Part shown: positions 1 to 64,000 of the stretch, piece after piece
Numbering within the stretch: position 1 is the stretch's first letter
Layout of the letters: every line of letters begins with the position of its first letter
Assembly (NCBI RefSeq): GCF_003149145.1
Contig: NZ_QGDQ01000005.1
Span: 62,001 to 126,000, forward strand
Reading direction: 5' to 3'
Length of the DNA stretch: 64,000 nucleotides
Origin: Quadrisphaera granulorum
GTDB lineage: Bacteria; Actinomycetota; Actinomycetes; Actinomycetales; Quadrisphaeraceae
Translations under genes and position numbers: made by a program
Notes under the pieces: model-generated
What the model was told of the DNA's origin: nothing
The model's input: only the letters and a program-made list of their open reading frames with translations
The model's database searches: none

Positions 1-2445
1 GCCGCGCGCGTCCAGCTGGCCGTCACGGCCGCGGTGCTCGTGGCGCTGCAAGCGGTGAGCTACTGGCTGGACAGGTACTCCACCCTCACCAACGTCCACG
101 ACAAGTTCGCGGGGGCCAGCTACACCGACGTCGCCGTCATCGTCCCTGCCCGCGGCATCCTCGCCATCGCAGCGCTCATCTGCGCCGTGCTCTTCATCGT
201 CACCGCCGTCCGCGGCGGATGGCGGTTCCCGGCGGTGGGCGTCGGTCTGCTCGTCGTCGTCGCCGTGGTGGCCGCGGGCATCGTGCCGGCCGTCGTGCAG
301 CGCCTGCAGGTCGCCCCGAACGAGCCTCAGGCCGAGGCCCCCTACATCCAGCACAACATCGCGGCGACGCGTGCAGCCTTCGGGCTGGACAAGACCCTCG
401 TCGAGCCCTACACGCCGAACACCGAGGGCGAGGCGGGCGCCCTGCGCTCCGACGCCGTCACCACGGCGAGCACGCGCATCCTCGACCCGGCCGTCGTCAG
501 CCCGACCTTCGCGCAGAACCAGCAGGTCCGTGGCTTCTACCAGTTCCCTGCCCCGCTCGACGTCGACAGGTACACCATCAACGGGCAGAGCCAGGACGTC
601 GTCGTCGCCGTCCGCGAGCTGCGGGCCTCCGGCATCAGCAACACCTCGTGGGTCAACACGCGCACCGCGTACACCCACGGCTACGGCCTGGTGGCCGCCG
701 CCGGCAACGACAAGCAGTCCAACGGCGAGCCCGTCTACCTCGAGGGTGGCATCCCGGCGTCCGGGTCGCTGCCCGACTACGAGCCGCGGATCTACTTCGG
801 CGAGAAGAGCCCGGAGTACTCCATCGTGGGCGGGCCTCCCGGCTCGAACCAGGAGATCGACTACCCCGACGACACCCAGCCGAACGGCGTGGCCCGGTAC
901 ACCTACACCGGTGACGGCGGCCCGAGCGTCGGCAACATCGTCGAGCGGGCGCTGTACGCCATCAAGTTCCGCGACGCGAACATCCTGCTGTCCTCCGCGG
1001 TCAACCCGCAGAGCCAGATCCTCTACGACCGGTCCCCCCGCGAGCGTGTGCAGAAGGTGGCTCCCTTCCTCACCCTCGACGGAGACCCGTTCCCGACCAT
1101 CGTCAACGGGCGCGTGCTGTGGGTCGTCGACGGGTACACCACCTCGGCGGAGTACCCGTACTCGCAGCCGCAGGTGCTGCAGGAGGCCACGGCCGACACG
1201 CTGACCACGCCCGCCGGCACCGTGGCGGCGCTGCCGCCGAACCAGGTGAACTACCTGCGGAACTCGGTCAAGGCCACCGTCGATGCCTACAGCGGTGAGG
1301 TGGTGCTGTACGCCTGGGACGAGAGCGACCCGGTGCTGCGCGCCTGGGACGGAGCCTTCCCCGGTGCGGTGAAGCCCTTGGCCGACATGAGCGGCGAGCT
1401 GATGTCGCACGTGCGCTACCCGGAGGACCTCTTCAAGGTCCAGCGCACCGTGATGGCCAGCTACCACGTGACCGACCCGGGCGCTTTCTACTCCCAGAAC
1501 GACTTCTGGCGTGTCCCGGCCGACCCGACGTCCGGCCCCCAGGCCGCCGCGGGGACAGCGACGGCGACGGCGGCGGCAGCCTCCCCGCAGAGCCCGGCGC
1601 AGCCGCCGTACTACCTGACGCTGCAGATGCCGAACCAGCCTCAGGCTTCGTTCTCGCTGACCTCGACGTTCATCCCCAGCAACAGGCAGGGTGAAGCGGC
1701 GCGGAACATCCTCACAGGCTTCCTCGCGGTGGACGCCGACGCCGGGAGCGCCGCGGGACAGAAGCGCGACGGCTACGGGCAGCTGCGCCTGCTGCAGCTG
1801 CCGACGGAGGGCACGGTCAACGGCCCCGGCCAGATCCAGAACGAGTTCAACACGAACCCGGAGGTCGGCTCCTTCCTCAACCTGCTCCGCCAGGGCGGGT
1901 CCTCGGTCCGCTACGGCAACCTCCTCACGCTGCCCGTCGGCGGCGGTCTGCTGTACGTCGAACCGGTCTACGTCCAGAGCACCGGTGAGACGGCCTACCC
2001 GACGCTGCGGAAGGTTCTCGTAGCCTTCGGCGACAACATCGGCTTCGCTGACACCCTCGACCAGGCGCTCGACCAGGTGTTCGGCGGTGACTCCGGCGTG
2101 GAGGCCCCGGACGCCGGGACGGGCGGAGAGAGCGTGCCAGGCACACCCGGCGCAGGCGGCACACCGGGCCAGACGCCGTCGCAGAGCCCCAGTGCGTCGT
2201 CGGGGCAGTCGCCCTCGTCGTCGTCCTCGTCGCCGCCGACGGGTGGCGCGACGACGGCGCCGCTGCCGGAGTCCGTCCGGCAGGCCCTCGAGCAGGCGGT
2301 GGCGGCCGAGGCCGACGCCCAGCGTGCGCTCCAGCAGGGCGACTTCGCCGCGTACGGCCAGGCGCAGGACCGGCTCAAGCAGGCGCTGGACCAGGCGGTG
2401 AAGGCCGAGCAGGCCACCACGGCGTCGCCGACGCCCACCGGCTGA
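1..2445 (+). CDS. UPF0182 family membrane protein, 5' end missing
   Basis: The reading frame is open from the first base, so the N-terminal membrane part lies outside the window. What remains starts with two hydrophobic segments (about residues 4-25 and 50-90), followed by a long extracytoplasmic domain rich in Tyr, Pro and Gly. It ends in a Gly/Ser/Pro linker and an Ala/Gln helix (about residues 740-800), the usual end of actinobacterial UPF0182 proteins. Full-length members are near 1000 residues. The role is unknown; an envelope function is only inferred from topology. A strong hairpin terminator follows. Family call from overall sequence character; function not assigned. Confidence 0.88.
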   Translation, partial: AARVQLAVTAAVLVALQAVSYWLDRYSTLTNVHDKFAGASYTDVAVIVPARGILAIAALICAVLFIVTAVRGGWRFPAVGVGLLVVVAVVAAGIVPAVVQRLQVAPNEPQAEAPYIQHNIAATRAAFGLDKTLVEPYTPNTEGEAGALRSDAVTTASTRILDPAVVSPTFAQNQQVRGFYQFPAPLDVDRYTINGQSQDVVVAVRELRASGISNTSWVNTRTAYTHGYGLVAAAGNDKQSNGEPVYLEGGIPASGSLPDYEPRIYFGEKSPEYSIVGGPPGSNQEIDYPDDTQPNGVARYTYTGDGGPSVGNIVERALYAIKFRDANILLSSAVNPQSQILYDRSPRERVQKVAPFLTLDGDPFPTIVNGRVLWVVDGYTTSAEYPYSQPQVLQEATADTLTTPAGTVAALPPNQVNYLRNSVKATVDAYSGEVVLYAWDESDPVLRAWDGAFPGAVKPLADMSGELMSHVRYPEDLFKVQRTVMASYHVTDPGAFYSQNDFWRVPADPTSGPQAAAGTATATAAAASPQSPAQPPYYLTLQMPNQPQASFSLTSTFIPSNRQGEAARNILTGFLAVDADAGSAAGQKRDGYGQLRLLQLPTEGTVNGPGQIQNEFNTNPEVGSFLNLLRQGGSSVRYGNLLTLPVGGGLLYVEPVYVQSTGETAYPTLRKVLVAFGDNIGFADTLDQALDQVFGGDSGVEAPDAGTGGESVPGTPGAGGTPGQTPSQSPSASSGQSPSSSSSSPPTGGATTAPLPESVRQALEQAVAAEADAQRALQQGDFAAYGQAQDRLKQALDQAVKAEQATTASPTPTG

Positions 2446-2488
2446 CCGGCTCACCGACAGCGCCCGGAGTTCCGGGCGTGCACCCGAA

Positions 2489-2524
2489 CGGGGTCCCCAC
2501 CGCACGCGGTGGGGACCCCGTTTT
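2489..2524 (+). terminator. Rho-independent terminator after the UPF0182 gene
   Basis: A perfect 14-bp stem (CGGGGTCCCCACCG) with a 4-nt loop is followed directly by TTTT. A second short hairpin (CGCCCGGA/TCCGGGCG) lies just before it at 2461-2478. Confidence 0.85.
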
Positions 2525-2563
2525 GGTGCCACGGCGCAGGTCGGGTAATGTTCTGTTCACCGA

Positions 2564-2640
2564 CGCGGGGTGGAGCAGCTCGGTAGCTCGCTGGGCTCAT
2601 AACCCAGAGGCCGCAGGTTCAAATCCTGCCCCCGCTACCA
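2564..2640 (+). tRNA. tRNA-fMet (CAT), initiator
   Basis: The 77 nt fold as a cloverleaf with anticodon CAT. Three G-C pairs (GGG/CCC) next to the anticodon loop and a mismatched first acceptor pair (C1 against T) are the marks of initiator tRNA. CCA is encoded. It stands alone between the UPF0182 and MFS genes. Confidence 0.96.
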
Positions 2641-2644
2641 CTGA

Positions 2645-2680
2645 CGAAGGCCGTCGATCCTCACGGATCGGCGGCCTTCG
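2645..2680 (+). terminator. Hairpin terminator of tRNA-fMet
   Basis: A 16-bp stem with one G-T wobble and loop TCAC starts four bases after the tRNA. The T stretch behind it is weak. The arms (CGAAGGCC/GGCCTTCG) resemble those of the hairpin after rsrA. Confidence 0.75.
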
Positions 2681-2698
2681 TGCTGTTCGGGAGGTGTC

Positions 2699-3910
2699 GT
2701 GGTCGCTGACCAGGGCTGGCGGCGGCGGACCGCCGCGGCGGCTTTCGCCTTCTGGGCCACGATGCTCGGCACCACGTTGCCGACGCCCCTGTACGGGCTC
2801 TACACGCAGCGCCTGGGCCTGACGGCCCTGCTGCAGACCACCGTGTTCGCCACCTACGCCGTCGGCGTCATCGTCGCGCTGATCAGCGCAGGGCAGGCCA
2901 GCGACAGGTTCGGCCGGCGCCCGGTGCTGGCCGTCGGCCTGGGGGCCGCCGCGGCGTCCGCCGTCGTCTTCCTCCTGCCGGTCTCGGTGCCCGGCCTGCT
3001 CACGGGGCGGGTGCTGTCGGGGCTGTCCGCGGGCCTGTTCACCGGTGCGGCCACCGCCCTCGTCGCCGAACTGGTGCCCCACAGTGCGGCGGGGAATCCA
3101 GCGGGGCGTTCGACGCGGACGGCGTCGCTCGTGGCCACCGCTGCGAACATCGGCGGACTCGGCTCGGGGCCGTTGCTCGCGGGCGCTGTCGCGCAGCTCG
3201 GGTGGGCGCCCCTGGTGGTGCCCTACGTGCTGCACCTGGTGCTGCTGGCGCTGGCCGGAGCGGCCCTCGCCGTCGTCCCCGAAACCGTGACCACCCCGCG
3301 GGCGCAGCGACCCCCGTGGCGGCCGCTGCGTCCGGCGGTGCCGCCGCAGACCCGTGCTGCCTTCGTGCCCGCGGCCGTGAGCGGCTTCGCGGGGTTCGCC
3401 TGCCTGGGGCTGTACTCCGCCGCCGAACCGCGCGTGCTGAGCCAGCTGCTGGGCGTCTCGGCGCCGCTGGCCGCCGGGGCGGTCGCCGCACTGATCTTCG
3501 CGGCCTCGGTCTCTGGTCAGGTGGTCACGGCCTCCCTGCCGCCGGCGCGCGTGCTGCCCGCTGGGTGTGCGGCACTGCTCGTGGGCACCGGACTGCTCGC
3601 CGCGAGCCTCGAGCTCGCGTCCCTGCCGCTGCTGCTGCTCGCCACGGTCGTGCTGGGCGCCGCGCAGGGGGCGTGCTTCCGTGCCGGGGTGGCCGAGGTC
3701 GGCGCCTCCGCCCCGCCGCAGCGGCGAGCCGAGGTGGTCTCCACGCTCTTCGTCGTCTTCTACGTGGCGATCTCCCTGCCCGTCGTCGGCGTCGGTGCGC
3801 TCGCCGACACCGCGGGCCTGCGCACCGCCGTCCTCGCCCTGGCGGGGCTGGTGAGCGTGCTCGCCGTGGCCGCGCTCGTGGTGCTCCTCACGCGTCGCCG
3901 CAGGGCTTGA
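2699..3910 (+). CDS. MFS family drug-type exporter
   Basis: 403 residues with twelve predicted hydrophobic segments, the usual size for a 12-TM major facilitator. The loop between segments 2 and 3 reads GQASDRFGRRPVLAVG, which is the MFS motif A pattern (GxxxDRxGRR). A likely role is proton-coupled export of a small compound; the substrate cannot be told. The GTG start has GGGAGG four bases upstream. The gene sits between the tRNA terminator and the sulfur riboswitch and appears to be a single unit. The C-terminus ends in a basic RRRRA tail facing the cytoplasm. Confidence 0.85.
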   Translation: MVADQGWRRRTAAAAFAFWATMLGTTLPTPLYGLYTQRLGLTALLQTTVFATYAVGVIVALISAGQASDRFGRRPVLAVGLGAAAASAVVFLLPVSVPGLLTGRVLSGLSAGLFTGAATALVAELVPHSAAGNPAGRSTRTASLVATAANIGGLGSGPLLAGAVAQLGWAPLVVPYVLHLVLLALAGAALAVVPETVTTPRAQRPPWRPLRPAVPPQTRAAFVPAAVSGFAGFACLGLYSAAEPRVLSQLLGVSAPLAAGAVAALIFAASVSGQVVTASLPPARVLPAGCAALLVGTGLLAASLELASLPLLLLATVVLGAAQGACFRAGVAEVGASAPPQRRAEVVSTLFVVFYVAISLPVVGVGALADTAGLRTAVLALAGLVSVLAVAALVVLLTRRRRA

Positions 3911-3944
3911 CCCGCGCGGGGCGTTGTCCCTACGGTGATCCTCG

Positions 3945-4064
3945 TCGGTCATGAGTGGCAGCGACAAGCCCTGGCTCGCTGTCCAGCAACCCCCCATTCG
4001 CGGCGGGGTGCTCCAGGTGAAGACCGGGCAGGACGCAGCCGTGATCCTGTCAGCGCGAGACCCC
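3945..4064 (+). promoter_or_regulatory. SAM-IV type S-adenosylmethionine riboswitch
   Basis: The stretch has the actinobacterial SAM-IV core: GGTCATGAGTGGCAGCGAC, then CTCGCTGTCCAGCAACC, GGGGTGCTCCAGGTGA and AGACC. P1 is GGTC (3947-3950) with GACC (4022-4025). P2 is TGGCAGCG with CGCTGTCCA. A downstream P5-like helix can form between CAGGA (4029-4033) and TCCTG (4045-4049). The same TCCTGTC can instead pair with GACAGGA (4075-4081), which covers the ribosome binding site of the leader ORF. This suggests a switch acting on translation. Which form SAM favours is not decided from sequence. It lies ahead of a sulfur-scavenging gene, as expected. Confidence 0.88.
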
Positions 4065-4087
4065 ACAGGGGTCGGACAGGAGCTCTC

Positions 4088-4177
4088 ATGAGCCTTCCGC
4101 AGTGCACGCACGAGGCCTTCACCCGGCGTCTCGTGGTCGACCTCGCCCGGACGGCGTCGGCGCGCTGTCGCGCCTGA
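4088..4177 (+). CDS. Actinobacterial sulfur-type leader peptide (29 aa)
   Basis: ATG with AGGAG five bases upstream opens a 29-codon frame. The sequence TRRLVVDLARTASARCRA matches the small 'putative leader peptide' family of actinobacteria, with its pattern RR-x-VDL-x-R-x-x-SA-x-C. Members sit ahead of cysteine, methionine and sulfonate uptake or assimilation genes. Its ribosome binding site is inside the switching helix of the riboswitch, and a pair of competing hairpins follows it, so it probably senses translation as an attenuator. Two Cys codons (positions 6 and 27) may be the sensing codons; this is inference. Confidence 0.75.
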   Translation: MSLPQCTHEAFTRRLVVDLARTASARCRA

Positions 4178-4183
4178 CGCACT

Positions 4184-4214
4184 CCAGCGGGCAGCCCCGC
4201 TGGTAGCCCGCTGG
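4184..4214 (+). promoter_or_regulatory. Two competing hairpins, attenuator-like
   Basis: CCAGCGGG (4184-4191) can pair either with CCGCTGG (4197-4203) or with CCCGCTGG (4207-4214), but not both. The site starts seven bases after the leader peptide stop and is about 90 bases before the monooxygenase start. This is the layout of a translation-coupled attenuator. There is no clear T tract. Confidence 0.5.
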
Positions 4215-4302
4215 TGATTCCGCTCTCGCGGAGCCAGCCGCACGTTCACCGTCGACCACCCCGTGGCGCACGCCTGCGCCCTTGACGACCCCGGAGCACG
4301 AG

Positions 4303-5667
4303 ATGACCCTCCTCAGCGACCCCACGACCACCCCTGACACCCGTTCTGACACCGGTCCGGCCGCCCGGCCTGCCGCCCGGTCGGACCTCGCCGACGGCAG
4401 CCGCCGCGACGGTGCCGGCGGCCCCCGGCCCGCCATCGGCCACCTGCTCGCCGGTGCCGAGCACTGGCGGAAGACCGGCCGTCCCCGCGACGCCGCCGGC
4501 TGGCTGCTGCGTGCCGAGGACGTCGCGGCCCAGTTGCGCCGCGGCGCCGTCGAGAGGGACCGCGCCGGCGGTCACCCCCGCGAGGAGGTCGATCTGCTCA
4601 AGGCTTCCGGCCTGGTGACCCTGCTCGGACCCCAAGAGCACGGTGGCGCCGGTCAGACCTGGGACACCGCGCTGCGCGTCGTACGGACCGTGGCCCGCGG
4701 CGACGGCTCGATCGGCCAGCTCCTCGGCTACCACTACCTGTGGGCGTGGGCCGCGCGCCTGGTCGGCACAGAAGAGCAGATCGCCGCCGTCGAAGAGCTC
4801 TACACCCGCGGCGAGCTGTTCTTCGGCGGCGCGGTCAACCCCCGCGACGGCGACCTCGTCATCACCGAGGACGGCGACGAGCTGGTCTTCCACGGCCGCA
4901 AGTCGTTCTCCACGGGCGGGGTCGTCTCCGACCTCACCGTGCTGGAGGGCGTCATCGACGGCACGGACACCCACGTCTTCGCCATCGTCCCCACCGACCA
5001 GCCCGGCATCGCCTTCGCCGACGACTGGGACAACCTCGGCCAGCGGCTCACCGAGAGCGGCTCGGTGCGCATCGACGGGGTGCGCGTGCCCTGGGCCGCG
5101 GCGGCGGGCTTCGTGAACCGGGCGTTCCAGCCGCTCACCTACAACACCCTGAACGTGCCGACCATCCAGATCGTCTTCGCCAACTTCTACCTGGGCATCG
5201 CCCAGGGGGCGCTCGACCGCGCCGCGGAGTACACCCGCACCACCACCCGCGCGTGGCCCTACGGCGGTGACAACAAGGACCACGCCACCGAGGAGTGGTA
5301 CGTGCTCGAGGGCTACGGCGAGCTCGCCACCAAGCTGTGGGCCGACGAGGCGCTGCTGGACGCCGTCGGCGCCGAGGCCAGCGCGGTGCTCCACGCACCG
5401 CGCGACGAGCTCACCGAGCGCCGGCGCGGGGAACTCGCAGTACGGATCGCGGCGGCCAAGGTCCGCGCCGTCGAGGACGGGCTGGACGTCGCCACGAAGG
5501 TGTTCGAGCTGACGGGTGCCCGGGCCAGCGCCAACCACGTCGGCCTGGACGTCCACTGGCGCAACCTGCGCACCCACAGCCTCCACGACCCGCTGCCGTA
5601 CAAGAAGCGGGAGGTCGGCAGCTTCGCGCTGCTCGACGAGGTGCCCGAGCCCACCTGGTACACGTGA
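4303..5667 (+). CDS. SfnB/DszC-like FMNH2-dependent monooxygenase (acyl-CoA dehydrogenase fold)
   Basis: 454 residues with the acyl-CoA dehydrogenase fold: helical N-terminal domain, beta middle domain (about residues 155-260, with the FSTGGVVSDL stretch near the flavin) and C-terminal helical bundle. Overall it resembles the SfnB/DszC/TdsC branch, which uses reduced flavin and O2 on organosulfur compounds, rather than true acyl-CoA dehydrogenases. Start ATG 4303 is chosen because GGAG lies six bases upstream; a TTG at 4282 is less likely. The SAM riboswitch and leader peptide in front strongly support a role in sulfur acquisition. No flavin reductase or transporter is next to it. Exact substrate unknown. 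Confidence 0.82.
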   Translation: MTLLSDPTTTPDTRSDTGPAARPAARSDLADGSRRDGAGGPRPAIGHLLAGAEHWRKTGRPRDAAGWLLRAEDVAAQLRRGAVERDRAGGHPREEVDLLKASGLVTLLGPQEHGGAGQTWDTALRVVRTVARGDGSIGQLLGYHYLWAWAARLVGTEEQIAAVEELYTRGELFFGGAVNPRDGDLVITEDGDELVFHGRKSFSTGGVVSDLTVLEGVIDGTDTHVFAIVPTDQPGIAFADDWDNLGQRLTESGSVRIDGVRVPWAAAAGFVNRAFQPLTYNTLNVPTIQIVFANFYLGIAQGALDRAAEYTRTTTRAWPYGGDNKDHATEEWYVLEGYGELATKLWADEALLDAVGAEASAVLHAPRDELTERRRGELAVRIAAAKVRAVEDGLDVATKVFELTGARASANHVGLDVHWRNLRTHSLHDPLPYKKREVGSFALLDEVPEPTWYT

Positions 5668-5701
5668 TCAGCTGAGGGCATCGGGCGCCGATCTGGCGGA
5701 T

Positions 5702-5740
5702 CCGCGGCGGGCGGGCTCGTACCGAGCCTGCCCGCCGCGG
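5702..5740 (+). terminator. Bidirectional hairpin between convergent genes
   Basis: An 18-bp stem with one G-T wobble and a 3-nt loop (TAC) lies between the monooxygenase stop and the hisN stop. No T tract, but the position and strength fit termination for both strands. Confidence 0.65.
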
Positions 5741-5755
5741 CGCGCGCGGAGGACG

Positions 5756-6544
5756 TCAGCGGCGCTGCAGCAGTCCCAGCACCTCGTCGTGCAGCAGGCC
5801 GTTCGTGGCCACCGCGTTGCCCCCGTGCGGGCCGTCCACGCCGTCCAACGAGGTGAACCGGCCGCCCGCCTCGGTGACCACCGGCACGAGGGCGGCCATG
5901 TCGTAGAGCTCCAGCTCGGGCTCGCACGCGATGTCGGCGGCGCCCTCGGCGACCAGCACGTAGCTCCAGAAGTCGCCGTAGCCGCGGGTGCGCCACACCT
6001 TCTTCGTGAGGTCGAGGAAGCCCTCCAGGCGCCCCGCCTCCTCCCACTCCCAGATCTCGGAGTGGCTCAGGCTGGCGTCGCCGAGGGCGGAGACCTGGGA
6101 GACCTGCAGTCGCTTCGCGGAGGACAGTCGCGGGCCCGTGTAGGCCCCGGTGCCCTGCGCCGCCCACCAGCGGCGGTTCAGCGCCGGCGCGGAGACCACG
6201 CCGAGCACGGGCACGCCGTCGTCCAGGAGGGCGATGAGGGTGGCCCACACCGGAACGCCGCGCACGAAGTTCTTCGTCCCGTCGATCGGGTCGACCACCC
6301 ACTGCCGCCCCGAGGAGCCGCGGTTGGTGCCGCTCTCCTCCCCGACGAAGCCGTCGCGGCTGCGTGTGCGGCTCAGCTGAGACCTGACGATCTCCTCCGC
6401 GGCACGGTCCGCGTCGGTCACGGGCGTCAGGTCGGGCTTCGTGTCGACCACGAGGTCGCGGGCCTTGAAGCGGGTGGAGGTGAGGTTGTCCACGGCGTCG
6501 GCGATGACGTGCGCGAGCCTCAGGTCGTCGTCATAACCGGGCAC
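5756..6544 (-). CDS. hisN: Histidinol-phosphatase, inositol monophosphatase family
   Basis: 262 residues. Metal and phosphate motifs of the IMPase fold are present: GEESG (about residue 70), [12 protein letters not shown] (about 86-98) and the C-terminal WDxAA-type stretch as [15 protein letters not shown]. The high likeness to actinobacterial HisN (for example [25 protein letters not shown]) supports dephosphorylation of histidinol phosphate in histidine biosynthesis. GTG 6544 is chosen: TACGGT lies seven bases upstream, fitting a leaderless start. GTG 6553 is an alternative. hisN near aroA, rsgA and sigR is a known actinobacterial neighbourhood. Confidence 0.9.
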
Positions 6545-6551
6545 ATCTCGC

Positions 6552-6574
6552 ACCGTAGCGGTCGCTCCTACCCT
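6552..6574. promoter_or_regulatory. Divergent leaderless promoters of hisN and the DUF2087 gene
   Basis: Minus strand: TACGGT (6557-6552), seven bases before GTG 6544. Plus strand: TACCCT (6569-6574), seven bases before GTG 6582. The two -10 boxes are only 11 bases apart, so the two polymerases would block each other. Confidence 0.6.
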
Positions 6575-6581
6575 GGGAGGC

Positions 6582-6938
6582 GTGGTCTGGGCACCTCGCG
6601 GCAGTGAGAGCGGGAGCAGCAGCGGCAGCACCGACGGCGCTATTGGCGAGCCGTTGCAGCAGGCGCTGGAGCGGCGCGACAAGGTGCTGCGGGCCTTCCT
6701 CGGCGACGACGGGCGCCTCACCGCGATCCCCGCCAAGCGCGCGAAGCGCCTCGTGGTGCTCGACCTCATCGCCAGGGTCTTCGAGCCGGGGGAGCGGTAC
6801 CCGGAGCTCGAGGTCAACGCGCTGCTGCGGGCCTTCCACAACGACGTCGCCGCGCTGCGCCGCTACCTCGTCGACGAGGGCTTCCTCGACAGGGCCGAGG
6901 GCGTCTACTGGCGCACCGGCGGTTCCGTCGACCTCTGA
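6582..6938 (+). CDS. DUF2087 domain protein
   Basis: 118 residues. After a Gly/Ser-rich tail of about 25 residues, residues 30-113 are a DUF2087 domain: [53 protein letters not shown] and a final VYWR. The fold is thought to be winged-helix-like, and the domain is sometimes joined to ArsR-type regulators, so nucleic acid binding is possible. The function is unknown. The start is leaderless (TACCCT seven bases upstream); the GGGAGG just before GTG is too close to act as a ribosome binding site. Confidence 0.8.
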
Positions 6939-6974
6939 CATCCCGCTGGCAACCCTGGGGTCAACCCCTGCGGC

Positions 6975-7020
6975 GATCATGGACTTCCCGAGCAGTTTCA
7001 GGCCGTGATCATGGACTTCC
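6975..7020. repeat. Two direct copies of GATCATGGACTTCC
   Basis: The 14-mer occurs at 6975-6988 and 7007-7020, a 32-base period, in the 98-base gap before the next gene. It shares GATCATGG with the long palindromes at 7676-7729 and 31153-31209, so these may be half elements of that family. Confidence 0.6.
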
Positions 7021-7024
7021 GGAA

Positions 7025-7030
7025 CAGGAT
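7025..7030 (+). promoter_or_regulatory. -10 box (CAGGAT) for the gene at 7037
   Basis: CAGGAT ends six bases before GTG 7037, consistent with a leaderless transcript. Confidence 0.45.
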
Positions 7031-7036
7031 CGGACG

Positions 7037-7681
7037 GTGCCGCTGCAGCCCTACGCCGCCAGCCCCGCCCGTCGGGCTCGCCAGCTGACTGCTGACGTCG
7101 CCGTCCTGCTCTGGGCGGTGGCCTGCGCGGTGACCGGAGTGGTGGTGCACGGCGCCGTCGTGGCCCTCGCCGACCCGGCTCGTTCGCTCGCGCAGGGCGC
7201 CGGCGGGTTGCGCGACCAGCTCGGCGGCGCGGCCGATGCCGCCGGCAAGGTGCCGCTGGTCGGAGACCGTCTGTCCGCCCCGCTCGACGGCGCCAGCGGC
7301 TCCGCGGACGACCTCGCCACCGCCGGACTGGACCTGGCGACGACGATCGGCCACCTCGCCGCCGTGCTCGGGCTCGCCGTGGCAGTGCTGCCGGTCCTGC
7401 TCGTGGTGGCCCTCTGGCTGCCGGCGCGGTGGCGCTTCGCCCGGCGTGCCGGTGCGGCGAGAGCCTGGCTGGACGACGCCACTGCGACCCCCGGCCCCAC
7501 CGCGCGCAGTCGCACCGAGCTGCTGGCTTGGCGCGCCCTGGTGAACCAGCCCCTCGGCACGCTGGCGTCCGTCAGCTCCGACCCGCTGGCCGACCTGCGC
7601 GGCGGTGATCCTCGGATCACGGCGGCGCTGGCCGCACTCGAACGCCGCTCCCTGGGACTGCCCCCGTACCCCCGGCCGTGA
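7037..7681 (+). CDS. Membrane protein of unknown function
   Basis: 214 residues, not recognised as a named family. Two strong hydrophobic segments are seen, at about residues 17-40 and 111-135. Between them is an Ala/Gly/Asp-rich outer region of about 70 residues; a mainly cytoplasmic C-terminal tail follows the basic stop ARWRFARRAG. The tail is arginine- and leucine-rich and ends in LPPYPRP. GTG 7037 is taken because CAGGAT lies six bases upstream. The stop codon is inside the long palindrome that also ends rsgA from the other side. No evidence for function beyond a membrane location. Confidence 0.7.
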   Translation: MPLQPYAASPARRARQLTADVAVLLWAVACAVTGVVVHGAVVALADPARSLAQGAGGLRDQLGGAADAAGKVPLVGDRLSAPLDGASGSADDLATAGLDLATTIGHLAAVLGLAVAVLPVLLVVALWLPARWRFARRAGAARAWLDDATATPGPTARSRTELLAWRALVNQPLGTLASVSSDPLADLRGGDPRITAALAALERRSLGLPPYPRP

Positions 7682-7729
7682 TCATGGGCCTCCGCCACCC
7701 CGGGAGGTGGCGGAGGCCCATGATCACGG
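7676..7729. repeat. Long palindrome, GATCATGG family, copy 1
   Basis: A 24-bp perfect stem with a 6-nt loop. The arms start CCGTGATCATGGGC and continue through CTCCGCCACC. It lies between the convergent membrane-protein and rsgA genes and contains the stop codon of the former. A second copy with the same core is at 31153-31209, also between convergent genes, so it probably works as a two-way terminator. Confidence 0.8.
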
Positions 7730-7734
7730 AGGGG

Positions 7735-8835
7735 TCAGTGGGAGTCGGCCTCCCCGGAACGGCTGCGCAGCAGCCGCCGCAGCGAGTCGAGGCGCGCCGG
7801 ACCGGCGTCGCCGGCGCCACCCGAGGCGACGAACGCGTCCAGGGCGCACTCGGTCGTCTCGGCGTCGTCGTGGGTGCAGCCGCGTGGGCAGCCCTCCGTG
7901 CCCGGCTCGAGGTCACTGAAGGCGCGCAGCAGCCGCTCGGGCGTCAGGTGCGCCAGGCCGAAGCTGCGCACGCCCGGGGTGTCCACCACCCAGCCGATCC
8001 GAGCACCGTCGGCATCGCGCAACGACAGCGCCACTGCCGAGCTGGAGGTGTGCCGACCACGCCCGGTGTTCTCGTTCACGGTGCCGGTGGCTCGGCCGGC
8101 CCCCGGCACGAGTGCGTTGACCAGCGTCGACTTGCCCACGCCCGACGGCCCCACGAGCACGCTCTCGTGGCCGGTGAGCCGTTCGCGGACGGCGTCCACA
8201 CCGTCGAGCACGCGTGTGCCGTCGTCCAGCACCCGGCGTCGCACCACGAGCACCGGCACATCCAGCGCCGCCCATGCCGCGAGTGCCTCGGCCGGATCGC
8301 CGAGGTCGGCCTTGGTGAGCACGAGCACCGGCTGCAGGCCACCGTCGTAGGCGGCCGCCAGGCACCTGTCGACCATGCGCTGCACCGGCGCGGGGTCAGC
8401 CACGGCCGTCACCACGAGCAGCTGGTCGGCGTTGCCGACGAGCACGCGCTCGACGGGGTCGGTGTCGTCGGCGGTGCGCCGCAGCACCGAGCTGCGCTCC
8501 TCGATCCTCACGATGCGCGCGAGGGTGTCGACGGCGCCGCTCGTGTCACCGACCAGGCCCACCCGGTCTCCGACGGCGATGCCCGCTCGGCCCAGCTCAC
8601 GGGCGCGCATGGCGACCACCTCGCGCTCGTCGTCCTGGCCCTCGTGGACCAGCGTCGTGAGGCGACCCCTGTCGATGGTGAGCACACGCCCGGGCACGGC
8701 GTCGGCGTGGTCGGGGCGGTCCTTGGTGCGGGGCCGTGAGCCGCGGCGGTTGGGCCTGACGCGGACGTCGCGCTCGTCGTAACCGGTGGTGCGGCGGCGC
8801 TGGTCTTCCATCCGACGATCCGACGGTCCGCTCAT
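7735..8835 (-). CDS. rsgA: Ribosome small-subunit GTPase RsgA
   Basis: 366 residues. An OB-fold domain (about 50-115) is followed by a circularly permuted GTPase: TKAD (G4, before the P-loop), GPSGVGKST (G1), a T-rich switch around GRGRHTSSS, and DTPGVRSF (G3). The C-terminal zinc knuckle is CPRGCTHDDAETTEC. RsgA helps the late assembly of the 30S subunit and is a GTP hydrolase. ATG 8835 is used because it overlaps the aroA stop as TGATG, so translation is coupled. The N-terminus is basic and longer than in E. coli, as in other actinobacteria. Confidence 0.95.
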   Translation of the reverse strand: MSGPSDRRMEDQRRRTTGYDERDVRVRPNRRGSRPRTKDRPDHADAVPGRVLTIDRGRLTTLVHEGQDDEREVVAMRARELGRAGIAVGDRVGLVGDTSGAVDTLARIVRIEERSSVLRRTADDTDPVERVLVGNADQLLVVTAVADPAPVQRMVDRCLAAAYDGGLQPVLVLTKADLGDPAEALAAWAALDVPVLVVRRRVLDDGTRVLDGVDAVRERLTGHESVLVGPSGVGKSTLVNALVPGAGRATGTVNENTGRGRHTSSSAVALSLRDADGARIGWVVDTPGVRSFGLAHLTPERLLRAFSDLEPGTEGCPRGCTHDDAETTECALDAFVASGGAGDAGPARLDSLRRLLRSRSGEADSH

Positions 8836-10184
8836 CAGCGCGCGAGCATCCCCGTCCACAGCCCGGTGAAGTCGGGCATGGTCTTGGCGGTGGTGCCGAC
8901 GTCGACGACGACGACGCCGGGCACGGCCAGCCCGAGCACGGCGGCCGCCGTCGCCATCCTGTGGTCTCCATAGGTGGCGAACCTGCCGCCGTGCAGCGGC
9001 CGCGGCCTGATGAGCAGGCCGTCCTCGGTCTCGGACACCTCTCCGCCGAGGGCGTTCAGTTCGGTGGCCAGCGCCGCGAGGCGGTCGGTCTCGTGGCCAC
9101 GCAGGTGCGCGATGCCCCGCAGCCGGGTGGGGGTGTCTGCCAGCGCCGCGACCGCCGCGATGACGGGGGTGAGCTCGCCGACGTCGTGGAGGTCGGCGTC
9201 GATGCCGGAGACGCCGTCGCCGCCGCGCACCGTGAGGCCCTCGGGGGTGAGGTCGACGTCGGCGCCCATCTCGTCCAGCAGGTAGCGCAGCGCGTCACCG
9301 GCCTGGGTGGTGCGCTGCGGCCAGCCCGGCACGGTGACCCGTCCGCCGGTGACCAGGGCGGCGGCGAGGAACGGCGCGGCGTTGGACAGGTCGGGCTCGA
9401 CGTCGACGTCGAGGGCGCCCACCCGGCCGGGCGCCACCCGCCAGTGCGTGCCCGAGGCGCCACCGGTGGCAGCAAGGTCTGACTCAACCTCCACCCCGGC
9501 GTCGCGCAGTACCTGCTGGGTCATCACGAGGTGCGGAGCGCTGGGCACCGGTGCCCCCTCGTGGACCACCTCGATGCCGGCGTCGCTGCGAGCGCCCGCC
9601 AGGAGCAGCGCCGAGACGAACTGGCTGGAGGCGCTGGCGTCCATGACGGTGCGACCGCCCGGCAGGCGGCCCGCGCCGTGCACGGTGAAGGGCATGAGGC
9701 CGCGGCCGCCGTCGTCGACAGCGGCCCCCAGCTCCCGCAGCGCCCCCAGCAGCGGTGCCATGGGGCGGGTGCGGGCGTGCGCGTCACCGTCGAAGGTCGT
9801 GGTGCCGCTGGCCAGCGCGGCCACCGGCGGCAGGAAGCGCATGACCGTGCCGGCCAGGCCGCAGTCGAGCTGACCGGCGCCGCGCAGCGCGCCCGGCTCC
9901 ACGCGCCAGCTCGCGACCTCGCTGCCGGTGCCCGTCCCATCGACCGGGACATCGGTGACGCGGGCGCCCAGGGAGGCGACGGCGGCAGCCATGAGCAGCG
10001 TGTCGCGCGAGCGCAGCGGTGCGCGCAGCTCCGAAGGACCGTCCGCGAGGGCCGCGAGCACGAGGTAGCGGTTGGTCAGCGACTTCGAGCCCGGCAGACG
10101 CACCTCGGCGTCGACGGGTGCTTCACCGAGGGGAGCCGCCCAGTCGAGGGGGGAAGCGGTGGCCGTGCTCGTCGAGGCGCTCAT
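8835..10184 (-). CDS. aroA: 3-phosphoshikimate 1-carboxyvinyltransferase (EPSP synthase)
   Basis: 449 residues, normal length. It joins shikimate 3-phosphate to phosphoenolpyruvate in the chorismate pathway. Seen: [18 protein letters not shown] near residue 32 (substrate and PEP lysine), [10 protein letters not shown] near 112, and C-terminal [15 protein letters not shown], the DHR-MA motif of the family. aroA and rsgA form an operon with a one-base stop/start overlap, as in other actinobacteria. The N-terminus has about 15 extra Ser/Thr/Ala residues. Confidence 0.96.
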
Positions 10185-10315
10185 CGAGGACGAGCCTACG
10201 GCGCGCGGGCAGGCACGACGACGGGCCGGGCACCCGGCTGGGCGACCGGCCCGGCGGCCGTGCTGAAACCCTGTGGAGAACCTTGCGGAGACCGTCGTGG
10301 AGCGGGAAACGGAAC

Positions 10316-10882
10316 TCAGTCGAGCGCCTTCTCCAGCTTCTTCTGGGCACGCTTGGCGCTCTTGCGGGCCTTCCTCGCGGCCCGCTTCGCCACGGCGGAG
10401 CCGGCCACGGACGCGACCTTGGCGGTGCGCTGGGTCTGCTTGGCAGCGTGCTCCGCGCGCCAGGCCAGGCCGGGCTTGCCCTGCGTGTCGACAGTGGCGA
10501 TGAGCAGCCCGCCGAACAGCGCCGCGTTCTTCAGCGCCTGCACCAGCTGCTGCTGGCGGGTCTTGGCGTCGGGCGCCTCCCAGAAGCGGTGCCCGGTCAG
10601 CGTGGTGGGCACGAGGGACGCCGCCAGCACCGCCGAGGACACCCGGGGCGCCTTGCCGACGGCCAGCGCCAGCCCGGCGGTGGTCATGAGGGCACCGTTG
10701 AGGCGCACCAGGCCGGCGTCGTCGCTGGGGAGCGTGACCGGACCGACCGACAGGCCCTTGAGGGCGGGGATGATCGGGCCGCCGCCGTCGGTCTTGCGGT
10801 CAGGCTTGCGCAGCTGGTCGACGCCGCCGTAGACGAACGGGGCCGCGAGGAGCGGTCGGGCGAAACGACGGACGAGACTCAT
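10316..10882 (-). CDS. DoxX family membrane protein
   Basis: 188 residues. The N-terminal 120 residues look like Dox[42 protein letters not shown] and a third segment with [14 protein letters not shown]. The last 60 residues are very Lys/Arg/Ala-rich and probably cytoplasmic. DoxX proteins are small four-helix membrane proteins; in mycobacteria one member works with superoxide dismutase and a thiol system in redox protection. Being next to sigR/rsrA is in keeping with an oxidative-stress role, but this is inference. ATG 10882 is the start; it is divergent from sigR. Confidence 0.82.
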
Positions 10883-10950
10883 GGAGATCGGTCTACCGCA
10901 CCCGACTACGGCGCGCCACCACGGGTGCCAGAGCCGGTGGGTCACCGTGC

Positions 10951-10976
10951 GGAACAAGGCCCCGGCGCGTGGCGTT
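10951..10976 (+). promoter_or_regulatory. SigR-type promoter (GGAAC-N18-GTT) upstream of sigR
   Basis: GGAAC (10951-10955), exactly 18 bases, then GTT (10974-10976). The Streptomyces SigR consensus is GGAAT-N18-GTT. It would give a transcript with a leader of about 100 bases before sigR, so positive autoregulation by SigR is likely. A separate TACTGT at 11070-11075, eight bases before ATG 11084, could give a housekeeping leaderless start. Confidence 0.6.
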
Positions 10977-11083
10977 GCACGCCGTGGCGGACACCTGACC
11001 CGCCGGAGCTGGAGGAAGGCGTGCTCGTCGCCGAACCGCGTGGAGAGACCCTCGTGCCGCCCCCGCCACTACTGTGGGGGGCG

Positions 11084-11827
11084 ATGAGCGACCACCCGGA
11101 CTCCCGTGCTGACCACAGCGAGGGGATCAGCGACGCCCAGAGCGTCGCGGGTGACGCAGCTGACGTGGCCGTCGAGCCCGATGAGGCTGATGAGACGGTG
11201 CGCGCCCCGCAGGAGACCACCGCAGAGCGCACCGCCCGCTTCGAGGCTGAGGCGCTGCAGCACCTCGACCAGCTGTACTCCGCCGCGCTGCGCATGACGC
11301 GCAACCCGGCCGACGCCGAGGACCTGGTCCAGGAGGCGTTCGCCAAGGCATTCGCGAGCTTCCACCAGTACCGGCCGGGCACCAACCTCAAGGCCTGGCT
11401 GTACCGGATCCTCACCAACACCTACATCAACACCTACCGCAAGAAGCAGCGCCAGCCGCAGCAGGCGGGCACCGACGAGATCGAGGACTGGCAGCTCGCG
11501 CGCGCTGAGGCGCACAGCTCCACCGGCCTGCGTTCGGCGGAGACGGAAGCGCTGGACCACCTGCCCGACACCGACGTCAAGCGTGCCCTGCAGGCCGTTC
11601 CGGAAGATTTCCGGATGGCGGTCTACTACGCGGACGTCGAGGGCTTCGCGTACAAGGAGATCGCAGAGATCATGGGGACGCCGATCGGCACCGTGATGTC
11701 GCGCCTCCACCGAGGGCGCCGCATCCTGCGCACTCAACTCGAGGACTACGCCCGAGAGCGCGGGCTCATCCCCGCGGCCACCGCCACCGCTGCATCCGGC
11801 GGCTCGGGTGCGGGTAACCCGTCATGA
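11084..11827 (+). CDS. sigR: ECF RNA polymerase sigma factor SigR (SigH type)
   Basis: 247 residues. An acidic N-terminal tail of about 45 residues precedes region 2 (about 60-125; [37 protein letters not shown]) and region 4 (about 165-225; [41 protein letters not shown]). It is the actinobacterial ECF sigma factor for disulfide and heat stress, released when RsrA is oxidised. The stop overlaps the rsrA start as ATGA. The start ATG 11084 is supported by a -10-like TACTGT and a G-rich stretch. A SigR-like promoter lies upstream. Confidence 0.94.
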
Positions 11828-12177
11828 GCGCGGAGTGCGACGGCGTCCTCGCGCGCATCTACGACGCCCTCGACGGCGAAACGACGGTCGCCGAGCTTGC
11901 CGAGATCCATCGCCACCTCGAAGCGTGCCCTCCGTGCTTGGAGGAGTACGAGGTGGAGGCGGCCCTCAAGGCGCTCGTGCGCCGTTGCTGCAGCGAACGG
12001 GCCCCGGCCGACCTCCGCGCCAAGATCCTCGCATCCATCACGCACGTGGAGACGGTCACGACATCGACGACGTCACGGTCCTCCTCCGTCTCGACGGTGA
12101 CCGGGCTCAGCCACGACGGCAGCACCGTGGTCGCCCGTGTCACGAGGACGACGACGACGACCACGCGCGAGGCCTGA
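11824..12177 (+). CDS. rsrA: Mycothiol-system anti-sigma factor RsrA
   Basis: 117 residues. The zinc/thiol set of ZAS proteins is present: Cys5, then His31-x3-Cys35-x2-Cys38, and a Cys55-Cys56 pair. In Streptomyces RsrA, oxidation to a disulfide expels zinc and frees SigR. The last 40 residues are unusually rich in Thr and Ser (for example [10 protein letters not shown]) and look unstructured. Translationally coupled to sigR by a four-base overlap, which keeps their levels matched. A strong hairpin follows. Confidence 0.93.
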
Positions 12178-12211
12178 CCTCTCATCGCCTCTCGCCGCAC
12201 CCCGTGCGCAC

Positions 12212-12249
12212 GACGAAGGCCGCGACCCGGACAGGTCGCGGCCTTCGTC
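12212..12249 (+). terminator. Hairpin terminator after sigR-rsrA
   Basis: Perfect 16-bp stem (GACGAAGGCCGCGACC) with a 6-nt loop. No T run. It lies between rsrA and the oppositely oriented bL37 gene and may serve both. Confidence 0.7.
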
Positions 12250-12293
12250 GATCTAGCCTTCGTGCATCCAGCAGCACATCGCTGCCGGCTCCC

Positions 12294-12368
12294 TCAGGAG
12301 TTGGGGCGCTTGCCGTGGTTGGCGCCGCCCTTCTTGCGGTCGCGGCGCTTGCGGGCTCGCTTGCTCAT
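12294..12368 (-). CDS. 50S ribosomal protein bL37 (24 aa)
   Basis: Reading the minus strand from ATG 12368 gives 24 residues, MSKRARKRRDRKKGGANHGK followed by RPNS. This very basic peptide, with the ANHGKRPN ending, is the actinobacteria-specific large-subunit protein bL37 seen in mycobacterial ribosome structures. A very strong ribosome binding site, AGAGGAGG, lies six bases upstream. Genes for it are often missed because of their size. It stands alone between the sigR-rsrA terminator and pilT, on the opposite strand. Confidence 0.9.
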   Translation of the reverse strand: MSKRARKRRDRKKGGANHGKRPNS

Positions 12369-12481
12369 GGGGGACCTCCTCTCGAGACTCAGCTGACGGA
12401 ACACATGTCGTCACGCTTGCCTCGATGGTCCCACAGGCTCAGGTACGGCCCGAGCCGAGCCGATGGGCGAGGGTGACCCCG

Positions 12482-13585
12482 GTGAGCGACGGCGCGACGG
12501 CGCCCGCATCCAACGACCTGCAGCAGTACCTGCGCGCCCTCGTCGAGCTGTCGGGGTCGGACCTGCACTGCAAGGTGGGGTCGCCGCCACGGGTCCGCGT
12601 GAACGGGCGTCTGATCAGGCTCGACGTCCCCGAGCTCACCTCCGCCGACACCGAGCAGATGGTCGCCGCGGTGCTGCGGGCCGACCTCGCGGAGGAGTTC
12701 GCGAAGACCAACGAGGCGGACTTCGCGCACTCGCTGCCCGGAGTGGGCCGCTTCCGCGTCAACGCCTACCGCCAGCGCGGCAGCGCGGGCCTGGTGTTCC
12801 GCAGGGTCTCCACGCAGCCGGTGCCGCTGGAGCACCTGGGACTGCCGCCGGTGGTCGCATCGCTCGCGCTGGAGCCCCGCGGACTGGTGCTCGTCACCGG
12901 CCCCACCGGCTCGGGCAAGACCACGACGCTCTCGAGCATGATCGACCACATCAACAGCACCCGTGAATGCCACATCGTGACCCTGGAAGACCCCATCGAG
13001 GTCCTTCACCCCGACAAGCTCGGCATGGTCAACCAGCGCGAGGTCCGCGTCGACACCCGCGACTTCGCCGCGGCGCTGCGCGCCGCCATGCGTCAGGATC
13101 CCGACGTCATCCTCGTCGGCGAGATGCGCGACGCCGAGACGGTGCGGGCGGCGCTGTCCGCCGCCGAGACCGGCCACCTGGTGCTCTCCACCCTGCACAC
13201 CTCCGACGCCGCCGAGACCGTGGCCCGCATCGTCGACTTCTTCCCCCCGCACGAGCAGCAGCAGGTGCGGCTGGGGCTGGCCGGGTCGCTGCGCGGCATC
13301 ATCTGCCAGCGGTTGGTGCCTCGCGCCGACCAGGTCGGGCGGGTCGCCGTCCTCGAACTGGCCGTCGCCACCCCGCGCGTCGTCCAGGCCGTGGCAGACC
13401 CCGCCCTCACGGCGGGCATGCACGACGTCATCGCCGACGGCGCCTTCTACGGCATGCAGACCTTCGACCAGGCCCTGTTCGGCCTGGTGCGCGACGGCGT
13501 CGTCTCCGAGGAGCACGCGCTCGCGGCGGCCACCCACCCGCACGACCTGTCCGTCGAGCTGCGCCGGGCCGGCATCGGCGCCTGA
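12482..13585 (+). CDS. pilT: PilT-like secretion ATPase
   Basis: 367 residues, the length of twitching ATPase PilT. Seen: SGSDLHCKVGSPPRVRVNG (N-terminal domain), Walker A GPTGSGKTTT (about 137), Asp-box region TLEDPIE (about 165), Walker B VGEMRDAET (about 206) and His box LHTSDAAETVARI (about 238). PilT is a hexameric ATPase that pulls back type IV pili. GTG 12482 has GGTGA five bases before it; GTG 12473 is also possible. No pilin, PilB or PilC gene is in the window, so its partners must be elsewhere. Confidence 0.9.
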   Translation: MSDGATAPASNDLQQYLRALVELSGSDLHCKVGSPPRVRVNGRLIRLDVPELTSADTEQMVAAVLRADLAEEFAKTNEADFAHSLPGVGRFRVNAYRQRGSAGLVFRRVSTQPVPLEHLGLPPVVASLALEPRGLVLVTGPTGSGKTTTLSSMIDHINSTRECHIVTLEDPIEVLHPDKLGMVNQREVRVDTRDFAAALRAAMRQDPDVILVGEMRDAETVRAALSAAETGHLVLSTLHTSDAAETVARIVDFFPPHEQQQVRLGLAGSLRGIICQRLVPRADQVGRVAVLELAVATPRVVQAVADPALTAGMHDVIADGAFYGMQTFDQALFGLVRDGVVSEEHALAAATHPHDLSVELRRAGIGA

Positions 13586-13653
13586 CGATCGGCGCCTGAA
13601 GCTCGCCAGCTGACGATCGGCGTTCCCCCGCCGCGCCCGACCGCCGGACGCGG

Positions 13654-13659
13654 CAGCAT
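13654..13659 (+). promoter_or_regulatory. -10 box (CAGCAT) for the YihY gene
   Basis: CAGCAT ends seven bases before GTG 13667, fitting a leaderless start there rather than at ATG 13658, which lies within the box. Confidence 0.4.
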
Positions 13660-13666
13660 GACCTGC

Positions 13667-14581
13667 GTGAGCAGGGTGGAGCGCCAGGGGGCTAGCCGGT
13701 CTCAGCGCCGGTCGGAGCTCACCGCGGCGACCCCCGCCTGGCGCCTCGTGCTGAGGGCGCTGCCATGGGCCGTTCGCTCGCAGCTGAGCCGGCAGGACCT
13801 GCTGCTGCACGGCGCGGCCGTGACGTTCTACGCCGCCATCGCCGGGGTCCCCATGCTCATGCTCGCCGTGAGACTGGCGACTCTGGTGGTGGGGGAGGAG
13901 CGGCTCCGTTACCTGGCGACGACGCTCGAGGCCGCCCTGCCACGTGGCACCGGAGCCGGCGCGGTGGCGCGCACCGTCATCGAGCAGGCCGCGTCCACCA
14001 GTTGGTTCGTCGCGCTGTTCGCGGCGTTTGCCGCGAGCCTGTACGGCGAGGGGTTGCGGCGTGCGTACGGCTCGCTGGACCGGGTCACCGAGAGCCGCAC
14101 CGGGTGGCGCGGACGCATCGCCGTCCTGCCGGTGCTCGCCGCGGCCCCCCTGCTGCTGCTGGCGGTGCTCGGGATCACCCCGCTGCTGGCGACGCTGTTC
14201 TCCGAGGGCCGCCCCGCCGCCACCGCCCTCGGGGTGTACGTGGCGCTCAACGTCGACTGGATCGCCGTGTCGGTGCCGCTGGCGTGGTCGTTCCGCGTGG
14301 TGGCGCCCGACCCGCCGTCCTGGCGCCTGGCGATCGTCGGTGGCTTCACTACCGGGGCGTTCATCTCCGGCTTCCTGCAGGGCTTCACGTTGTTCCTGTG
14401 GCTGCCCATCGACCTGGGCGCGCCGTTCGGCGGCAACCAGGCCGTCGGTGGGTGGACCGCCGTCCTGCTCTGGGTGTGGTTGCTGCACCTCGTGGCGCTC
14501 CTCGGGTACGTGGCTACCCAGCAGGCGGGCAGGCTGCTCGCCACCCGCCGCGAGATAGCCGGGCTCGAGCTCGCCACCTGA
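13667..14581 (+). CDS. YihY/BrkB family membrane protein
   Basis: 304 residues with about six membrane segments. DLLLHGAAVTFYAAIAGVPMLML (about residue 42) and the mid-protein run ASLYGEGLRRAYGSLDRV match the YihY/BrkB (once 'ribonuclease BN') family. The family's role is not settled; it is an inner-membrane protein of 250-320 residues. The start at GTG 13667 rests on the CAGCAT box; ATG 13658 would add three residues. The preceding 70 bases hold an imperfect repeat of CTGACGATCGGCG. The next gene also starts leaderless 17 bases further. Confidence 0.85.
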   Translation: MSRVERQGASRSQRRSELTAATPAWRLVLRALPWAVRSQLSRQDLLLHGAAVTFYAAIAGVPMLMLAVRLATLVVGEERLRYLATTLEAALPRGTGAGAVARTVIEQAASTSWFVALFAAFAASLYGEGLRRAYGSLDRVTESRTGWRGRIAVLPVLAAAPLLLLAVLGITPLLATLFSEGRPAATALGVYVALNVDWIAVSVPLAWSFRVVAPDPPSWRLAIVGGFTTGAFISGFLQGFTLFLWLPIDLGAPFGGNQAVGGWTAVLLWVWLLHLVALLGYVATQQAGRLLATRREIAGLELAT

Positions 14582-14585
14582 CGGT

Positions 14586-14591
14586 TAGCGT
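14586..14591 (+). promoter_or_regulatory. -10 box (TAGCGT) for the oxidoreductase gene
   Basis: TAGCGT ends six bases before ATG 14598; there is no ribosome binding site, so the transcript is probably leaderless. Confidence 0.6.
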
Positions 14592-14597
14592 GAGCGG

Positions 14598-15578
14598 ATG
14601 CTGGCAGCCCGCGCCGTCCGCACCCCGCAGGACCCCTCGGGGCTCGATGCCGATCCGTTGGCGTTCCTCGAGGTCGCCGAGCGTGACCCGTCACCGGTGC
14701 CCGACGGGTGGGTGCCGGTGACCGTGCGCGCCGCGGCCCTCAACCGGCACGACCTGTGGACCCTGCGCGGTGTCGGCGTCCACCCCGACGCGCTGCCTGT
14801 GGTGCTCGGCTGCGATGCCTCCGGGACCACCGAGGACGGCCGGGAGGTGGTGGTGCACGCCGTCCTGTCCGATCCCGACTGGGCCGGGGAGGAGACGCTC
14901 GACCCGCGCCGCACGCTCCTGTCCGAGCGGTGGCCCGGCACCCTCGCGCCCGTGGTGCGGGTGCCGGCGCGCAACCTCGTCGACAAGCCCGCCGAGCTGA
15001 CCTTCGAGGAGGCCGCCTGCCTGCCGACGGCATGGCTGACCGCCTACCGGATGCTCTTCACCAACTCGGGGACGGCGCCCGGCGACACCGTGCTCGTGCA
15101 GGGCGCCGGCGGCGGCGTCTCGACCGCCCTCGTGGCGCTGGCCGCGTCAGCGGGGTTGCGGGTGTGGGTGACGAGCCGCTCGGAGGAACGTCGGGCCCGC
15201 GCGCTTGACCTCGGGGCGCATGCCGCGTTCGCGCCGGGGGAGCGGCTGCCCGAACGGGTCGACGCGGTGTTGGAGAGCGTGGGGAAGGCCACCTGGGGGC
15301 ACTCGCTGCGTTCGCTCAAGCCCGGCGGGACCGTGGTGGTCTGTGGCGCGACCACCGGTGACGCCCCGGCCGAGCTGAACCGGGTGTTCTTCACACAGCT
15401 GCGGGTGGTCGGCTCGACGATGGGCAGCCGCGAGGAGCTGGGCCGGCTCGCACGCCTCTGCGCGACGACGGGCGTGCGCCCTCTCATCGACGACGTGCTG
15501 CCGCTGGCCGACGCGGCTGACGGCCTGCTGCGGCTCGAGGCCGGCGAGGCGTTCGGCAAGATCGTCGTCCGTCCCTGA
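14598..15578 (+). CDS. Zinc-binding-type/quinone oxidoreductase (MDR superfamily)
   Basis: 326 residues. A GroES-like N-terminal domain (about 25-130; RAAALNRHDLWTLRGVG) is followed by a Rossmann domain with the nucleotide motif VQGAGGGVSTALV (about 166) and NADP-type ribose site TSRSEERRARA. Cys and His ligands for catalytic zinc are not arranged as in true alcohol dehydrogenases (GCDASG and no GHE), so a quinone-reductase-like or crotonyl-type NADPH oxidoreductase is more likely. Substrate unknown. It ends just before a palindromic repeat. Confidence 0.82.
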   Translation: MLAARAVRTPQDPSGLDADPLAFLEVAERDPSPVPDGWVPVTVRAAALNRHDLWTLRGVGVHPDALPVVLGCDASGTTEDGREVVVHAVLSDPDWAGEETLDPRRTLLSERWPGTLAPVVRVPARNLVDKPAELTFEEAACLPTAWLTAYRMLFTNSGTAPGDTVLVQGAGGGVSTALVALAASAGLRVWVTSRSEERRARALDLGAHAAFAPGERLPERVDAVLESVGKATWGHSLRSLKPGGTVVVCGATTGDAPAELNRVFFTQLRVVGSTMGSREELGRLARLCATTGVRPLIDDVLPLADAADGLLRLEAGEAFGKIVVRP

Positions 15579-15605
15579 TCCGCTACCCACCCTTCCCACC
15601 CTTCT

Positions 15606-15668
15606 CGCACTTTCCGCGGCAAGTGCGCATCCCGGGGCGTGGGTGCCGCACTTGCCGAGGAAAGTGCG
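15606..15668. repeat. Palindromic 22-mer repeat, locus 1 (two inverted copies)
   Basis: CGCACTT-N8-AAGTGCG units at 15606-15627 (forward) and 15647-15668 (reverse). Each folds by itself (7-bp stem), and together they can form a 22-bp stem with one mismatch. The pair lies between two convergent genes. Other copies: 44122, 44163, 47610, 57858 and 57899. Confidence 0.85.
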
Positions 15669-15680
15669 GAATGGGGGGCG

Positions 15681-16282
15681 TCAGGGGGTGAGGGGCAGAC
15701 CCAGCCAGGCGTGCCAGCCACCGTGCAGCACCAGCCACGCGAGCAAGCCGTACCCGACCTGACCCGGGTGTACGCCGTCGCCGGCTTCCAGATCGGCGAT
15801 CCACTGCTCGTGCGCGACGAGCGGGCCGAAGCAATCGACGTAGGGCACGCCGCGACGGCTCGCCACCTCGGCCCAACCACCGGCGAGCTCCGCCACCGCA
15901 GCCCGCAGCGACGGGTCCAGCGGTGGCGGCGGCCCGACGACGAACGCCGGGACGTCGTCAGCCGCCGCGGAGTCGAGCACGTCGGCGAGGTTGAGACGGC
16001 TGCGGGCCAGCGACGAGCCGAGCGCCGCATCGACGTGGCCGAGCCCGACGACCAGCCGGTCGTCACTGCCGCCCCAACGCCGCGCCGCCTCGCCCTGCCA
16101 CCGTTCCCGCAGCGCGGTTGTGGACTCCCCGGGCACCCCGAGGGCCATCACCGTGGCGGCGACCGCGTCGTGCTCGGTGCGGGTGCGGGCGGCGACCCGC
16201 CCGGCCCACCCCAGCGCGCGCGGGTCGCCCACCCCGGCGACGAGGTCGTCACCGACCACGCAGACCCGCGTGGCCGGCGCCC

Positions 16283-16286
<4 letters not shown>
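15681..16286 (-). CDS. SGNH/GDSL-type esterase or lipase
   Basis: About 201 residues. The block I motif is degenerate: [15 protein letters not shown], where Asp replaces the usual catalytic Ser of GDS. Block III-like LGHVDAA and a C-terminal [10 protein letters not shown] (the Asp-x-x-His pair) are visible. Loss of the GDS serine raises doubt about normal catalysis; the next Ser candidates are not in the right place. The start is uncertain: TTG 16286 overlaps the kgd stop and keeps the first beta strand, while GTG 16259 would remove it. Probably co-transcribed with kgd. Confidence 0.7.
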
Positions 16287-21776
<5,490 letters not shown>

Positions 21777-22097
21777 GCTTCCCCGCGGGGTGTCGAGACG
21801 CCGCGCTATTCGACGCTGACCTCGGTCAGAGCCCGATCTGACCGGGCTCTGACCTAGGTCTGGCTCGGTGTCGCGGCGCGTCGGCGTGGCGTGTCGCGCC
21901 GTGATGAGCCTGTGACCTGCGAAAGAACGACAGCCGTGCAACTCCTTTTCCACAGAACCGCGCAAGTCCCAGACCGCGCGGCGCCCTTCACCTAGTCTCG
22001 CTCACGTCGAAGCCTCGGCTCAGATGCTCCGCCGCACGTCAGGGGCAGGGCATCGCCCGTGCGCCCACCGCCGCCCGAACTCCCTGGAGGTCCCGCT
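21777..22097 (+). promoter_or_regulatory. Intergenic region with promoter of the M15 peptidase gene
   Basis: Besides the guaB1 hairpin this 321-base gap holds a -10 box TAGTCT (21993-21998), which would give a 5' leader of about 90 bases before GTG 22098. No riboswitch class was recognised. A TTTTCCACA resembling a DnaA box is at about 21948 but stands alone. Confidence 0.4.
21824..21854 (+). terminator. Hairpin after guaB1
   Basis: Perfect 12-bp stem GGTCAGAGCCCG/CGGGCTCTGACC with a 7-nt loop, 48 bases after the guaB1 stop. No T run. Confidence 0.6.
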
Positions 22098-24002
22098 GTG
22101 CCGTCACACCGCGGAGCCGAGCAAGGCTTCGGTGACTCCTCCGGGGTCGCGGTGGACGTGCGCGAGCGCACCGAGGCAGGGCCGCGTCCGGCGTCCTGGC
22201 CCAACAGCCGCGCTGACAGGGCCGGCCGGGGTGGCACCCCCGAGGCAGCCGTGCCGGCTGCTCGCGGCGGACGCCGCGCCACCGCGGTAGCCACCCCGCC
22301 GGACGGATTCCGTGAGCTTGCGGCGTTGCTCGGTGTTCCCGAGCAACGCACCGCGCCGCCGGCCTGGGCCGCGGGGCTGCCGGTCGCGCACCCTTCGGCC
22401 CCCGTGCCGCTCCCCGTGCCGGACGGGCTCGCCGGCCGCAGGTCGTCCGCGCCGCCGGCGCCGTCGGAGCCGACCTGGGACGCCGGGTGGCCTACTACTG
22501 ACGAGCTCACCGCCGTCGAGGCGCCGCTGCGCCGCCGCCGGCGTGTCGCGCAGCCGTCAGCCGCCGTCGCCGCGCCGGTGGTCGCTCCCGCTCCCGTTCC
22601 GGTTCCGACGGTCGTTCCCGAGCTGCCGACCCGTCGTTCCCGGCGCGCCGCCACCGGCCCGGTCGACGCACCCGCCCGACCTGTCGAGCCAGCCCGCCCC
22701 GGCAGCCGCCGGGCGCTGCGCGAGCAGGCGGCCCGCGCGGCCGGTCACGCGGCCACTCCGGCTGCCTCCGGGTACGCGCCGATGCTGCCCTCGCGCTCGG
22801 ACACCGATGTGCTGGCCCAGCTCGAGGCGCTGCTCGCCGAGACCGCGCCGGCGCCGTCGCCGGCCCCGTCGCCCGTCACCCCGGCTGCGCCTGACGCCCG
22901 TCCGTTCGCCGAGGACGACCTCGACCTGCGCACGGATCCCCTGTTCCCCGGCGTGGGCTGGTCGCGTCGCGACGTCGAGCACGCACAGTCGGCCCCTGCG
23001 GTCGAGGCGCCGACCACCCCCGCCGCCGGCTGGGTCGTGGAGACGACCCCCGTGGTGCTGGCGCCCGCGCCGACGGCAGCGGCAGTCCACGAGGCTCTCC
23101 TCTCCGAGGACGACGTCGCGCAGCCCGTCTTCGCCCCGCGCCGTGGACCGGCCGCCCACCGTCTGCCCCGCCGGGCGCGGGTCGCGCTGCCCCACTTCGC
23201 CGTCGTGGGGGCCCTCGGGGTCGCCACCCTCGTCGCCCCTCTCGTGGGCACCCACCTGCGCGCCGAGGCGGACACCACCACGGGCACCACCGCCGACGCC
23301 GGGGCCAGCACCGCGCGCGCCGCCGCAGCCTCCGGGGTGGCCGACGTCGCCGACCTCGTGGCCGAGCGTGCTGCGCAGGCTCTGACCGTCTCCCGCGCCG
23401 CCGCTCGTGAGAGCGCGCTGCAGGCCACCACGCAGCGCGCCGCCGCCGCCCAGGTCGCCGCGGACGCCGCCGCACAGGCCGCCGCCGAGGAAGCCGCGCG
23501 GGTTCAGGCCGAGAAGGAGGCTGCGGAGCGGGCTGCCGCGGCACACCAGGCCGCGCTCCAGTCCCTCGTGGGTGACTGCAGCGGCGCCCGCCCCGACATC
23601 TCCGGCAACAAGAACGGTCGCCTCGACGACGACCAGATGTGCGGACTGTGGCAGGACAAGCACCGGCTCCGCGCCGACGCAGCCGTCGCTTTCGCGGAGC
23701 TGAACCTCGCCTACCGCGACCACTTCGGCAAGGACATCGTCATCACCGACTCCTACCGCTCCTACCAGGCGCAGGTGCAGGTGCGCCGCAAGAAGCCGGG
23801 CCTCGCCGCGGTGCCGGGCACCAGCGAGCACGGGTGGGGTCTCGCCGTCGACCTCGGCGACGGTGTCCAGACCAGCGACGAGCACTACGACTGGCTCATC
23901 GAGAACGCCCCGAAGTTCGGCTGGGACCACCCGGCTTGGGCCCGCAAGGGCGGCGGCGGTCCCTACGAGCCGTGGCACTGGGAGTACGTCGCCGGGGAGT
24001 GA
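22098..24002 (+). CDS. M15 family D-Ala-D-Ala carboxypeptidase with long cytoplasmic N-terminus
   Basis: 634 residues. Residues 1-350 are disordered, rich in Pro, Ala and Arg, and should lie in the cytoplasm; a single membrane segment follows (FAVVGALGVATLVAPLV, about 375). An Ala/Gln/Glu coiled coil (about 415-490) leads to a C-terminal VanY-type peptidase (500-634). The zinc motifs are SEHGWGLAVDLG (HxxxxxxD) and WHWEY. It should trim peptidoglycan peptides outside the membrane. GTG 22098 has GGAGG seven bases upstream; longer frames lack this. The cytoplasmic tail is uncommonly long for the family and may tether to a partner. Confidence 0.88.
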   Translation: MPSHRGAEQGFGDSSGVAVDVRERTEAGPRPASWPNSRADRAGRGGTPEAAVPAARGGRRATAVATPPDGFRELAALLGVPEQRTAPPAWAAGLPVAHPSAPVPLPVPDGLAGRRSSAPPAPSEPTWDAGWPTTDELTAVEAPLRRRRRVAQPSAAVAAPVVAPAPVPVPTVVPELPTRRSRRAATGPVDAPARPVEPARPGSRRALREQAARAAGHAATPAASGYAPMLPSRSDTDVLAQLEALLAETAPAPSPAPSPVTPAAPDARPFAEDDLDLRTDPLFPGVGWSRRDVEHAQSAPAVEAPTTPAAGWVVETTPVVLAPAPTAAAVHEALLSEDDVAQPVFAPRRGPAAHRLPRRARVALPHFAVVGALGVATLVAPLVGTHLRAEADTTTGTTADAGASTARAAAASGVADVADLVAERAAQALTVSRAAARESALQATTQRAAAAQVAADAAAQAAAEEAARVQAEKEAAERAAAAHQAALQSLVGDCSGARPDISGNKNGRLDDDQMCGLWQDKHRLRADAAVAFAELNLAYRDHFGKDIVITDSYRSYQAQVQVRRKKPGLAAVPGTSEHGWGLAVDLGDGVQTSDEHYDWLIENAPKFGWDHPAWARKGGGGPYEPWHWEYVAGE

Positions 24003-24064
24003 GCCCCGTCAGCGGCCGGCAGGCGCGCTGGTAGTCTCATCGGGCCGCGTCCAGCGTGGCAGCT

Positions 24065-24139
24065 GCCCCCGTAGCTCAGGGGATAGAGCACCGCCCTCCG
24101 GAGGCGGGGGCGCAGGTTCGAATCCTGCCGGGGGCACCA
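24065..24139 (+). tRNA. tRNA-Arg (CCG)
   Basis: 75 nt with a 7-bp acceptor (GCCCCCG/CGGGGGC), anticodon loop CTCCGGA giving anticodon CCG, normal D and T arms, and an encoded CCA. It reads CGG, a common Arg codon here. Confidence 0.95.
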
Positions 24140-24141
24140 GT

Positions 24142-24181
24142 GCGAGGCCCGGTCAGACCGCGAGGTCAGGCCGGGCCTCGC
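24142..24181 (+). terminator. Hairpin after tRNA-Arg
   Basis: An 11-bp stem GCGAGGCCCGG/CCGGGCCTCGC with an 18-nt loop starts two bases after the tRNA end. Confidence 0.6.
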
Positions 24182-24214
24182 GCGTGTGTCAGACCCTTCG
24201 TGAAGACTTCCCTC

Positions 24215-24619
24215 GTGATCGTCGAGGTGCGAGCGGCGGGACGTCCCGGTGAGGTCGTCGACAGAGAGGTCCCGGCGCCGATCGGGACGACCACCCTGCG
24301 ACGCCTGCTGACGGCGCTCGTGCAGTCCGAGGTGGAGGCGTACGAGGCGCGCCGGAGCGAGCAGCTCGTGCTGCGCGTGCTGACTCCGGCGGACCTCGCC
24401 CTGGGGCACGCAGACGGCCGGTTCCGCGGCGGTGGGAGGTCGGTCCCGGCGGCGCCCGCCCTCGCGACGGCGGTCGCGCGGGCGCTGGAGGCCTTCGAGG
24501 ACGGCCTCGTGCTCGCCCTCCTCGACGGGGAGCCCGTGGACGACCTCGACGCCGACGTGCACGTGGACGTTCGGACGCGGCTGCGTCTGGTGCGCCTGGT
24601 CGCGCTGACGGGCGGCTGA
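24215..24619 (+). CDS. Small protein of unknown function paired with the DUF4132 gene
   Basis: 134 residues, not recognised. It begins with a beta-like IVEVRAAGR stretch, has a helix-forming middle (LRRLLTALVQSEVEAYEARR; ALATAVARALEAFEDGL) and ends DVRTRLRLVRLVALTGG. It looks soluble. Only three bases separate its stop from the GTG of the broken DUF4132 gene, so the two form an operon. The start is uncertain: GTG 24215 follows an AAGACT box by six bases, while GTG 24200 would add five residues. A role with DUF4132 is inferred from position only. Confidence 0.6.
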   Translation: MIVEVRAAGRPGEVVDREVPAPIGTTTLRRLLTALVQSEVEAYEARRSEQLVLRVLTPADLALGHADGRFRGGGRSVPAAPALATAVARALEAFEDGLVLALLDGEPVDDLDADVHVDVRTRLRLVRLVALTGG

Positions 24620-24622
24620 GCG

Positions 24623-27600
24623 GTGCTGACGCGGGAGCAGGCGCAGGAACACCTCAAGGCCTTCGCCGCGAGCACGGAGAGCCCTCTGGGGGGGGGGTGG
24701 AGCACTGCGGCCTCCGACCGGCGGACCGCTGGCCCAGCGGCTGCAGCGCTGGGCCGACGACGTCTGCGCTGACGACGGCGTCGACGTCGCCGAGCTGCTC
24801 GACGCCCTCGACGCCGAGCAGCTGCGGCAGACCTTCTGCGAGGTGCGTCCGGAGCTCGGTGAGGCGCTGGCCCGGTGGTGGTCGTGGGCGCGCTCGGCGC
24901 CCTACCAGGTGGGCTGGGAGCGCCGGGGCTTCCGCAGCAGTTGTCCGAGCGACACGCTGCTGGCGCGCAGCGAGACCCTCCGCCAGCTGCTCGTGCTGGC
25001 CGGGAACTGGCCCTGCGACGCCGCGTGGTTCGCCACATGGCTGTCCCACCTCCCGGTCCCTGGGGGTGCCCTCGCCGGGCTGCTCGCCTCGGAGGTCACC
25101 GCCGGGAACGACGCTGTCACGGAAGCCCTCCTCGCCAGCGCCTTCGGGCGCCACCCGGTCAGTGGCACCACGCGCGACGGGCTGGCCGCCCTGCTGGGCA
25201 GCGACCGGCCGGACCTGTGGGAGCAGGTCGTGGTGCTGCTGCGGGCCGCCGGACGGCAGGAAGGTCTGCGGTCGGTGATCCTCGAAGCGGTCGACCTGGC
25301 CCACCCGAGTGCCTTCGCCGCGCTCCTGGACGTGGTGGTCAGCGAAGACCTCGTGAGGTTCGCGGGCACGGTCCGTGCTGTGGGGGTGTGGTTCGGTGAG
25401 GAGCTGGCCGCCAGGCGCACCGGGCAGCTGCCCGGACTGCTCGCGGAGCTGGCCCGCGCCCTCGTGGACCCTGCGCCGCTCGCCCGGGAGCGCGTGCAGC
25501 CGGGCGCACCGGAGGAGACCTTCGTCCGCCTCTTCGCCCTCGCCCAGCGCGACGCCCACGCGGCGGTCGCGGCCGCGGCGGATCTGCTCGCAGGTCCTTC
25601 CGGCGGGGACGCCGGCCCGGGTGTGCGCCGTGCCGCTGTCCGCCTCCTCGCGGAGCTGGGGCTGCCGCAGGCCAGGGCGGCGCTGCGCCCGTGCCTGGCA
25701 GACCCCGACCTCGCGGTGTACGCCACCGCCGTCTCCGCGTGGCCGACCGGTCCGTACGCCCGTGACCGGCACGCCCAGCTCGACGACGACGACGTCGAGG
25801 TGCTGCTGGAGCGGGTGCGGACGCTGGGCGCGCCCACCAAGGTCGAGACGGGGGTCGTGGGGAGCCGGTTGCTCCAGGTCGGCTCGGCCCACGCCGCCGA
25901 CGTCGTCCTCGCCCACCGGCCGGTGGCCGCTGCTCCGCCGGAGGCCCTCGCCGCGGCCTCCGCCGACGGTCGCTCGGGTGCGGTGCAGGGGCTCGCCGAA
26001 GACCCGGTCGCCCACCGCGCGGCGCTGTTCGGCTATGTCACCGACCCGTCCTCCTGGGTGCGGTCCCAGGCGCACCGGGCGCTGGAGGCGCTGCCTGAGA
26101 TCACTCCGGCCGAGGCCGCGCTGCTCCAGGACGCGCTGCGGCGCAAGGCCGGCGACGTGCGACGGACCGCTCTGACGCTGCTGCAGCGCCAGTCACCGGA
26201 GGCGGTGGCCGCATCGGTCGCCGCGCTGGCGGCGGGCACACCGGAGCAGTCGGCTGCTGCGGGCGAGCTCGAGCAGCGCGCCGGCCTGGGAGGTGCTGAG
26301 GCCGCGGGAGCGCCCCCGCCGACGCAGCTCCCGCAGCACCTGCGCCACCGTCCCGAGAAGCGCACCCCGGCCGAGCGGCCCGTGGCGCCGCCCGGGGACG
26401 GGTTCGCCCGGTTCCACGCCACCTGTCTGCGCGTGGTCACGTCGCTGCGGGCGTGGTTGTCGGAGCACCGCGACGTGGAGTTGCGCACCTGGTACGGGGA
26501 GGTGGCCCTCCTGGCGGACCTGCGGTGGCTGCCTGACGCGGCGCCCGGCGCGCCGCTGCCGCTGGAGGAGGTGCTGGGGCCGTGGTGGGAGCGCACCGCG
26601 CCCGAGTTCACCGACGGCGGGCTCGAGCTGGCGCTGCTGCGGGCAGCGCTGCCGCGACAGGACGCGCCGTGGGCGGCGAGCGTCTCCGCCCGGGTCGTCG
26701 GCCCCGTCCCCGAAGACCCGCACGCGTCGGCCCTGGTGCTGCCGGTCATCGACAGCCTCGCGGGCTCGCGGTGGCGCAGCTCGTGGGCCGACGTCGTGCT
26801 GGACGCCTTCGAGGTCCTCTTCGCCGAGCTGCCTCTCTCCACGCTGGCCGGTCCGACGGCCACGGCGGAGCGGCTGGGGTCGCGGCGGGTGCTCGTCGAG
26901 CCCGGGTACGAGGTCTGGTGCGACGGCCGCGAGGCTTTCGCGCCACCGGAGTCCGTGCTGCCGCTGGAGACCCTGACCCCGGGGCAGGTGGCCCGGCTAT
27001 GGCGCCTGGCCCGCTTCCTCGACGAGCCGGAGGGCGCGCTGGACGTGCTCGACGGGCCGCGGGTCCGCCATCACGAGCTCTACGAGCTGGGCTCCGGTGA
27101 GGGGCGGCTCGTGCCCGACCAGCCCTGGCGCCACCGCCCCGGTGAGGAGCTGCTGTGCCGGGCCGTCGAGGCGGGGGGCGGCCACGCGCGCCGACCTCCT
27201 GGACGCCCTGCTCCTCGTCGACGGCCGGGGGCAGCCACTGGAGGGCCTCGGCGCCACCACCGGCGCCCTCGAGGAGCTGACGTCGCAGCGGCCGCCGGCC
27301 TGGGCACGCACCGCTGCTGTCACCGCGGTGGTCGACGAGGTGCGGGCCGCCGCGATTGGCGGGGAGCTCTCGCGCGGTGACCTGCCGGGCCGCTCTCCGA
27401 CGTGGCGAGGCGCGTGCGCTCGGTGACGGGCGTCGACCTCGTGGTGTCGCTCCTGGTGGCGCTGGGCCAGCGGCCCTTCGCCCGCGGGTACGTGTGGGCG
27501 ACAGCCGGGAGGGGTCGCTCTCGAGGCTCGTGCGGGCCTGCTCCCCGGCGCCCGGGGAGTCGGCGGAGCAGCTCACCGCCGCGCTGCGCGCTGCTGACGT

Positions 27601-29446
27601 CCCGCAGCCCCGCGTGCTGGAGCTGGGCTTCTACGCCCCGCAGTGGGCGGGGTTCGTGGAGTCCCACCTCGGCTGGCCGGGGTTCGAGTCCGCCGTCTGG
27701 TGGGTGCACGCCCACACCAAGGACGACGAATGGTCGCTGGACCGCGACCTGCGCGAGGCGTGGACCTCCGCCGTCGCCCAGCGCACCCCGCTGGACGCCG
27801 CCGACCTCGTGCGTGGTGCTGCGGACGTCTCCTGGTTCCAGCGCGTGCTCCACGAGCTGGGGGAGGAGCGCTTCGACGCGGTGCTGGCGGCGGCCAGGTA
27901 CGCCGCGTCCTCTGGCGGGCACAAGCGCGCCCAGCTGTTCGCCGACGCGCTGCTGGGGCGGGTGGAGGAGGGGGCGCTGCTCGAGCGGATCCGCTCCAAG
28001 CGGCACCAGGACGCCGTGCGGGCGCTCGGGCTCCTCCCCGTCAGCGGCCCGCGTGATCCGGCGGTGCTGGGGCGCTACGAGGTGCTGGTCGGCTTCGTGG
28101 CCTCCGACCGCACGTCGGGCTCGCAGCGGCGGGCGTCGGAGAGCACCGCTGTGGAGGTCGCCCTGGAGAACCTGGCGCGCTCGGCGGGTTACCGAGACCC
28201 GGCCAGGCTCACGTGGGCGGTGGAGGCCGAGGCGGTGCGAGACGTGGTCGACGGCCAGCTCACCGCCACCCACGGGGACCTCACCGTGACGCTCTCGCTC
28301 GAGGCCGACGGGTCGCCCCAGCTCGCGGTGGACCGAGGCGGCCGCGCGCTGAAGGCCGTTCCGGCAGCAGCGGCCAAGGTCCCGGCGGTGGCCGCTCTGA
28401 AGCACCGGGCGGCCGCGCTGCGCCAGCAGGCTTCGCGGATGCGCCGCTCGCTGGAGGCCTCGTGCGTGGTGGGGGAGGTCTTCGCCCCGGACGAGGTGGC
28501 CGAGCTGCTGCGCCACCCGGTGCTGGCGGTCGCGCTGCGCACCCTGGTGCTCGTCTCCGCCGAAGGGGTGGCAGGTTTAGCCACCGACGACCCGCGCGTG
28601 CTGCGCGGTCCCGAGGGGCAGGACAGGCCCGTGGACGGGTCGGGGCTCTGCATCGCCCACCCCGTCGACCTGCTCGCCGGGGGCGAGTGGCCCCAGCTGC
28701 AGCACGCCCTGTTCACCTCGGGCCAGCGGCAGCCCTTTCGGCAGCTGTTCCGGGAGCTCTACGTGCTCACGGCCACGGAGACTGGCGACGGGCTGCTCTC
28801 GCGCCGGTACGCGGGGCACCAGGTGGAGCGGCGTCGCGCCGGGGCGCTCCTGTCCGCTCGGGGCTGGGTGGCGGACCACGAGGCCGGCTGGGCGCGGACC
28901 TTCCACGCCCAGAGGATCACGGCGTGGTGCACGCTCGACGGCGGGTGGCTGTCTGCTGCGGAGGTGGAGGACCCCGCGCTTGGTGAGGTGCACTTCGTGC
29001 GCACGGGCACCTGGGACGCGGTGCCCGTGGGGGAGGTGCCGCCGCGGATCTTCAGCGAGGTGATGCGAGACCTGGACCTCGTGGTGTCGGTGGCGCACTC
29101 CAGCGGGGTCGACCCCGAGACCAGCGAGTCGTCGGTGCAGGTGCGACGACGCCTCGTGGAGGAGACGGCCCAGGCGCTGGGGCTGCCCAACGTCGAGACC
29201 ACGGAGCACCACGCGCGCGTGCACGGCCGGCTGGGCACGTACTCCGTCCAGCTGGGCTCGGGGGTGGTGCACCGCCAGCCGGGTGGCGCGCTGCTGCTCG
29301 TCCCGGTGGGGGCCCAGCACCGGGGCCGGGTGTTCCTTCCCTTTGCCGACGACGACCCGCGGACGGCGGAGGTGGTCAGCAAGGTGGTGCTGCTGGCGCG
29401 GGACCACCGCATCCAGGACCCGACGGTCCTCGAGCAGCTCACCTGA
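24623..29446 (+). pseudogene. DUF4132 family protein, frame broken at four homopolymers
   Basis: Read through, it would give about 1600 residues. The C-terminal part (about 28830-29410; RYAGHQVERRRAGALLSARGWVADHEAG) matches the DUF4132 (MolR/WGR-associated) type; the N-terminal two thirds are helical repeat-like. Four frame breaks are visible. There is one extra G in the ten-G run 24688-24697 and one extra G in the six-G run 27173-27178. One C is missing near 27387-27391, and one G is missing in GGG 27486-27488. Correcting each gives continuous protein and the net change is zero. These may be sequencing errors, phase-variable tracts or real decay. Function unknown. Confidence 0.75.
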
Positions 29447-29751
29447 CGTCGTCGCGGTGAGCGCCGGGACACCGGCGGTGGGTCGCCCATGCCCTGGGGG
29501 CATCGGTGGCGTCGTCGTCGATCATTGCTTGGGCGCCGCTGCCCCCGCACGCTGCCGGGTAGCGACCAGACCATCGAGCGAGACGTTGTTGTCGTCGTCG
29601 TGGCAGCCGGTGCCGCCGGGTGAGCCGTCCTGACGATCATCCGGCGCCTGGTTTCCCCGGCGTCCTCCCGTTCTGAGACGCTGCGCCGCAGCGACAGCAC
29701 TCCCGATCCTCCGCCGTGAACTCCGTCCTGCCCCACCGAGAAGGAGCATGC
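29447..29751. other. Gap without a recognised gene (305 bases)
   Basis: A short inverted repeat ATGCCC/GGGCAT lies near 29490. AAGGAG at 29741-29746 belongs to the next gene. A small minus-strand frame here has no ribosome binding site or family likeness and is not called. Confidence 0.4.
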
Positions 29752-31143
29752 ATGAGCAGCACCAGCGAGTACCGGATCGTCAACCCCGCCACCGGTGAGG
29801 AGCTGACCTCCTACCCGACCGCCACCGACGCCGAGGTCGAGGCCGCCATCGCCGCTGCCGCCGCCGCGCACAGCGGCTGGTCGCGCAGCAGCACCGCCGC
29901 GCAGCGCGGCGAGCTCGTGCGCCGCGTGGCGGCGCTGCACCGTGAGCGCCGCGAGGAGCTGGCCGACGCGATCGTGCGGGAGATGGGCAAGCCCAAGGAG
30001 GCCGCGCTCGGCGAGGTCGACTTCTCCGCGGACATCTACGAGTTCTATGCCGACCGCGCCGAGCAGCTCACGGCGGACCAGCCGATCGAGCTGCTGGGCG
30101 GCGAGGGCAGCGCGGTCATCCGTCGGGTGTCGCTGGGCCCGCTGCTGGGGATCATGCCGTGGAACTTCCCGTACTACCAGGTGGCCCGGTTCGCTGGCCC
30201 CAACCTCGTGGTGGGCAACACGATCCTCCTCAAGCACGCCCCGCAGTGCCCGCTCTCGGCCGAGCTGATCCAGAAGACCTTCGACGACGCCGCGGCCGAG
30301 CTCGGGGCCCCGGCGGGCACCTACGTCAACGTGCGCCTGACCAACGACCAGGCCGCCGCCGTCATCGGCGATCCGCGCGTTGCCGGCGTCTCCCTGACCG
30401 GTTCGGAGCGCGCCGGTGCTGCCGTCGCTGAGATCGCCGGGCGCCACCTCAAGAAGGTGGCCCTGGAGCTGGGCGGCTCCGACCCGTTCGTGCTGCTGTC
30501 CACCGACGACCTCGACTCCGTGGTCGAGTCCGCCGTCGCCGCGCGCCTGGACAACACCGGGCAGTCGTGCAACGCCGCCAAGCGGTTCATCGTGGTGGAC
30601 GACCTCTACGAGCCGTTCGTGGAGAAGTTCACCGCCAAGATGGCCGCCGCCACGACGGGAGACCCGTTCGCCGACGGCACCGACCTGGGGCCGCTGAGCT
30701 CTCTGGCCGCGGCCGAGCGCCTGGCCGACCAGGTCGAGCGCGCCGTCGCCGCAGGCGCCACGCTCGTCACGGGGGGCACCCGCGACGGCGCCTTCTACGC
30801 GCCGACCGTCCTCACCGACGTGGTGCCGGGCAACCCGGCCTACTCCGAGGAGCTGTTCGGCCCGGTGGCGGTGGTGTACCGCGTCGCGGACGAGGACGAC
30901 GCCGTGGAGCTGGCCAACGACACCGCCTACGGCCTGGGCTCGTACGTCTTCACCACCGACGAGGCGCAGGCCGCGCGGGTGGCGGACAAGATCGAAGCCG
31001 GCATGGTGTTCGTCAACTGCGTGCTCGCCGACTCCCCGGAGCTGCCGTTCGGCGGCGTGAAGCGCAGCGGTACCTCCCGTGAGATGGGCACGCTGGCCGC
31101 TGACGAGTTCGTCAACAAGAAGCTCATCCGCATCGCCGGCTGA
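29752..31143 (+). CDS. gabD: NAD(P)-dependent succinate-semialdehyde dehydrogenase type
   Basis: 463 residues, aldehyde dehydrogenase superfamily. Seen: PWNFPYYQVARFAGPNL (about 140), ELGGSDPFVLL with the general-base Glu (about 240), and GQSCNAAKRFIVVDD with the catalytic Cys (about 275). The likeness is to the short GabD/SSADH class, which oxidises succinate semialdehyde to succinate. ATG 29752 has AAGGAG five bases upstream. It could complete a 2-oxoglutarate to succinate route with Kgd, which is known in mycobacteria, but it is not linked to kgd here and other aldehydes are possible. A strong palindrome ends it. Confidence 0.87.
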   Translation: MSSTSEYRIVNPATGEELTSYPTATDAEVEAAIAAAAAAHSGWSRSSTAAQRGELVRRVAALHRERREELADAIVREMGKPKEAALGEVDFSADIYEFYADRAEQLTADQPIELLGGEGSAVIRRVSLGPLLGIMPWNFPYYQVARFAGPNLVVGNTILLKHAPQCPLSAELIQKTFDDAAAELGAPAGTYVNVRLTNDQAAAVIGDPRVAGVSLTGSERAGAAVAEIAGRHLKKVALELGGSDPFVLLSTDDLDSVVESAVAARLDNTGQSCNAAKRFIVVDDLYEPFVEKFTAKMAAATTGDPFADGTDLGPLSSLAAAERLADQVERAVAAGATLVTGGTRDGAFYAPTVLTDVVPGNPAYSEELFGPVAVVYRVADEDDAVELANDTAYGLGSYVFTTDEAQAARVADKIEAGMVFVNCVLADSPELPFGGVKRSGTSREMGTLAADEFVNKKLIRIAG

Positions 31144-31152
31144 TCCACCCCG

Positions 31153-31209
31153 GACGTGATCATGGGCGTCCGCCACCCGTCGAGGGTGGCGGACGCCCAT
31201 GATCACGTC
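31153..31209. repeat. Long palindrome, GATCATGG family, copy 2
   Basis: A perfect 26-bp stem with a 5-nt loop; arms begin GACGTGATCATGGGCGTC and pass through CGCCACCC. It lies between convergent gabD and the serine hydrolase gene. The core matches the palindrome at 7676-7729 with compensating changes in both arms, a sign that the hairpin is kept by selection. Confidence 0.85.
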
Positions 31210-31219
31210 GGGAGGGTGC

Positions 31220-32416
31220 TCACGGTTGCAGGTGCGCGCCGATCGCGTCGAAGGCGTCGACGGTGCTGAACAGCCGCCAGGCGTCCTGCGGGTAGGGCCA
31301 TGCGGAAAGCTTGGCGGCCACCAGGCCCGTGCTGCGGTTGACGTAGACCATCTGCCCGTGGATGCCCAGGCACAGCAGCAACCCGGGGCGGGGGACCCAC
31401 ACCTGGTTGCGGTAGGCCCCGCCGGGCATGCGGTTGTCGCCCGGGCTCGCCGCGAATGCGTCGCGGGAGTCCGGGTCGCCGATGACGGTGTCGTGGACCC
31501 AGCTGGCGCTGACCACCTGCTGCCCGCTCACCGACACGCCGTCCTGCAGTAGCACCAGGCCCATCCGGGCCAGGTCGCCGAGGGTGGCCGAGATGCCGCC
31601 GTCGAACATCGAGCTGCCCTCGATGTCCACGCCGACGGAGGCGTCGAACTGGGCGCCCATCGGGGCCCAGACCAGCTGCGAGACCAGCTCCGGGAAGCGC
31701 TGGCCGGTCACGGCCTCGCACACCCAGCCCAGGATGTCGGTCTCGCAGCTGCGGTACTCGAACGGCCCGCCGTGTGCGCTCTTGGCGGTCAGACCCGCCA
31801 GGAAGCCGCGCAGGGTGTAGGGGACGTCGTCGGACAGTCGTGGGGCCCAGCCGAAGGCCTGCTCGAGCACCCTGACCTCGGCGGTCGGGTCGAGGTAGTC
31901 CTCCGAGAACCGGATGCCCGAGCGCATGTCGAGGAGGTGGCGCACGGTGGCGCCGCTGTACCCCGACAGCCTCAACTCCGGCACCACATCAGCCACGAGG
32001 GTCTGCGGGTGCAGAACGCCTCTGTCGACGAGGGCGCCGACGAGCAGGCCGACCACCGTCTTGCTCACGGACATGAGTAGGTGCGGGGAGGCGGGCCCCA
32101 TCCCGGTGTCGTAGTGCTCGGCGAGCACGCGGCCCCCGTGAAGGACCATCCAGCCGGCTGTCTCGGTGCTCGACAGGACGTCACTGACGGTCCGCCCGTC
32201 GGGCAGCCTCACGTCTCCGAGTGGCTGCGGGTGGGCGGGCACCTGCGGCGCCGGTCCCTCTCCGCGGGCGATGACTGCGCTGGGGAACAGCTGCGACATG
32301 TGCCGGAACGTCCAGGAGACCTGGTCGGGCGCCTGCCAGTTTGACAGCGTGACCGGGACGTCGGGGCGATCTGTGCGCTCCCCGATCACCCGGTCACCTC
32401 CGTGCAGCGTGCTCAT
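31220..32416 (-). CDS. Beta-lactamase-fold serine hydrolase (NylB/6-aminohexanoate-dimer hydrolase-like)
   Basis: 398 residues without a signal peptide, so probably cytoplasmic. The serine motif is S116-V-S-K119. The second motif is EYRSC, a Tyr-x-Ser in place of Tyr-x-Asn (about 222), and HGQ near 355 stands for the third box. This set and its spacing fit the class-C-like NylB/EstB branch (Ser112, Lys115, Tyr215 in NylB), which splits small amides or esters. Its ATG overlaps the ATP-grasp stop by four bases, so the two are made together. Substrate unknown; an amide made or handled by the ATP-grasp partner is an attractive guess. Confidence 0.82.
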   Translation of the reverse strand: MSTLHGGDRVIGERTDRPDVPVTLSNWQAPDQVSWTFRHMSQLFPSAVIARGEGPAPQVPAHPQPLGDVRLPDGRTVSDVLSSTETAGWMVLHGGRVLAEHYDTGMGPASPHLLMSVSKTVVGLLVGALVDRGVLHPQTLVADVVPELRLSGYSGATVRHLLDMRSGIRFSEDYLDPTAEVRVLEQAFGWAPRLSDDVPYTLRGFLAGLTAKSAHGGPFEYRSCETDILGWVCEAVTGQRFPELVSQLVWAPMGAQFDASVGVDIEGSSMFDGGISATLGDLARMGLVLLQDGVSVSGQQVVSASWVHDTVIGDPDSRDAFAASPGDNRMPGGAYRNQVWVPRPGLLLCLGIHGQMVYVNRSTGLVAAKLSAWPYPQDAWRLFSTVDAFDAIGAHLQP

Positions 32417-34044
32417 GCCCCCTCAGTGACGCCGACCGCAGCCAGCGGGACTCCCGCGTACTGCTGCCGCACGGCGTCGACGAGGTGCTTGGCGCGGATG
32501 GTCAGCTTCTCCGAACCGTCCGAGGCCTGCCGCTGGAGCCTGCCCTTGGTCAGCACGACGCCGAGGTCGGCGCCCTTCCAACGATACTCACCGACACCGC
32601 TGATTCGCAGGAAGTACACCTCGTTTTCATCCTGCAGCGGGTGCCAGTCCCAGGCGTCGTCGCGGTGGACGAGCGACCCGGCGGCATCGATGGAGTACAG
32701 ACCGGTGCGCGGGGCGGTGGTGATCAGCTCGACAGCGGGGGAGGTCTCCTTGATGACCATCTGGCTCCACAGGTCGTCGGCGGCCAGGCGGCGCCAGCGC
32801 TCGTTGATCTCGGCGATGTCCAGCTCCAGCTCCACGTCGAGGTGCTCGAGGAGGTGGAAGGCGAACAGGGGGACGTCGGCGTAGGCGCCGGCGGTGACGT
32901 TGGTGATGGACGTCGCGCCGCTGATGCGGGGGTTGAGCTCACCCAGGTAGGGGTCTCCGGTGGCGCGGTCGACCAGGACGTCGACCTCGAAGAAGCCGCG
33001 GTAGCCCTCCTGGCCCAGCCGGTCGCCGAGCTTGCTGACCATGTCGGCAGCGCGCTCGCGCACCTCGCCCTCGAGGACTCCGGGGAAGGTCTCGTTGCCG
33101 CACCAGCCACCGCGGTAGGGGGTCAGCTCGGGGTGGCCGGTGAGCTCTGACATGAACGGACCGACCACGGTGCCCCGGCGGGTGATGACGGCTTCGACGG
33201 CGACGGGCTGAGCGTCGATGCGCTTCATGACCTTCACCTCGACGCCGCTGATCTGGTGGGCGTGCTGCTTCCAGTCCGCCTCCTCGTCGATGAAGAAGGT
33301 GGTCTTGCCGGAGTCGCCATAGGCGGTCTGGACGACGAGGTCGGCTCCCAGCCCAGCGGCCTCGGCTGCGGCCAGCAGTTCGGTGTAGTCGGCGACGGTG
33401 GTCAGCGTGTTGGGGACGCTGGCTACGCCGACCTCCGCAGCCAGGCGCGTGGTGACGAGCTTGGAGTCGAGCCTGTCGCGCAGTGCGGCGGGGGGAAGGA
33501 TGACGTCGTATCCGAGCTCGGCGCAGATGCTCTCGGTCTGCTCGTTGAAGAAGACCATGGCGATCTTGGGTCGCACCCCGGGCGCGGTGGCCGCGGCGAT
33601 ATGCGCTCGCACCTCGGGGTTGACCAGCAGCCAGTTGTTGATCTCCTCGCCGCTCTGGAACTCGATGTAGGGCTTGTGGCGCGGCGTGAAGACGCGGGGG
33701 TGCGCGCCGTCCCAGGCGTCGTAGTACGTGATGTAGGAGAAGTTGCGGACGAAGCGGTCCAGTCCGAGCAGGTTGAACGGCGTCGCCCCGACGAAGAAGA
33801 CGGGCACGGTGTTCATGCGCAGGAAGTGGCGCACCTCCGACATGCTGCGCAGGGGAGCGGCGCCGCCCTGTGCGGCAGTCGTCGTCGCGGCCTGGGAGTC
33901 GGACGTGGTGGGCTTCGTCCGCGCGGCCGGCACGGTCGCCGTGCGCGTCGTCTTGCGACGCGGGGCCTTCGGCGGGGTGGCGGTGGTCTCAGCGGCTGCC
34001 GCGGAGGCGGCGGCGCTGCTGGTGGCGGTGCTCGGCTTCGACAT
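32413..34044 (-). CDS. ATP-grasp ligase (biotin carboxylase-like) with basic low-complexity N-terminus
   Basis: 543 residues. Residues 1-65 are Ala/Thr/Ser with many Lys and Arg (PKAPRRKTTRTATVP), disordered. From about 75 a pre-ATP-grasp domain is followed by the ATP-grasp fold: LVVQTAYGDSGKTTFFI (about 245, nucleotide loop), EAVITRRGTVVGP, and ELNPRISGATSITNV (about 385) with Mg-binding Glu and Asn. A C-terminal domain of about 130 residues follows. Such enzymes activate a carboxylate as acyl phosphate and join it to an amine or other nucleophile. Carboxylase use is unlikely, as no biotin carrier is nearby. Forms an operon with the hydrolase and is next to a LysR gene. Confidence 0.8.
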   Translation of the reverse strand: MSKPSTATSSAAASAAAAETTATPPKAPRRKTTRTATVPAARTKPTTSDSQAATTTAAQGGAAPLRSMSEVRHFLRMNTVPVFFVGATPFNLLGLDRFVRNFSYITYYDAWDGAHPRVFTPRHKPYIEFQSGEEINNWLLVNPEVRAHIAAATAPGVRPKIAMVFFNEQTESICAELGYDVILPPAALRDRLDSKLVTTRLAAEVGVASVPNTLTTVADYTELLAAAEAAGLGADLVVQTAYGDSGKTTFFIDEEADWKQHAHQISGVEVKVMKRIDAQPVAVEAVITRRGTVVGPFMSELTGHPELTPYRGGWCGNETFPGVLEGEVRERAADMVSKLGDRLGQEGYRGFFEVDVLVDRATGDPYLGELNPRISGATSITNVTAGAYADVPLFAFHLLEHLDVELELDIAEINERWRRLAADDLWSQMVIKETSPAVELITTAPRTGLYSIDAAGSLVHRDDAWDWHPLQDENEVYFLRISGVGEYRWKGADLGVVLTKGRLQRQASDGSEKLTIRAKHLVDAVRQQYAGVPLAAVGVTEGA

Positions 34045-34102
34045 GCCCGTAGTGGATCAGGTTGGGATCATGCTCCACAAGCAGTTGAAGGGCATGGTCA
34101 TC

Positions 34103-34117
34103 ATGTCTGCAATGCAT
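34103..34117. promoter_or_regulatory. Candidate LysR operator upstream of the ATP-grasp gene
   Basis: The 15-mer ATGTCTGCAATGCAT is a T-N11-A site with ATG/CAT ends, 58 bases upstream of ATG 34044. The same pattern sits at 35058-35072 in the lysR promoter. The region around it is lower in GC than its neighbours, as expected for a promoter. Confidence 0.5.
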
Positions 34118-34155
34118 GAAAGTCTGGGGATTTCAGGCCTGTCTCGGTGAGGTCG

Positions 34156-35046
34156 TCACGCGGGGTCCGGTGCCGTCACGTATCGCTCCACGACCCAGGC
34201 GCTGATGCGGGCTGCGAGATCCGCCAGGACGGGAGCGGCGGGGTGCGTGGGGTCCCAGGCGCAGTGCAGGCGCACGCTGAGGTGTTCCGACCCCAGGAGG
34301 AGGCCTACTCGATCCAGTCCGAAGCGGGCGTCGTCGGACAGGACGGCTACGCCGCGCCCTGCTGCGCACAGCGCCTGGGCCACCGTGCCGTTGGCGGTCT
34401 CCAGCAGCGGCGGTGCCGCCAACCCGGTGGTCACCACCGCCGCGTCCAGTGCGCGGCGTGCCGAGTGGCTGGGCGGCAGTGAGATGAGCGACTCCGTGAG
34501 CAACTCCTCCACCGTGACCTCCTCGCGTCCCGACCATGCATGGCCGGGGGGTAGGTAGGCCCAGATCGGCAGGGGGGGCATGGCCCGCGAGGCCACCGTC
34601 CGCGGGGGGCGACCGGCGACGATGGCCAGGTCAGCCCCGCGTCGCAGGGACTCCTCGGCGGTGGCGCCGCCCGACTCGACCACCGAGGGCACGGGATCCT
34701 CAGGGGCCAGCGTGGCGAGGAACGGCGACACGATGTCCGTCAGGGTGGTGGCGGGCGCGGCCAGGGTCACCTGCTCCAGTGCTCCACAGGCGTGGAGCTG
34801 GGCAGCTGCGCGCAGCGCCTCGGCATCGGTCAGGAGGGCGCGCGCCCTCGGCAGGAGGGTGCGCCCCACCGGCGTGATCTCCAGGCGACGACCGCTTCTG
34901 TCGAAGAGTTCCACGCCCAGCTGCTCCTCCAGTCCGCGCAGCTGCCGGGACAGGGATGGCTGGGTGACGTGTACCCGCTCGGCGGCAGCACTGACCGTCC
35001 CACAGTCTGCCGTGGCCACGAAGTAGGCGAGGGTCCTGAGCTCCAC
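34156..35046 (-). CDS. LysR family transcriptional regulator
   Basis: 296 residues. The N-terminal winged helix-turn-helix (1-60) reads ELRTLAYFVATADCGTVSAAAERVHVTQPSLSRQL; the substrate-binding domain (about 75-290) follows. GTG 35046 is chosen: it gives the family's usual beginning and lies six bases after a TACCTT box, so a leaderless start. An ATG at 35094 would add 16 residues. It lies immediately upstream of the ATP-grasp/hydrolase pair on the same strand and probably controls it and itself. The inducer is unknown. Confidence 0.88.
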   Translation of the reverse strand: MELRTLAYFVATADCGTVSAAAERVHVTQPSLSRQLRGLEEQLGVELFDRSGRRLEITPVGRTLLPRARALLTDAEALRAAAQLHACGALEQVTLAAPATTLTDIVSPFLATLAPEDPVPSVVESGGATAEESLRRGADLAIVAGRPPRTVASRAMPPLPIWAYLPPGHAWSGREEVTVEELLTESLISLPPSHSARRALDAAVVTTGLAAPPLLETANGTVAQALCAAGRGVAVLSDDARFGLDRVGLLLGSEHLSVRLHCAWDPTHPAAPVLADLAARISAWVVERYVTAPDPA

Positions 35047-35052
35047 CGGCCG

Positions 35053-35072
35053 AAGGTATGCCTCGAGGGCAT
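35053..35072 (-). promoter_or_regulatory. lysR -10 box and overlapping operator candidate
   Basis: On the minus strand TACCTT (35058-35053) ends six bases before GTG 35046. Directly upstream, overlapping by one base, is ATGCCCTCGAGGCAT (35072-35058), a near-perfect T-N11-A palindrome. Binding there would block the promoter, the usual negative autoregulation of LysR genes. Confidence 0.55.
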
Positions 35073-35206
35073 CAGTGATCAAGGTGACTGGCATTGGACG
35101 GTATGGCCCAGTAGTCCGACGGTGTGGCGACCGCGGCGCACCTGCCCTGCCGAGCTGGTCGCCGCGGAGGGCAAGCGGTGCACGGGCGCGCGCCGAGGGC
35201 CACTCC

Positions 35207-35212
35207 TATCCT
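35207..35212 (+). promoter_or_regulatory. -10 box (TATCCT) for the receiver gene
   Basis: TATCCT ends six bases before GTG 35219. GGAGGGG fills the space, too close for a normal ribosome binding site. Confidence 0.6.
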
Positions 35213-35218
35213 GGAGGG

Positions 35219-35635
35219 GTGGCTCTGGTGCTGGTCGTCGACGACACCTCGCAGATCCGCATGCTCATCCGCCTCAACCTCGAGCTCGAAGGACACGAGG
35301 TAGACGAGGCCGCTGACGGCGACGAGTGCCTCGCTCGCCTGCGCGATCCCGATGCGCCGCGCCCCAACGTCGTCACCATGGACGCCGTCATGGAGCCCCG
35401 CGACGGGTGGAGCGCCGTCGCCGAGATCCGACGCGACCCGGCCCTGTCCGACATCCCCGTGGTCATGGTCACCGCGAGCGTGCAGGCCCACCAGCGTGCC
35501 CGTGCCGTGCAGGTGGGCGTCGACGCGCTGGTGGCCAAGCCGTTCGAGCCGACCGCTCTCGTCGACGTCGTCGAAGACCTCGCCGCTGCGGGCCGCCCCC
35601 CGCGCGGCGCCAGCGCCTCACCGGCGCGCCAGTAA
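35219..35635 (+). CDS. Single-domain response regulator (CheY-like receiver)
   Basis: 138 residues, a receiver domain and nothing else. Acidic pair VVDD (8-9), phosphorylated Asp55 in VTMDAVM, Thr in MVTAS (about 87) and Lys in AKPFEP (about 110) are all in place, so it should be phosphorylatable. The C-terminal 18 residues are a Pro/Ala/Ser tail. No kinase or output domain gene adjoins it; it lies nine bases ahead of argS, which has its own leaderless promoter. Partner unknown. Confidence 0.88.
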   Translation: MALVLVVDDTSQIRMLIRLNLELEGHEVDEAADGDECLARLRDPDAPRPNVVTMDAVMEPRDGWSAVAEIRRDPALSDIPVVMVTASVQAHQRARAVQVGVDALVAKPFEPTALVDVVEDLAAAGRPPRGASASPARQ

Positions 35636-35638
35636 CCT
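35633..35638 (+). promoter_or_regulatory. -10 box (TAACCT) for argS
   Basis: TAACCT overlaps the stop codon of the receiver gene and ends six bases before GTG 35645. argS-lysA can thus be transcribed on its own. Confidence 0.6.
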
Positions 35639-35644
35639 GGGGGA

Positions 35645-37321
35645 GTGACCCCCGAGGAGCTGTCGGCAGCCATTCGCGCCTGCCTCACCGGCGCCGTCGA
35701 CGCCGGTGAGCTGAGCCTCCCGACGGGCGCCGTCCCGCAGGCCGTCAAGGTCGAGAGGCCGCGCAACCGCGACCACGGAGACTGGGCCACCTCGGTGGCG
35801 CTGCAGCTGTCCAAGCCTGCCGGCGTGCCGCCCCGGAAGGTCGCCGAGGTGCTGGCCGCCCGCCTGTCCGACGTCGCCGGTGTCAAGAGCGTCGACGTGG
35901 CGGGCCCGGGCTTCGTCAACGTCGTCCTCGACGCCGCCGCCGCCGGTGAGCTCGCCCGCACCGTGGTGGAGGCGGGCGCCGCCTTCGGCCGCACCGAAGC
36001 CCTGGCCGGGCGCAAGGTCAACCTCGAGTTCGTCTCCGCCAACCCCACCGGACCGGTGCACCTGGGTGGCACGCGGTGGGCCGCCGTCGGAGACTCCCTG
36101 GCCCGCGTCCTCGAGGCCGTCGGCGCCGACGTCACCCGCGAGTACTACTTCAACGACCACGGCGCCCAGATCGACAGGTTCGCTCGTTCGTTGTTGGCCC
36201 GTGCCCTCGGCCAGGACGCCCCCGAGGACGGCTACGGCGGCGCCTACATCGAGGAGATCGCCACCCGGATCACCGCGGACGCGCGCGCCGCGGGCGAGCC
36301 TGACCCCGCCGGCCTGCCCGAGGCGGAGGCGCTGGAGGCGTTCCGCAGCCGCGGCGTGGCGCTGATGTTCGACGAGGTCAAGCAGAGCCTCCACGACTTC
36401 CGGGTCGACTTCGACGTCTACTTCCACGAGGACTCCCTGCACTCCTCCGGTGCTGTGGGCACGGTGGTCCAGCAGCTCAAGGACTCCGGGCGCCTCTTCG
36501 AGTCCGACGGCGCCTGGTGGCTGCGCTCCACGGAGTTCGGCGACGACAAGGACCGCGTGGTCATCAAGTCCGACGGCAACCCAGCCTACGTCGCCGGTGA
36601 CCTGGCCTACCTGCGTGACAAGCGCGCCCGCGGCTTCGACCTGTGCATCTACCTGCTGGGTGCCGACCACCACGGCTACGTGGCCCGCCTCAAGGCCGCT
36701 GCCGCGGCGTTCGGCGACGACCCCGCCGTCGTCGAGGTGCTCATCGGCCAGATGGTCAACCTCGTCAAGGACGGCGTGCCTGTCCGTATGAGCAAGCGCG
36801 CGGGCACCGTGGTGACCATGGAGGACCTCGTCGAGGCCGTCGGTGTCGACGCCGCCCGCTACGCCCTGGTGCGCTCCAGCGTCGACTCCCAGATCGACGT
36901 CGACCTCGACCTGCTGACCAAGCGCACCAACGACAACCCCGTCTTCTACGTGCAGTACGCCCACGCGCGGACCTCCGGGGTGAGCCGCAACGCCCGCGAC
37001 CTGGGGGTGCGGACCGAGGACGGCTTCGACCCGGCCGTGCTCGACCACGCCACCGAGTCGACGCTGCTCGCCGCCATCGGCGACTTCCCCCGCGTGGTCG
37101 CCCAGGCTGCTGAGCTGCGCGAACCGCACCGTGTGGCCCGCTACCTGGAGTCCCTCGCCGGCAGCTACCACAAGTGGTACGACGAGCGCCGCGTCACGCC
37201 CATGGGCGAGGAGGCCGTCACCGACGTGCACCGCACCCGCCTGTGGCTCAACGACGCCACCCGCACGGTGCTGGCCAACGGCCTGGCGCTGCTGGGTGTC
37301 TCTGCTCCGGAGCGGATGTGA
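35645..37321 (+). CDS. argS: Arginyl-tRNA synthetase
   Basis: 558 residues, normal length for this class I synthetase. An N-terminal additional domain (1-105) is followed by the catalytic core with [18 protein letters not shown] (about 133), where HLGG is the actinobacterial form of HIGH, and [10 protein letters not shown] (about 380), the KMSK loop. The C-terminal DALR domain binds the anticodon ([16 protein letters not shown] onwards). It charges tRNA-Arg. Leaderless GTG start. Its stop overlaps the lysA start by four bases; argS-lysA pairs are usual in actinobacteria. Confidence 0.97.
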
Positions 37322-38748
37322 GAGCGCACCCGGCAGGCCCGCAGCATGCTGCCGGACTGGGTGGTCCCGGCTGGCTGAGCGAGCCGGACGACCCCAATGA
37401 CCTCCTGCCTGCGCTGTGGCCGAGCACCGCGCGCCGGCTGTCCGGCGGCAGCGCCGACGGTGTGGTCAGCGTCGGGGGTGTCCCCGTCACGGAGCTGGCG
37501 GCCGAGCACGGAACCCCGGCGTACATCGTGGACGAGGCCGACTTCCGCGCCCGCGCCACGGCCTTCCGCGACGCGTTCGCCGAGGCCTTCGCCGACGCGT
37601 GCGGCGGCGCCGACGTCTACTACGCCGCCAAGGCCTTCACGTGCACGGCGGTGGCCCGCTGGCTCGCCGAGGACGGCCTGCGCTACGACGCGTGCACCGG
37701 CGGTGAGCTGGCGGTGGCGCTGCGCGGCGGCACCGACCCGGCGCACGTGCTGCTGCACGGCAACAACAAGTCCGACGAGGAGATCGTCCGCGCGGTGCGG
37801 GCGGGCGTGGGCAAGGTCGTCGTCGACGGCTTCCACGACATCGACAGGACAGCCGACGCCGCCCGCGAGGCGGGCGTGCGCCAGGGCGTGCTCATCAGGA
37901 CGACGGTGGGCGTCGAGGCGCACACGCACGACTACATCGCCACCGCCCACGAGGACCAGAAGTTCGGTCTCTCGCTGGCCTCCGGGCAGGCCGCCGAGGC
38001 GGTCCGCCGGGTGCTCGCACGCCCCGAGCTGGAGCTCCGCGGGCTGCACAGCCACATCGGCAGCCAGATCTTCGACGTCTCCGGCTTCGAGGTGGCCGCG
38101 CGCCGCCTGCTGGGCCTGCACGCCCAGGTGCTCGCCGAGCACGGGGTGGAGATGCCCGAGATCGACCTGGGCGGTGGCTTCGGCATCGCCTACACCACGC
38201 AGGACGCCCCGCTGAGCCCCGCCGACCTGGCACGCGGCATGGCCGAGGTGGTCACGGCGGCGTGCGCGCAGCTCGGCGTCGCCGTCCCCAAGGTCTCCAT
38301 CGAGCCCGGCCGTGCCATCGCCGGCCCGGCTGGCGTGACCCTGTACCGCGTGGGATCGACCAAGGACGTCGCGCTGGATGGCGGGTTGCAGCGCCGCTAC
38401 GTGGCTGTCGACGGCGGCATGAGCGACAACATCCGCACCGCCCTCTACGACGCCGACTACTCCGCCACGCTCGGGGGCCGGCGCTCGACAGCCAGCCCCG
38501 TGCTGAGCCGCGTGGTCGGCAAGCACTGCGAAAGCGGCGACGTCGTGGTCAAGGACGAGTTCCTCCCTGACGACCTCGCCGCCGGTGACCTGCTCGTGGT
38601 GCCCGCCACCGGCGCGTACTGCCACAGCATGGCCAGCCAGTACAACCACGTGCCGCGCCCGCCCGTGGTGGCCGTCAAGGACGGCGTGAGCCGGGTGCTC
38701 GTGCGCCGCGAGACCGAGGACGATCTGCTGGCTCTCGACGTCGGCTGA
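37318..38748 (+). CDS. lysA: Diaminopimelate decarboxylase
   Basis: 476 residues. It makes lysine from meso-diaminopimelate with PLP, last step of the pathway. Seen: YYAAKAFTC (about 100, PLP Lys), [10 protein letters not shown] (about 145), [10 protein letters not shown] (about 245), [19 protein letters not shown] (about 330) and the C-terminal [14 protein letters not shown] with the active-site Cys. GTG 37318 overlaps the argS stop (GTGA), so translation is coupled. The first 35 residues are an extension seen in other actinobacterial LysA proteins. Confidence 0.96.
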
Positions 38749-38779
38749 CGGACAGCTCGGACTGTCGGTGGTGCCGATC

Positions 38780-39462
38780 ATGCTGACCGAGAGCCCACGA
38801 CAGCCGAGGCCCTGGTCATCGCTCTCATCGCCGTGCTTCCGGGAGCGATGTACCTCTGGGGCTTCGAACGAGAGGACGGCCCCTGGTCGGTCGGTCTCGC
38901 CGATCGGACCCTGCGTTTCGTGGGTGCCTCGGGTCTCCTCTCCCCGATCACGCTGCCGCTTGTCTGGCTCGGGTACCGAGAGCTCGTTCTCCTGGATGGG
39001 CTCCGCGACATCAACGGCCCCGACCCTCGCGTGTGGGCCTTGCCTCCCCTCCTCTTCGTGGTGCCCGCGGCCGTGGGGGTCCTCGTGGGGCGATCGGCGC
39101 GCCGTGGATGACGGTGGGTTCGTCCCCTGGTGGGGGCTACTCCGGCGCCACGCGGCTGGGACCAGCTCTTTCGCACCCCTGGGCTCTCGGGGCTCCTGCA
39201 ACTGAAGCTCACCGATGGGCAGTGGCTGGTCGGGCTCTGGGACCGAGCCAGTCCCCTCAACGGTCTTCCTGGGAGCTACGCCGCGGGCTTCCCCCACCCG
39301 CAGGACCTGTACCTGGTGGACACCTGTGTCATCGATGGCGATGGAGCAGTGATCACTGACGACTCTGGCCATCCGAAGCTGACGGGAGTCGCGGTGCTGG
39401 TTCGCTGGGAGCAGGTCGTCTACGCTGGTTTCCTCCAAGTGTCGACAGAGGGAGAGCCGTGA
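38780..39462 (+). pseudogene. DUF6338-like membrane protein, frameshift plus in-frame stop
   Basis: ATG 38780 opens a frame that matches the family only if one C is added to CCC at 38794-38796, giving MLTESPTTAEALVIALIAVL and then PGAMYLWGFERE. A second membrane segment ends at about 39100. An in-frame TGA (39109-39111) then interrupts the protein; after it the same frame goes on as RWVRPLVGATPAPRGWDQLF and a C-terminal domain with SYAAGFPHPQDLYLVDTC and VLVRWEQVVYAGF. This two-helix plus cytoplasmic domain layout looks like DUF6338 proteins. The stop is not a homopolymer error, so the gene is probably decayed. Family name from memory, moderate certainty. Confidence 0.55.
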
Positions 39463-39638
39463 GCAGCGCGAACCCTGATCGACGGACCAATGCCCCCAGC
39501 GGAGTCGAGACACGTGGGGGCTATCCCGCAGGGGGCTCGGGCAAGGTGGCTCTACGGCCCCTCCCGCGCAACTTCCCCAAGCGGCCCACCAGTGGTGCCA
39601 ACGGCGCCGGGCCGAAGGCCGCGCCGCGCGAGCGTTGA
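39459..39638 (+). CDS. 59-aa protein coupled to the DUF6338-like gene
   Basis: GTG 39459 overlaps the previous stop as GTGA. The product is Pro, Gly, Arg and Asn-rich (GVETRGGYPAGGSGK; NFPKRPTSGANGAG), with no membrane segment and a likely disordered chain. Short GGY-type proteins are often found right after DUF6338 genes in actinobacteria, which supports it being real. Function unknown. If the upstream gene is dead, translation by coupling would still be possible from the C-terminal fragment. Confidence 0.5.
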   Translation: MSSANPDRRTNAPSGVETRGGYPAGGSGKVALRPLPRNFPKRPTSGANGAGPKAAPRER

Positions 39639-39653
39639 GGCGGGCGTACCTGG

Positions 39654-39659
39654 CAGGAT
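39654..39659 (+). promoter_or_regulatory. -10 box (CAGGAT) for the gene at 39667
   Basis: CAGGAT ends seven bases before GTG 39667; no ribosome binding site is present. Confidence 0.45.
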
Positions 39660-39666
39660 CACCTCC

Positions 39667-39909
39667 GTGGCGATCCCCTTCTTCCTCATGGCCGTCGGCT
39701 CCCTGATGATCTTCCTCGGGCTGCTCAACGGCGACATCACGACGGCGCACGACATCTCCAAGTTCGGCGGCATCGTGCTGGTCGCGATCGGCATTCTGGC
39801 GTCGGCGCGCACCGCGGCCAAGCGTCGTCAGGACGCTCGTCTGGTGCGCATCCAGGCCGGCCTGCCGCAGTCCGAGCCGCTCGGGCGTGAGGGCGGCGCC
39901 CACTACTGA
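39667..39909 (+). CDS. Small two-helix membrane protein
   Basis: 80 residues. Two hydrophobic segments, IPFFLMAVGSLMIFLGLLNG (2-22) and FGGIVLVAIGILASA (about 34-49), are followed by a basic cytoplasmic tail (RTAAKRRQDARLVRIQ). Not recognised as a named family. GTG 39667 was chosen for its CAGGAT box and because it gives a clean hydrophobic start; the frame is open further upstream but overlaps the 59-aa gene. Convergent with pncB, 60 bases away. Confidence 0.68.
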   Translation: MAIPFFLMAVGSLMIFLGLLNGDITTAHDISKFGGIVLVAIGILASARTAAKRRQDARLVRIQAGLPQSEPLGREGGAHY

Positions 39910-39969
39910 GCCCAGTTGGGCGCCCCCGCCGTCGTCCATGTCCTTCCGACGGTCTGAGGCAGACGACCT

Positions 39970-41337
39970 TCAGACCGGCGGCAGGACGCGGGTGGGCACG
40001 GCCGGGTCTCCCTTGGAGAGGGCCAACCCCTCCCAGGGCAGGGTGACCAGCACACCCGCGAGGTGCTCGCGGGCTGCGCGCAGGCCGGCACCGCTCGATG
40101 GCGGCCCGACACGCTCGCCGGCGCGGACCAGCGGCACCTGCAGCGGCCGGTCGCCCGGCTCGGCGGGCGGAGGCCCGCCCGCGCTGACGACCTCCTCGGT
40201 CGCGGTGCCGGAGCTGCGGTGACGCCGTACGGCGATCTTGCGACCACCGTGGCTTGCCTTGGACTCCGACCGCTTGGCCACCGGACGCCCATCGACCTCG
40301 ACGAGCTTGTAGACCATCCCCGCCGTCGGTGACCCGGAGCCCTGCACCACGGAGGTGCCGACGCCGTACGCGTCGACCGGTGCGGCAGCCAGGGCGGCGA
40401 TGCCGAACTCGTCCAGGTCACCGGACAGCACGATGCGCGTGCCGATGGCTCCCAGGGAGTCGAGCTGCTGGCGCACCTGCACCGCGAGGACGGCGAGGTC
40501 GCCGGAGTCGATGCGCACCGCACCCAGCTCCGGACCGGCCACGCGCACCGCCGTCTCGACGCCGGCGTGGATGTCGTAGGTGTCCACCAGCAGCGTCGTG
40601 CCGGTGCCGAGCGCGGCTACCTGCGCGCGGAAGGCCTCCTCCTCGGAGTCGTGCAGCAGCGTGAAGGCGTGCGCCGAGGTGCCGGAGGTCGGCACGCCGT
40701 AACGACGCCCCGCCTCGAGGTTGGACGTCGAGGCGAACCCCGCCAGGTAGGCCGCCCGCGCCGAGGCCACCGCAGCCTCCTCGTGGGTGCGCCGGCTGCC
40801 CATCTCGATGATCGGACGGTCGCCGGCGGCCTTCGCCATGCGCGCGGCCGCCGACGCGACGGCGGAGTCGTGGTTGAGGATCGCGAGGACGAGCGTCTCC
40901 AGCACCACGGCCTCGCCGAAGGATCCGGTGACCGTGAGCACGGGGGAGCCGGGGAAGTAGATCTCGCCCTCGGCGTAGCCGTCGACGTCGCCGGTGAACC
41001 GCCACTGCGCCAGGTGGGCCAGCGTCTGCTCCGACAGGCGACCCGTCACACGCAGCGCCTCCAGCACCGGCTCGTCGAAGCGGAACCGCTCCAGCGCATC
41101 GAGCACGCGCGCCGTCCCGGCGACCACCCCGTAGCGGCGTCCGTCCGGCAGCCGCCGGGCGAACACCTCGAAGGTGCAGTGGCGATCGGCTGCGCCGCTG
41201 CGCAGCGCCGACTCCAGCATGGTCAGCTCGTAGGCGTCGGTGAGCAGCGCAGTGCTCGGGTCCAGGCTCGGGTTGAAACTCGGGTGGGGGCTCGGCGTCT
41301 CGGAGGACACCGACGACTGCAGCAGGGTCGACTCCAC
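39970..41337 (-). CDS. pncB: Nicotinate phosphoribosyltransferase
   Basis: 455 residues. It makes nicotinate mononucleotide from nicotinate and PRPP for NAD salvage. Seen: [21 protein letters not shown] (about 28), the substrate stretch [11 protein letters not shown] (about 185), [23 protein letters not shown] (about 210) and [11 protein letters not shown] (about 270). GTG 41337 is chosen because TACGGT lies six bases upstream; GTG 41373 would overlap the divergent promoter. The pncB/clpS divergent pair is the same as Rv1330c/Rv1331 in M. tuberculosis. Confidence 0.95.
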
Positions 41338-41343
41338 AGGCTC

Positions 41344-41353
41344 ACCGTAGGAT
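41344..41353. promoter_or_regulatory. Divergent -10 boxes of pncB and clpS
   Basis: Minus: TACGGT (41349-41344), six bases before the pncB GTG. Plus: TAGGAT (41348-41353), giving a short leader for clpS. The two hexamers overlap by two bases, so only one side can be open at a time. Confidence 0.5.
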
Positions 41354-41390
41354 GAGCCCGCGTGAGCACCCACCGGACGGACGCACGGTG

Positions 41391-41732
41391 ATGACCAAAC
41401 TACGAGCCGTACCGGTCGCGGCGGTCCGCGGAGCTGCCGTCGTGGATTCGGCCCCCGCGGAGGCCGAGGAGCGCGTCGAGGCGCTCGACGGTGAGGTCGC
41501 CAAGCCGTGGGTCACCATCGTCTGGAACGACCCGGTGAACCTGATGTCCTACGTCACCTACGTGTTCCAGACGTATTTCGGGCATTCGAAGGAGAAGGCG
41601 GAGAAGCTCATGCGGGACGTGCACGAGGCGGGGCGCGCCGTCGTCTCCTCCGGCACCCGCGAGGAGATGGAGCGCGACACCGAGGCCATGCACGGGTACG
41701 GCCTGTGGGCGACGTTCGCAAAGGACAACTGA
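41391..41732 (+). CDS. clpS: ATP-dependent Clp protease adaptor ClpS
   Basis: 113 residues. After about 40 variable residues comes the ClpS core: [21 protein letters not shown] (N-degron pocket Asn-Asp and Met), then [31 protein letters not shown]. It hands N-end-rule substrates to ClpC/ClpA. The start is not certain: ATG 41391, GTG 41388 next to it, or ATG 41352 are all in frame; no ribosome binding site decides. Followed one base later by the DUF2017 gene, its usual partner. Confidence 0.93.
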
Positions 41733-41733
41733 C

Positions 41734-42300
41734 GTGGCCCGCCGCTTCGAGAGCGCCCGCCGCGGGGTGACCGCCACCCTCGACGACGACGAGCGCGCCC
41801 TCCTCGGAGGCCTGCTCGCAGAGGTCTCCGAGCTCCTGGACGACGGGTCCGTCCCCTCCACCGACCCGCTGGAGGCCCTGGTGGGCGCGGGCGGGCCGAC
41901 CACACCCCCGGCTGACCCGGCGGTGGCGCGGCTGCTGCCGCAGGGCGCCAAGGACGATCCCGACGCCGCACGGGAGTTCCGCCGCCTCACCGAGAAGGGG
42001 CTGCGGGCACGCAAGCGCGAGACCCTCGAGCGGGCCCGCGCCACGCTGGAGCGCCCCGGCGCCCTCGTGCTGGACGCCGAGGAGGCCCACGCCTGGCTGG
42101 TCTCCCTCACCGACGTGCGCCTCGTGCTGGCGGAGCGGCTCGGGCTGCGCACCGACGAAGACGCCGACGCCGTCCTCGCCGAAGCGGCGACCAGCACCCC
42201 GGAAGACCCGCGCGTGTGGATGGCGTCGGTGTACGACTTCCTCACCTGGCTCCAGGAGTCGCTCGTCGCCGCGCTGATGGAGCGGCAGGGGCGGCGCTGA
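41734..42300 (+). CDS. DUF2017 family protein
   Basis: 188 residues, soluble and rich in Glu, Arg and Leu. Typical family parts are FESARRGVTATLDDDERALLGGLL at the start, LLPQGAKDDPDAAREFRRLTEKGLRARK in the middle and VWMASVYDFLTWLQESLV near the end. Function unknown; the family always follows clpS in actinobacteria (Rv1332 position), which hints at a link with protein degradation, by context only. It starts one base after clpS ends and is surely in its operon. Confidence 0.92.
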   Translation: MARRFESARRGVTATLDDDERALLGGLLAEVSELLDDGSVPSTDPLEALVGAGGPTTPPADPAVARLLPQGAKDDPDAAREFRRLTEKGLRARKRETLERARATLERPGALVLDAEEAHAWLVSLTDVRLVLAERLGLRTDEDADAVLAEAATSTPEDPRVWMASVYDFLTWLQESLVAALMERQGRR

Positions 42301-42353
42301 CGTTGTCCCTTCACGGATGCCGTCCCCGGACGACGCCGCCTCTCAACAGGGCC

Positions 42354-42359
42354 TAGCCT
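42354..42359 (+). promoter_or_regulatory. -10 box (TAGCCT) for murI
   Basis: TAGCCT ends seven bases before GTG 42367; there is no Shine-Dalgarno sequence. Confidence 0.6.
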
Positions 42360-42366
42360 GGCGCTC

Positions 42367-43227
42367 GTGGCTGACGCCCCGATCGGGATCTTCGACTCCG
42401 GCGTCGGCGGGCTCACCGTGGCGCGCGCTGTCCTCGACCAGCTGCCTGGTGAGGCGGTGGTCTACCTCGGTGACACGGCCCGCGCCCCGTACGGCCCCCG
42501 ACCGCTGGCGCACGTACGGGCCTACGCGCTGGAGTGCCTCGACGAGCTGGTCTCCTCCGGGGTGAAGCTGCTGGTCATCGCCTGCAACACCGCCAGCGCG
42601 GCCATGCTGCACGACGCGCGCGAGCGGTACAGCGTCCCCGTCATCGAGGTGATCCGCCCCGCGGTGCGCCGTGCGGTGGCGAGCACGCGCACGGGGCGCG
42701 TCGGGGTGATCTGCACCGCCGCGACGGCGACGTCCGGCGCGTACGCCGACGCGTTCGCCGCTGCCCCGGGGATCACGACGACGACGACGGCCTGCCCGCG
42801 CTTCGTGGACTTCGTCGAGGCGGGCGTGACGTCGGGCCCGGAGGTGGTGGAGGCTGCGCGCGAGCAGCTCGCGCCCGTCGTGGCCGCCGGCGTGGACACG
42901 CTGGTGCTGGGCTGCACCCACTACCCGCTGCTCACCGGCGTCATCTCCTACGTCATGGGTGATGGCGTCACGCTGGTCTCCAGCGCGGAGGAGACGGCCC
43001 AGGCGGTGTACCGCGAGCTGACGGCGCGTGACGCGTTGCGCCCCCGGGGCCTGCCGGAACCGGAGCACCGCTGGCTCGCCACGGGTGACCCGGAGCGGTT
43101 CGCGGTGCTGGCGCGGCGGTTCCTGGGGACGGCGGCTCCGGCGCAGCTGCACGCCGAGCGCCACCCCACGGTGCTGCACACGGGGCTGCTGCCCAAGATC
43201 ACCGCGCCTCTGGCGCGGAGGAGCTAG
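42367..43227 (+). CDS. murI: Glutamate racemase
   Basis: 286 residues. It gives D-glutamate for peptidoglycan. Seen: [18 protein letters not shown] (about 5), [13 protein letters not shown] (about 38), [12 protein letters not shown] with the first catalytic Cys (about 75) and [13 protein letters not shown] with the second (about 185). Standard length and both cysteines present, so active. Leaderless GTG start. The next gene, an MBL protein, follows as in Rv1338-Rv1339. Confidence 0.96.
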
Positions 43228-43282
43228 AGCGCCGCTGGCGCGTGGGCGGTAGCGCGGTCGTGACGGGAGAGGGAGGCGTGGC

Positions 43283-44095
43283 GTGAGGCTGACGGTCATC
43301 GGGTGCTCGGGGTCCGTGCCGGGGCCGGACTCGCCGTCGTCGTGCTACCTGCTGGAGGCGGAGGACCCGGCCGACCCCACAGGCAGGACCTGGCGCGTGG
43401 TGCTGGACCTCGGCAGCGGTGCCTCGGGTCCGCTGCAGCGTTACCTGCCCGGCGGTGACCTCACCACGCTCGACGGGGTGCTCCTCTCGCACCTGCACGC
43501 CGACCACTGCCTCGATACGACGGCGCTGTACGTGGCGCTGAAGTACGGACCGGCCGCCTACCGCGGGCAGCCTGTGCCTCCCGTGCCGCTGTGGGCGCCG
43601 GCGGACGCGCCGGGGCGCCTGGCCCGTGCGTACGACCTTCCCGCCGACGGCCCGGGGATGACGGAGCAGTTCACCTTCGGTGCCTGGACCGACGGGGTGC
43701 CGGTCCGTGTGGGTCCGTTCACCGTGGAGCCCTCGCTCGTGGCGCATCCGGTGGAGGCGTACGGCCTGCGCATCACCGGTCCCTCCGACGGCGGCGGCAC
43801 GGCCGTACTCGCCTACACCGGCGACACCGACGAGTGCCCCGCCCTGGACCACCTCGCGGCCGACGTCGACCTGTTCCTCACGGAGGCGACCTTCACCGAC
43901 GACGTCGTCGTCGAGCCGGGGGTGCACCTGTCGGGCGTGCGCGCCGGGGTCGCTGCGGCGCGGGCCGGTGCTCGGTCGGTGCTGGTGACGCACCTGCCGC
44001 CGTGGGCCGACGCGCCCGCGGTGCTCGCGGAGGTCCGCTCCCGCTACGACGGCCCCGCCGAGCTCGCGCGCCCGGGCACCACGCACACCCTCTGA
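43283..44095 (+). CDS. MBL-fold phosphodiesterase, Rv1339 type (likely cAMP phosphodiesterase)
   Basis: 270 residues, metallo-beta-lactamase fold. Metal ligands: HLHADHCLD (about 72-80), a His in SLVAHPVEAYGL (about 155), Asp in YTGDTDEC (about 178) and His in VTHLPPWAD (about 236). M. tuberculosis Rv1339, between murI and rph, has been described as an atypical class II cAMP phosphodiesterase; position and motifs here agree, so the same role is inferred. A tRNase Z-like activity was the older idea. GTG start with a G-rich ribosome binding stretch about ten bases upstream. Confidence 0.85.
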   Translation: MRLTVIGCSGSVPGPDSPSSCYLLEAEDPADPTGRTWRVVLDLGSGASGPLQRYLPGGDLTTLDGVLLSHLHADHCLDTTALYVALKYGPAAYRGQPVPPVPLWAPADAPGRLARAYDLPADGPGMTEQFTFGAWTDGVPVRVGPFTVEPSLVAHPVEAYGLRITGPSDGGGTAVLAYTGDTDECPALDHLAADVDLFLTEATFTDDVVVEPGVHLSGVRAGVAAARAGARSVLVTHLPPWADAPAVLAEVRSRYDGPAELARPGTTHTL

Positions 44096-44121
44096 TCGCC
44101 CTGCCCCGCCCCGCCCCTTCT

Positions 44122-44184
44122 CGCACTTTCCGGGGCAAGTGCGGTTCCCGGCGCCTCTATGTCGCACTTTCCGCGGCAAGTGCG
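44122..44184. repeat. Palindromic 22-mer repeat, locus 2 (two direct copies)
   Basis: CGCACTT-N8-AAGTGCG at 44122-44143 and 44163-44184, same orientation, differing only inside the loop. They lie between the convergent MBL and response regulator genes. Confidence 0.85.
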
Positions 44185-44203
44185 CTGGGGGCCGGAGGGA
44201 CGG

Positions 44204-44839
44204 TCAGTGCTGGGAGGCCAGCCATGTCAGGACAGCCAGCACGCGCACGTTGTCGTCGCTGCCCGGCTCCAGCCCGAGCTTGCTGAACACCGAGCGCAGG
44301 TGGGCGTCGACGGTCCTCACGGCGATGCACAGATCGGCGGCCACTCCGGCGTTGCTCCGCCCCGCCGCCACGCGCGCCAGTACTTCCGCCTCGCGCTCGG
44401 TGAGCACCCCTGCCGCAGGCGCGGTCGAGCGCTCGAGGACCGCCGGGTCCAGCACCGTCGCGCCCGCGCCGACTGCCTCCACCTGGGCCAGGAACGCCTC
44501 GGTCTCCATCACCGAGTCCTTCAGCACGAAGCCGAGCGCGCGCGGGTGGCCCGCGGTGAGCAGCGCCACGACGCCCGGGTCGACCTGCTGGGTGAGGACG
44601 ACGGTGGCTAGCTCCGGCAGGCGCTCCCGCAGGAAGGCCACCGCCCGCGCGCCGTCGTCGACCATCCGCGGGGGCATCCGCACGTCCGCGAGCACGAGGT
44701 CGGGCCGGGTGCTGTTGACTGCCTCCACGAGCGCCACCGCGTCACCGACGGCCGCCGTCACCCGGTGACCGCCCTCGGTGAGCAGCCTCACGAGCCCGTC
44801 GCGCAGGAGCACCTGGTCTTCCGCGATCACGACCCGCAC
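44204..44839 (-). CDS. NarL/LuxR family response regulator
   Basis: 211 residues. Receiver domain 1-120: VIAEDQ (acidic pair), phosphorylated Asp52 in LADVRMP, Thr in VVLTQQ and Lys in FVLKDS. Output domain about 145-205: LTEREAEVLARVAAGRSNAGVAADLCIAVRTVDAHLRSVFSKLGL, the LuxR helix-turn-helix. Its start overlaps the kinase gene end by 13 bases, so the two form a two-component pair. The last residues WLASQH stop just before the repeat element. Confidence 0.93.
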   Translation of the reverse strand: MRVVIAEDQVLLRDGLVRLLTEGGHRVTAAVGDAVALVEAVNSTRPDLVLADVRMPPRMVDDGARAVAFLRERLPELATVVLTQQVDPGVVALLTAGHPRALGFVLKDSVMETEAFLAQVEAVGAGATVLDPAVLERSTAPAAGVLTEREAEVLARVAAGRSNAGVAADLCIAVRTVDAHLRSVFSKLGLEPGSDDNVRVLAVLTWLASQH

Positions 44840-46785
44840 GGCAGCACCGCCTCCACGACCGTCCCGCGTGCCCGCTCGGGCCCGCTGCCGTCCCTGACGA
44901 CGAGCAGCCCGTCCGCGGAGCGCACCCGTTCGGCCAGCCCCCGCAGCCCCGAGCCGGTGCGCGGGTCGGCGCCGCCCGTGCCGTCGTCGTCGACGGTCAC
45001 CACGACCCGTCCGCCGCTCGGCTCGCTCACGCGCACCACCACCCTGGAGGCCTGCGCGTGCTTGAGCGCGTTGGCGACGGCCTCGCTCACCACGAAGTAG
45101 GCGGTCGCCTCCGCCGGCGCGGCCAGGCGGGTGGCGGGCACGTCGAGGACGACGGCCGGTCGCTCCTCGACCCGCGTGCGCAGCTGCCCGAACAACGACG
45201 TCAGCGCCGGGCCGAGGCCTTGCTCCACCAGCAGCTGCGGCAGCCTGTCGTCGGCGACGGCGCGGACGTCGTCCACCGCGCGGCGCAGCACGTCCACCGC
45301 CTGCTCGAGCAGCAGCCGGGACGTCGGGTCGTCCACGTCGCGGCTCGACAGCTGCAGGTGCAGCGCCAGCCCGAGCAGCCGGCCCTGGAGGCCGTCGTGG
45401 AGGTCCTGGCTGAGCCGGCGCCGCTCCAGGCTCGCTGCCAGCCGCGCCAGCTGGTCGGCCTGGTCCAGCTGCGCCTCGAGCACCGCTGGCCGCAGGAGGT
45501 CGCTGCAGTCGCCGAGACGCCGCAGCCGCGCCCGCGCTGCCGGTGAGCTGCTGAGCACGACGACGGCGGGGGCGCCCGCGCTGTGCGCCAGCACCACGCC
45601 GTCGCCGTCGTCGTCCTCGTCCTCTGCGGTGTGCGGAGCGTCAGCGGTGGGGTAGCGCACGGCGAGGTTGGGGTCGCCCACCACCCGACGCAGAACCCGC
45701 TCCAGCGAGCGCCGCTGCTCTCCGCCGGTGTCGGCCGCCAGCTCGTGGCGCAGCTCTGCTGCCGGGTCCACCACCCGCGCCACCCACCCGTGCCAGCGCA
45801 GCCACGGGAGGCCGAGGGCCGCGACCGCTGCTCCTCCGACGACGACGGCCCACCCTGTGGGCAGGTCCCTCGACACCGCCAGGGCCAGCCAAGCGAACAC
45901 CACAGCGCCGACCAGCCCCAACAGCAGGTCCAGCACCCCGACGACCACCCGCGTCCGCACCAGCGCGTCACGGGCCTGCACCGCCCCGACCGAGAGCACC
46001 GCCGAGGCGAGGACGCCGCCACTGAAGCCGAGGTAGAGAAGGGTGATCGTCGTGTCGTCCGCACCGAGCGCGGCCCCCACCGCCCCGAGCACCCAGCAGG
46101 CGGTGATCACCAGCACGGGCGCCAGCGCCGCGACCGCAGCGACGACGGCGCGCCGCCGGACCTCCCCGGCGGTGCCGCGCACCGCCGCCCACGTCACCAC
46201 CGACGGGACGGCGAAGGACGACACCCACAGCAGTGACCCGGCGACGCCTGCCGCGGCAGCGCCCGGCCCTCCGCGCAAGCCGTACCCCGAGAGCCCGTTG
46301 CTGGCCACGACGAGGGCGAGCACGAGGAGCACGCCCGTCCCGGTCCGCGTCCCACGCCGGGGCGAGCGTGTGCCGATCGCCGGAGTGTTGGTCACGGCGC
46401 CGCTGGCGACGACGGGCAGCAGCTGGAAGAGCACCAGCGGCACGACGTGGCCGCCCATCGCCAGCACCTCGAGCACGCCTGCTGCACCGGGACCTCCGAG
46501 GCCGGCCCCCCACAGCGACAGCGACGTGGGGTAGAGCAGGACCGCCGCACCGAGCACCCCGGTGAGCTGTGCCGTGGTCCGCGGCACCGGTGGGTCGCGC
46601 AGTGGCCTCCAGGCGGCGACCAGCAGCACCGCGACACCGCTGGCCACCATCGCAGCCCGCGCGACGAGGCCGACGTGCAGCTCGTCCTGGCGCCACGGCA
46701 GCGCCATGGCGATGCCGGCGGCCGCTGCACCGACCCCGGCGACGATGGGCCACCCCCACCGCCATCCACGGACCGCAGGACCCAT
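44827..46785 (-). CDS. Membrane sensor histidine kinase (HisKA_3 type)
   Basis: 652 residues. About ten membrane segments fill residues 1-345; then a linker with an acidic run (EDEDDDGDG, about 400). The dimerisation/phosphoacceptor motif is [22 protein letters not shown] (about 460-480, His in LHDG). The ATPase domain has [15 protein letters not shown] (N box, about 580), DDDGTGG and [11 protein letters not shown] (G boxes). It should phosphorylate the adjoining NarL-type regulator. ATG 46785 follows a CAGCAT box by six bases. The many-helix sensor suggests a membrane-embedded or lipid signal; unknown. A divergent membrane protein gene may be the target. Confidence 0.9.
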
Positions 46786-46791
46786 CCGTCC

Positions 46792-46797
46792 ATGCTG
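46792..46797 (-). promoter_or_regulatory. -10 box (CAGCAT) for the kinase-regulator operon
   Basis: On the minus strand CAGCAT ends six bases before ATG 46785. The divergent gene at 46872 has its own box 63 bases away, so a shared regulatory region of about 90 bases exists. Confidence 0.45.
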
Positions 46798-46859
46798 GCG
46801 CAGCCCGTGGCCTGCGGGAATAGGCGATCGCACCGATGCCGGGGCGGCACCGGGGTCCC

Positions 46860-46865
46860 TAGCGT
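46860..46865 (+). promoter_or_regulatory. -10 box (TAGCGT) for the gene at 46872
   Basis: TAGCGT ends six bases before ATG 46872, so leaderless. Confidence 0.6.
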
Positions 46866-46871
46866 CCGGCC

Positions 46872-47591
46872 ATGACCACAGACTCGGCACAGACCGGCAC
46901 CACCCCACCTGCCCTGGCGCCGCGAGCACGCTCGCCCATCCCCGGGGGGCTGCTCGTCGCCGTCGCGGGGGCGGTGCTGCTCACGGTCACCAACGCCCTC
47001 GTGAACTTCGGCGCGTACTCCCGGGCGACGACCACCGCCGACGTCATCACCTCCATGGGGGAGCACCAGGGGCTCTACGAGGTGACCATCGCCGTCGGAC
47101 TCGTTTCGGTGGTCCTGCTCGTGCCGGGGATCTGGGCGGTGGGTGCCGTCCTGGCCGTCCGCACCCCTGTCCTGGCGGGGATCGGGGCGTGGCTCGGGGC
47201 CACCGGCTACCTGCTCTCGACGGTGCTGTCGCTGGAGTCTGCCGCCGCGCTCGGCGTGGCGCGGGCTGTGTTGGAGGACGGCGCCGACCCCGCCGCGTAC
47301 GTCGCCGGTGTCGACCAGTACGCGCCCGTGGCCATGATCGGCGTCTACACGCTCTTCGGGCTGGGAGGGCTGTTCGGATTCGTCGTCCTGGGCGTCGCGG
47401 TGCTGAGGCAGGCGGGCAGCCGCGGCCCGCTGCCCCGGTGGGCCGGGTGGGCGCTGATCCTGTCGGCGCCGGTGCGGATGGGTGGGCTCATCTTCGGGGT
47501 GGCTGCCGGGCCGCCGCTGGCGTCGCTGCTCATCACGGCGGCCCTGCTCGCGATCCTCCTGGCAGCCCGCCGTCCTGCCGTCAGTCGCTGA
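46872..47591 (+). CDS. Multi-pass membrane protein, DUF4386-like
   Basis: 239 residues with six or so membrane segments ([19 protein letters not shown] about 25; [21 protein letters not shown] about 75; [74 protein letters not shown]). The general layout resembles DUF4386 proteins, but this is not firm. Divergent from the histidine kinase, a common place for a target of the two-component system. Function unknown. Confidence 0.7.
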
Positions 47592-47609
47592 CACGGCCCC
47601 CGCCTCTGT

Positions 47610-47631
47610 CGCACTTTCCGCGGCAAGTGCA
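47610..47631 (+). repeat. Palindromic 22-mer repeat, locus 3 (single copy)
   Basis: CGCACTT-N8-AAGTGC followed by A instead of G. It lies 18 bases after the membrane-protein stop and ahead of the rph promoter. Confidence 0.8.
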
Positions 47632-47661
47632 GGAGGGGGAGGGGGCGTCGGAGGCGGGTCC

Positions 47662-47667
47662 TAGGCT
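47662..47667 (+). promoter_or_regulatory. -10 box (TAGGCT) for rph
   Basis: TAGGCT ends seven bases before ATG 47675; leaderless start expected. Confidence 0.6.
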
Positions 47668-47674
47668 CGGCGGC

Positions 47675-48402
<728 letters not shown>

Positions 48403-48406
<4 letters not shown>

Positions 48407-49068
48407 GCGACCTTGGGAGTGGCCAGGTGAACCAGCCGGTCCGAGTGGTGCTCGCCACCCGCAACGCCCACAAGGTGGGGGAGCTGCGCGCCATCCTCGC
48501 CCCTCACCTGCCCGACGACGTCGTCGTCGAGTTCCTGGCCGTGGGAGACCCGTCGCTGCCGGACGTGCCCGAGGTCGCCGAGACGGAGGTGACCTTCGCC
48601 GGCAACGCCCTCCTCAAGGCCCGCGCGGTCGCCGCTGCCACCGGCCTGCTCGCTATTGCCGACGACTCGGGCATCGCCGTCGACGTCCTCGGTGGGGCCC
48701 CAGGGATCTTCTCGGCGCGCTGGTCGGGCCGTCACGGCGACGACGCCGCCAACCTGGCCCTGCTCCTGGCGCAGGTGGCCGACGTCCCCGACGAGCACCG
48801 CGGAGCCGCCTTCGTGTGCGCCGCCGCGCTGGTCACCCCCGACGGCCACGAGCACGTGGAGCTGGGCGAGCTGCGCGGCACCCTGGCGCGCGAGCCCCGC
48901 GGCGAAGGTGGCTTCGGATACGACCCGGTGCTCGTGCCGCAGGGCTCGCAGGTCAGCTGCGCGGAGTTGACGCCGCAGGAGAAGGACGCGGTCAGCCACC
49001 GCGGTCAGGCGTTCCGGGCGCTCGCGCCGCACCTCGTCGCCCGCGTCCGGGGGCACGGCCTGCCCTGA
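48403..49068 (+). CDS. rdgB: XTP/dITP diphosphatase (non-canonical purine NTP pyrophosphatase)
   Basis: 221 residues. It clears ITP, dITP and XTP. Seen: [17 protein letters not shown] (about 15), [16 protein letters not shown] (about 58), [22 protein letters not shown] (about 85) and C-terminal GGFGYDPVL (about 165) and [12 protein letters not shown]. All motifs of the HAM1/RdgB family are in place. GTG 48403 overlaps the rph stop; GTG 48427 would shorten the leader by eight residues and is also possible. Confidence 0.95.
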
Positions 49069-49168
49069 CGGGTGCCGGTGGGCGCATCGGGCACCGGTCG
49101 GCTGGCAGGATGGCGCGGCCTCATCCGCCGCGACTGGCGCGCCACGGGGCGCCGTCGGAGGGGGCCAG

Positions 49169-50809
49169 GTGCCGGACCAGCACGGACTTCCCCTCGCGGC
49201 AGCTCCCTCGTGGGTGTCGCTCGACAGGGACGACCGCGTCGTCGCCATGAATCGGCCTGCGGAGGCGCTGTTCGGCCTGCGGCACGAGGAGGTGGTCGGC
49301 AGGTCGCTGTGGGAGATCTTCCCGTACTCGCGCGACCACGACTTCGGCCCCCGCTACGCCGAGGCCCGGCGGACCGGTGCGCCCCTCGCCTTCGAGGCGT
49401 GGGGCACCACCGTCGAGCGATGGCTCTCGGTGCACGTGGTGCCGGACGGGGAGCTGCTGCACGTCCACCTGCTCGACGTCACGGACCGCCGCCGCGCCGA
49501 GGACGCCCTGCAGGCGACCGTCCGCCGGCTGGAGCTCCTGGGCACCGTCAGCGAGCTGCTCACACGCAGGTCCGATCAGGGGATCGCCGTCGGCGAGCTG
49601 GCCCGCCTCGTCGTGCCGGAGCTGGCCGACTGGTGCACGGTCACCCTCGTGCAGACAGGCCGCCTGCGTCGGACGCTGGGCTGGGCCCACCGTGACCCGG
49701 AGCTCGACCCCGTGCTCGAGCGGTACGCCGGCTACCAGGCCGCCACCATGAGTCGCGAGGCCGCGATCGCCGTGTGCCTGCGTACGGGGCGCGAGGTCTT
49801 CGTGCCCGCTCTGCCTCCCCTGGGCGACTGGGTGGGTGACTCCGAGGCGCGTGCGCTCCTCGAGGTGCTTGCCCCAGCGTCCGTGCTGGTGGTGCCCCTC
49901 AGCTCCGGTGGCCGCACCCTCGGTGCGATGGCGCTTGTGCGCACCACGCCCGGGGTAGAACGCTCGCCCGCGGAGGTGGAGACCGCTCGCGAGGTCGCGC
50001 GGCGTGCCGGGCTGGCGCTCGACAACGCCCGTCTCTACGGCGAGCAGGCGGAGCTCAGCTCGGCTCTGCAGCGCAGCCTGCTCACGGCGCCCCCGAACCT
50101 GCCGGGCGCTGAGCTGGCCGTCCGCTACGTCAGCGCCGCCGTCGAGGCGCGCATCGGCGGCGACTGGTACGACGCGTTCCGCCAGCGAGACGGCAGCACG
50201 GCGCTCGTCATCGGCGACGTCATCGGTCACGACTCCCGCGCGGCTGCCGCGATGGGGCAGGTCCGAGGTCTGCTGCGGGGCATCGCCCACGCCACAGGGC
50301 ACCGCCCGGCCGGGGTGCTCACGGCCGTGGACGAGGCCGTCGAGGACCTGGAGCTCGCGACAACGGCCACGGCCGTGGTGGCGCGGCTCGAGCAGGACGG
50401 CGACGGCGACCGTCACGGCCACGTCACTGCGCTGATCCCCGCGCAGCGGCGCCTGGTCTGGTCGAACGCGGGACACCCGCCGCCGCTCCTGCGCCACCCG
50501 GACGGCACCGTCGTCGTGCTCGAGGACGACGAGACCGACCTGCTGCTGGGCATCGACCCTGCGACGACACGGCGCGAACACAGCACGGTGCTGGCGGCTG
50601 GCAGCACCGTGCTGCTCTACACCGACGGGCTCGTCGAGCGGCGTGGTTTGTCGCTCGACGCCGGCATCGAGCGTCTCCGCGCCACCGTGGAGGCGGTGGG
50701 CCACCTGCCGCTGGAGCAGCTGTGCGACACCGTGCTCGACCGGATGCTCCCCGAGGAGCCTGAGGACGACATCGCCGTGCTCACGCTGCGCGTGCTCGCC
50801 CACCCCTGA
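49169..50809 (+). CDS. PAS-GAF-PP2C (SpoIIE type) serine phosphatase
   Basis: 546 residues, soluble. PAS domain about 10-115 (AMNRPAEALFGLRHEEVVGRSLWEIF); GAF domain about 135-285 (DWCTVTLVQTGRLRRTLGWAH; VLVVPLSSGGRTLGAMALV); PP2C-type phosphatase about 310-540 (EARIGGDWYDAF, VIGDVIGHDSRAAAAMGQVR, WSNAGHPPPLL, LLYTDGLVERRG, EEPEDDIAVLTLRV). The metal Asp residues are present. Such proteins dephosphorylate anti-anti-sigma factors in partner-switching networks; no such partner is adjacent. GTG start with a G-rich stretch about five bases upstream. A sensor for a small ligand or redox signal is likely. Confidence 0.92.
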   Translation: MPDQHGLPLAAAPSWVSLDRDDRVVAMNRPAEALFGLRHEEVVGRSLWEIFPYSRDHDFGPRYAEARRTGAPLAFEAWGTTVERWLSVHVVPDGELLHVHLLDVTDRRRAEDALQATVRRLELLGTVSELLTRRSDQGIAVGELARLVVPELADWCTVTLVQTGRLRRTLGWAHRDPELDPVLERYAGYQAATMSREAAIAVCLRTGREVFVPALPPLGDWVGDSEARALLEVLAPASVLVVPLSSGGRTLGAMALVRTTPGVERSPAEVETAREVARRAGLALDNARLYGEQAELSSALQRSLLTAPPNLPGAELAVRYVSAAVEARIGGDWYDAFRQRDGSTALVIGDVIGHDSRAAAAMGQVRGLLRGIAHATGHRPAGVLTAVDEAVEDLELATTATAVVARLEQDGDGDRHGHVTALIPAQRRLVWSNAGHPPPLLRHPDGTVVVLEDDETDLLLGIDPATTRREHSTVLAAGSTVLLYTDGLVERRGLSLDAGIERLRATVEAVGHLPLEQLCDTVLDRMLPEEPEDDIAVLTLRVLAHP

Positions 50810-50850
50810 GCCGCAAGCACCGCTGCCTCGGCCTCACCCAGAGAGGGATC

Positions 50851-50976
50851 ATGTCCGCCGATCTCCAGCAGCCCAGCTTTCCTAATCCCCAGCCGGGCCC
50901 GGGAGGCACTGACACCCGACCTACCTCCGTGGCAGCAACCTTCCCGAAGAGATGGAGTGCTATGTGGACAGCGTGA
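50851..50976 (+). CDS. Possible 41-aa peptide
   Basis: ATG 50851 follows GAGAGGG by three bases. The chain is Pro/Gly/Thr-rich (FPNPQPGPGGTDTRP) and matches nothing known. An overlapping 13-codon frame in another phase, ATG 50952 with GAAGAG ahead, is an equal candidate. The only support is the ribosome binding site and the terminator-like hairpin downstream. The rest of the 250-base gap between the phosphatase and tRNA-Leu shows nothing else. Confidence 0.25.
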   Translation: MSADLQQPSFPNPQPGPGGTDTRPTSVAATFPKRWSAMWTA

Positions 50977-51006
50977 TGCGCCTGCCGAGCTGACACGTCA
51001 CGCCCG

Positions 51007-51046
51007 TCGGACGGCTCCCCCCGAGGTGCAGTGAGGGGCCGTCCGA
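51007..51046. terminator. Hairpin between the phosphatase region and tRNA-Leu
   Basis: TCGGACGGC (51007-51015) pairs with GCCGTCCGA (51038-51046), with CCCC/GGGG able to extend it. It lies 12 bases past the 3' end of the minus-strand tRNA-Leu and also ends the plus-strand region. Confidence 0.65.
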
Positions 51047-51058
51047 TAGTGCGTTGTC

Positions 51059-51143
51059 TGGTGCGCGAGGCGGGACTTGAACCCGCACGCCCGAAGGCAC
51101 AGGAACCTAAATCCTGCGTGGCTGCCAATTTCACCACTCGCGC
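51059..51143 (-). tRNA. tRNA-Leu (TAG)
   Basis: 85 nt with a class II long variable arm (GTGCCTTCGGGCGTGC region). The acceptor is GCGCGAG. The anticodon stem CAGGA/TCCTG holds loop TTTAGGT, giving anticodon TAG. CCA is encoded. It reads CUA/CUG codons. Confidence 0.93.
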
Positions 51144-51192
51144 TGGTCCGGCCGGGCGCTCCCGGCCAGTGATCTTCAGGTGGTTGAGCGCG

Positions 51193-51663
51193 TCAGTCGA
51201 CCCCGAGCTCCTTGCGCAGTCGCGCGACGTGGCCGGTGGCCTTGACGTTGTAGGAGGCATGCGTGACGACGCCCTCCGGGTCGACCACGATGGTCGAGCG
51301 CAACAGCCCGGTGGTGGTGCGTCCGTACATGGTCTTCTCGCCCCAGGCGCCCCACCGCTGGATGACACCGCGCTCGGTGTCGCTGGCGAGCGGGAACGGC
51401 AGGTGCTCCTCGGCGACCCACGCCTCGAGCTTGGGCAGCGGGTCGGGGGAGATGCCCACGACGTCGTACCCGGCGGCGGACAGGGACGCGAGGTTGTCGC
51501 GGAAGTCGCACGCCTGCGTGGTGCAGCCGGGCGTGCCCGCGGCGGGGTAGAAGTAGACGACGACGGAACGGCCGCGGTGCTCGGAGAGCTGCCAGCTGCC
51601 GCCGTGCGTCGCGGGAAGTGTGAAGTCCGGGGCGAGGTCACCCGGCTCGAGGCGGTCACCCAC
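51193..51663 (-). CDS. bcp: Thioredoxin-dependent peroxiredoxin (BCP)
   Basis: 156 residues. It reduces hydrogen peroxide and organic peroxides. The active site is YFYPAAGTPGCTTQACDFRDN, with the peroxidatic Cys and the resolving Cys five residues later, the alpha-2 type of BCP. DFTLPATHGGSWQLSEHRG lies before it, and NVKATGHVARLRKEL near the end. GTG 51663 gives the normal length and lies seven bases after a TACCCT box; longer frames add only Arg/Pro-rich sequence. tRNA-Leu is downstream on the same strand. Confidence 0.94.
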   Translation of the reverse strand: MGDRLEPGDLAPDFTLPATHGGSWQLSEHRGRSVVVYFYPAAGTPGCTTQACDFRDNLASLSAAGYDVVGISPDPLPKLEAWVAEEHLPFPLASDTERGVIQRWGAWGEKTMYGRTTTGLLRSTIVVDPEGVVTHASYNVKATGHVARLRKELGVD

Positions 51664-51670
51664 GGGCCGA

Positions 51671-51676
51671 AGGGTA
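51671..51676 (-). promoter_or_regulatory. -10 box (TACCCT) for bcp
   Basis: On the minus strand TACCCT ends seven bases before GTG 51663. Confidence 0.6.
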
Positions 51677-51750
51677 GCGGAACCGCGCAGAAGGGCGACC
51701 ACGGGCGCCCGAGCAGGTGGGTCGGGGCTGCCGCGGGCCCCGGTTGGCAC

Positions 51751-51756
51751 TAGCGT
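51751..51756 (+). promoter_or_regulatory. -10 box (TAGCGT) for the DUF3618 gene
   Basis: TAGCGT ends eight bases before ATG 51765. A GGGAG in between is very close to the ATG, so leaderless start is the likelier case. Confidence 0.5.
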
Positions 51757-51764
51757 CCGGGAGC

Positions 51765-52034
51765 ATGAGCGTCCCGCCCGACGAGCCGGCGCGCCTCGAG
51801 CGCGAGATCAGCCTCCACCAGCAGCACCTCGCCGCCACCGTCGACGAGCTCGCCGCACGTGTCGCCCCGAAGGCGCTCGCGCAGCAGGGCGTAGAGAGCG
51901 CAAAGGGCAAGGCCAAGGAGCTGGTGCTCGACGAGGACGGCGCCCTGCGCGTCGAGCGCATCGCCGCCGTCGGTGGTGCCGTGGTCGCGGCGGTCGGTCT
52001 GCTCGCGGGTCTGGCCGTCAAGCGACGCGGCTGA
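51765..52034 (+). CDS. DUF3618 family protein
   Basis: 89 residues. A charged amphipathic N-terminal part (ARLEREISLHQQHLAATVDELAARV) is the DUF3618 motif, followed by a linker and a single hydrophobic segment VGGAVVAAVGLLAGLAV near the C-terminus, ending in KRRG. A small tail-anchored-like membrane protein, common in actinobacteria. Function unknown; often found next to bcp, as here (divergent, 101 bases apart). Confidence 0.88.
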   Translation: MSVPPDEPARLEREISLHQQHLAATVDELAARVAPKALAQQGVESAKGKAKELVLDEDGALRVERIAAVGGAVVAAVGLLAGLAVKRRG

Positions 52035-52122
52035 CACCTGCCGCTGCCACTGTGCATCGCCATCGGTGATGTGCGTCGTCAGCGTCGGAGGCGTCGTCAG
52101 CGGTTCCGTCAAGGGTCGGCGG

Positions 52123-52128
52123 TAGCGT
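52123..52128 (+). promoter_or_regulatory. -10 box (TAGCGT) for the GroES-like gene
   Basis: TAGCGT ends seven bases before GTG 52136. Confidence 0.6.
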
Positions 52129-52135
52129 CGACTGG

Positions 52136-52495
52136 GTGAGCACCGCCCCGTCGATCCCCCCTGCGACCCCCGGCGACGGTGGCCGCCTTCCTATCCGCAT
52201 GCTGCACGACCGCGTGCTCGTCGCCCTCGACCGCGAGGCGGGGGAGCGACGCTCCGGCGCGGGCATCGTCATCCCCGCCACCGCCGCAGTCGGCAAGCGC
52301 CTGTCCTGGGGTGAGGTGTCAGCGGTCGGGCAGCACGTGCGGCAGGTCCAGCTCGGAGACCGCGTGCTGTTCGACCCGGAAGACCGTGCCGAGGTGGAGC
52401 TGTCCGGGCGCGACTACGTGCTGCTGCGCGAGCGCGACCTGCACGCCGTCGCCGCGCCGCGTGTCGAGTCGGGTTCCACCGGGCTGTACCTCTGA
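52136..52495 (+). CDS. GroES-like co-chaperonin paralogue
   Basis: 119 residues. The Cpn10 fold shows as IRMLHDRVLVALDREAGERRSGAGIVIPATA and then LGDRVLFDPEDRAEVELSGRDYVLLRERDLHAV. About 18 extra residues precede the core. There is no groEL gene next to it and no CIRCE element, and the mobile loop (ERRSGAGIVIP) lacks the usual TxGGIVLP hydrophobic triplet pattern. It is therefore probably a paralogue rather than the main GroES. It is often found near bcp and DUF3618 genes in actinobacteria, as here. Confidence 0.85.
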   Translation: MSTAPSIPPATPGDGGRLPIRMLHDRVLVALDREAGERRSGAGIVIPATAAVGKRLSWGEVSAVGQHVRQVQLGDRVLFDPEDRAEVELSGRDYVLLRERDLHAVAAPRVESGSTGLYL

Positions 52496-52509
52496 GACGG
52501 AGCACTCCC

Positions 52510-53964
52510 GTGCCTCCGCCGGTGCCGCCGGACCTGCCGAAGGATGAGGCGCAGCAGGCGCGCACCCCGCGTCCCAATGCGCGCTACACCGTGCTGGACG
52601 CCCCCGGGCCGCTCCCGCGCGACATGCTGCGCGACCTGCTGGCCATCCGCCGCGACCCCCTGGAGTACCTGCGGAGCGCGGCGGGGCGCTGGGGCGACCA
52701 CATCGCCTTTCCCCTGCCGCGCAGCCCGGTGCTCTTCGTCAACACGGTGGCCGGAGCGCGGCGCGTGCTCGTGGAGAACGCCGGCGCCTGGTCCAAGCGC
52801 ACCGTCCAGTACGGCGCGCTCTCGCTGGTGACCGGCAGCGGTCTGCTCACCAGCGACGGGAGCGCCTGGCGCGAGGCACGGCGCGTGGCGCAGCCGGCGT
52901 TCCACCGCTCCGGGCTCGTCGCCGTCGCCGAGCAGTCCGTCGCGGCGGCCGAGCGCCTGCGCGCCCGCTGGGACGCCACGGCGAGTGAAGGCGTCGTCGA
53001 TGTCGACGCCGCCGCGCTCCAGGCCACCCTCGAGGTCGTCGGACGCACGCTGTTCGGCGGTGACGTCACCGCCGAGAGTGCCGGCGACGGCGAACGCGTG
53101 GTCGCGGCGGTGCTGGAGGCGCTGGGCGTGGTGATCTCCCGCGCCCGCACCCCCGTGCCGGGGTGGCTCCCCACGCCGTCGCGCGCGCGGCTGCGCCGGG
53201 CGAACCGCGTCATGGACGAGGTGGTCGAGCGTGTGGTCGCGCGTCGGCGGGCCAGTGATGAGCTCGGCGACGACCTGCTCGGGCTGCTCCTCGCCGCCGT
53301 CGACGAAGGGCGTCTGCCCCCGGAGGCCGTCCGCGGTGAGCTCGTGACGATGGTCATCGCCGGTCACGAGACCGTCGCGTCGTGCCTGACCTGGACGCTG
53401 CACCTGCTGGCCGAGCACCCGGAGGCGCAGCGGCGGCTGCACGCCGAGCTCGACGCCGTCCTGGAAACCCATGAGGACGACGACGGCGCCCTGCGGGCAC
53501 CCTCGTGGGAAGACCTGCGCGCCCTCACGTGGACGCGGGCGGTGGTCGATGAGTCGTTGCGGCTGTACCCGCCGGCGTGGGTGGTGACCCGGAGAGCGGA
53601 CGCCGACGACGTCGTCGACGGTGTCGTGGTGCCCGCGGGCACCCTGGTCATCGTCAGCCCGTGGCTGTTGCAGCGCCGCGCCGACGCCCATCCTGACCCG
53701 GAGACGTTCGACCCGGCGCGCTTCACCGGGGAGGGCCCCGCGGTGCCCCGGGGGGCGTACCTGCCGTTCGGTGCCGGGGCCCGGCTGTGCATCGGACGCG
53801 ACTTCGCCCTCACCGAAGCGGTGCTCGTGCTCGCGGCGCTCCTGCGCGACCGGGAGGTCCGCCCCGCACCTGGCCCCGCCCCGGTGGTCGAGGCGCTCGT
53901 GACGCTCCGCCCTCGGCACGGGTTGCCGCTGCGGCTGGTCCCTCGCTCCCCGACGGAGCGATGA
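52510..53964 (+). CDS. Cytochrome P450
   Basis: 484 residues. Oxygen-binding I-helix GHETVASCLTW (about 285), K-helix ESLRLYPPAW with ExxR (about 347), PERF-like DPARFTGEG, and heme loop PFGAGARLCIGRDFAL (about 418-433, Cys ligand). The length and the ExxR context recall CYP102/CYP4-like bacterial enzymes acting on fatty acids or alkyl compounds. No ferredoxin or reductase gene is linked, so redox partners are elsewhere. It starts 15 bases after the GroES-like gene; GGAG about ten bases upstream of the GTG. Substrate unknown. Confidence 0.92.
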   Translation: MPPPVPPDLPKDEAQQARTPRPNARYTVLDAPGPLPRDMLRDLLAIRRDPLEYLRSAAGRWGDHIAFPLPRSPVLFVNTVAGARRVLVENAGAWSKRTVQYGALSLVTGSGLLTSDGSAWREARRVAQPAFHRSGLVAVAEQSVAAAERLRARWDATASEGVVDVDAAALQATLEVVGRTLFGGDVTAESAGDGERVVAAVLEALGVVISRARTPVPGWLPTPSRARLRRANRVMDEVVERVVARRRASDELGDDLLGLLLAAVDEGRLPPEAVRGELVTMVIAGHETVASCLTWTLHLLAEHPEAQRRLHAELDAVLETHEDDDGALRAPSWEDLRALTWTRAVVDESLRLYPPAWVVTRRADADDVVDGVVVPAGTLVIVSPWLLQRRADAHPDPETFDPARFTGEGPAVPRGAYLPFGAGARLCIGRDFALTEAVLVLAALLRDREVRPAPGPAPVVEALVTLRPRHGLPLRLVPRSPTER

Positions 53965-54127
53965 CGGCGGCGCGACGTCGTCTTGACGCTGACCCGAGGC
54001 GAGCCGTACGGGGGAGCAGCCACACGAACGGACGTCTAGGCCACCGCCGTGCTCAACTCTTTCTGCGCTGGCGCCGATGTCTCCGTGCGGCCTCAGAGCG
54101 CGGGGCTGCCACGAGTCCGGGGGACCC

Positions 54128-56509
54128 ATGTCGCGACGCGCGCTGAAGCTCAGTCCGCCTCCGGTGGCGCCGCGCCGTTCGGTGGTCGCCGTGGGGGTCG
54201 TTGCGCTCGTCGTCGTCCTCATCGGTGACCTGATCGGCCACCTGCCGGCATCTCGGTCCGCGCCCTCCGGCGTCGGCGGCACCACGGATCTTGCGGTGAC
54301 GGTGTCGGGACTCGCCGCGCTGTGGCTTGTGGGGACCGCCGCCGTGCTCGACCGAGCACGCCGGGTGGCGTCCGACCGGCGTCTGTGGCGCGCGGTGGCA
54401 CTGCTCGTGGGCACCCTCGGTGCCGCCCTGACCGCGCAGCCCCTCCTGGCGCGAGCCCTGGTCGACCACCCGCCGACTGCGCTGCCGTGGGTACCGGCTG
54501 CGGTGGCCGTGCTCGTCTGCTTCCTGCCGGTGTACGGCGCCTTCGTGCGGTGGAACCTCACCCGCACCCACTCCGCCGACCCCGACGACCGCCTGAACGC
54601 CGTCAGCGCCGTCCTCACCGGCCAGGCCTTGTTCGGCGTGCTCGCGGAACTGCTGGGCGGGCCGCTCACGCGGCTCCCGTGGTGGCAGTCGCAGCTGCTC
54701 CTGGCGGCCACCGCCGCCGCGATCGTGCTGGGTGGGACGGTGCTGTCGACGGCGATGCTCGCGCGCGGCGGGCGCGACCGCAGCACCTGGCTGGTCACCG
54801 CCTCCGGGTTCCCTGCGCTCCTGGGGCTCCTCGGCCTGGTGGTGGCGCCGAGCGGCACGTCCTACCCGGGCACCCTCGCGGCGCTGGCCGCGGCGCTGCT
54901 CCTGCTCGTCGTGGCGAGTGTGCAGCGCGCGGCGCTCGCCGTGCCGCAGGTGGTGCAGGGCGCCCCGGCCACGTGGGGGGCCTACGGCGTGGTGGTGCTC
55001 GCGGTGGTGGTGATGGCCGTCGCGGGGCTCCTGCACACGGGCGCAGACGCCAGCGCCCCGCTGGAGTGGGCGGTGGTGACGGCGGGGCTCGGCGCCGCCG
55101 GCGCGGCCACGCGGCTGCTGTTCAACCTCGGGGAGCTCGACCAGCTCGCCGACACCCACCGCCAGGCACGCACCGACGAGCTGACCGGACTGGCCAACCG
55201 CCGCGGTCTGCTCGGGCACGCTGACGCGGTGCTCGAGCGGGGCACGCCCTTCGTGCTGGCGTTGGTCGACCTGGACCGGTTCAAGGAGGTCAACGACGGG
55301 CTCGGCCACGCCGCCGGGGATGCGCTGCTCATCGCGGCCGCCGCGCGCCTGCGCGAGGCAGCCGGACGAGGCGCGGAGGTCGGAAGGCTGGGCGGCGACG
55401 AGTTCGCCCTGCTGCTGCCGCTGTCGAACCTCGCGTCGTCGTCCCTCACCCCTGAGGAGGCGGCTGCGGAGGGAGCCCGGGCGTGGGGCGAGCGCATCGT
55501 GACGTCGCTGCTGCCCGCTTACCACGTCGGCCAGGCCGTCGTGCACGTCGGCGGGAGCACGGGCCTCGCCGTGCACACGGGAGCCGTGCCGTTCGGTGCC
55601 GACATCGCGCAGGTGCGCTCGGAGGTCCTGCGGCGCGCCGACGCCGCGATGTACTCCGCCAAGCGTGCCGGCGGTGGGTGGGCCATCTACGACGCCGAGG
55701 TCCACGGCGACGGCGAGCACGCCCTGCGCACCGCGGAAGACCTGCGGCGGGCGATCTCGCAGGGTGAGCTCGTACTGCACTACCAGCCGCAGATCACCGT
55801 GGCCGACGGGGAGCTGGCCGGTGTCGAGGCGCTGGTGCGCTGGCAGCACCCCGGGCTGGGCTTGCTGCTGCCCGGGCGATTCCTGCCGGTGGCCGAAGAC
55901 CACGGGCTCATCGGTCAGGTGACGTGGACGGTGCTGCAGGGCGCCGTCCGGCAGTCCGCCGAGTGGCGCCGGGCCGGTCTGGACCTGCGGGTCTCCGTCA
56001 ACGTCTCCGCCACCGACCTGCTCGACCCCGACCTGCCGCGAGCGCTGGGCGCCCTCCTGTTGCAGCACCGGGTGCCTCCGGCCCGTCTGGTGCTCGAGGT
56101 GACCGAGACGACCCTCGTGCGCGACCAGGACCGCGCCTCCCAGGTGCTCGCGGAGCTGGCCGACCTCGGGGTGGCCACGAGCATCGACGACTTCGGCACC
56201 GGCTGGTCCTCGCTGGCGCAGCTGCACCGGATGCGGTTCAGCGAGCTGAAGCTCGACAGGTCCTTCACCCGCGACCTGCTCACCCACGAGCGGGCCGCCG
56301 CCATCACCGCGAGCACCGTCGATCTCGCCCACGCCCTCGGGCTGCGGGTGGTCGCCGAGGGCGTCGAGGATGCCGAGACGCTCGCGCGGCTTGCCAGCCT
56401 GGGATGCGACGAGAGCCAGGGCTACTGGCACGCCGTGCCGATGCCGGCCGATGCGCTGGTCGAGTGGGCGGCCCACCACCGCGAGGAGGCACTGCCGCGG
56501 GGCTGGTAG
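54128..56509 (+). CDS. Membrane GGDEF-EAL protein (cyclic di-GMP turnover)
   Basis: 793 residues. Eight to ten membrane segments fill residues 15-335. GGDEF domain about 350-515: DELTGLANRRGLLGHAD, LVDLDRFKEVNDGLGH, and intact RLGGDEFALLLPL (about 421). EAL domain about 540-780: ELVLHYQPQI, GVEALVRWQHP (intact EAL, about 567), NVSATDLLD, and DDFGTGWSSL with metal Asp pair. Both active sites look complete, so the protein may make and break cyclic di-GMP. ATG 54128 has GGGGGA upstream. The signal sensed by the membrane part is unknown. Single gene, followed by tRNA-Lys. Confidence 0.93.
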   Translation: MSRRALKLSPPPVAPRRSVVAVGVVALVVVLIGDLIGHLPASRSAPSGVGGTTDLAVTVSGLAALWLVGTAAVLDRARRVASDRRLWRAVALLVGTLGAALTAQPLLARALVDHPPTALPWVPAAVAVLVCFLPVYGAFVRWNLTRTHSADPDDRLNAVSAVLTGQALFGVLAELLGGPLTRLPWWQSQLLLAATAAAIVLGGTVLSTAMLARGGRDRSTWLVTASGFPALLGLLGLVVAPSGTSYPGTLAALAAALLLLVVASVQRAALAVPQVVQGAPATWGAYGVVVLAVVVMAVAGLLHTGADASAPLEWAVVTAGLGAAGAATRLLFNLGELDQLADTHRQARTDELTGLANRRGLLGHADAVLERGTPFVLALVDLDRFKEVNDGLGHAAGDALLIAAAARLREAAGRGAEVGRLGGDEFALLLPLSNLASSSLTPEEAAAEGARAWGERIVTSLLPAYHVGQAVVHVGGSTGLAVHTGAVPFGADIAQVRSEVLRRADAAMYSAKRAGGGWAIYDAEVHGDGEHALRTAEDLRRAISQGELVLHYQPQITVADGELAGVEALVRWQHPGLGLLLPGRFLPVAEDHGLIGQVTWTVLQGAVRQSAEWRRAGLDLRVSVNVSATDLLDPDLPRALGALLLQHRVPPARLVLEVTETTLVRDQDRASQVLAELADLGVATSIDDFGTGWSSLAQLHRMRFSELKLDRSFTRDLLTHERAAAITASTVDLAHALGLRVVAEGVEDAETLARLASLGCDESQGYWHAVPMPADALVEWAAHHREEALPRGW

Positions 56510-56525
56510 TGTTTACACCGCACTC

Positions 56526-56598
56526 GCGCTTCTAGCTCAATTGGCAGAGCAGCGGACTCTTAATCCGCGGGTTCTGGGTTCAAGTCCCAGGGGGCGCA
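56526..56598 (+). tRNA. tRNA-Lys (CTT)
   Basis: 73 nt with acceptor GCGCTTC/GGGGCGC (two G-T pairs), anticodon loop CTCTTAA giving CTT, and a normal T arm. The sequence after the discriminator is CCG, so CCA is not encoded, unlike the other tRNA genes here. Confidence 0.94.
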
Positions 56599-56602
56599 CC
56601 GC

Positions 56603-56646
56603 ACGACGAAGGACCCATCCCTCTCTAGGGGTGGGTCCTTCGTCGT
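56603..56646 (+). terminator. Terminator of tRNA-Lys
   Basis: A 20-bp stem with one wobble (ACGACGAAGGACCC... with ...GGGTCCTTCGTCGT), a 4-nt loop and TTT at its end. Confidence 0.85.
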
Positions 56647-56682
56647 TTCTGCTGTTCCGGTGTTCTGGCGAGCCCGGAAAGC

Positions 56683-57765
56683 TCATCCCAGTGCCTCCCG
56701 CAGGAAGGTGAGCACGGCGTCGTACGTCGGGTCGGGGTCGCTGCTCGTCGTCGTGGTGCCCCCGCGGGTGGTGCTCACCTGGCGCTGTGCAGCCCCCTGC
56801 GCGAGGTAGGAGTCGTCGTGGCTGACGCCGTCCACCAGCGTCAGCGTGGCGGTGGCCCCGGCACGTTCGCATGCCGCGAAGAGCAGCTGCGACTGGCCCG
56901 GTGGCACGGTGGTGTCGGCGGTGCCGTGGGCGATCCACAGCGGCGGGCTGCCCGCCGTCACGTACCGGCTCGGGTCGGCCCGCTGCGTGGCCACGGGGTC
57001 GGACTGGATCGGGAACCCCATGAGTGCGGACTCGGGGGAGTCTGGGGCGTCGTGGCTCGCGCTCCCGGGCAGGTTCTGGGAGTCCATCGCGGTGAAGTCC
57101 GTGGGGCCGTACAGGTCGACCACGGCCTGCACCGCACTGCTCTGGTCGGCATAGCCCAGCTCGGCACCCTCCAGCTCGGGCACCCCGGTGACCACGCCGG
57201 TCATGGAGGCGCACCACCCGCCGCTGCTCGTGCCCATCGTGGCGACGCGCCCCGCGTCGAGGCCCAGCTCGGCGGCGCGCGAGCGCAGGTAGCGCACCGC
57301 GGTCTTCGCGTCGTGCACCTGGGCGGGGAAGACGGCCTGGGCGCTGCTGCGCACGTTCACACCCGCGACCGCGACGCCGAGCGGCCCCCACCGCTGCGCC
57401 AGCAGCGCCGCCGTCGTGCCACCGCTGAGCTCGGTGGGCCCGCCCTTGGCGTCACCGCTGCGCCAGGCCGACCCGGGGAAGAACAGCACCACGGGCCACG
57501 GGCCGGGCGCGGCGGCGGGGTCCGGCAGGTACAGGTCGAGCAGGTGGGCACGCTCGACGGCCTCGGCGTACGCCTGGTCGATGAGGACCTGCGGCCCGGA
57601 CGTCGGTGGCGCGGTGGGTGGGGCGCTGCTCGTGGGCGGCTGCTGCGGGGGCGTCGTCGTCGCCGTCGGGGAGGGCGAGGGGCCGGAGCCGCTCGAGCCG
57701 CAGGCCGCCAGGGCGGCAGACCCGGCGGCCGCGGCCGCGGCGAGCAGACGGCGCCGGGTCACCAC
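56683..57765 (-). CDS. Alpha/beta-hydrolase lipoprotein (esterase)
   Basis: 360 residues. The signal peptide TRRRLLAAAAAAGSAALAAC has a lipobox LAAC and an RR pair, so a lipoprotein on the outer face, perhaps Tat-exported. A Ser/Pro/Thr linker (24-58) is followed by an alpha/beta-hydrolase domain: VVLFFPGSAWRSGD (oxyanion region), nucleophile GTSSGGWCAS (about 180; GxSxG), an Asp near PLWIAHGTADTTVPP (about 280) and His in DGVSHDDSYL (about 318). The set resembles BD-FAE/carboxylesterase-like enzymes. Substrate unknown. Ends 37 bases from the tRNA-Lys terminator. Confidence 0.87.
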   Translation of the reverse strand: MVTRRRLLAAAAAAGSAALAACGSSGSGPSPSPTATTTPPQQPPTSSAPPTAPPTSGPQVLIDQAYAEAVERAHLLDLYLPDPAAAPGPWPVVLFFPGSAWRSGDAKGGPTELSGGTTAALLAQRWGPLGVAVAGVNVRSSAQAVFPAQVHDAKTAVRYLRSRAAELGLDAGRVATMGTSSGGWCASMTGVVTGVPELEGAELGYADQSSAVQAVVDLYGPTDFTAMDSQNLPGSASHDAPDSPESALMGFPIQSDPVATQRADPSRYVTAGSPPLWIAHGTADTTVPPGQSQLLFAACERAGATATLTLVDGVSHDDSYLAQGAAQRQVSTTRGGTTTTSSDPDPTYDAVLTFLREALG

Positions 57766-57857
57766 GCGCTCGCCGTTCGGCCTGCACGGGTGCCCGGGAC
57801 GCTGCGGGAGGTGTCGGTGTCCGCCACGACGTCGACGCTAACCCCCGCTCTCCTTCC

Positions 57858-57920
57858 CGCACTTTCCTCGGCAAGTGCGGGAAGGAGGAGCCCCTTGCCG
57901 CACTTGCCGAGGAAAGTGCG
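57858..57920. repeat. Palindromic 22-mer repeat, locus 4 (two inverted copies)
   Basis: CGCACTT-N8-AAGTGCG at 57858-57879 (forward) and 57899-57920 (reverse). Flanking bases extend each into its own larger hairpin (CCTTCC/GGAAGG around the first; CCCCTTGC/GCAAAGGGG around the second). It lies after the DUF305 gene in its reading direction. Confidence 0.85.
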
Positions 57921-57958
57921 GCAAAGGGGGCGGGGGCGCGGGCTATCAGGTGGGGCTG

Positions 57959-58660
57959 TCAGGCGGGGAGCTGCGCCAGGAGGGCGGCCATCTCCGCGAT
58001 CTCGGCGGTCTGGTCGGCCTCGATGCGCTGTGCCAGGGCCTTCGCCTCCGCGTCGGTGCCCTCGGCCAGTTCCTGGCGCGCCATCGTCACCGCGCCCTCG
58101 TGGTGCACGGTCATCTGCTGCAGGAACAGCCTGTCGAAGGCGGTGCCCGTCGCCGCCTGGAGGGCGGCGGTGTCATCGGCGGACATGCCCATGGAGTCCA
58201 TGTCCATGCCGCTGTGGCCACTGTGCTGGCTGGAGGGGTCTGCCCCCCACGCGGTCAGCCAACCCTGCATGAGGTCGATCTCCGGCTGCTGCGCGGCCAT
58301 GATCCGCTCCGCCAGCGCCTTCACCTCGGGTGTCGAGGCGCGCTGCGTGGCCAACTCCGCCATGGTGAGCGCGCCCTCGTGGTGGACCACCATGTCGCGC
58401 GCGAAGCTGACGTCGGCGTCGCTGTGCGCCGAGGCGCCCGCTGAGATCGAGGACGACGACGGCGACGCCGCGCTGGCCGCGGGGGAGCTGCCGTGCTGCA
58501 TGTCGTCGGCGTCGTGGTGGGCGCCGGACGACGAGGCGCCGCATCCGGCGAGGAGCAGGGCGGTGGCTGCCGAAGCGAGGAGCAGCGCTGCCGAGCGGGC
58601 TGTCGTGCGGCGGGTCGAGCGGTCCGTGCGGTTCGTGGCGGGGCGGGTGGAGCTGGGCAT
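57959..58660 (-). CDS. DUF305 lipoprotein, metal-related
   Basis: 233 residues. Signal peptide with lipobox LLLAGCG (about 33). Two DUF305 repeats follow: VSFARDMVVHHEGALTMAELA (about 85) and FLQQMTVHHEGAVTMARQELA (about 180), each with the VHHEGA His pair. The linker between carries Met/His-rich MDMDSMGM and HSGHSG. DUF305 proteins are ferritin-like four-helix proteins found with copper and silver resistance genes. ATG 58660 has GGAGG four bases upstream. Part of a minus-strand cluster with the His-repeat protein and CsoR. Confidence 0.9.
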   Translation of the reverse strand: MPSSTRPATNRTDRSTRRTTARSAALLLASAATALLLAGCGASSSGAHHDADDMQHGSSPAASAASPSSSSISAGASAHSDADVSFARDMVVHHEGALTMAELATQRASTPEVKALAERIMAAQQPEIDLMQGWLTAWGADPSSQHSGHSGMDMDSMGMSADDTAALQAATGTAFDRLFLQQMTVHHEGAVTMARQELAEGTDAEAKALAQRIEADQTAEIAEMAALLAQLPA

Positions 58661-58752
58661 GGGTCCTCCAGGTGTGGCACGTGCTGCGGATGGTGCGAGG
58701 GCGCGCGTCAGCACCGGCCGGCGCCAGATGGCGCAGCCGGTGCTGGGCGCTC

Positions 58753-59202
58753 CTACGTCCGCAGGACGCAGGAGGAGGCGTGTCCCGGAGGGCCGGTGGT
58801 GGGCGGCAAGCCCCAGGTGGCCAGCAGTGGGGGAGTGGTCTCCAGCGCGGGCAGGGCAACGACGCCGGCGAGGGCGGTGACCAGCGGAGCGATGCTGCCG
58901 GCGGCGCCGCCGGGCATGAGGTCGCAGGTGGTGGCGCCGCCGTGGTGCGAAGGGCCGTCTGGTGAAGGGCCGTCAGGGCTGGGCGGCGCGTGGTGACGCT
59001 CAGTGGCTTGATCGTGGGCGGTGTGGGCGGTGTGGGCGGTGTGGGCGGTGTGGGCGGTGTGGGCGCTGTGGTGCCGGGTACTGGCGTTGGCGGTGGGCGC
59101 GGCTGCCACCACGTGCATCGCCAGGACGCCCGCGACCACGGCGAGCAGGAGCAGACGGCGCAGCAGCTGCTGGCCGGTGGCGCTCGCCGTCGTCGTCGTC
59201 AT
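58753..59202 (-). CDS. Exported His-repeat protein (DUF6153-like)
   Basis: 149 residues. A signal or anchor segment (LLRRLLLLAVVAGVLAMHVVA, about 13-34) is followed by a His-rich stretch with HTA repeated five times, then Pro/Asp/His and a Cys (TTCDLMPGG). A second hydrophobic part follows, and SSCVLRT ends it. The layout is that of DUF6153 proteins, small actinobacterial envelope proteins next to DUF305. The many His and the two Cys fit metal binding. The HTA run is encoded by a perfect 9-bp tandem repeat and could change in length. Confidence 0.7.
   Translation of the reverse strand: MTTTTASATGQQLLRRLLLLAVVAGVLAMHVVAAAPTANASTRHHSAHTAHTAHTAHTAHTAHDQATERHHAPPSPDGPSPDGPSHHGGATTCDLMPGGAAGSIAPLVTALAGVVALPALETTPPLLATWGLPPTTGPPGHASSCVLRT
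59014..59067. repeat. 9-bp tandem repeat GTGGGCGGT (about six units)
   Basis: Five perfect copies and one with a single change, in frame, encoding HTA on the minus strand inside the DUF6153-like gene. Changes in copy number would alter the number of His without breaking the frame. Confidence 0.9.
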
Positions 59203-59225
59203 CCCAGCCCCCGAGTGATGTCCGG

Positions 59226-59549
59226 TCAGGACTTCACGAGGCGGGCGATGGCGGCCGAGGCCTCGCGGACCTTCTCGTCAGCGTCGGGGCCGCCGCGGCG
59301 GGCGGCATCGACCACGCAGTGCGAGAGGTGCTCTTCCAGCAGACCGAGCGCCACCTGCTGCAGCGCCTTGGTGGCCGCCGAGACCTGGGTGAGGATGTCG
59401 ATGCAGTACTGGTCTTCGTCGACCATGCGCTGCAGGCCGCGGACCTGGCCCTCGATGCGGCGCAGGCGCTTGAGGTGGGCCTCCTTGGCGTGCGAGTACC
59501 CGTGGTGGGGTGCCTCGGCGCCTGCGGCGGCGTCCTCGGGGTGGTCCAC
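59226..59549 (-). CDS. csoR: CsoR family copper-sensing repressor
   Basis: 107 residues. The family core is HLKRLRRIEGQVRGLQRMVDEDQYCIDILTQVSAATKALQQVALGLLEEHLSHCV. Copper ligands are all there: Cys in QYCIDIL, then His and Cys in EEHLSHC (the C-H-C set). It represses copper export genes until Cu(I) binds. GTG 59549 lies six bases after a TATCCT box, leaderless, within the operator. It is followed on the same strand by the DUF6153-like and DUF305 genes. No CopA ATPase or CopZ is in the window. Confidence 0.92.
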   Translation of the reverse strand: MDHPEDAAAGAEAPHHGYSHAKEAHLKRLRRIEGQVRGLQRMVDEDQYCIDILTQVSAATKALQQVALGLLEEHLSHCVVDAARRGGPDADEKVREASAAIARLVKS

Positions 59550-59555
59550 TCCCGC

Positions 59556-59575
59556 AGGATACCCCCCGGGGGTGT
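59556..59575 (-). promoter_or_regulatory. csoR -10 box inside a CsoR operator
   Basis: ATACCCCCCGGGGGTGT (59559-59575) is a G/C-tract palindrome like known CsoR sites (TACCC...GGGTA). The minus-strand -10 box TATCCT (59561-59556) overlaps it, so CsoR binding would shut off its own promoter. Confidence 0.65.
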
Positions 59576-59578
59576 CTC

Positions 59579-60013
59579 TCAGCCCTGCACCACGAGTTCC
59601 GCCACCTCGATGACCACCCGGTCTCCCTCCACGTGCGCCTCCCCGACGAAGACCGCGGCCGTGAGCCAGTGCAGCGCCGGGTCGACGGTGCGGAACCGCG
59701 GCGTGGTGAGGAAGTACGGCGCCGCGCCGTCGTCGCCGACGTCGGAGGGGCGCAGCACGCCGGTGTTGTGGACGTCGACGAGGGCACCCGACGCGGTCCG
59801 CACGAGGTAGCGCGCCTCGACGGCCACCACGCCGTCGCTGCGGGTGCAGCACCAGTCGCCGCCTCCCGGGACCACCTCGCCGGTGAGGTCGCCGCTGACG
59901 GTGCCTCCGGTGATGGGGATGAAGTCGAGCCGGTCGCCGCGGTCGACGAGCGGCTCGGGCGCTGCGATGAGAGCGGTGATGGTGAACCGGTGGCTCAGGG
60001 CGATGTCGTGCAC
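59579..60013 (-). CDS. DUF3237 (UPF0311) family protein
   Basis: 144 residues, soluble beta-barrel-like. Family signs: RLDFIPITGGTVSGDLTGEVVPGGGDW, DVHNTGVLR, FRTVDPALHWLTAAVFVGEA. Function unknown. GTG 60013 has GAGGAG six bases upstream. Its stop is four bases from the csoR operator; being upstream of csoR on the same strand, it may read into it but csoR has its own promoter. Confidence 0.9.
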   Translation of the reverse strand: MHDIALSHRFTITALIAAPEPLVDRGDRLDFIPITGGTVSGDLTGEVVPGGGDWCCTRSDGVVAVEARYLVRTASGALVDVHNTGVLRPSDVGDDGAAPYFLTTPRFRTVDPALHWLTAAVFVGEAHVEGDRVVIEVAELVVQG

Positions 60014-60194
60014 GGGTGCTCCTCACGCCGCTCCGACGGTGGAGCGGGACTCAGATCCCACCCGACGGGCGTCTGTCTGCGACAGGTCGAGACGGACACG
60101 ATGGCCGCCTAGGCACAGATGGTGACCGCTGTGGTCAAGTCGGCCGCATCGCGGCAGGTCATCTTCTGAGCCTCGTCGACGAAGGAGTCGTGTG

Positions 60195-61400
60195 ATGACC
60201 AGTCACCCCACCCGCCCCGCCCGCCGGGCTCGCCCCGCCCGCGGGCTCCTCGCGGCGGCCGCGGCCAGCGCCGCCGCCGTGCTGCTGGCCGCCTGCACCT
60301 CCGCCTCGGGGGCGGCCCCGTCCGAGCAGGGCTCCGACGGGAGTGCCGCAGCCGTCCCGGCGGCCGTGAGCGACGCCGTGGCCGCCGGTTACCAGGGCCT
60401 GTCCACCGCGCCGCCCACCAGCTCACCGGCGGTGTCGCCCGGCCACGACCTGTGGGTGGTCTCCGCGTTCCAGCAGGTCAGCGGTCTGGCGAAGATCGCG
60501 TCCGAGGCGCAGGCGGCTGCCGCCGCCATCGGCTGGAAGGCGACGGTCTGCGACGGCCAGAACAACCCCGCCCAGTGGTCGACGTGCGTCCGCCAGGCCA
60601 CCGCGGCCGGAGCCGATGCAATCCTCCTCGCGGGCGTCGACTGCGCGCCCGTCTCCGAAGCGCTCGCGGAGGCCCGCCGCGGCGGCGTGAAGGTGACCGG
60701 CGTCGCCTCCTTCGACTGTGACGACCCCACGCAGGGCGGCGGTGCCTCCCAGTTCGACGCGAAGCTCGGGTACACCGAGGGCGTCACCGGCACCGGTGAC
60801 TTCTACGAGAAGGCTGGCAGGCTCCGCGCCGACTGGGTCATCGCCCAGACCGGCGGCTCCGCGAAGGTGCTCCACGTCGCCTTCAAGGGCGTCTCCATCG
60901 GCGAGTACCTCTCGAAGGGCTTCACCGATGAGCTCGCCGCGCAGTGCCCCGGCTGCAGCGTTGTCGACACCGTGGCCATCACCCCCTCGGAGATCGGGCA
61001 GCTGCGCCAGAAGTTCGACTCCGCGCTGCTGAAGAACCCCCAGGCGAACGTCGTGGTCACCGACCTCGACTTCATGCTCTCCGCCGGCGTGCAGCAGTCG
61101 CTGCAGCAGAACCCCTCCAGCGGCCGCGTGGTGCTCGGTGGTGAGTGCGTCCAGGAGACGCTCGACTACATCCGCGCCGGCGGAGGGGCCCAGGCCTGCG
61201 TCGGCTTCTCCAACGGGCGGGCCGCCTGGGCCGCCGTCGACCAGCTGAACCGCGCCTTCGCCGGTCAGCCGGGCGTGGTGGACGGCGTCGGCTCGCAGAT
61301 CATCGACGCCGAGAAGAACCTGCCCGCCGCCGGCAGCCCCTACGAGGGCGCCCTCGACTACCGCGCCACCTACACCCAGCTGTGGAAGGCGGCGGCCTGA
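60195..61400 (+). CDS. Sugar-type ABC transporter substrate-binding lipoprotein
   Basis: 401 residues. Signal peptide with basic start and lipobox LLAACTS (about 33). The rest is a periplasmic-binding protein of the RbsB/peripla_BP_4 type: HDLWVVSAFQQVSGLAKIASEAQAAAAAIGW (about 78), AGADAILLAGVDC (about 130), FDEL-like hinge parts and a C-terminal YTQLWK. It has several Cys residues (VCDGQ, STC, VDC, FDCDD, QCPGC), more than usual, likely forming disulfides. ATG 60195 has AAGGAG seven bases upstream. It heads an ABC operon (stop/start overlap with the ATPase). Ligand unknown; the family takes sugars, autoinducer-2 or polyols. Confidence 0.9.
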   Translation: MTSHPTRPARRARPARGLLAAAAASAAAVLLAACTSASGAAPSEQGSDGSAAAVPAAVSDAVAAGYQGLSTAPPTSSPAVSPGHDLWVVSAFQQVSGLAKIASEAQAAAAAIGWKATVCDGQNNPAQWSTCVRQATAAGADAILLAGVDCAPVSEALAEARRGGVKVTGVASFDCDDPTQGGGASQFDAKLGYTEGVTGTGDFYEKAGRLRADWVIAQTGGSAKVLHVAFKGVSIGEYLSKGFTDELAAQCPGCSVVDTVAITPSEIGQLRQKFDSALLKNPQANVVVTDLDFMLSAGVQQSLQQNPSSGRVVLGGECVQETLDYIRAGGGAQACVGFSNGRAAWAAVDQLNRAFAGQPGVVDGVGSQIIDAEKNLPAAGSPYEGALDYRATYTQLWKAAA

Positions 61401-62986
61401 TGGCCGCTGGCGCTGTCGCTGCGCAGCCTCCGCTGGTCAGCGTCTCGCACCTGTCCAAGACGTACGCCACCCGCGTCGTCGACGACGTCCACCTCCAGGT
61501 GCTCCCCGGTCAGGTGCACGCCCTGCTCGGCGGCAACGGGTCCGGCAAGTCGACGCTGCTGAAGATGGTCGCGGGCGTCGTCGTCCCCGACCCCGGCGGC
61601 ACCATCACCGTCGGCGGCGCCGAGCACCCCAGCGAGGCGCACTCCCCGGCGCTCGCCGCGGCCGGCGGCCTGCGCTTCGTCCACCAGGACCTCGCCCTGG
61701 TCGACCAGCTGTCCATCGCCGAGAACGTCGGTCTGGCCTCCGGGTTCCCGCGCGGCCGCACCGGGCTGGTCAGCGCGCGCCGGCTGCGCGAGCGGACCGC
61801 GCAGGCGTTGGCGGCGTCCGGCCTGGACCTGCATCCCGACACCCCCGCGGGGGCGCTGCGCCCCAGTGAGCGGGCCCTCGTGGCGATCGCCCGAGCGCTC
61901 CACGGGTCGCGCGGTCTGCAGGGTGCTCAGGACGACGACGGTCCGCTCGCGCTCGTGCTGGACGAGCCGACCGCGAGCCTGCCCGTCGACGAGGTCGACC
62001 GGCTGCTGGCGTCCATGGCCGCGCTGCGCGACGAAGGACACGCGCTGGTCTTCGTCAGCCACCGTCTCAGCGAGGTCACCGCCGTGGCCGACCACGTGAC
62101 GGTGCTCCGCGACGGCCGCGTGGCCGACGAGGGCCCGGCCGCCGACTTCGACGAGGCGCGGGTGGTGGAGGCCATGACCGGCCACGCCCGCGCAGCCGTC
62201 CACCACGTCAGGCGGCCCGCACCCACCGGTGCGACCGGCGCGCCGCGCCTGCGAGCCACCGGCCTGACCGGCGGAGCGCTGCGCGGGGTCGACCTGGAGG
62301 TGCGTGCCGGGGAGGTCGTCGGGATCGGCGGGCTCGCCGGCTCCGGGCGCACCTCGCTGCTGCGCGCACTGTTCGGCGACCTGCCCGCCACCGGCGCGGT
62401 CGAGCTCGACGGCAGGCCTCTGGTGCTGCGCTCCCCGCGCGACGCCGTGCGGGCGGGGATCGCCCTGGTCCCCGAGGACCGGCTGCGTGAGGCGGCGTTC
62501 CTGGACCGGCCGATCTGGGAGAACCTCGGCGCCCACCGGCTGCTGTTCGGCGGTGCGGGCAGCCGGCTGGTGAGCTCCGGGGCCGCCGAGCGCCGCGCCG
62601 CCCCCGGGCTGGTGCGCCGTTTCACCGTCCGCGCGCCGTCGACGGTCGCGCCCCTGGGTGCGCTGTCGGGGGGCAACCAGCAGAAGGTGGTCATGGCCCG
62701 CTGGCTGTCCACCGAGCCGCGCGTGCTGCTGCTGGACGAACCCTCCCAGGGCGTCGACGCGGTGGCCCGCGAGGAGATCCACCGACTCGTGCGGGAGGCG
62801 GCCGACGGGGGAGCCGCCGTCGTCGTCGTCTCCAGCGACCTCGAGGAGCTCGAGGCACTCAGCGACCGCGTGGTCGTGCTGGCCGACGGGCGCGTGGCCG
62901 CCGAGCTCACCGGCGAGGCCGTCACCCGGCACGCCATCACCGTCCACATGCAGGGAACCACCCACCGGAACGGGGCAGCAGCATGA
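61400..62986 (+). CDS. Sugar-type ABC transporter ATPase, two domains (RbsA-like)
   Basis: 528 residues with two ATPase halves. First: Walker A GGNGSGKST (about 45), signature-like LRPSERALVAIARAL (weak, normal for RbsA-type half 1) and Walker B LALVLDEPTAS (about 190). Second (from about 275): the degenerate Walker A GLAGSGRTS, true signature LSGGNQQKVVMARWL (about 425) and Walker B VLLLDEPSQGVD. It energises the permease. The start overlaps the binding-protein stop as TGATG and its end overlaps the permease start as ATGA, so three genes are tightly coupled. Confidence 0.93.
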   Translation: MAAGAVAAQPPLVSVSHLSKTYATRVVDDVHLQVLPGQVHALLGGNGSGKSTLLKMVAGVVVPDPGGTITVGGAEHPSEAHSPALAAAGGLRFVHQDLALVDQLSIAENVGLASGFPRGRTGLVSARRLRERTAQALAASGLDLHPDTPAGALRPSERALVAIARALHGSRGLQGAQDDDGPLALVLDEPTASLPVDEVDRLLASMAALRDEGHALVFVSHRLSEVTAVADHVTVLRDGRVADEGPAADFDEARVVEAMTGHARAAVHHVRRPAPTGATGAPRLRATGLTGGALRGVDLEVRAGEVVGIGGLAGSGRTSLLRALFGDLPATGAVELDGRPLVLRSPRDAVRAGIALVPEDRLREAAFLDRPIWENLGAHRLLFGGAGSRLVSSGAAERRAAPGLVRRFTVRAPSTVAPLGALSGGNQQKVVMARWLSTEPRVLLLDEPSQGVDAVAREEIHRLVREAADGGAAVVVVSSDLEELEALSDRVVVLADGRVAAELTGEAVTRHAITVHMQGTTHRNGAAA

Positions 62987-64000
62987 CCACCACCGACCCC
63001 TCGCCGCGCACCGAACCCCGGTCGCAGCCCCGTCGGGCCGCTGCCGAGCAGGTGACCGCTGACCGGCACGCCCGCAGGGCGCTGTCTGGGCTGGGGGAGC
63101 GGTACGGGCTGCTGCTGCTCGTCGTGCTCATGGCGGTGGTCTTCAGCGTGCTGCCGGAGTCGGGGGAGGCCTTCCGCAGCGTCGCCAACGCCCGCGCGAT
63201 CGCCGCCAACCAGGGCGTCGGCCTCGTCGTAGCGCTCGCGCTGCTGCTGCCGCTGGCCGCCGGCCACTTCGACTTCTCGGTGGGAGCCGTCGCGGCGTCG
63301 TCGTCGCTCGTCACCGCAGCGCTCAGCGCCCAGCACGGCCTGCCGCTGATGGTGGCTGTGGTCGCGGCGGAGGGCTTCGGGGCGCTGGTCGGTGCACTGC
63401 TCGGATGGCTGGTGGCCTACCTCGAGATCAACCCCTTCATCTCCACGCTCGGAGCGGCCACGCTGCTGGGCGGCGCGATCTTCGCCTACACCGGCGGGTT
63501 GCAGATCACCAACGGCATCCCGCCGCAGCTGACCGCGGTGGGGTCCTCGCAGGTGCTGGGCGTGCCGGTCATCGCCGTCGTCGCCGCGGCGGTGGCGGTG
63601 GCGGTGTGGCTGCTCACCGCCCGCACCGCCTTCGGGCGGCGCCTGTACGCGGTGGGCTCCAACGCCCGCGCCACCCAGCTGCTGGGCGTGGACGTGCGGC
63701 GCACGCAGCTACTGGCCTTCGTGGGGTCGGGCACGGTCGCGGGGATCGGCGGGGTGCTGCTGCTCGCCCGGCAGGGCGCCGCGACCTCCGACAGCGGCAT
63801 GTCCATGCTGTTCCCCGCGCTGACAGCGGTGCTGCTCGGCACCATCGTGGTGGACCTGGGCCGCCCGTCGGTGCCGGGGACGGTGGTCGGGATCCTCTTC
63901 GTGGCGGTGATCGTGAGCGGATTGGCGCTGGTGGGCGCACCGGCCTGGGTGAGCCCGGTGTTCAACGGTGCGGCGCTGCTGCTCGCCGTCGGGTTCGCCC
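62983..64000 (+). CDS. Sugar-type ABC transporter permease, 3' end missing
   Basis: The frame opens at ATG 62983 (overlapping the ATPase stop) and runs off the window after 339 codons. About 35 polar residues come first, then at least eight membrane segments. Family signs include LPLAAGHFDFSVGAVAA (about 80), INPFISTLGAATLLGG (about 150) and the EAA-like loop AVGSNARATQLLGVDVRRTQLLAFV (about 222). It is the BPD_transp_2 (RbsC/AraH) type. The missing end should be short, since members have 320-360 residues. Confidence 0.92.
   Translation, partial: MTTTDPSPRTEPRSQPRRAAAEQVTADRHARRALSGLGERYGLLLLVVLMAVVFSVLPESGEAFRSVANARAIAANQGVGLVVALALLLPLAAGHFDFSVGAVAASSSLVTAALSAQHGLPLMVAVVAAEGFGALVGALLGWLVAYLEINPFISTLGAATLLGGAIFAYTGGLQITNGIPPQLTAVGSSQVLGVPVIAVVAAAVAVAVWLLTARTAFGRRLYAVGSNARATQLLGVDVRRTQLLAFVGSGTVAGIGGVLLLARQGAATSDSGMSMLFPALTAVLLGTIVVDLGRPSVPGTVVGILFVAVIVSGLALVGAPAWVSPVFNGAALLLAVGFA

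Follow-up and report, generated by a model that had tools for sequence, protein, structure and literature searches.

Among the RNA devices closest to the one considered here is the SAM/T-box tandem, which couples a SAM off-switch to a serially arranged element sensing uncharged tRNA, as is also proposed below. In the table of a tandem-riboswitch review, as far as its available portion goes, the order of SAM element followed by uncharged-tRNA sensor is counted 7 times and classified as NOT A AND B. Riboswitches combined with short upstream open reading frames (uORF) are described from Mycobacterium tuberculosis: at ppe2/metE, a B12 riboswitch controls the translation of a short uORF on which ppe2 depends (PMC11260477, available sections), and at pe20 an Mbox is combined with a translational platform on a conserved uORF and Rho-dependent termination (PMC12810186, available sections). 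A short ORF with conserved Cys codons and proposed ribosome stalling constitutes the uORFC-8-2 motif before cysS in Rhodobacterales (PMC8632094, available sections). SAM-IV elements have been placed before the O-acetylhomoserine sulfhydrylase gene of M. avium, where the wording "leader peptide" does not occur in the available part of the paper (PMC3774663), and the accessible part of a reannotation of S. lividans lists SAM-IV and the metL leader at different loci (PMC8079986).

The locus analysed here lies in a window of 64,000 nucleotides from the actinobacterium Quadrisphaera granulorum, by which we mean the whole stretch of DNA under study, and all its features are on the plus strand. It probably represents a two-input sulfur switch contained in one 5' leader, which would turn the gene on only if SAM and cysteine are both low. 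As judged from its match to the Rfam model RF00634, the element at positions 3947-4061 is a SAM-IV riboswitch: cmscan aligns it to the full-length model (positions 1-116 of 116) with 98.4 bits and an E-value of 8.8e-17, exceeding the gathering score of 38, and the SAM-IV-type aptamer of the original prediction thus stood up to the Rfam check proposed for it. Directly 3' of the aptamer, a short hairpin (GACCCC-ACA-GGGGTC) can be read at 4059-4073, in whose place two orthologues carry GTCCC../..GGGAC. A hairpin often adjoins the 3' side of SAM-IV aptamers past the end of the Rfam model; a stem score of at least 6 directly after the aptamer was found at 67 of 168 SAM-IV sites (L001-L304), compared with 8.4% of mononucleotide shuffles.

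SAM riboswitches are numerous in the genus, the window's genome alone giving nine SAM-IV and six SAM-I matches, and a single contig of 67 kb (G002:C79) containing four SAM-IV and one SAM-I match. At one locus (L009, G000:C31:33305-36914) they form a back-to-back control region, with a plus-strand SAM-IV element before an ORF judged by eye to be permease-like and, 107 bases from it on the minus strand, a SAM-I element with a cysteine leader before a rhodanese gene. Divergent pairs of SAM riboswitch and leader also occur at G244:C19 and, by coordinates, at G108:C5.

The second element is an ORF of 29 codons (4088-4177; MSLPQCTHEAFTRRLVVDLARTASARCRA) starting 26 bases after the end of the aptamer and preceded by a ribosome-binding site (RBS), AGGAG, at 4078-4082. 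It resembles the "putative leader peptide" family NF042934, with which it shares the core xRRxHVDLxRxxSAxCR, at an E-value of 5e-4 and with 19.6 bits, which is under the curated cut-off of 27. The predicted likeness to a known leader peptide family holds at this level, the resemblance being to cysteine leaders of actinobacteria. An alignment of 11 leaders displays the core expected of NF042934, including a Cys close to the C-terminal end, and shows M1, R14, D18, L19, and C27 to be invariant; NF042934 is matched at E<=1 by 8 of these 11 leaders (alignment A1), and the Cys-rich leader families Ms4527A and Ms5788A of NCBIfam by six and three of them, respectively. The conserved Cys codon is TGT (codon 27, 4166-4168), three codons before the stop, and it is TGT in all 12 of the SAM-IV tandems treated below, three of which are orthologues. 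Cysteine or methionine supply had been suggested as the signal read by the leader; for this leader type, the candidate regulatory codon that is conserved specifies cysteine and not methionine. Ribosomes would accordingly be expected to stall at the TGT codon when cysteine is low. TGT, the rarer codon (among the 119 Cys codons of 37 window ORFs, which were called crudely, it accounts for 23), is nearly universal for the last Cys of such leaders, being found in 27 of 28 class leaders elsewhere (loci L237-L264, many of them near-identical).

That the ORF arose by chance, and only the SAM-IV element matters, seems hardly credible. The reading could draw on the sub-threshold NF042934 score and on a modest synonymous excess: the window's leader differs from that of G001 by pS 0.27 and pN 0.17, and from that of G002 by pS 0.25 and pN 0.16, and the excess is absent between G001 and G002 (pS 0, pN 0.02). 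Against it stand the conservation of the peptide and its TGT codon in orthologues as well as at unrelated loci, and antisense and upstream-sense controls without comparable matches.

The gene behind the leader (4303-5667; translation 4303-5664) codes for a protein with Pfam acyl-CoA dehydrogenase domains and the corresponding fold, which resembles the monooxygenases DszC and SfnB. With 264.8 bits against the DszC model NF043015 (equivalog cut-off 850) and 250.5 bits against the SfnB model TIGR04022 (cut-off 430.9), it should be regarded as a homologue only of either enzyme and, by this relatedness, as a likely sulfur-scavenging enzyme; the SfnB/DszC-like target of the original prediction is confirmed to that extent. 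Its nearest named relative shares 91% identity and is found on NZ_VDMJ01000044.1 of "Streptomyces sp. NP160", a strain which we take to be really Quadrisphaera-like. Among 80 loci of target homologues, a SAM-IV element lies closely upstream in one, that of strain NP160 (L011), and about 800 bases upstream in another (L054). A profile search of the 79 loci with upstream DNA detected the leader at L011 and at L069. The latter, from Amycolatopsis pittospori, has the leader MDGIRLTRRRHVDLVRVAGCFCTA alone upstream of the target homologue, with no riboswitch found.

A view on other SAM-IV sites shows that the pairing of aptamer and leader is not confined to this gene. Sequences downstream of 169 SAM-IV sites were read, comprising 101 of the 102 sites from 39 related genomes (G013:C1:516268 was left out) and 68 sites from a class-wide set of 296 genomes. 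The class sites consist of 28 automatically taken best-scoring ones and 40 picked by hand among about 150 matches listed, mostly for genus diversity, two of them because a leader was already visible beside the riboswitch (G076:C16, a tandem, and G244:C19, a divergent pair). The leader profile was built from 11 leaders, namely nine from SAM-IV tandems found by pattern in the related-genome set, one from behind a SAM-I element, and that of L069. It matches downstream in sense at 12 of the 169 sites, always with an E-value of 1e-4 or better, and three of these tandems are outside the training set (G175:C98, G190:C2, and G076:C16, the last pre-selected by coordinates). Three weak downstream matches (E 0.19, 3.1, and 6.4) were left out of this count. 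No match at E<1 was obtained antisense or upstream in sense at the 169 sites, where the best values were 5.1 and 1.2, respectively, and two upstream-antisense matches represent leaders of divergent genes. The leader starts, as picked by us, lie 15-35 bases after the SAM-IV element in all 12 tandems. The profile matches and their controls make a chance pairing very unlikely, and the tandem, as read across the genomes, is a recurrent arrangement in which a gene is preceded by two successive predicted sensors. The predicted succession of aptamer, leader, and sulfur-type gene is therefore borne out, and a combined response to SAM and amino-acid supply gains more support from this recurrence in other genomes than from the window alone. 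The family's 13 genomes yielded 18 leaders, of which, by coordinates, seven immediately follow a SAM-IV element and four a SAM-I element; note that eight of the 18 are training members chosen for their position, which leaves an unbiased part of three in ten, and that the SAM-I search covered just six of the 13 genomes.

Leaders of other types also follow SAM-IV aptamers. Micro-ORFs with clustered Cys codons and an RBS whose start lies no more than 70 bases from the aptamer were counted at 13 of 167 sites (two of the 169 had too little downstream DNA) by a criterion set after the listing had been seen, compared with a mean of 0.75 (sd 0.83, maximum 4) in 100 rounds of dinucleotide shuffles. The antisense strand gave one such ORF, and the stretch 400-640 bases downstream none at the 167 sites. 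Two of the 13 also belong to the 12 profile tandems (G034:C20 and G076:C16), and two weak-looking cases (G008:C2 and G024:C2) were kept in the count. Micro-ORFs before genes judged by eye to be O-acetylhomoserine-sulfhydrylase-like encode MRASLHPLTRCCCR, MRCCPLTRSH, MCCCRMN, and MCCCCRMTRR. A set assembled by eye contains leaders ending in CRWRRA before an ABC ATPase gene that looks MetN-like by eye; of the six genus genomes, five have it complete, and in the sixth it is truncated by a contig end. A further set, of MetQ type, in which the window's genome (L002) shows a possible cysteine ORF, was discarded, the ORF not being conserved in the orthologues compared.

Including the monooxygenase gene of the window, the tandem targets are, by domain content, mostly genes of sulfur uptake or assimilation. 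Ten partial targets scanned with Pfam yielded a rhodanese, a Cys/Met-metabolism PLP enzyme, an NlpA lipoprotein, a family 5 solute-binding protein, a PAPS-reductase-domain protein (CysD-like by eye), a TauE/SafE protein, one protein without a Pfam match (by eye an ABC permease), a luciferase-like monooxygenase, an FMN reductase, and a family 1 solute-binding protein. Three of the ten, i.e., the two solute-binding proteins and the one without a match, are generic, and Pfam does not clearly mark them as sulfur genes. Another target was called carbonic-anhydrase-like by eye, and in one tandem (G025:C224) the contig ends before any gene. The distance from leader to gene is 56-226 bases in the ten SAM-IV tandems measured.

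Among the 296 class genomes, SAM-IV occurs in 205 and SAM-I in 201, and the leader profile matches in 205 at E<=1e-3, these matches being taken without individual inspection; each of the parts is thus present in more than 200 genomes and therefore widespread. This leader type follows the SAM-IV element at three of the 68 class sites, one of them pre-selected, so the pairing is a minority arrangement as far as these sites indicate. No Rfam element was detected at 20 class leader loci scanned, and no leader was found at E<1 behind the 30 best-scoring class SAM-I loci outside the genus, which shows that each part also works alone. One might regard the tandem as two independent regulators sharing a leader: the SAM-IV element would on its own determine the amount or the stability of the transcript, and the leader peptide would contribute a response to cysteine, with no action of the riboswitch on leader translation. 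The solitary occurrence of both parts, including the 157 of 169 SAM-IV sites at which this leader type is missing, is in line with such independence, as is the folding described below, which gave no consistent link between aptamer and leader. It is nevertheless difficult to reconcile with the narrow spacing of 15-35 bases in the 12 tandems, counted from the starts picked by us, and with the SAM-I sister loci, in 12 of 12 of which the closing helix runs into the leader RBS; we consider it unlikely, if the strongest of the alternatives.

The original prediction also included a helix downstream of the aptamer covering the RBS of the leader. On paper, such a pairing is possible between TCCTGTC (4045-4051), the 3' strand of aptamer helix P5, and GACAGGA (4075-4081) at the leader RBS. 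TCCTGTC is the same in both orthologues, and therefore no covariation is available. Folding of the 12 tandem sites with and without the aptamer yielded no consistent sign for a SAM-dependent exposure of the RBS, and the helix is to that extent not supported. In the window, the RBS is unpaired with a value of 0.09 in the full-length fold, compared with 0.39 for the downstream part alone, and the corresponding values of the two orthologues are 0.24/0.16 and 0.25/0.24. The complementarity and the values of the window would also agree with a switch of opposite sign, in which P5 forms upon SAM binding, releases GACAGGA and frees the RBS, so that SAM would favour translation of the leader and, through it, switch the gene off. 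We regard this as rather improbable, given that the 12 tandems, including even the two orthologues, are inconsistent in this respect, and that the SAM-I sister loci show the other sign. For the preferred reading, in which SAM binding prevents leader translation, the sign is borrowed from these SAM-I loci because the folding of the 12 tandems gave no consistent change; SAM-bound would then mean "off" for the SAM-IV version as well.

In the S-box, SAM stabilises the helix closing the aptamer. Six genus genomes contain 34 SAM-I matches, 30 of which were read downstream; of 20 loci checked, Rfam assigns all to RF00162, with L362 just below the gathering score. Behind the 30 elements, members of the same leader family occur six times, an 8-residue peptide VSxCMxxR four times, and a poly-cysteine peptide twice. 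A rule asking for a short Cys-containing ORF with its start no more than 14 bases from the aptamer picks out these same 12 of 30 sites, representing four orthologous groups, compared with 0.92 in shuffles (sd 0.95, maximum 4, 200 rounds); the leaders were first grouped by eye and then recounted by a rule set after that grouping. CCATC, whose partner GATGG closes the SAM-I aptamer, is present at all 30 sites, and GATGG is fused to an RBS (GGAGG or GGGAG) at 24 of them, including all 12 with a leader. Since SAM stabilises a closing helix fused to the leader RBS, SAM should block leader translation at these loci. The link from riboswitch to leader translation may thus be read from the sequence for SAM-I and is extended by analogy to SAM-IV. 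The other 12 sites with the fused element have no such leader, and at least some of them lie directly before a structural gene, which suggests that the fusion of closing helix and RBS is a module acting on the first ORF, whatever its kind. The 8-residue peptides behind SAM-I, namely VSACMPQR (L335), VSSCMPLR (L336), VSSCMTPR (L337), and VSPCMLER (L340), precede a solute-binding lipoprotein gene (family 1 by Pfam for L335) in four genus genomes, with Cys-Met invariant and the Cys codon being TGC in three of the four.

The spacer between leader and gene (4178-4302) is a candidate Rho-loading region, with 34 C and 24 G in its first 80 bases; the orthologue spacers show C/G values of 45/19 and 43/19. 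A hairpin with the Cys codon in its loop covers the end of the leader (4154-4180) in both the minimum free energy and the centroid structure. Within 4184-4238, mutually exclusive hairpins can be read: the segment CCAGCGGG(C) at 4184-4192 pairs either with 4196-4203 (through 4184-4191) or with 4206-4214, and as a further alternative 4210-4214 and 4219-4223 may pair with 4234-4238 and 4228-4232, respectively. The two mutually exclusive hairpins of the original prediction are therefore present, and their region folds beyond shuffles (z -2.35 and -2.18 in two runs). What did not hold is their status as a conserved attenuator device: the two nearest orthologues have a spacer of 78 bases without these hairpins, giving z values of -0.34 and -0.73 for the same region, and a z of -2 or lower was reached in only two of ten tandem spacers, those of the window and of G190:C2. 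No intrinsic-terminator-like site, U-tract included, was found in 3800-4400.

These data bear on classical trp-type attenuation, in which the position of the ribosome picks among the hairpins of 4184-4238 and one of them terminates transcription or hides the RBS of the gene. Readable alternative hairpins and a region folding beyond shuffles are what this model would predict, whereas the missing terminator-like site and the hairpin-free 78-base spacers of the nearest orthologues argue against it, and we consider it still more doubtful than a switch of opposite sign. A trp-type attenuator with an intrinsic terminator was rejected as a candidate, the 3800-4400 region being free of terminator-like sites and the exclusive hairpins not being conserved. 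The C-over-G excess in the 80 bases after 24 leaders has a mean of 19.1, compared with a control mean of 0 (sd 7.5) taken from both strands of the window rather than from intergenic DNA; the window's own excess of 10 per 80 bases is weak, as 10% of control windows reach this value. Rho-type attenuation may be tentatively favoured over a hairpin mechanism of the window's kind because a terminator-like site is missing, the hairpins are absent in orthologues, and a C excess follows the leaders.

Taken as a working model, the switch would operate in three steps. The SAM riboswitch would act on the first ORF behind it, i.e., the leader, which would remain untranslated in the SAM-bound state. If translated, the ribosome would meet the conserved TGT codon near the stop, finishing and leaving if Cys-tRNA is sufficient, and stalling if it is not. 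Only a stalled ribosome would keep Rho off the C-rich sequence behind the leader and allow the polymerase to enter the sulfur gene; in the window, the stalled ribosome might instead shift the hairpins. Either an untranslated or a fully translated leader would lead to an early end of transcription. The model presumes that aptamer and leader share one transcript and that Rho acts as the terminator. On a wider scale, the chances are about even that Actinobacteria assembled a modular SAM-by-Cys gate several times, using riboswitches of two classes and leader peptides of three or more types, and that the SAM riboswitches in this gate regulate the translation of a cysteine-sensing leader instead of the gene itself, with expression requiring low levels of both SAM and Cys-tRNA.

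If true, a gate of this kind, responding to SAM and cysteine and found repeatedly, would explain how these bacteria tell their need for methionine and SAM apart from their need for cysteine, and would be a case of a riboswitch whose target is another sensor. Some two dozen natural variants are available for studying how such gates are constructed. Since the Rfam SAM-IV model stops at the aptamer, leader ORFs behind other riboswitches may have escaped notice as well. Combinations of a riboswitch with a ribosome-read amino-acid sensor appear to be little documented among natural RNA devices. No description of a SAM riboswitch combined with a cysteine leader was found in titles and abstracts, most subscription papers lying outside the search, and words beginning with "peptide" or "attenuat" are absent from the main text of the tandem-riboswitch review in its available portion.

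Cysteine-responsive polycysteine leaders, in which the Cys codons of a short ORF regulate the following operon, are reportedly known from mycobacteria through work by Canestrari from 2020; these are said to be titled leaderless ORFs, whereas the ORF considered here sits behind a riboswitch. The uORFC-8-2 motif differs from the window in having two tandem Cys codons and an intrinsic terminator with a U-run, with no riboswitch described in the accessible text (PMC8632094). At ppe2/metE, the uORF acts mainly by termination-reinitiation and no second metabolite is proposed in the available sections (PMC11260477), compared with a leader-gene gap of 56-226 bases in the present tandems. For pe20, the abstract calls the role of the peptide unclear and the available text describes no amino-acid sensing (PMC12810186), unlike the proposal made here. 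In comparison with the SAM/T-box tandem as far as the review portrays it, the second sensor would here be a translated cysteine leader peptide instead of a T-box, the first would be a SAM-IV or SAM-I element in actinobacteria, and the riboswitch would act on the translation of the sensor itself.
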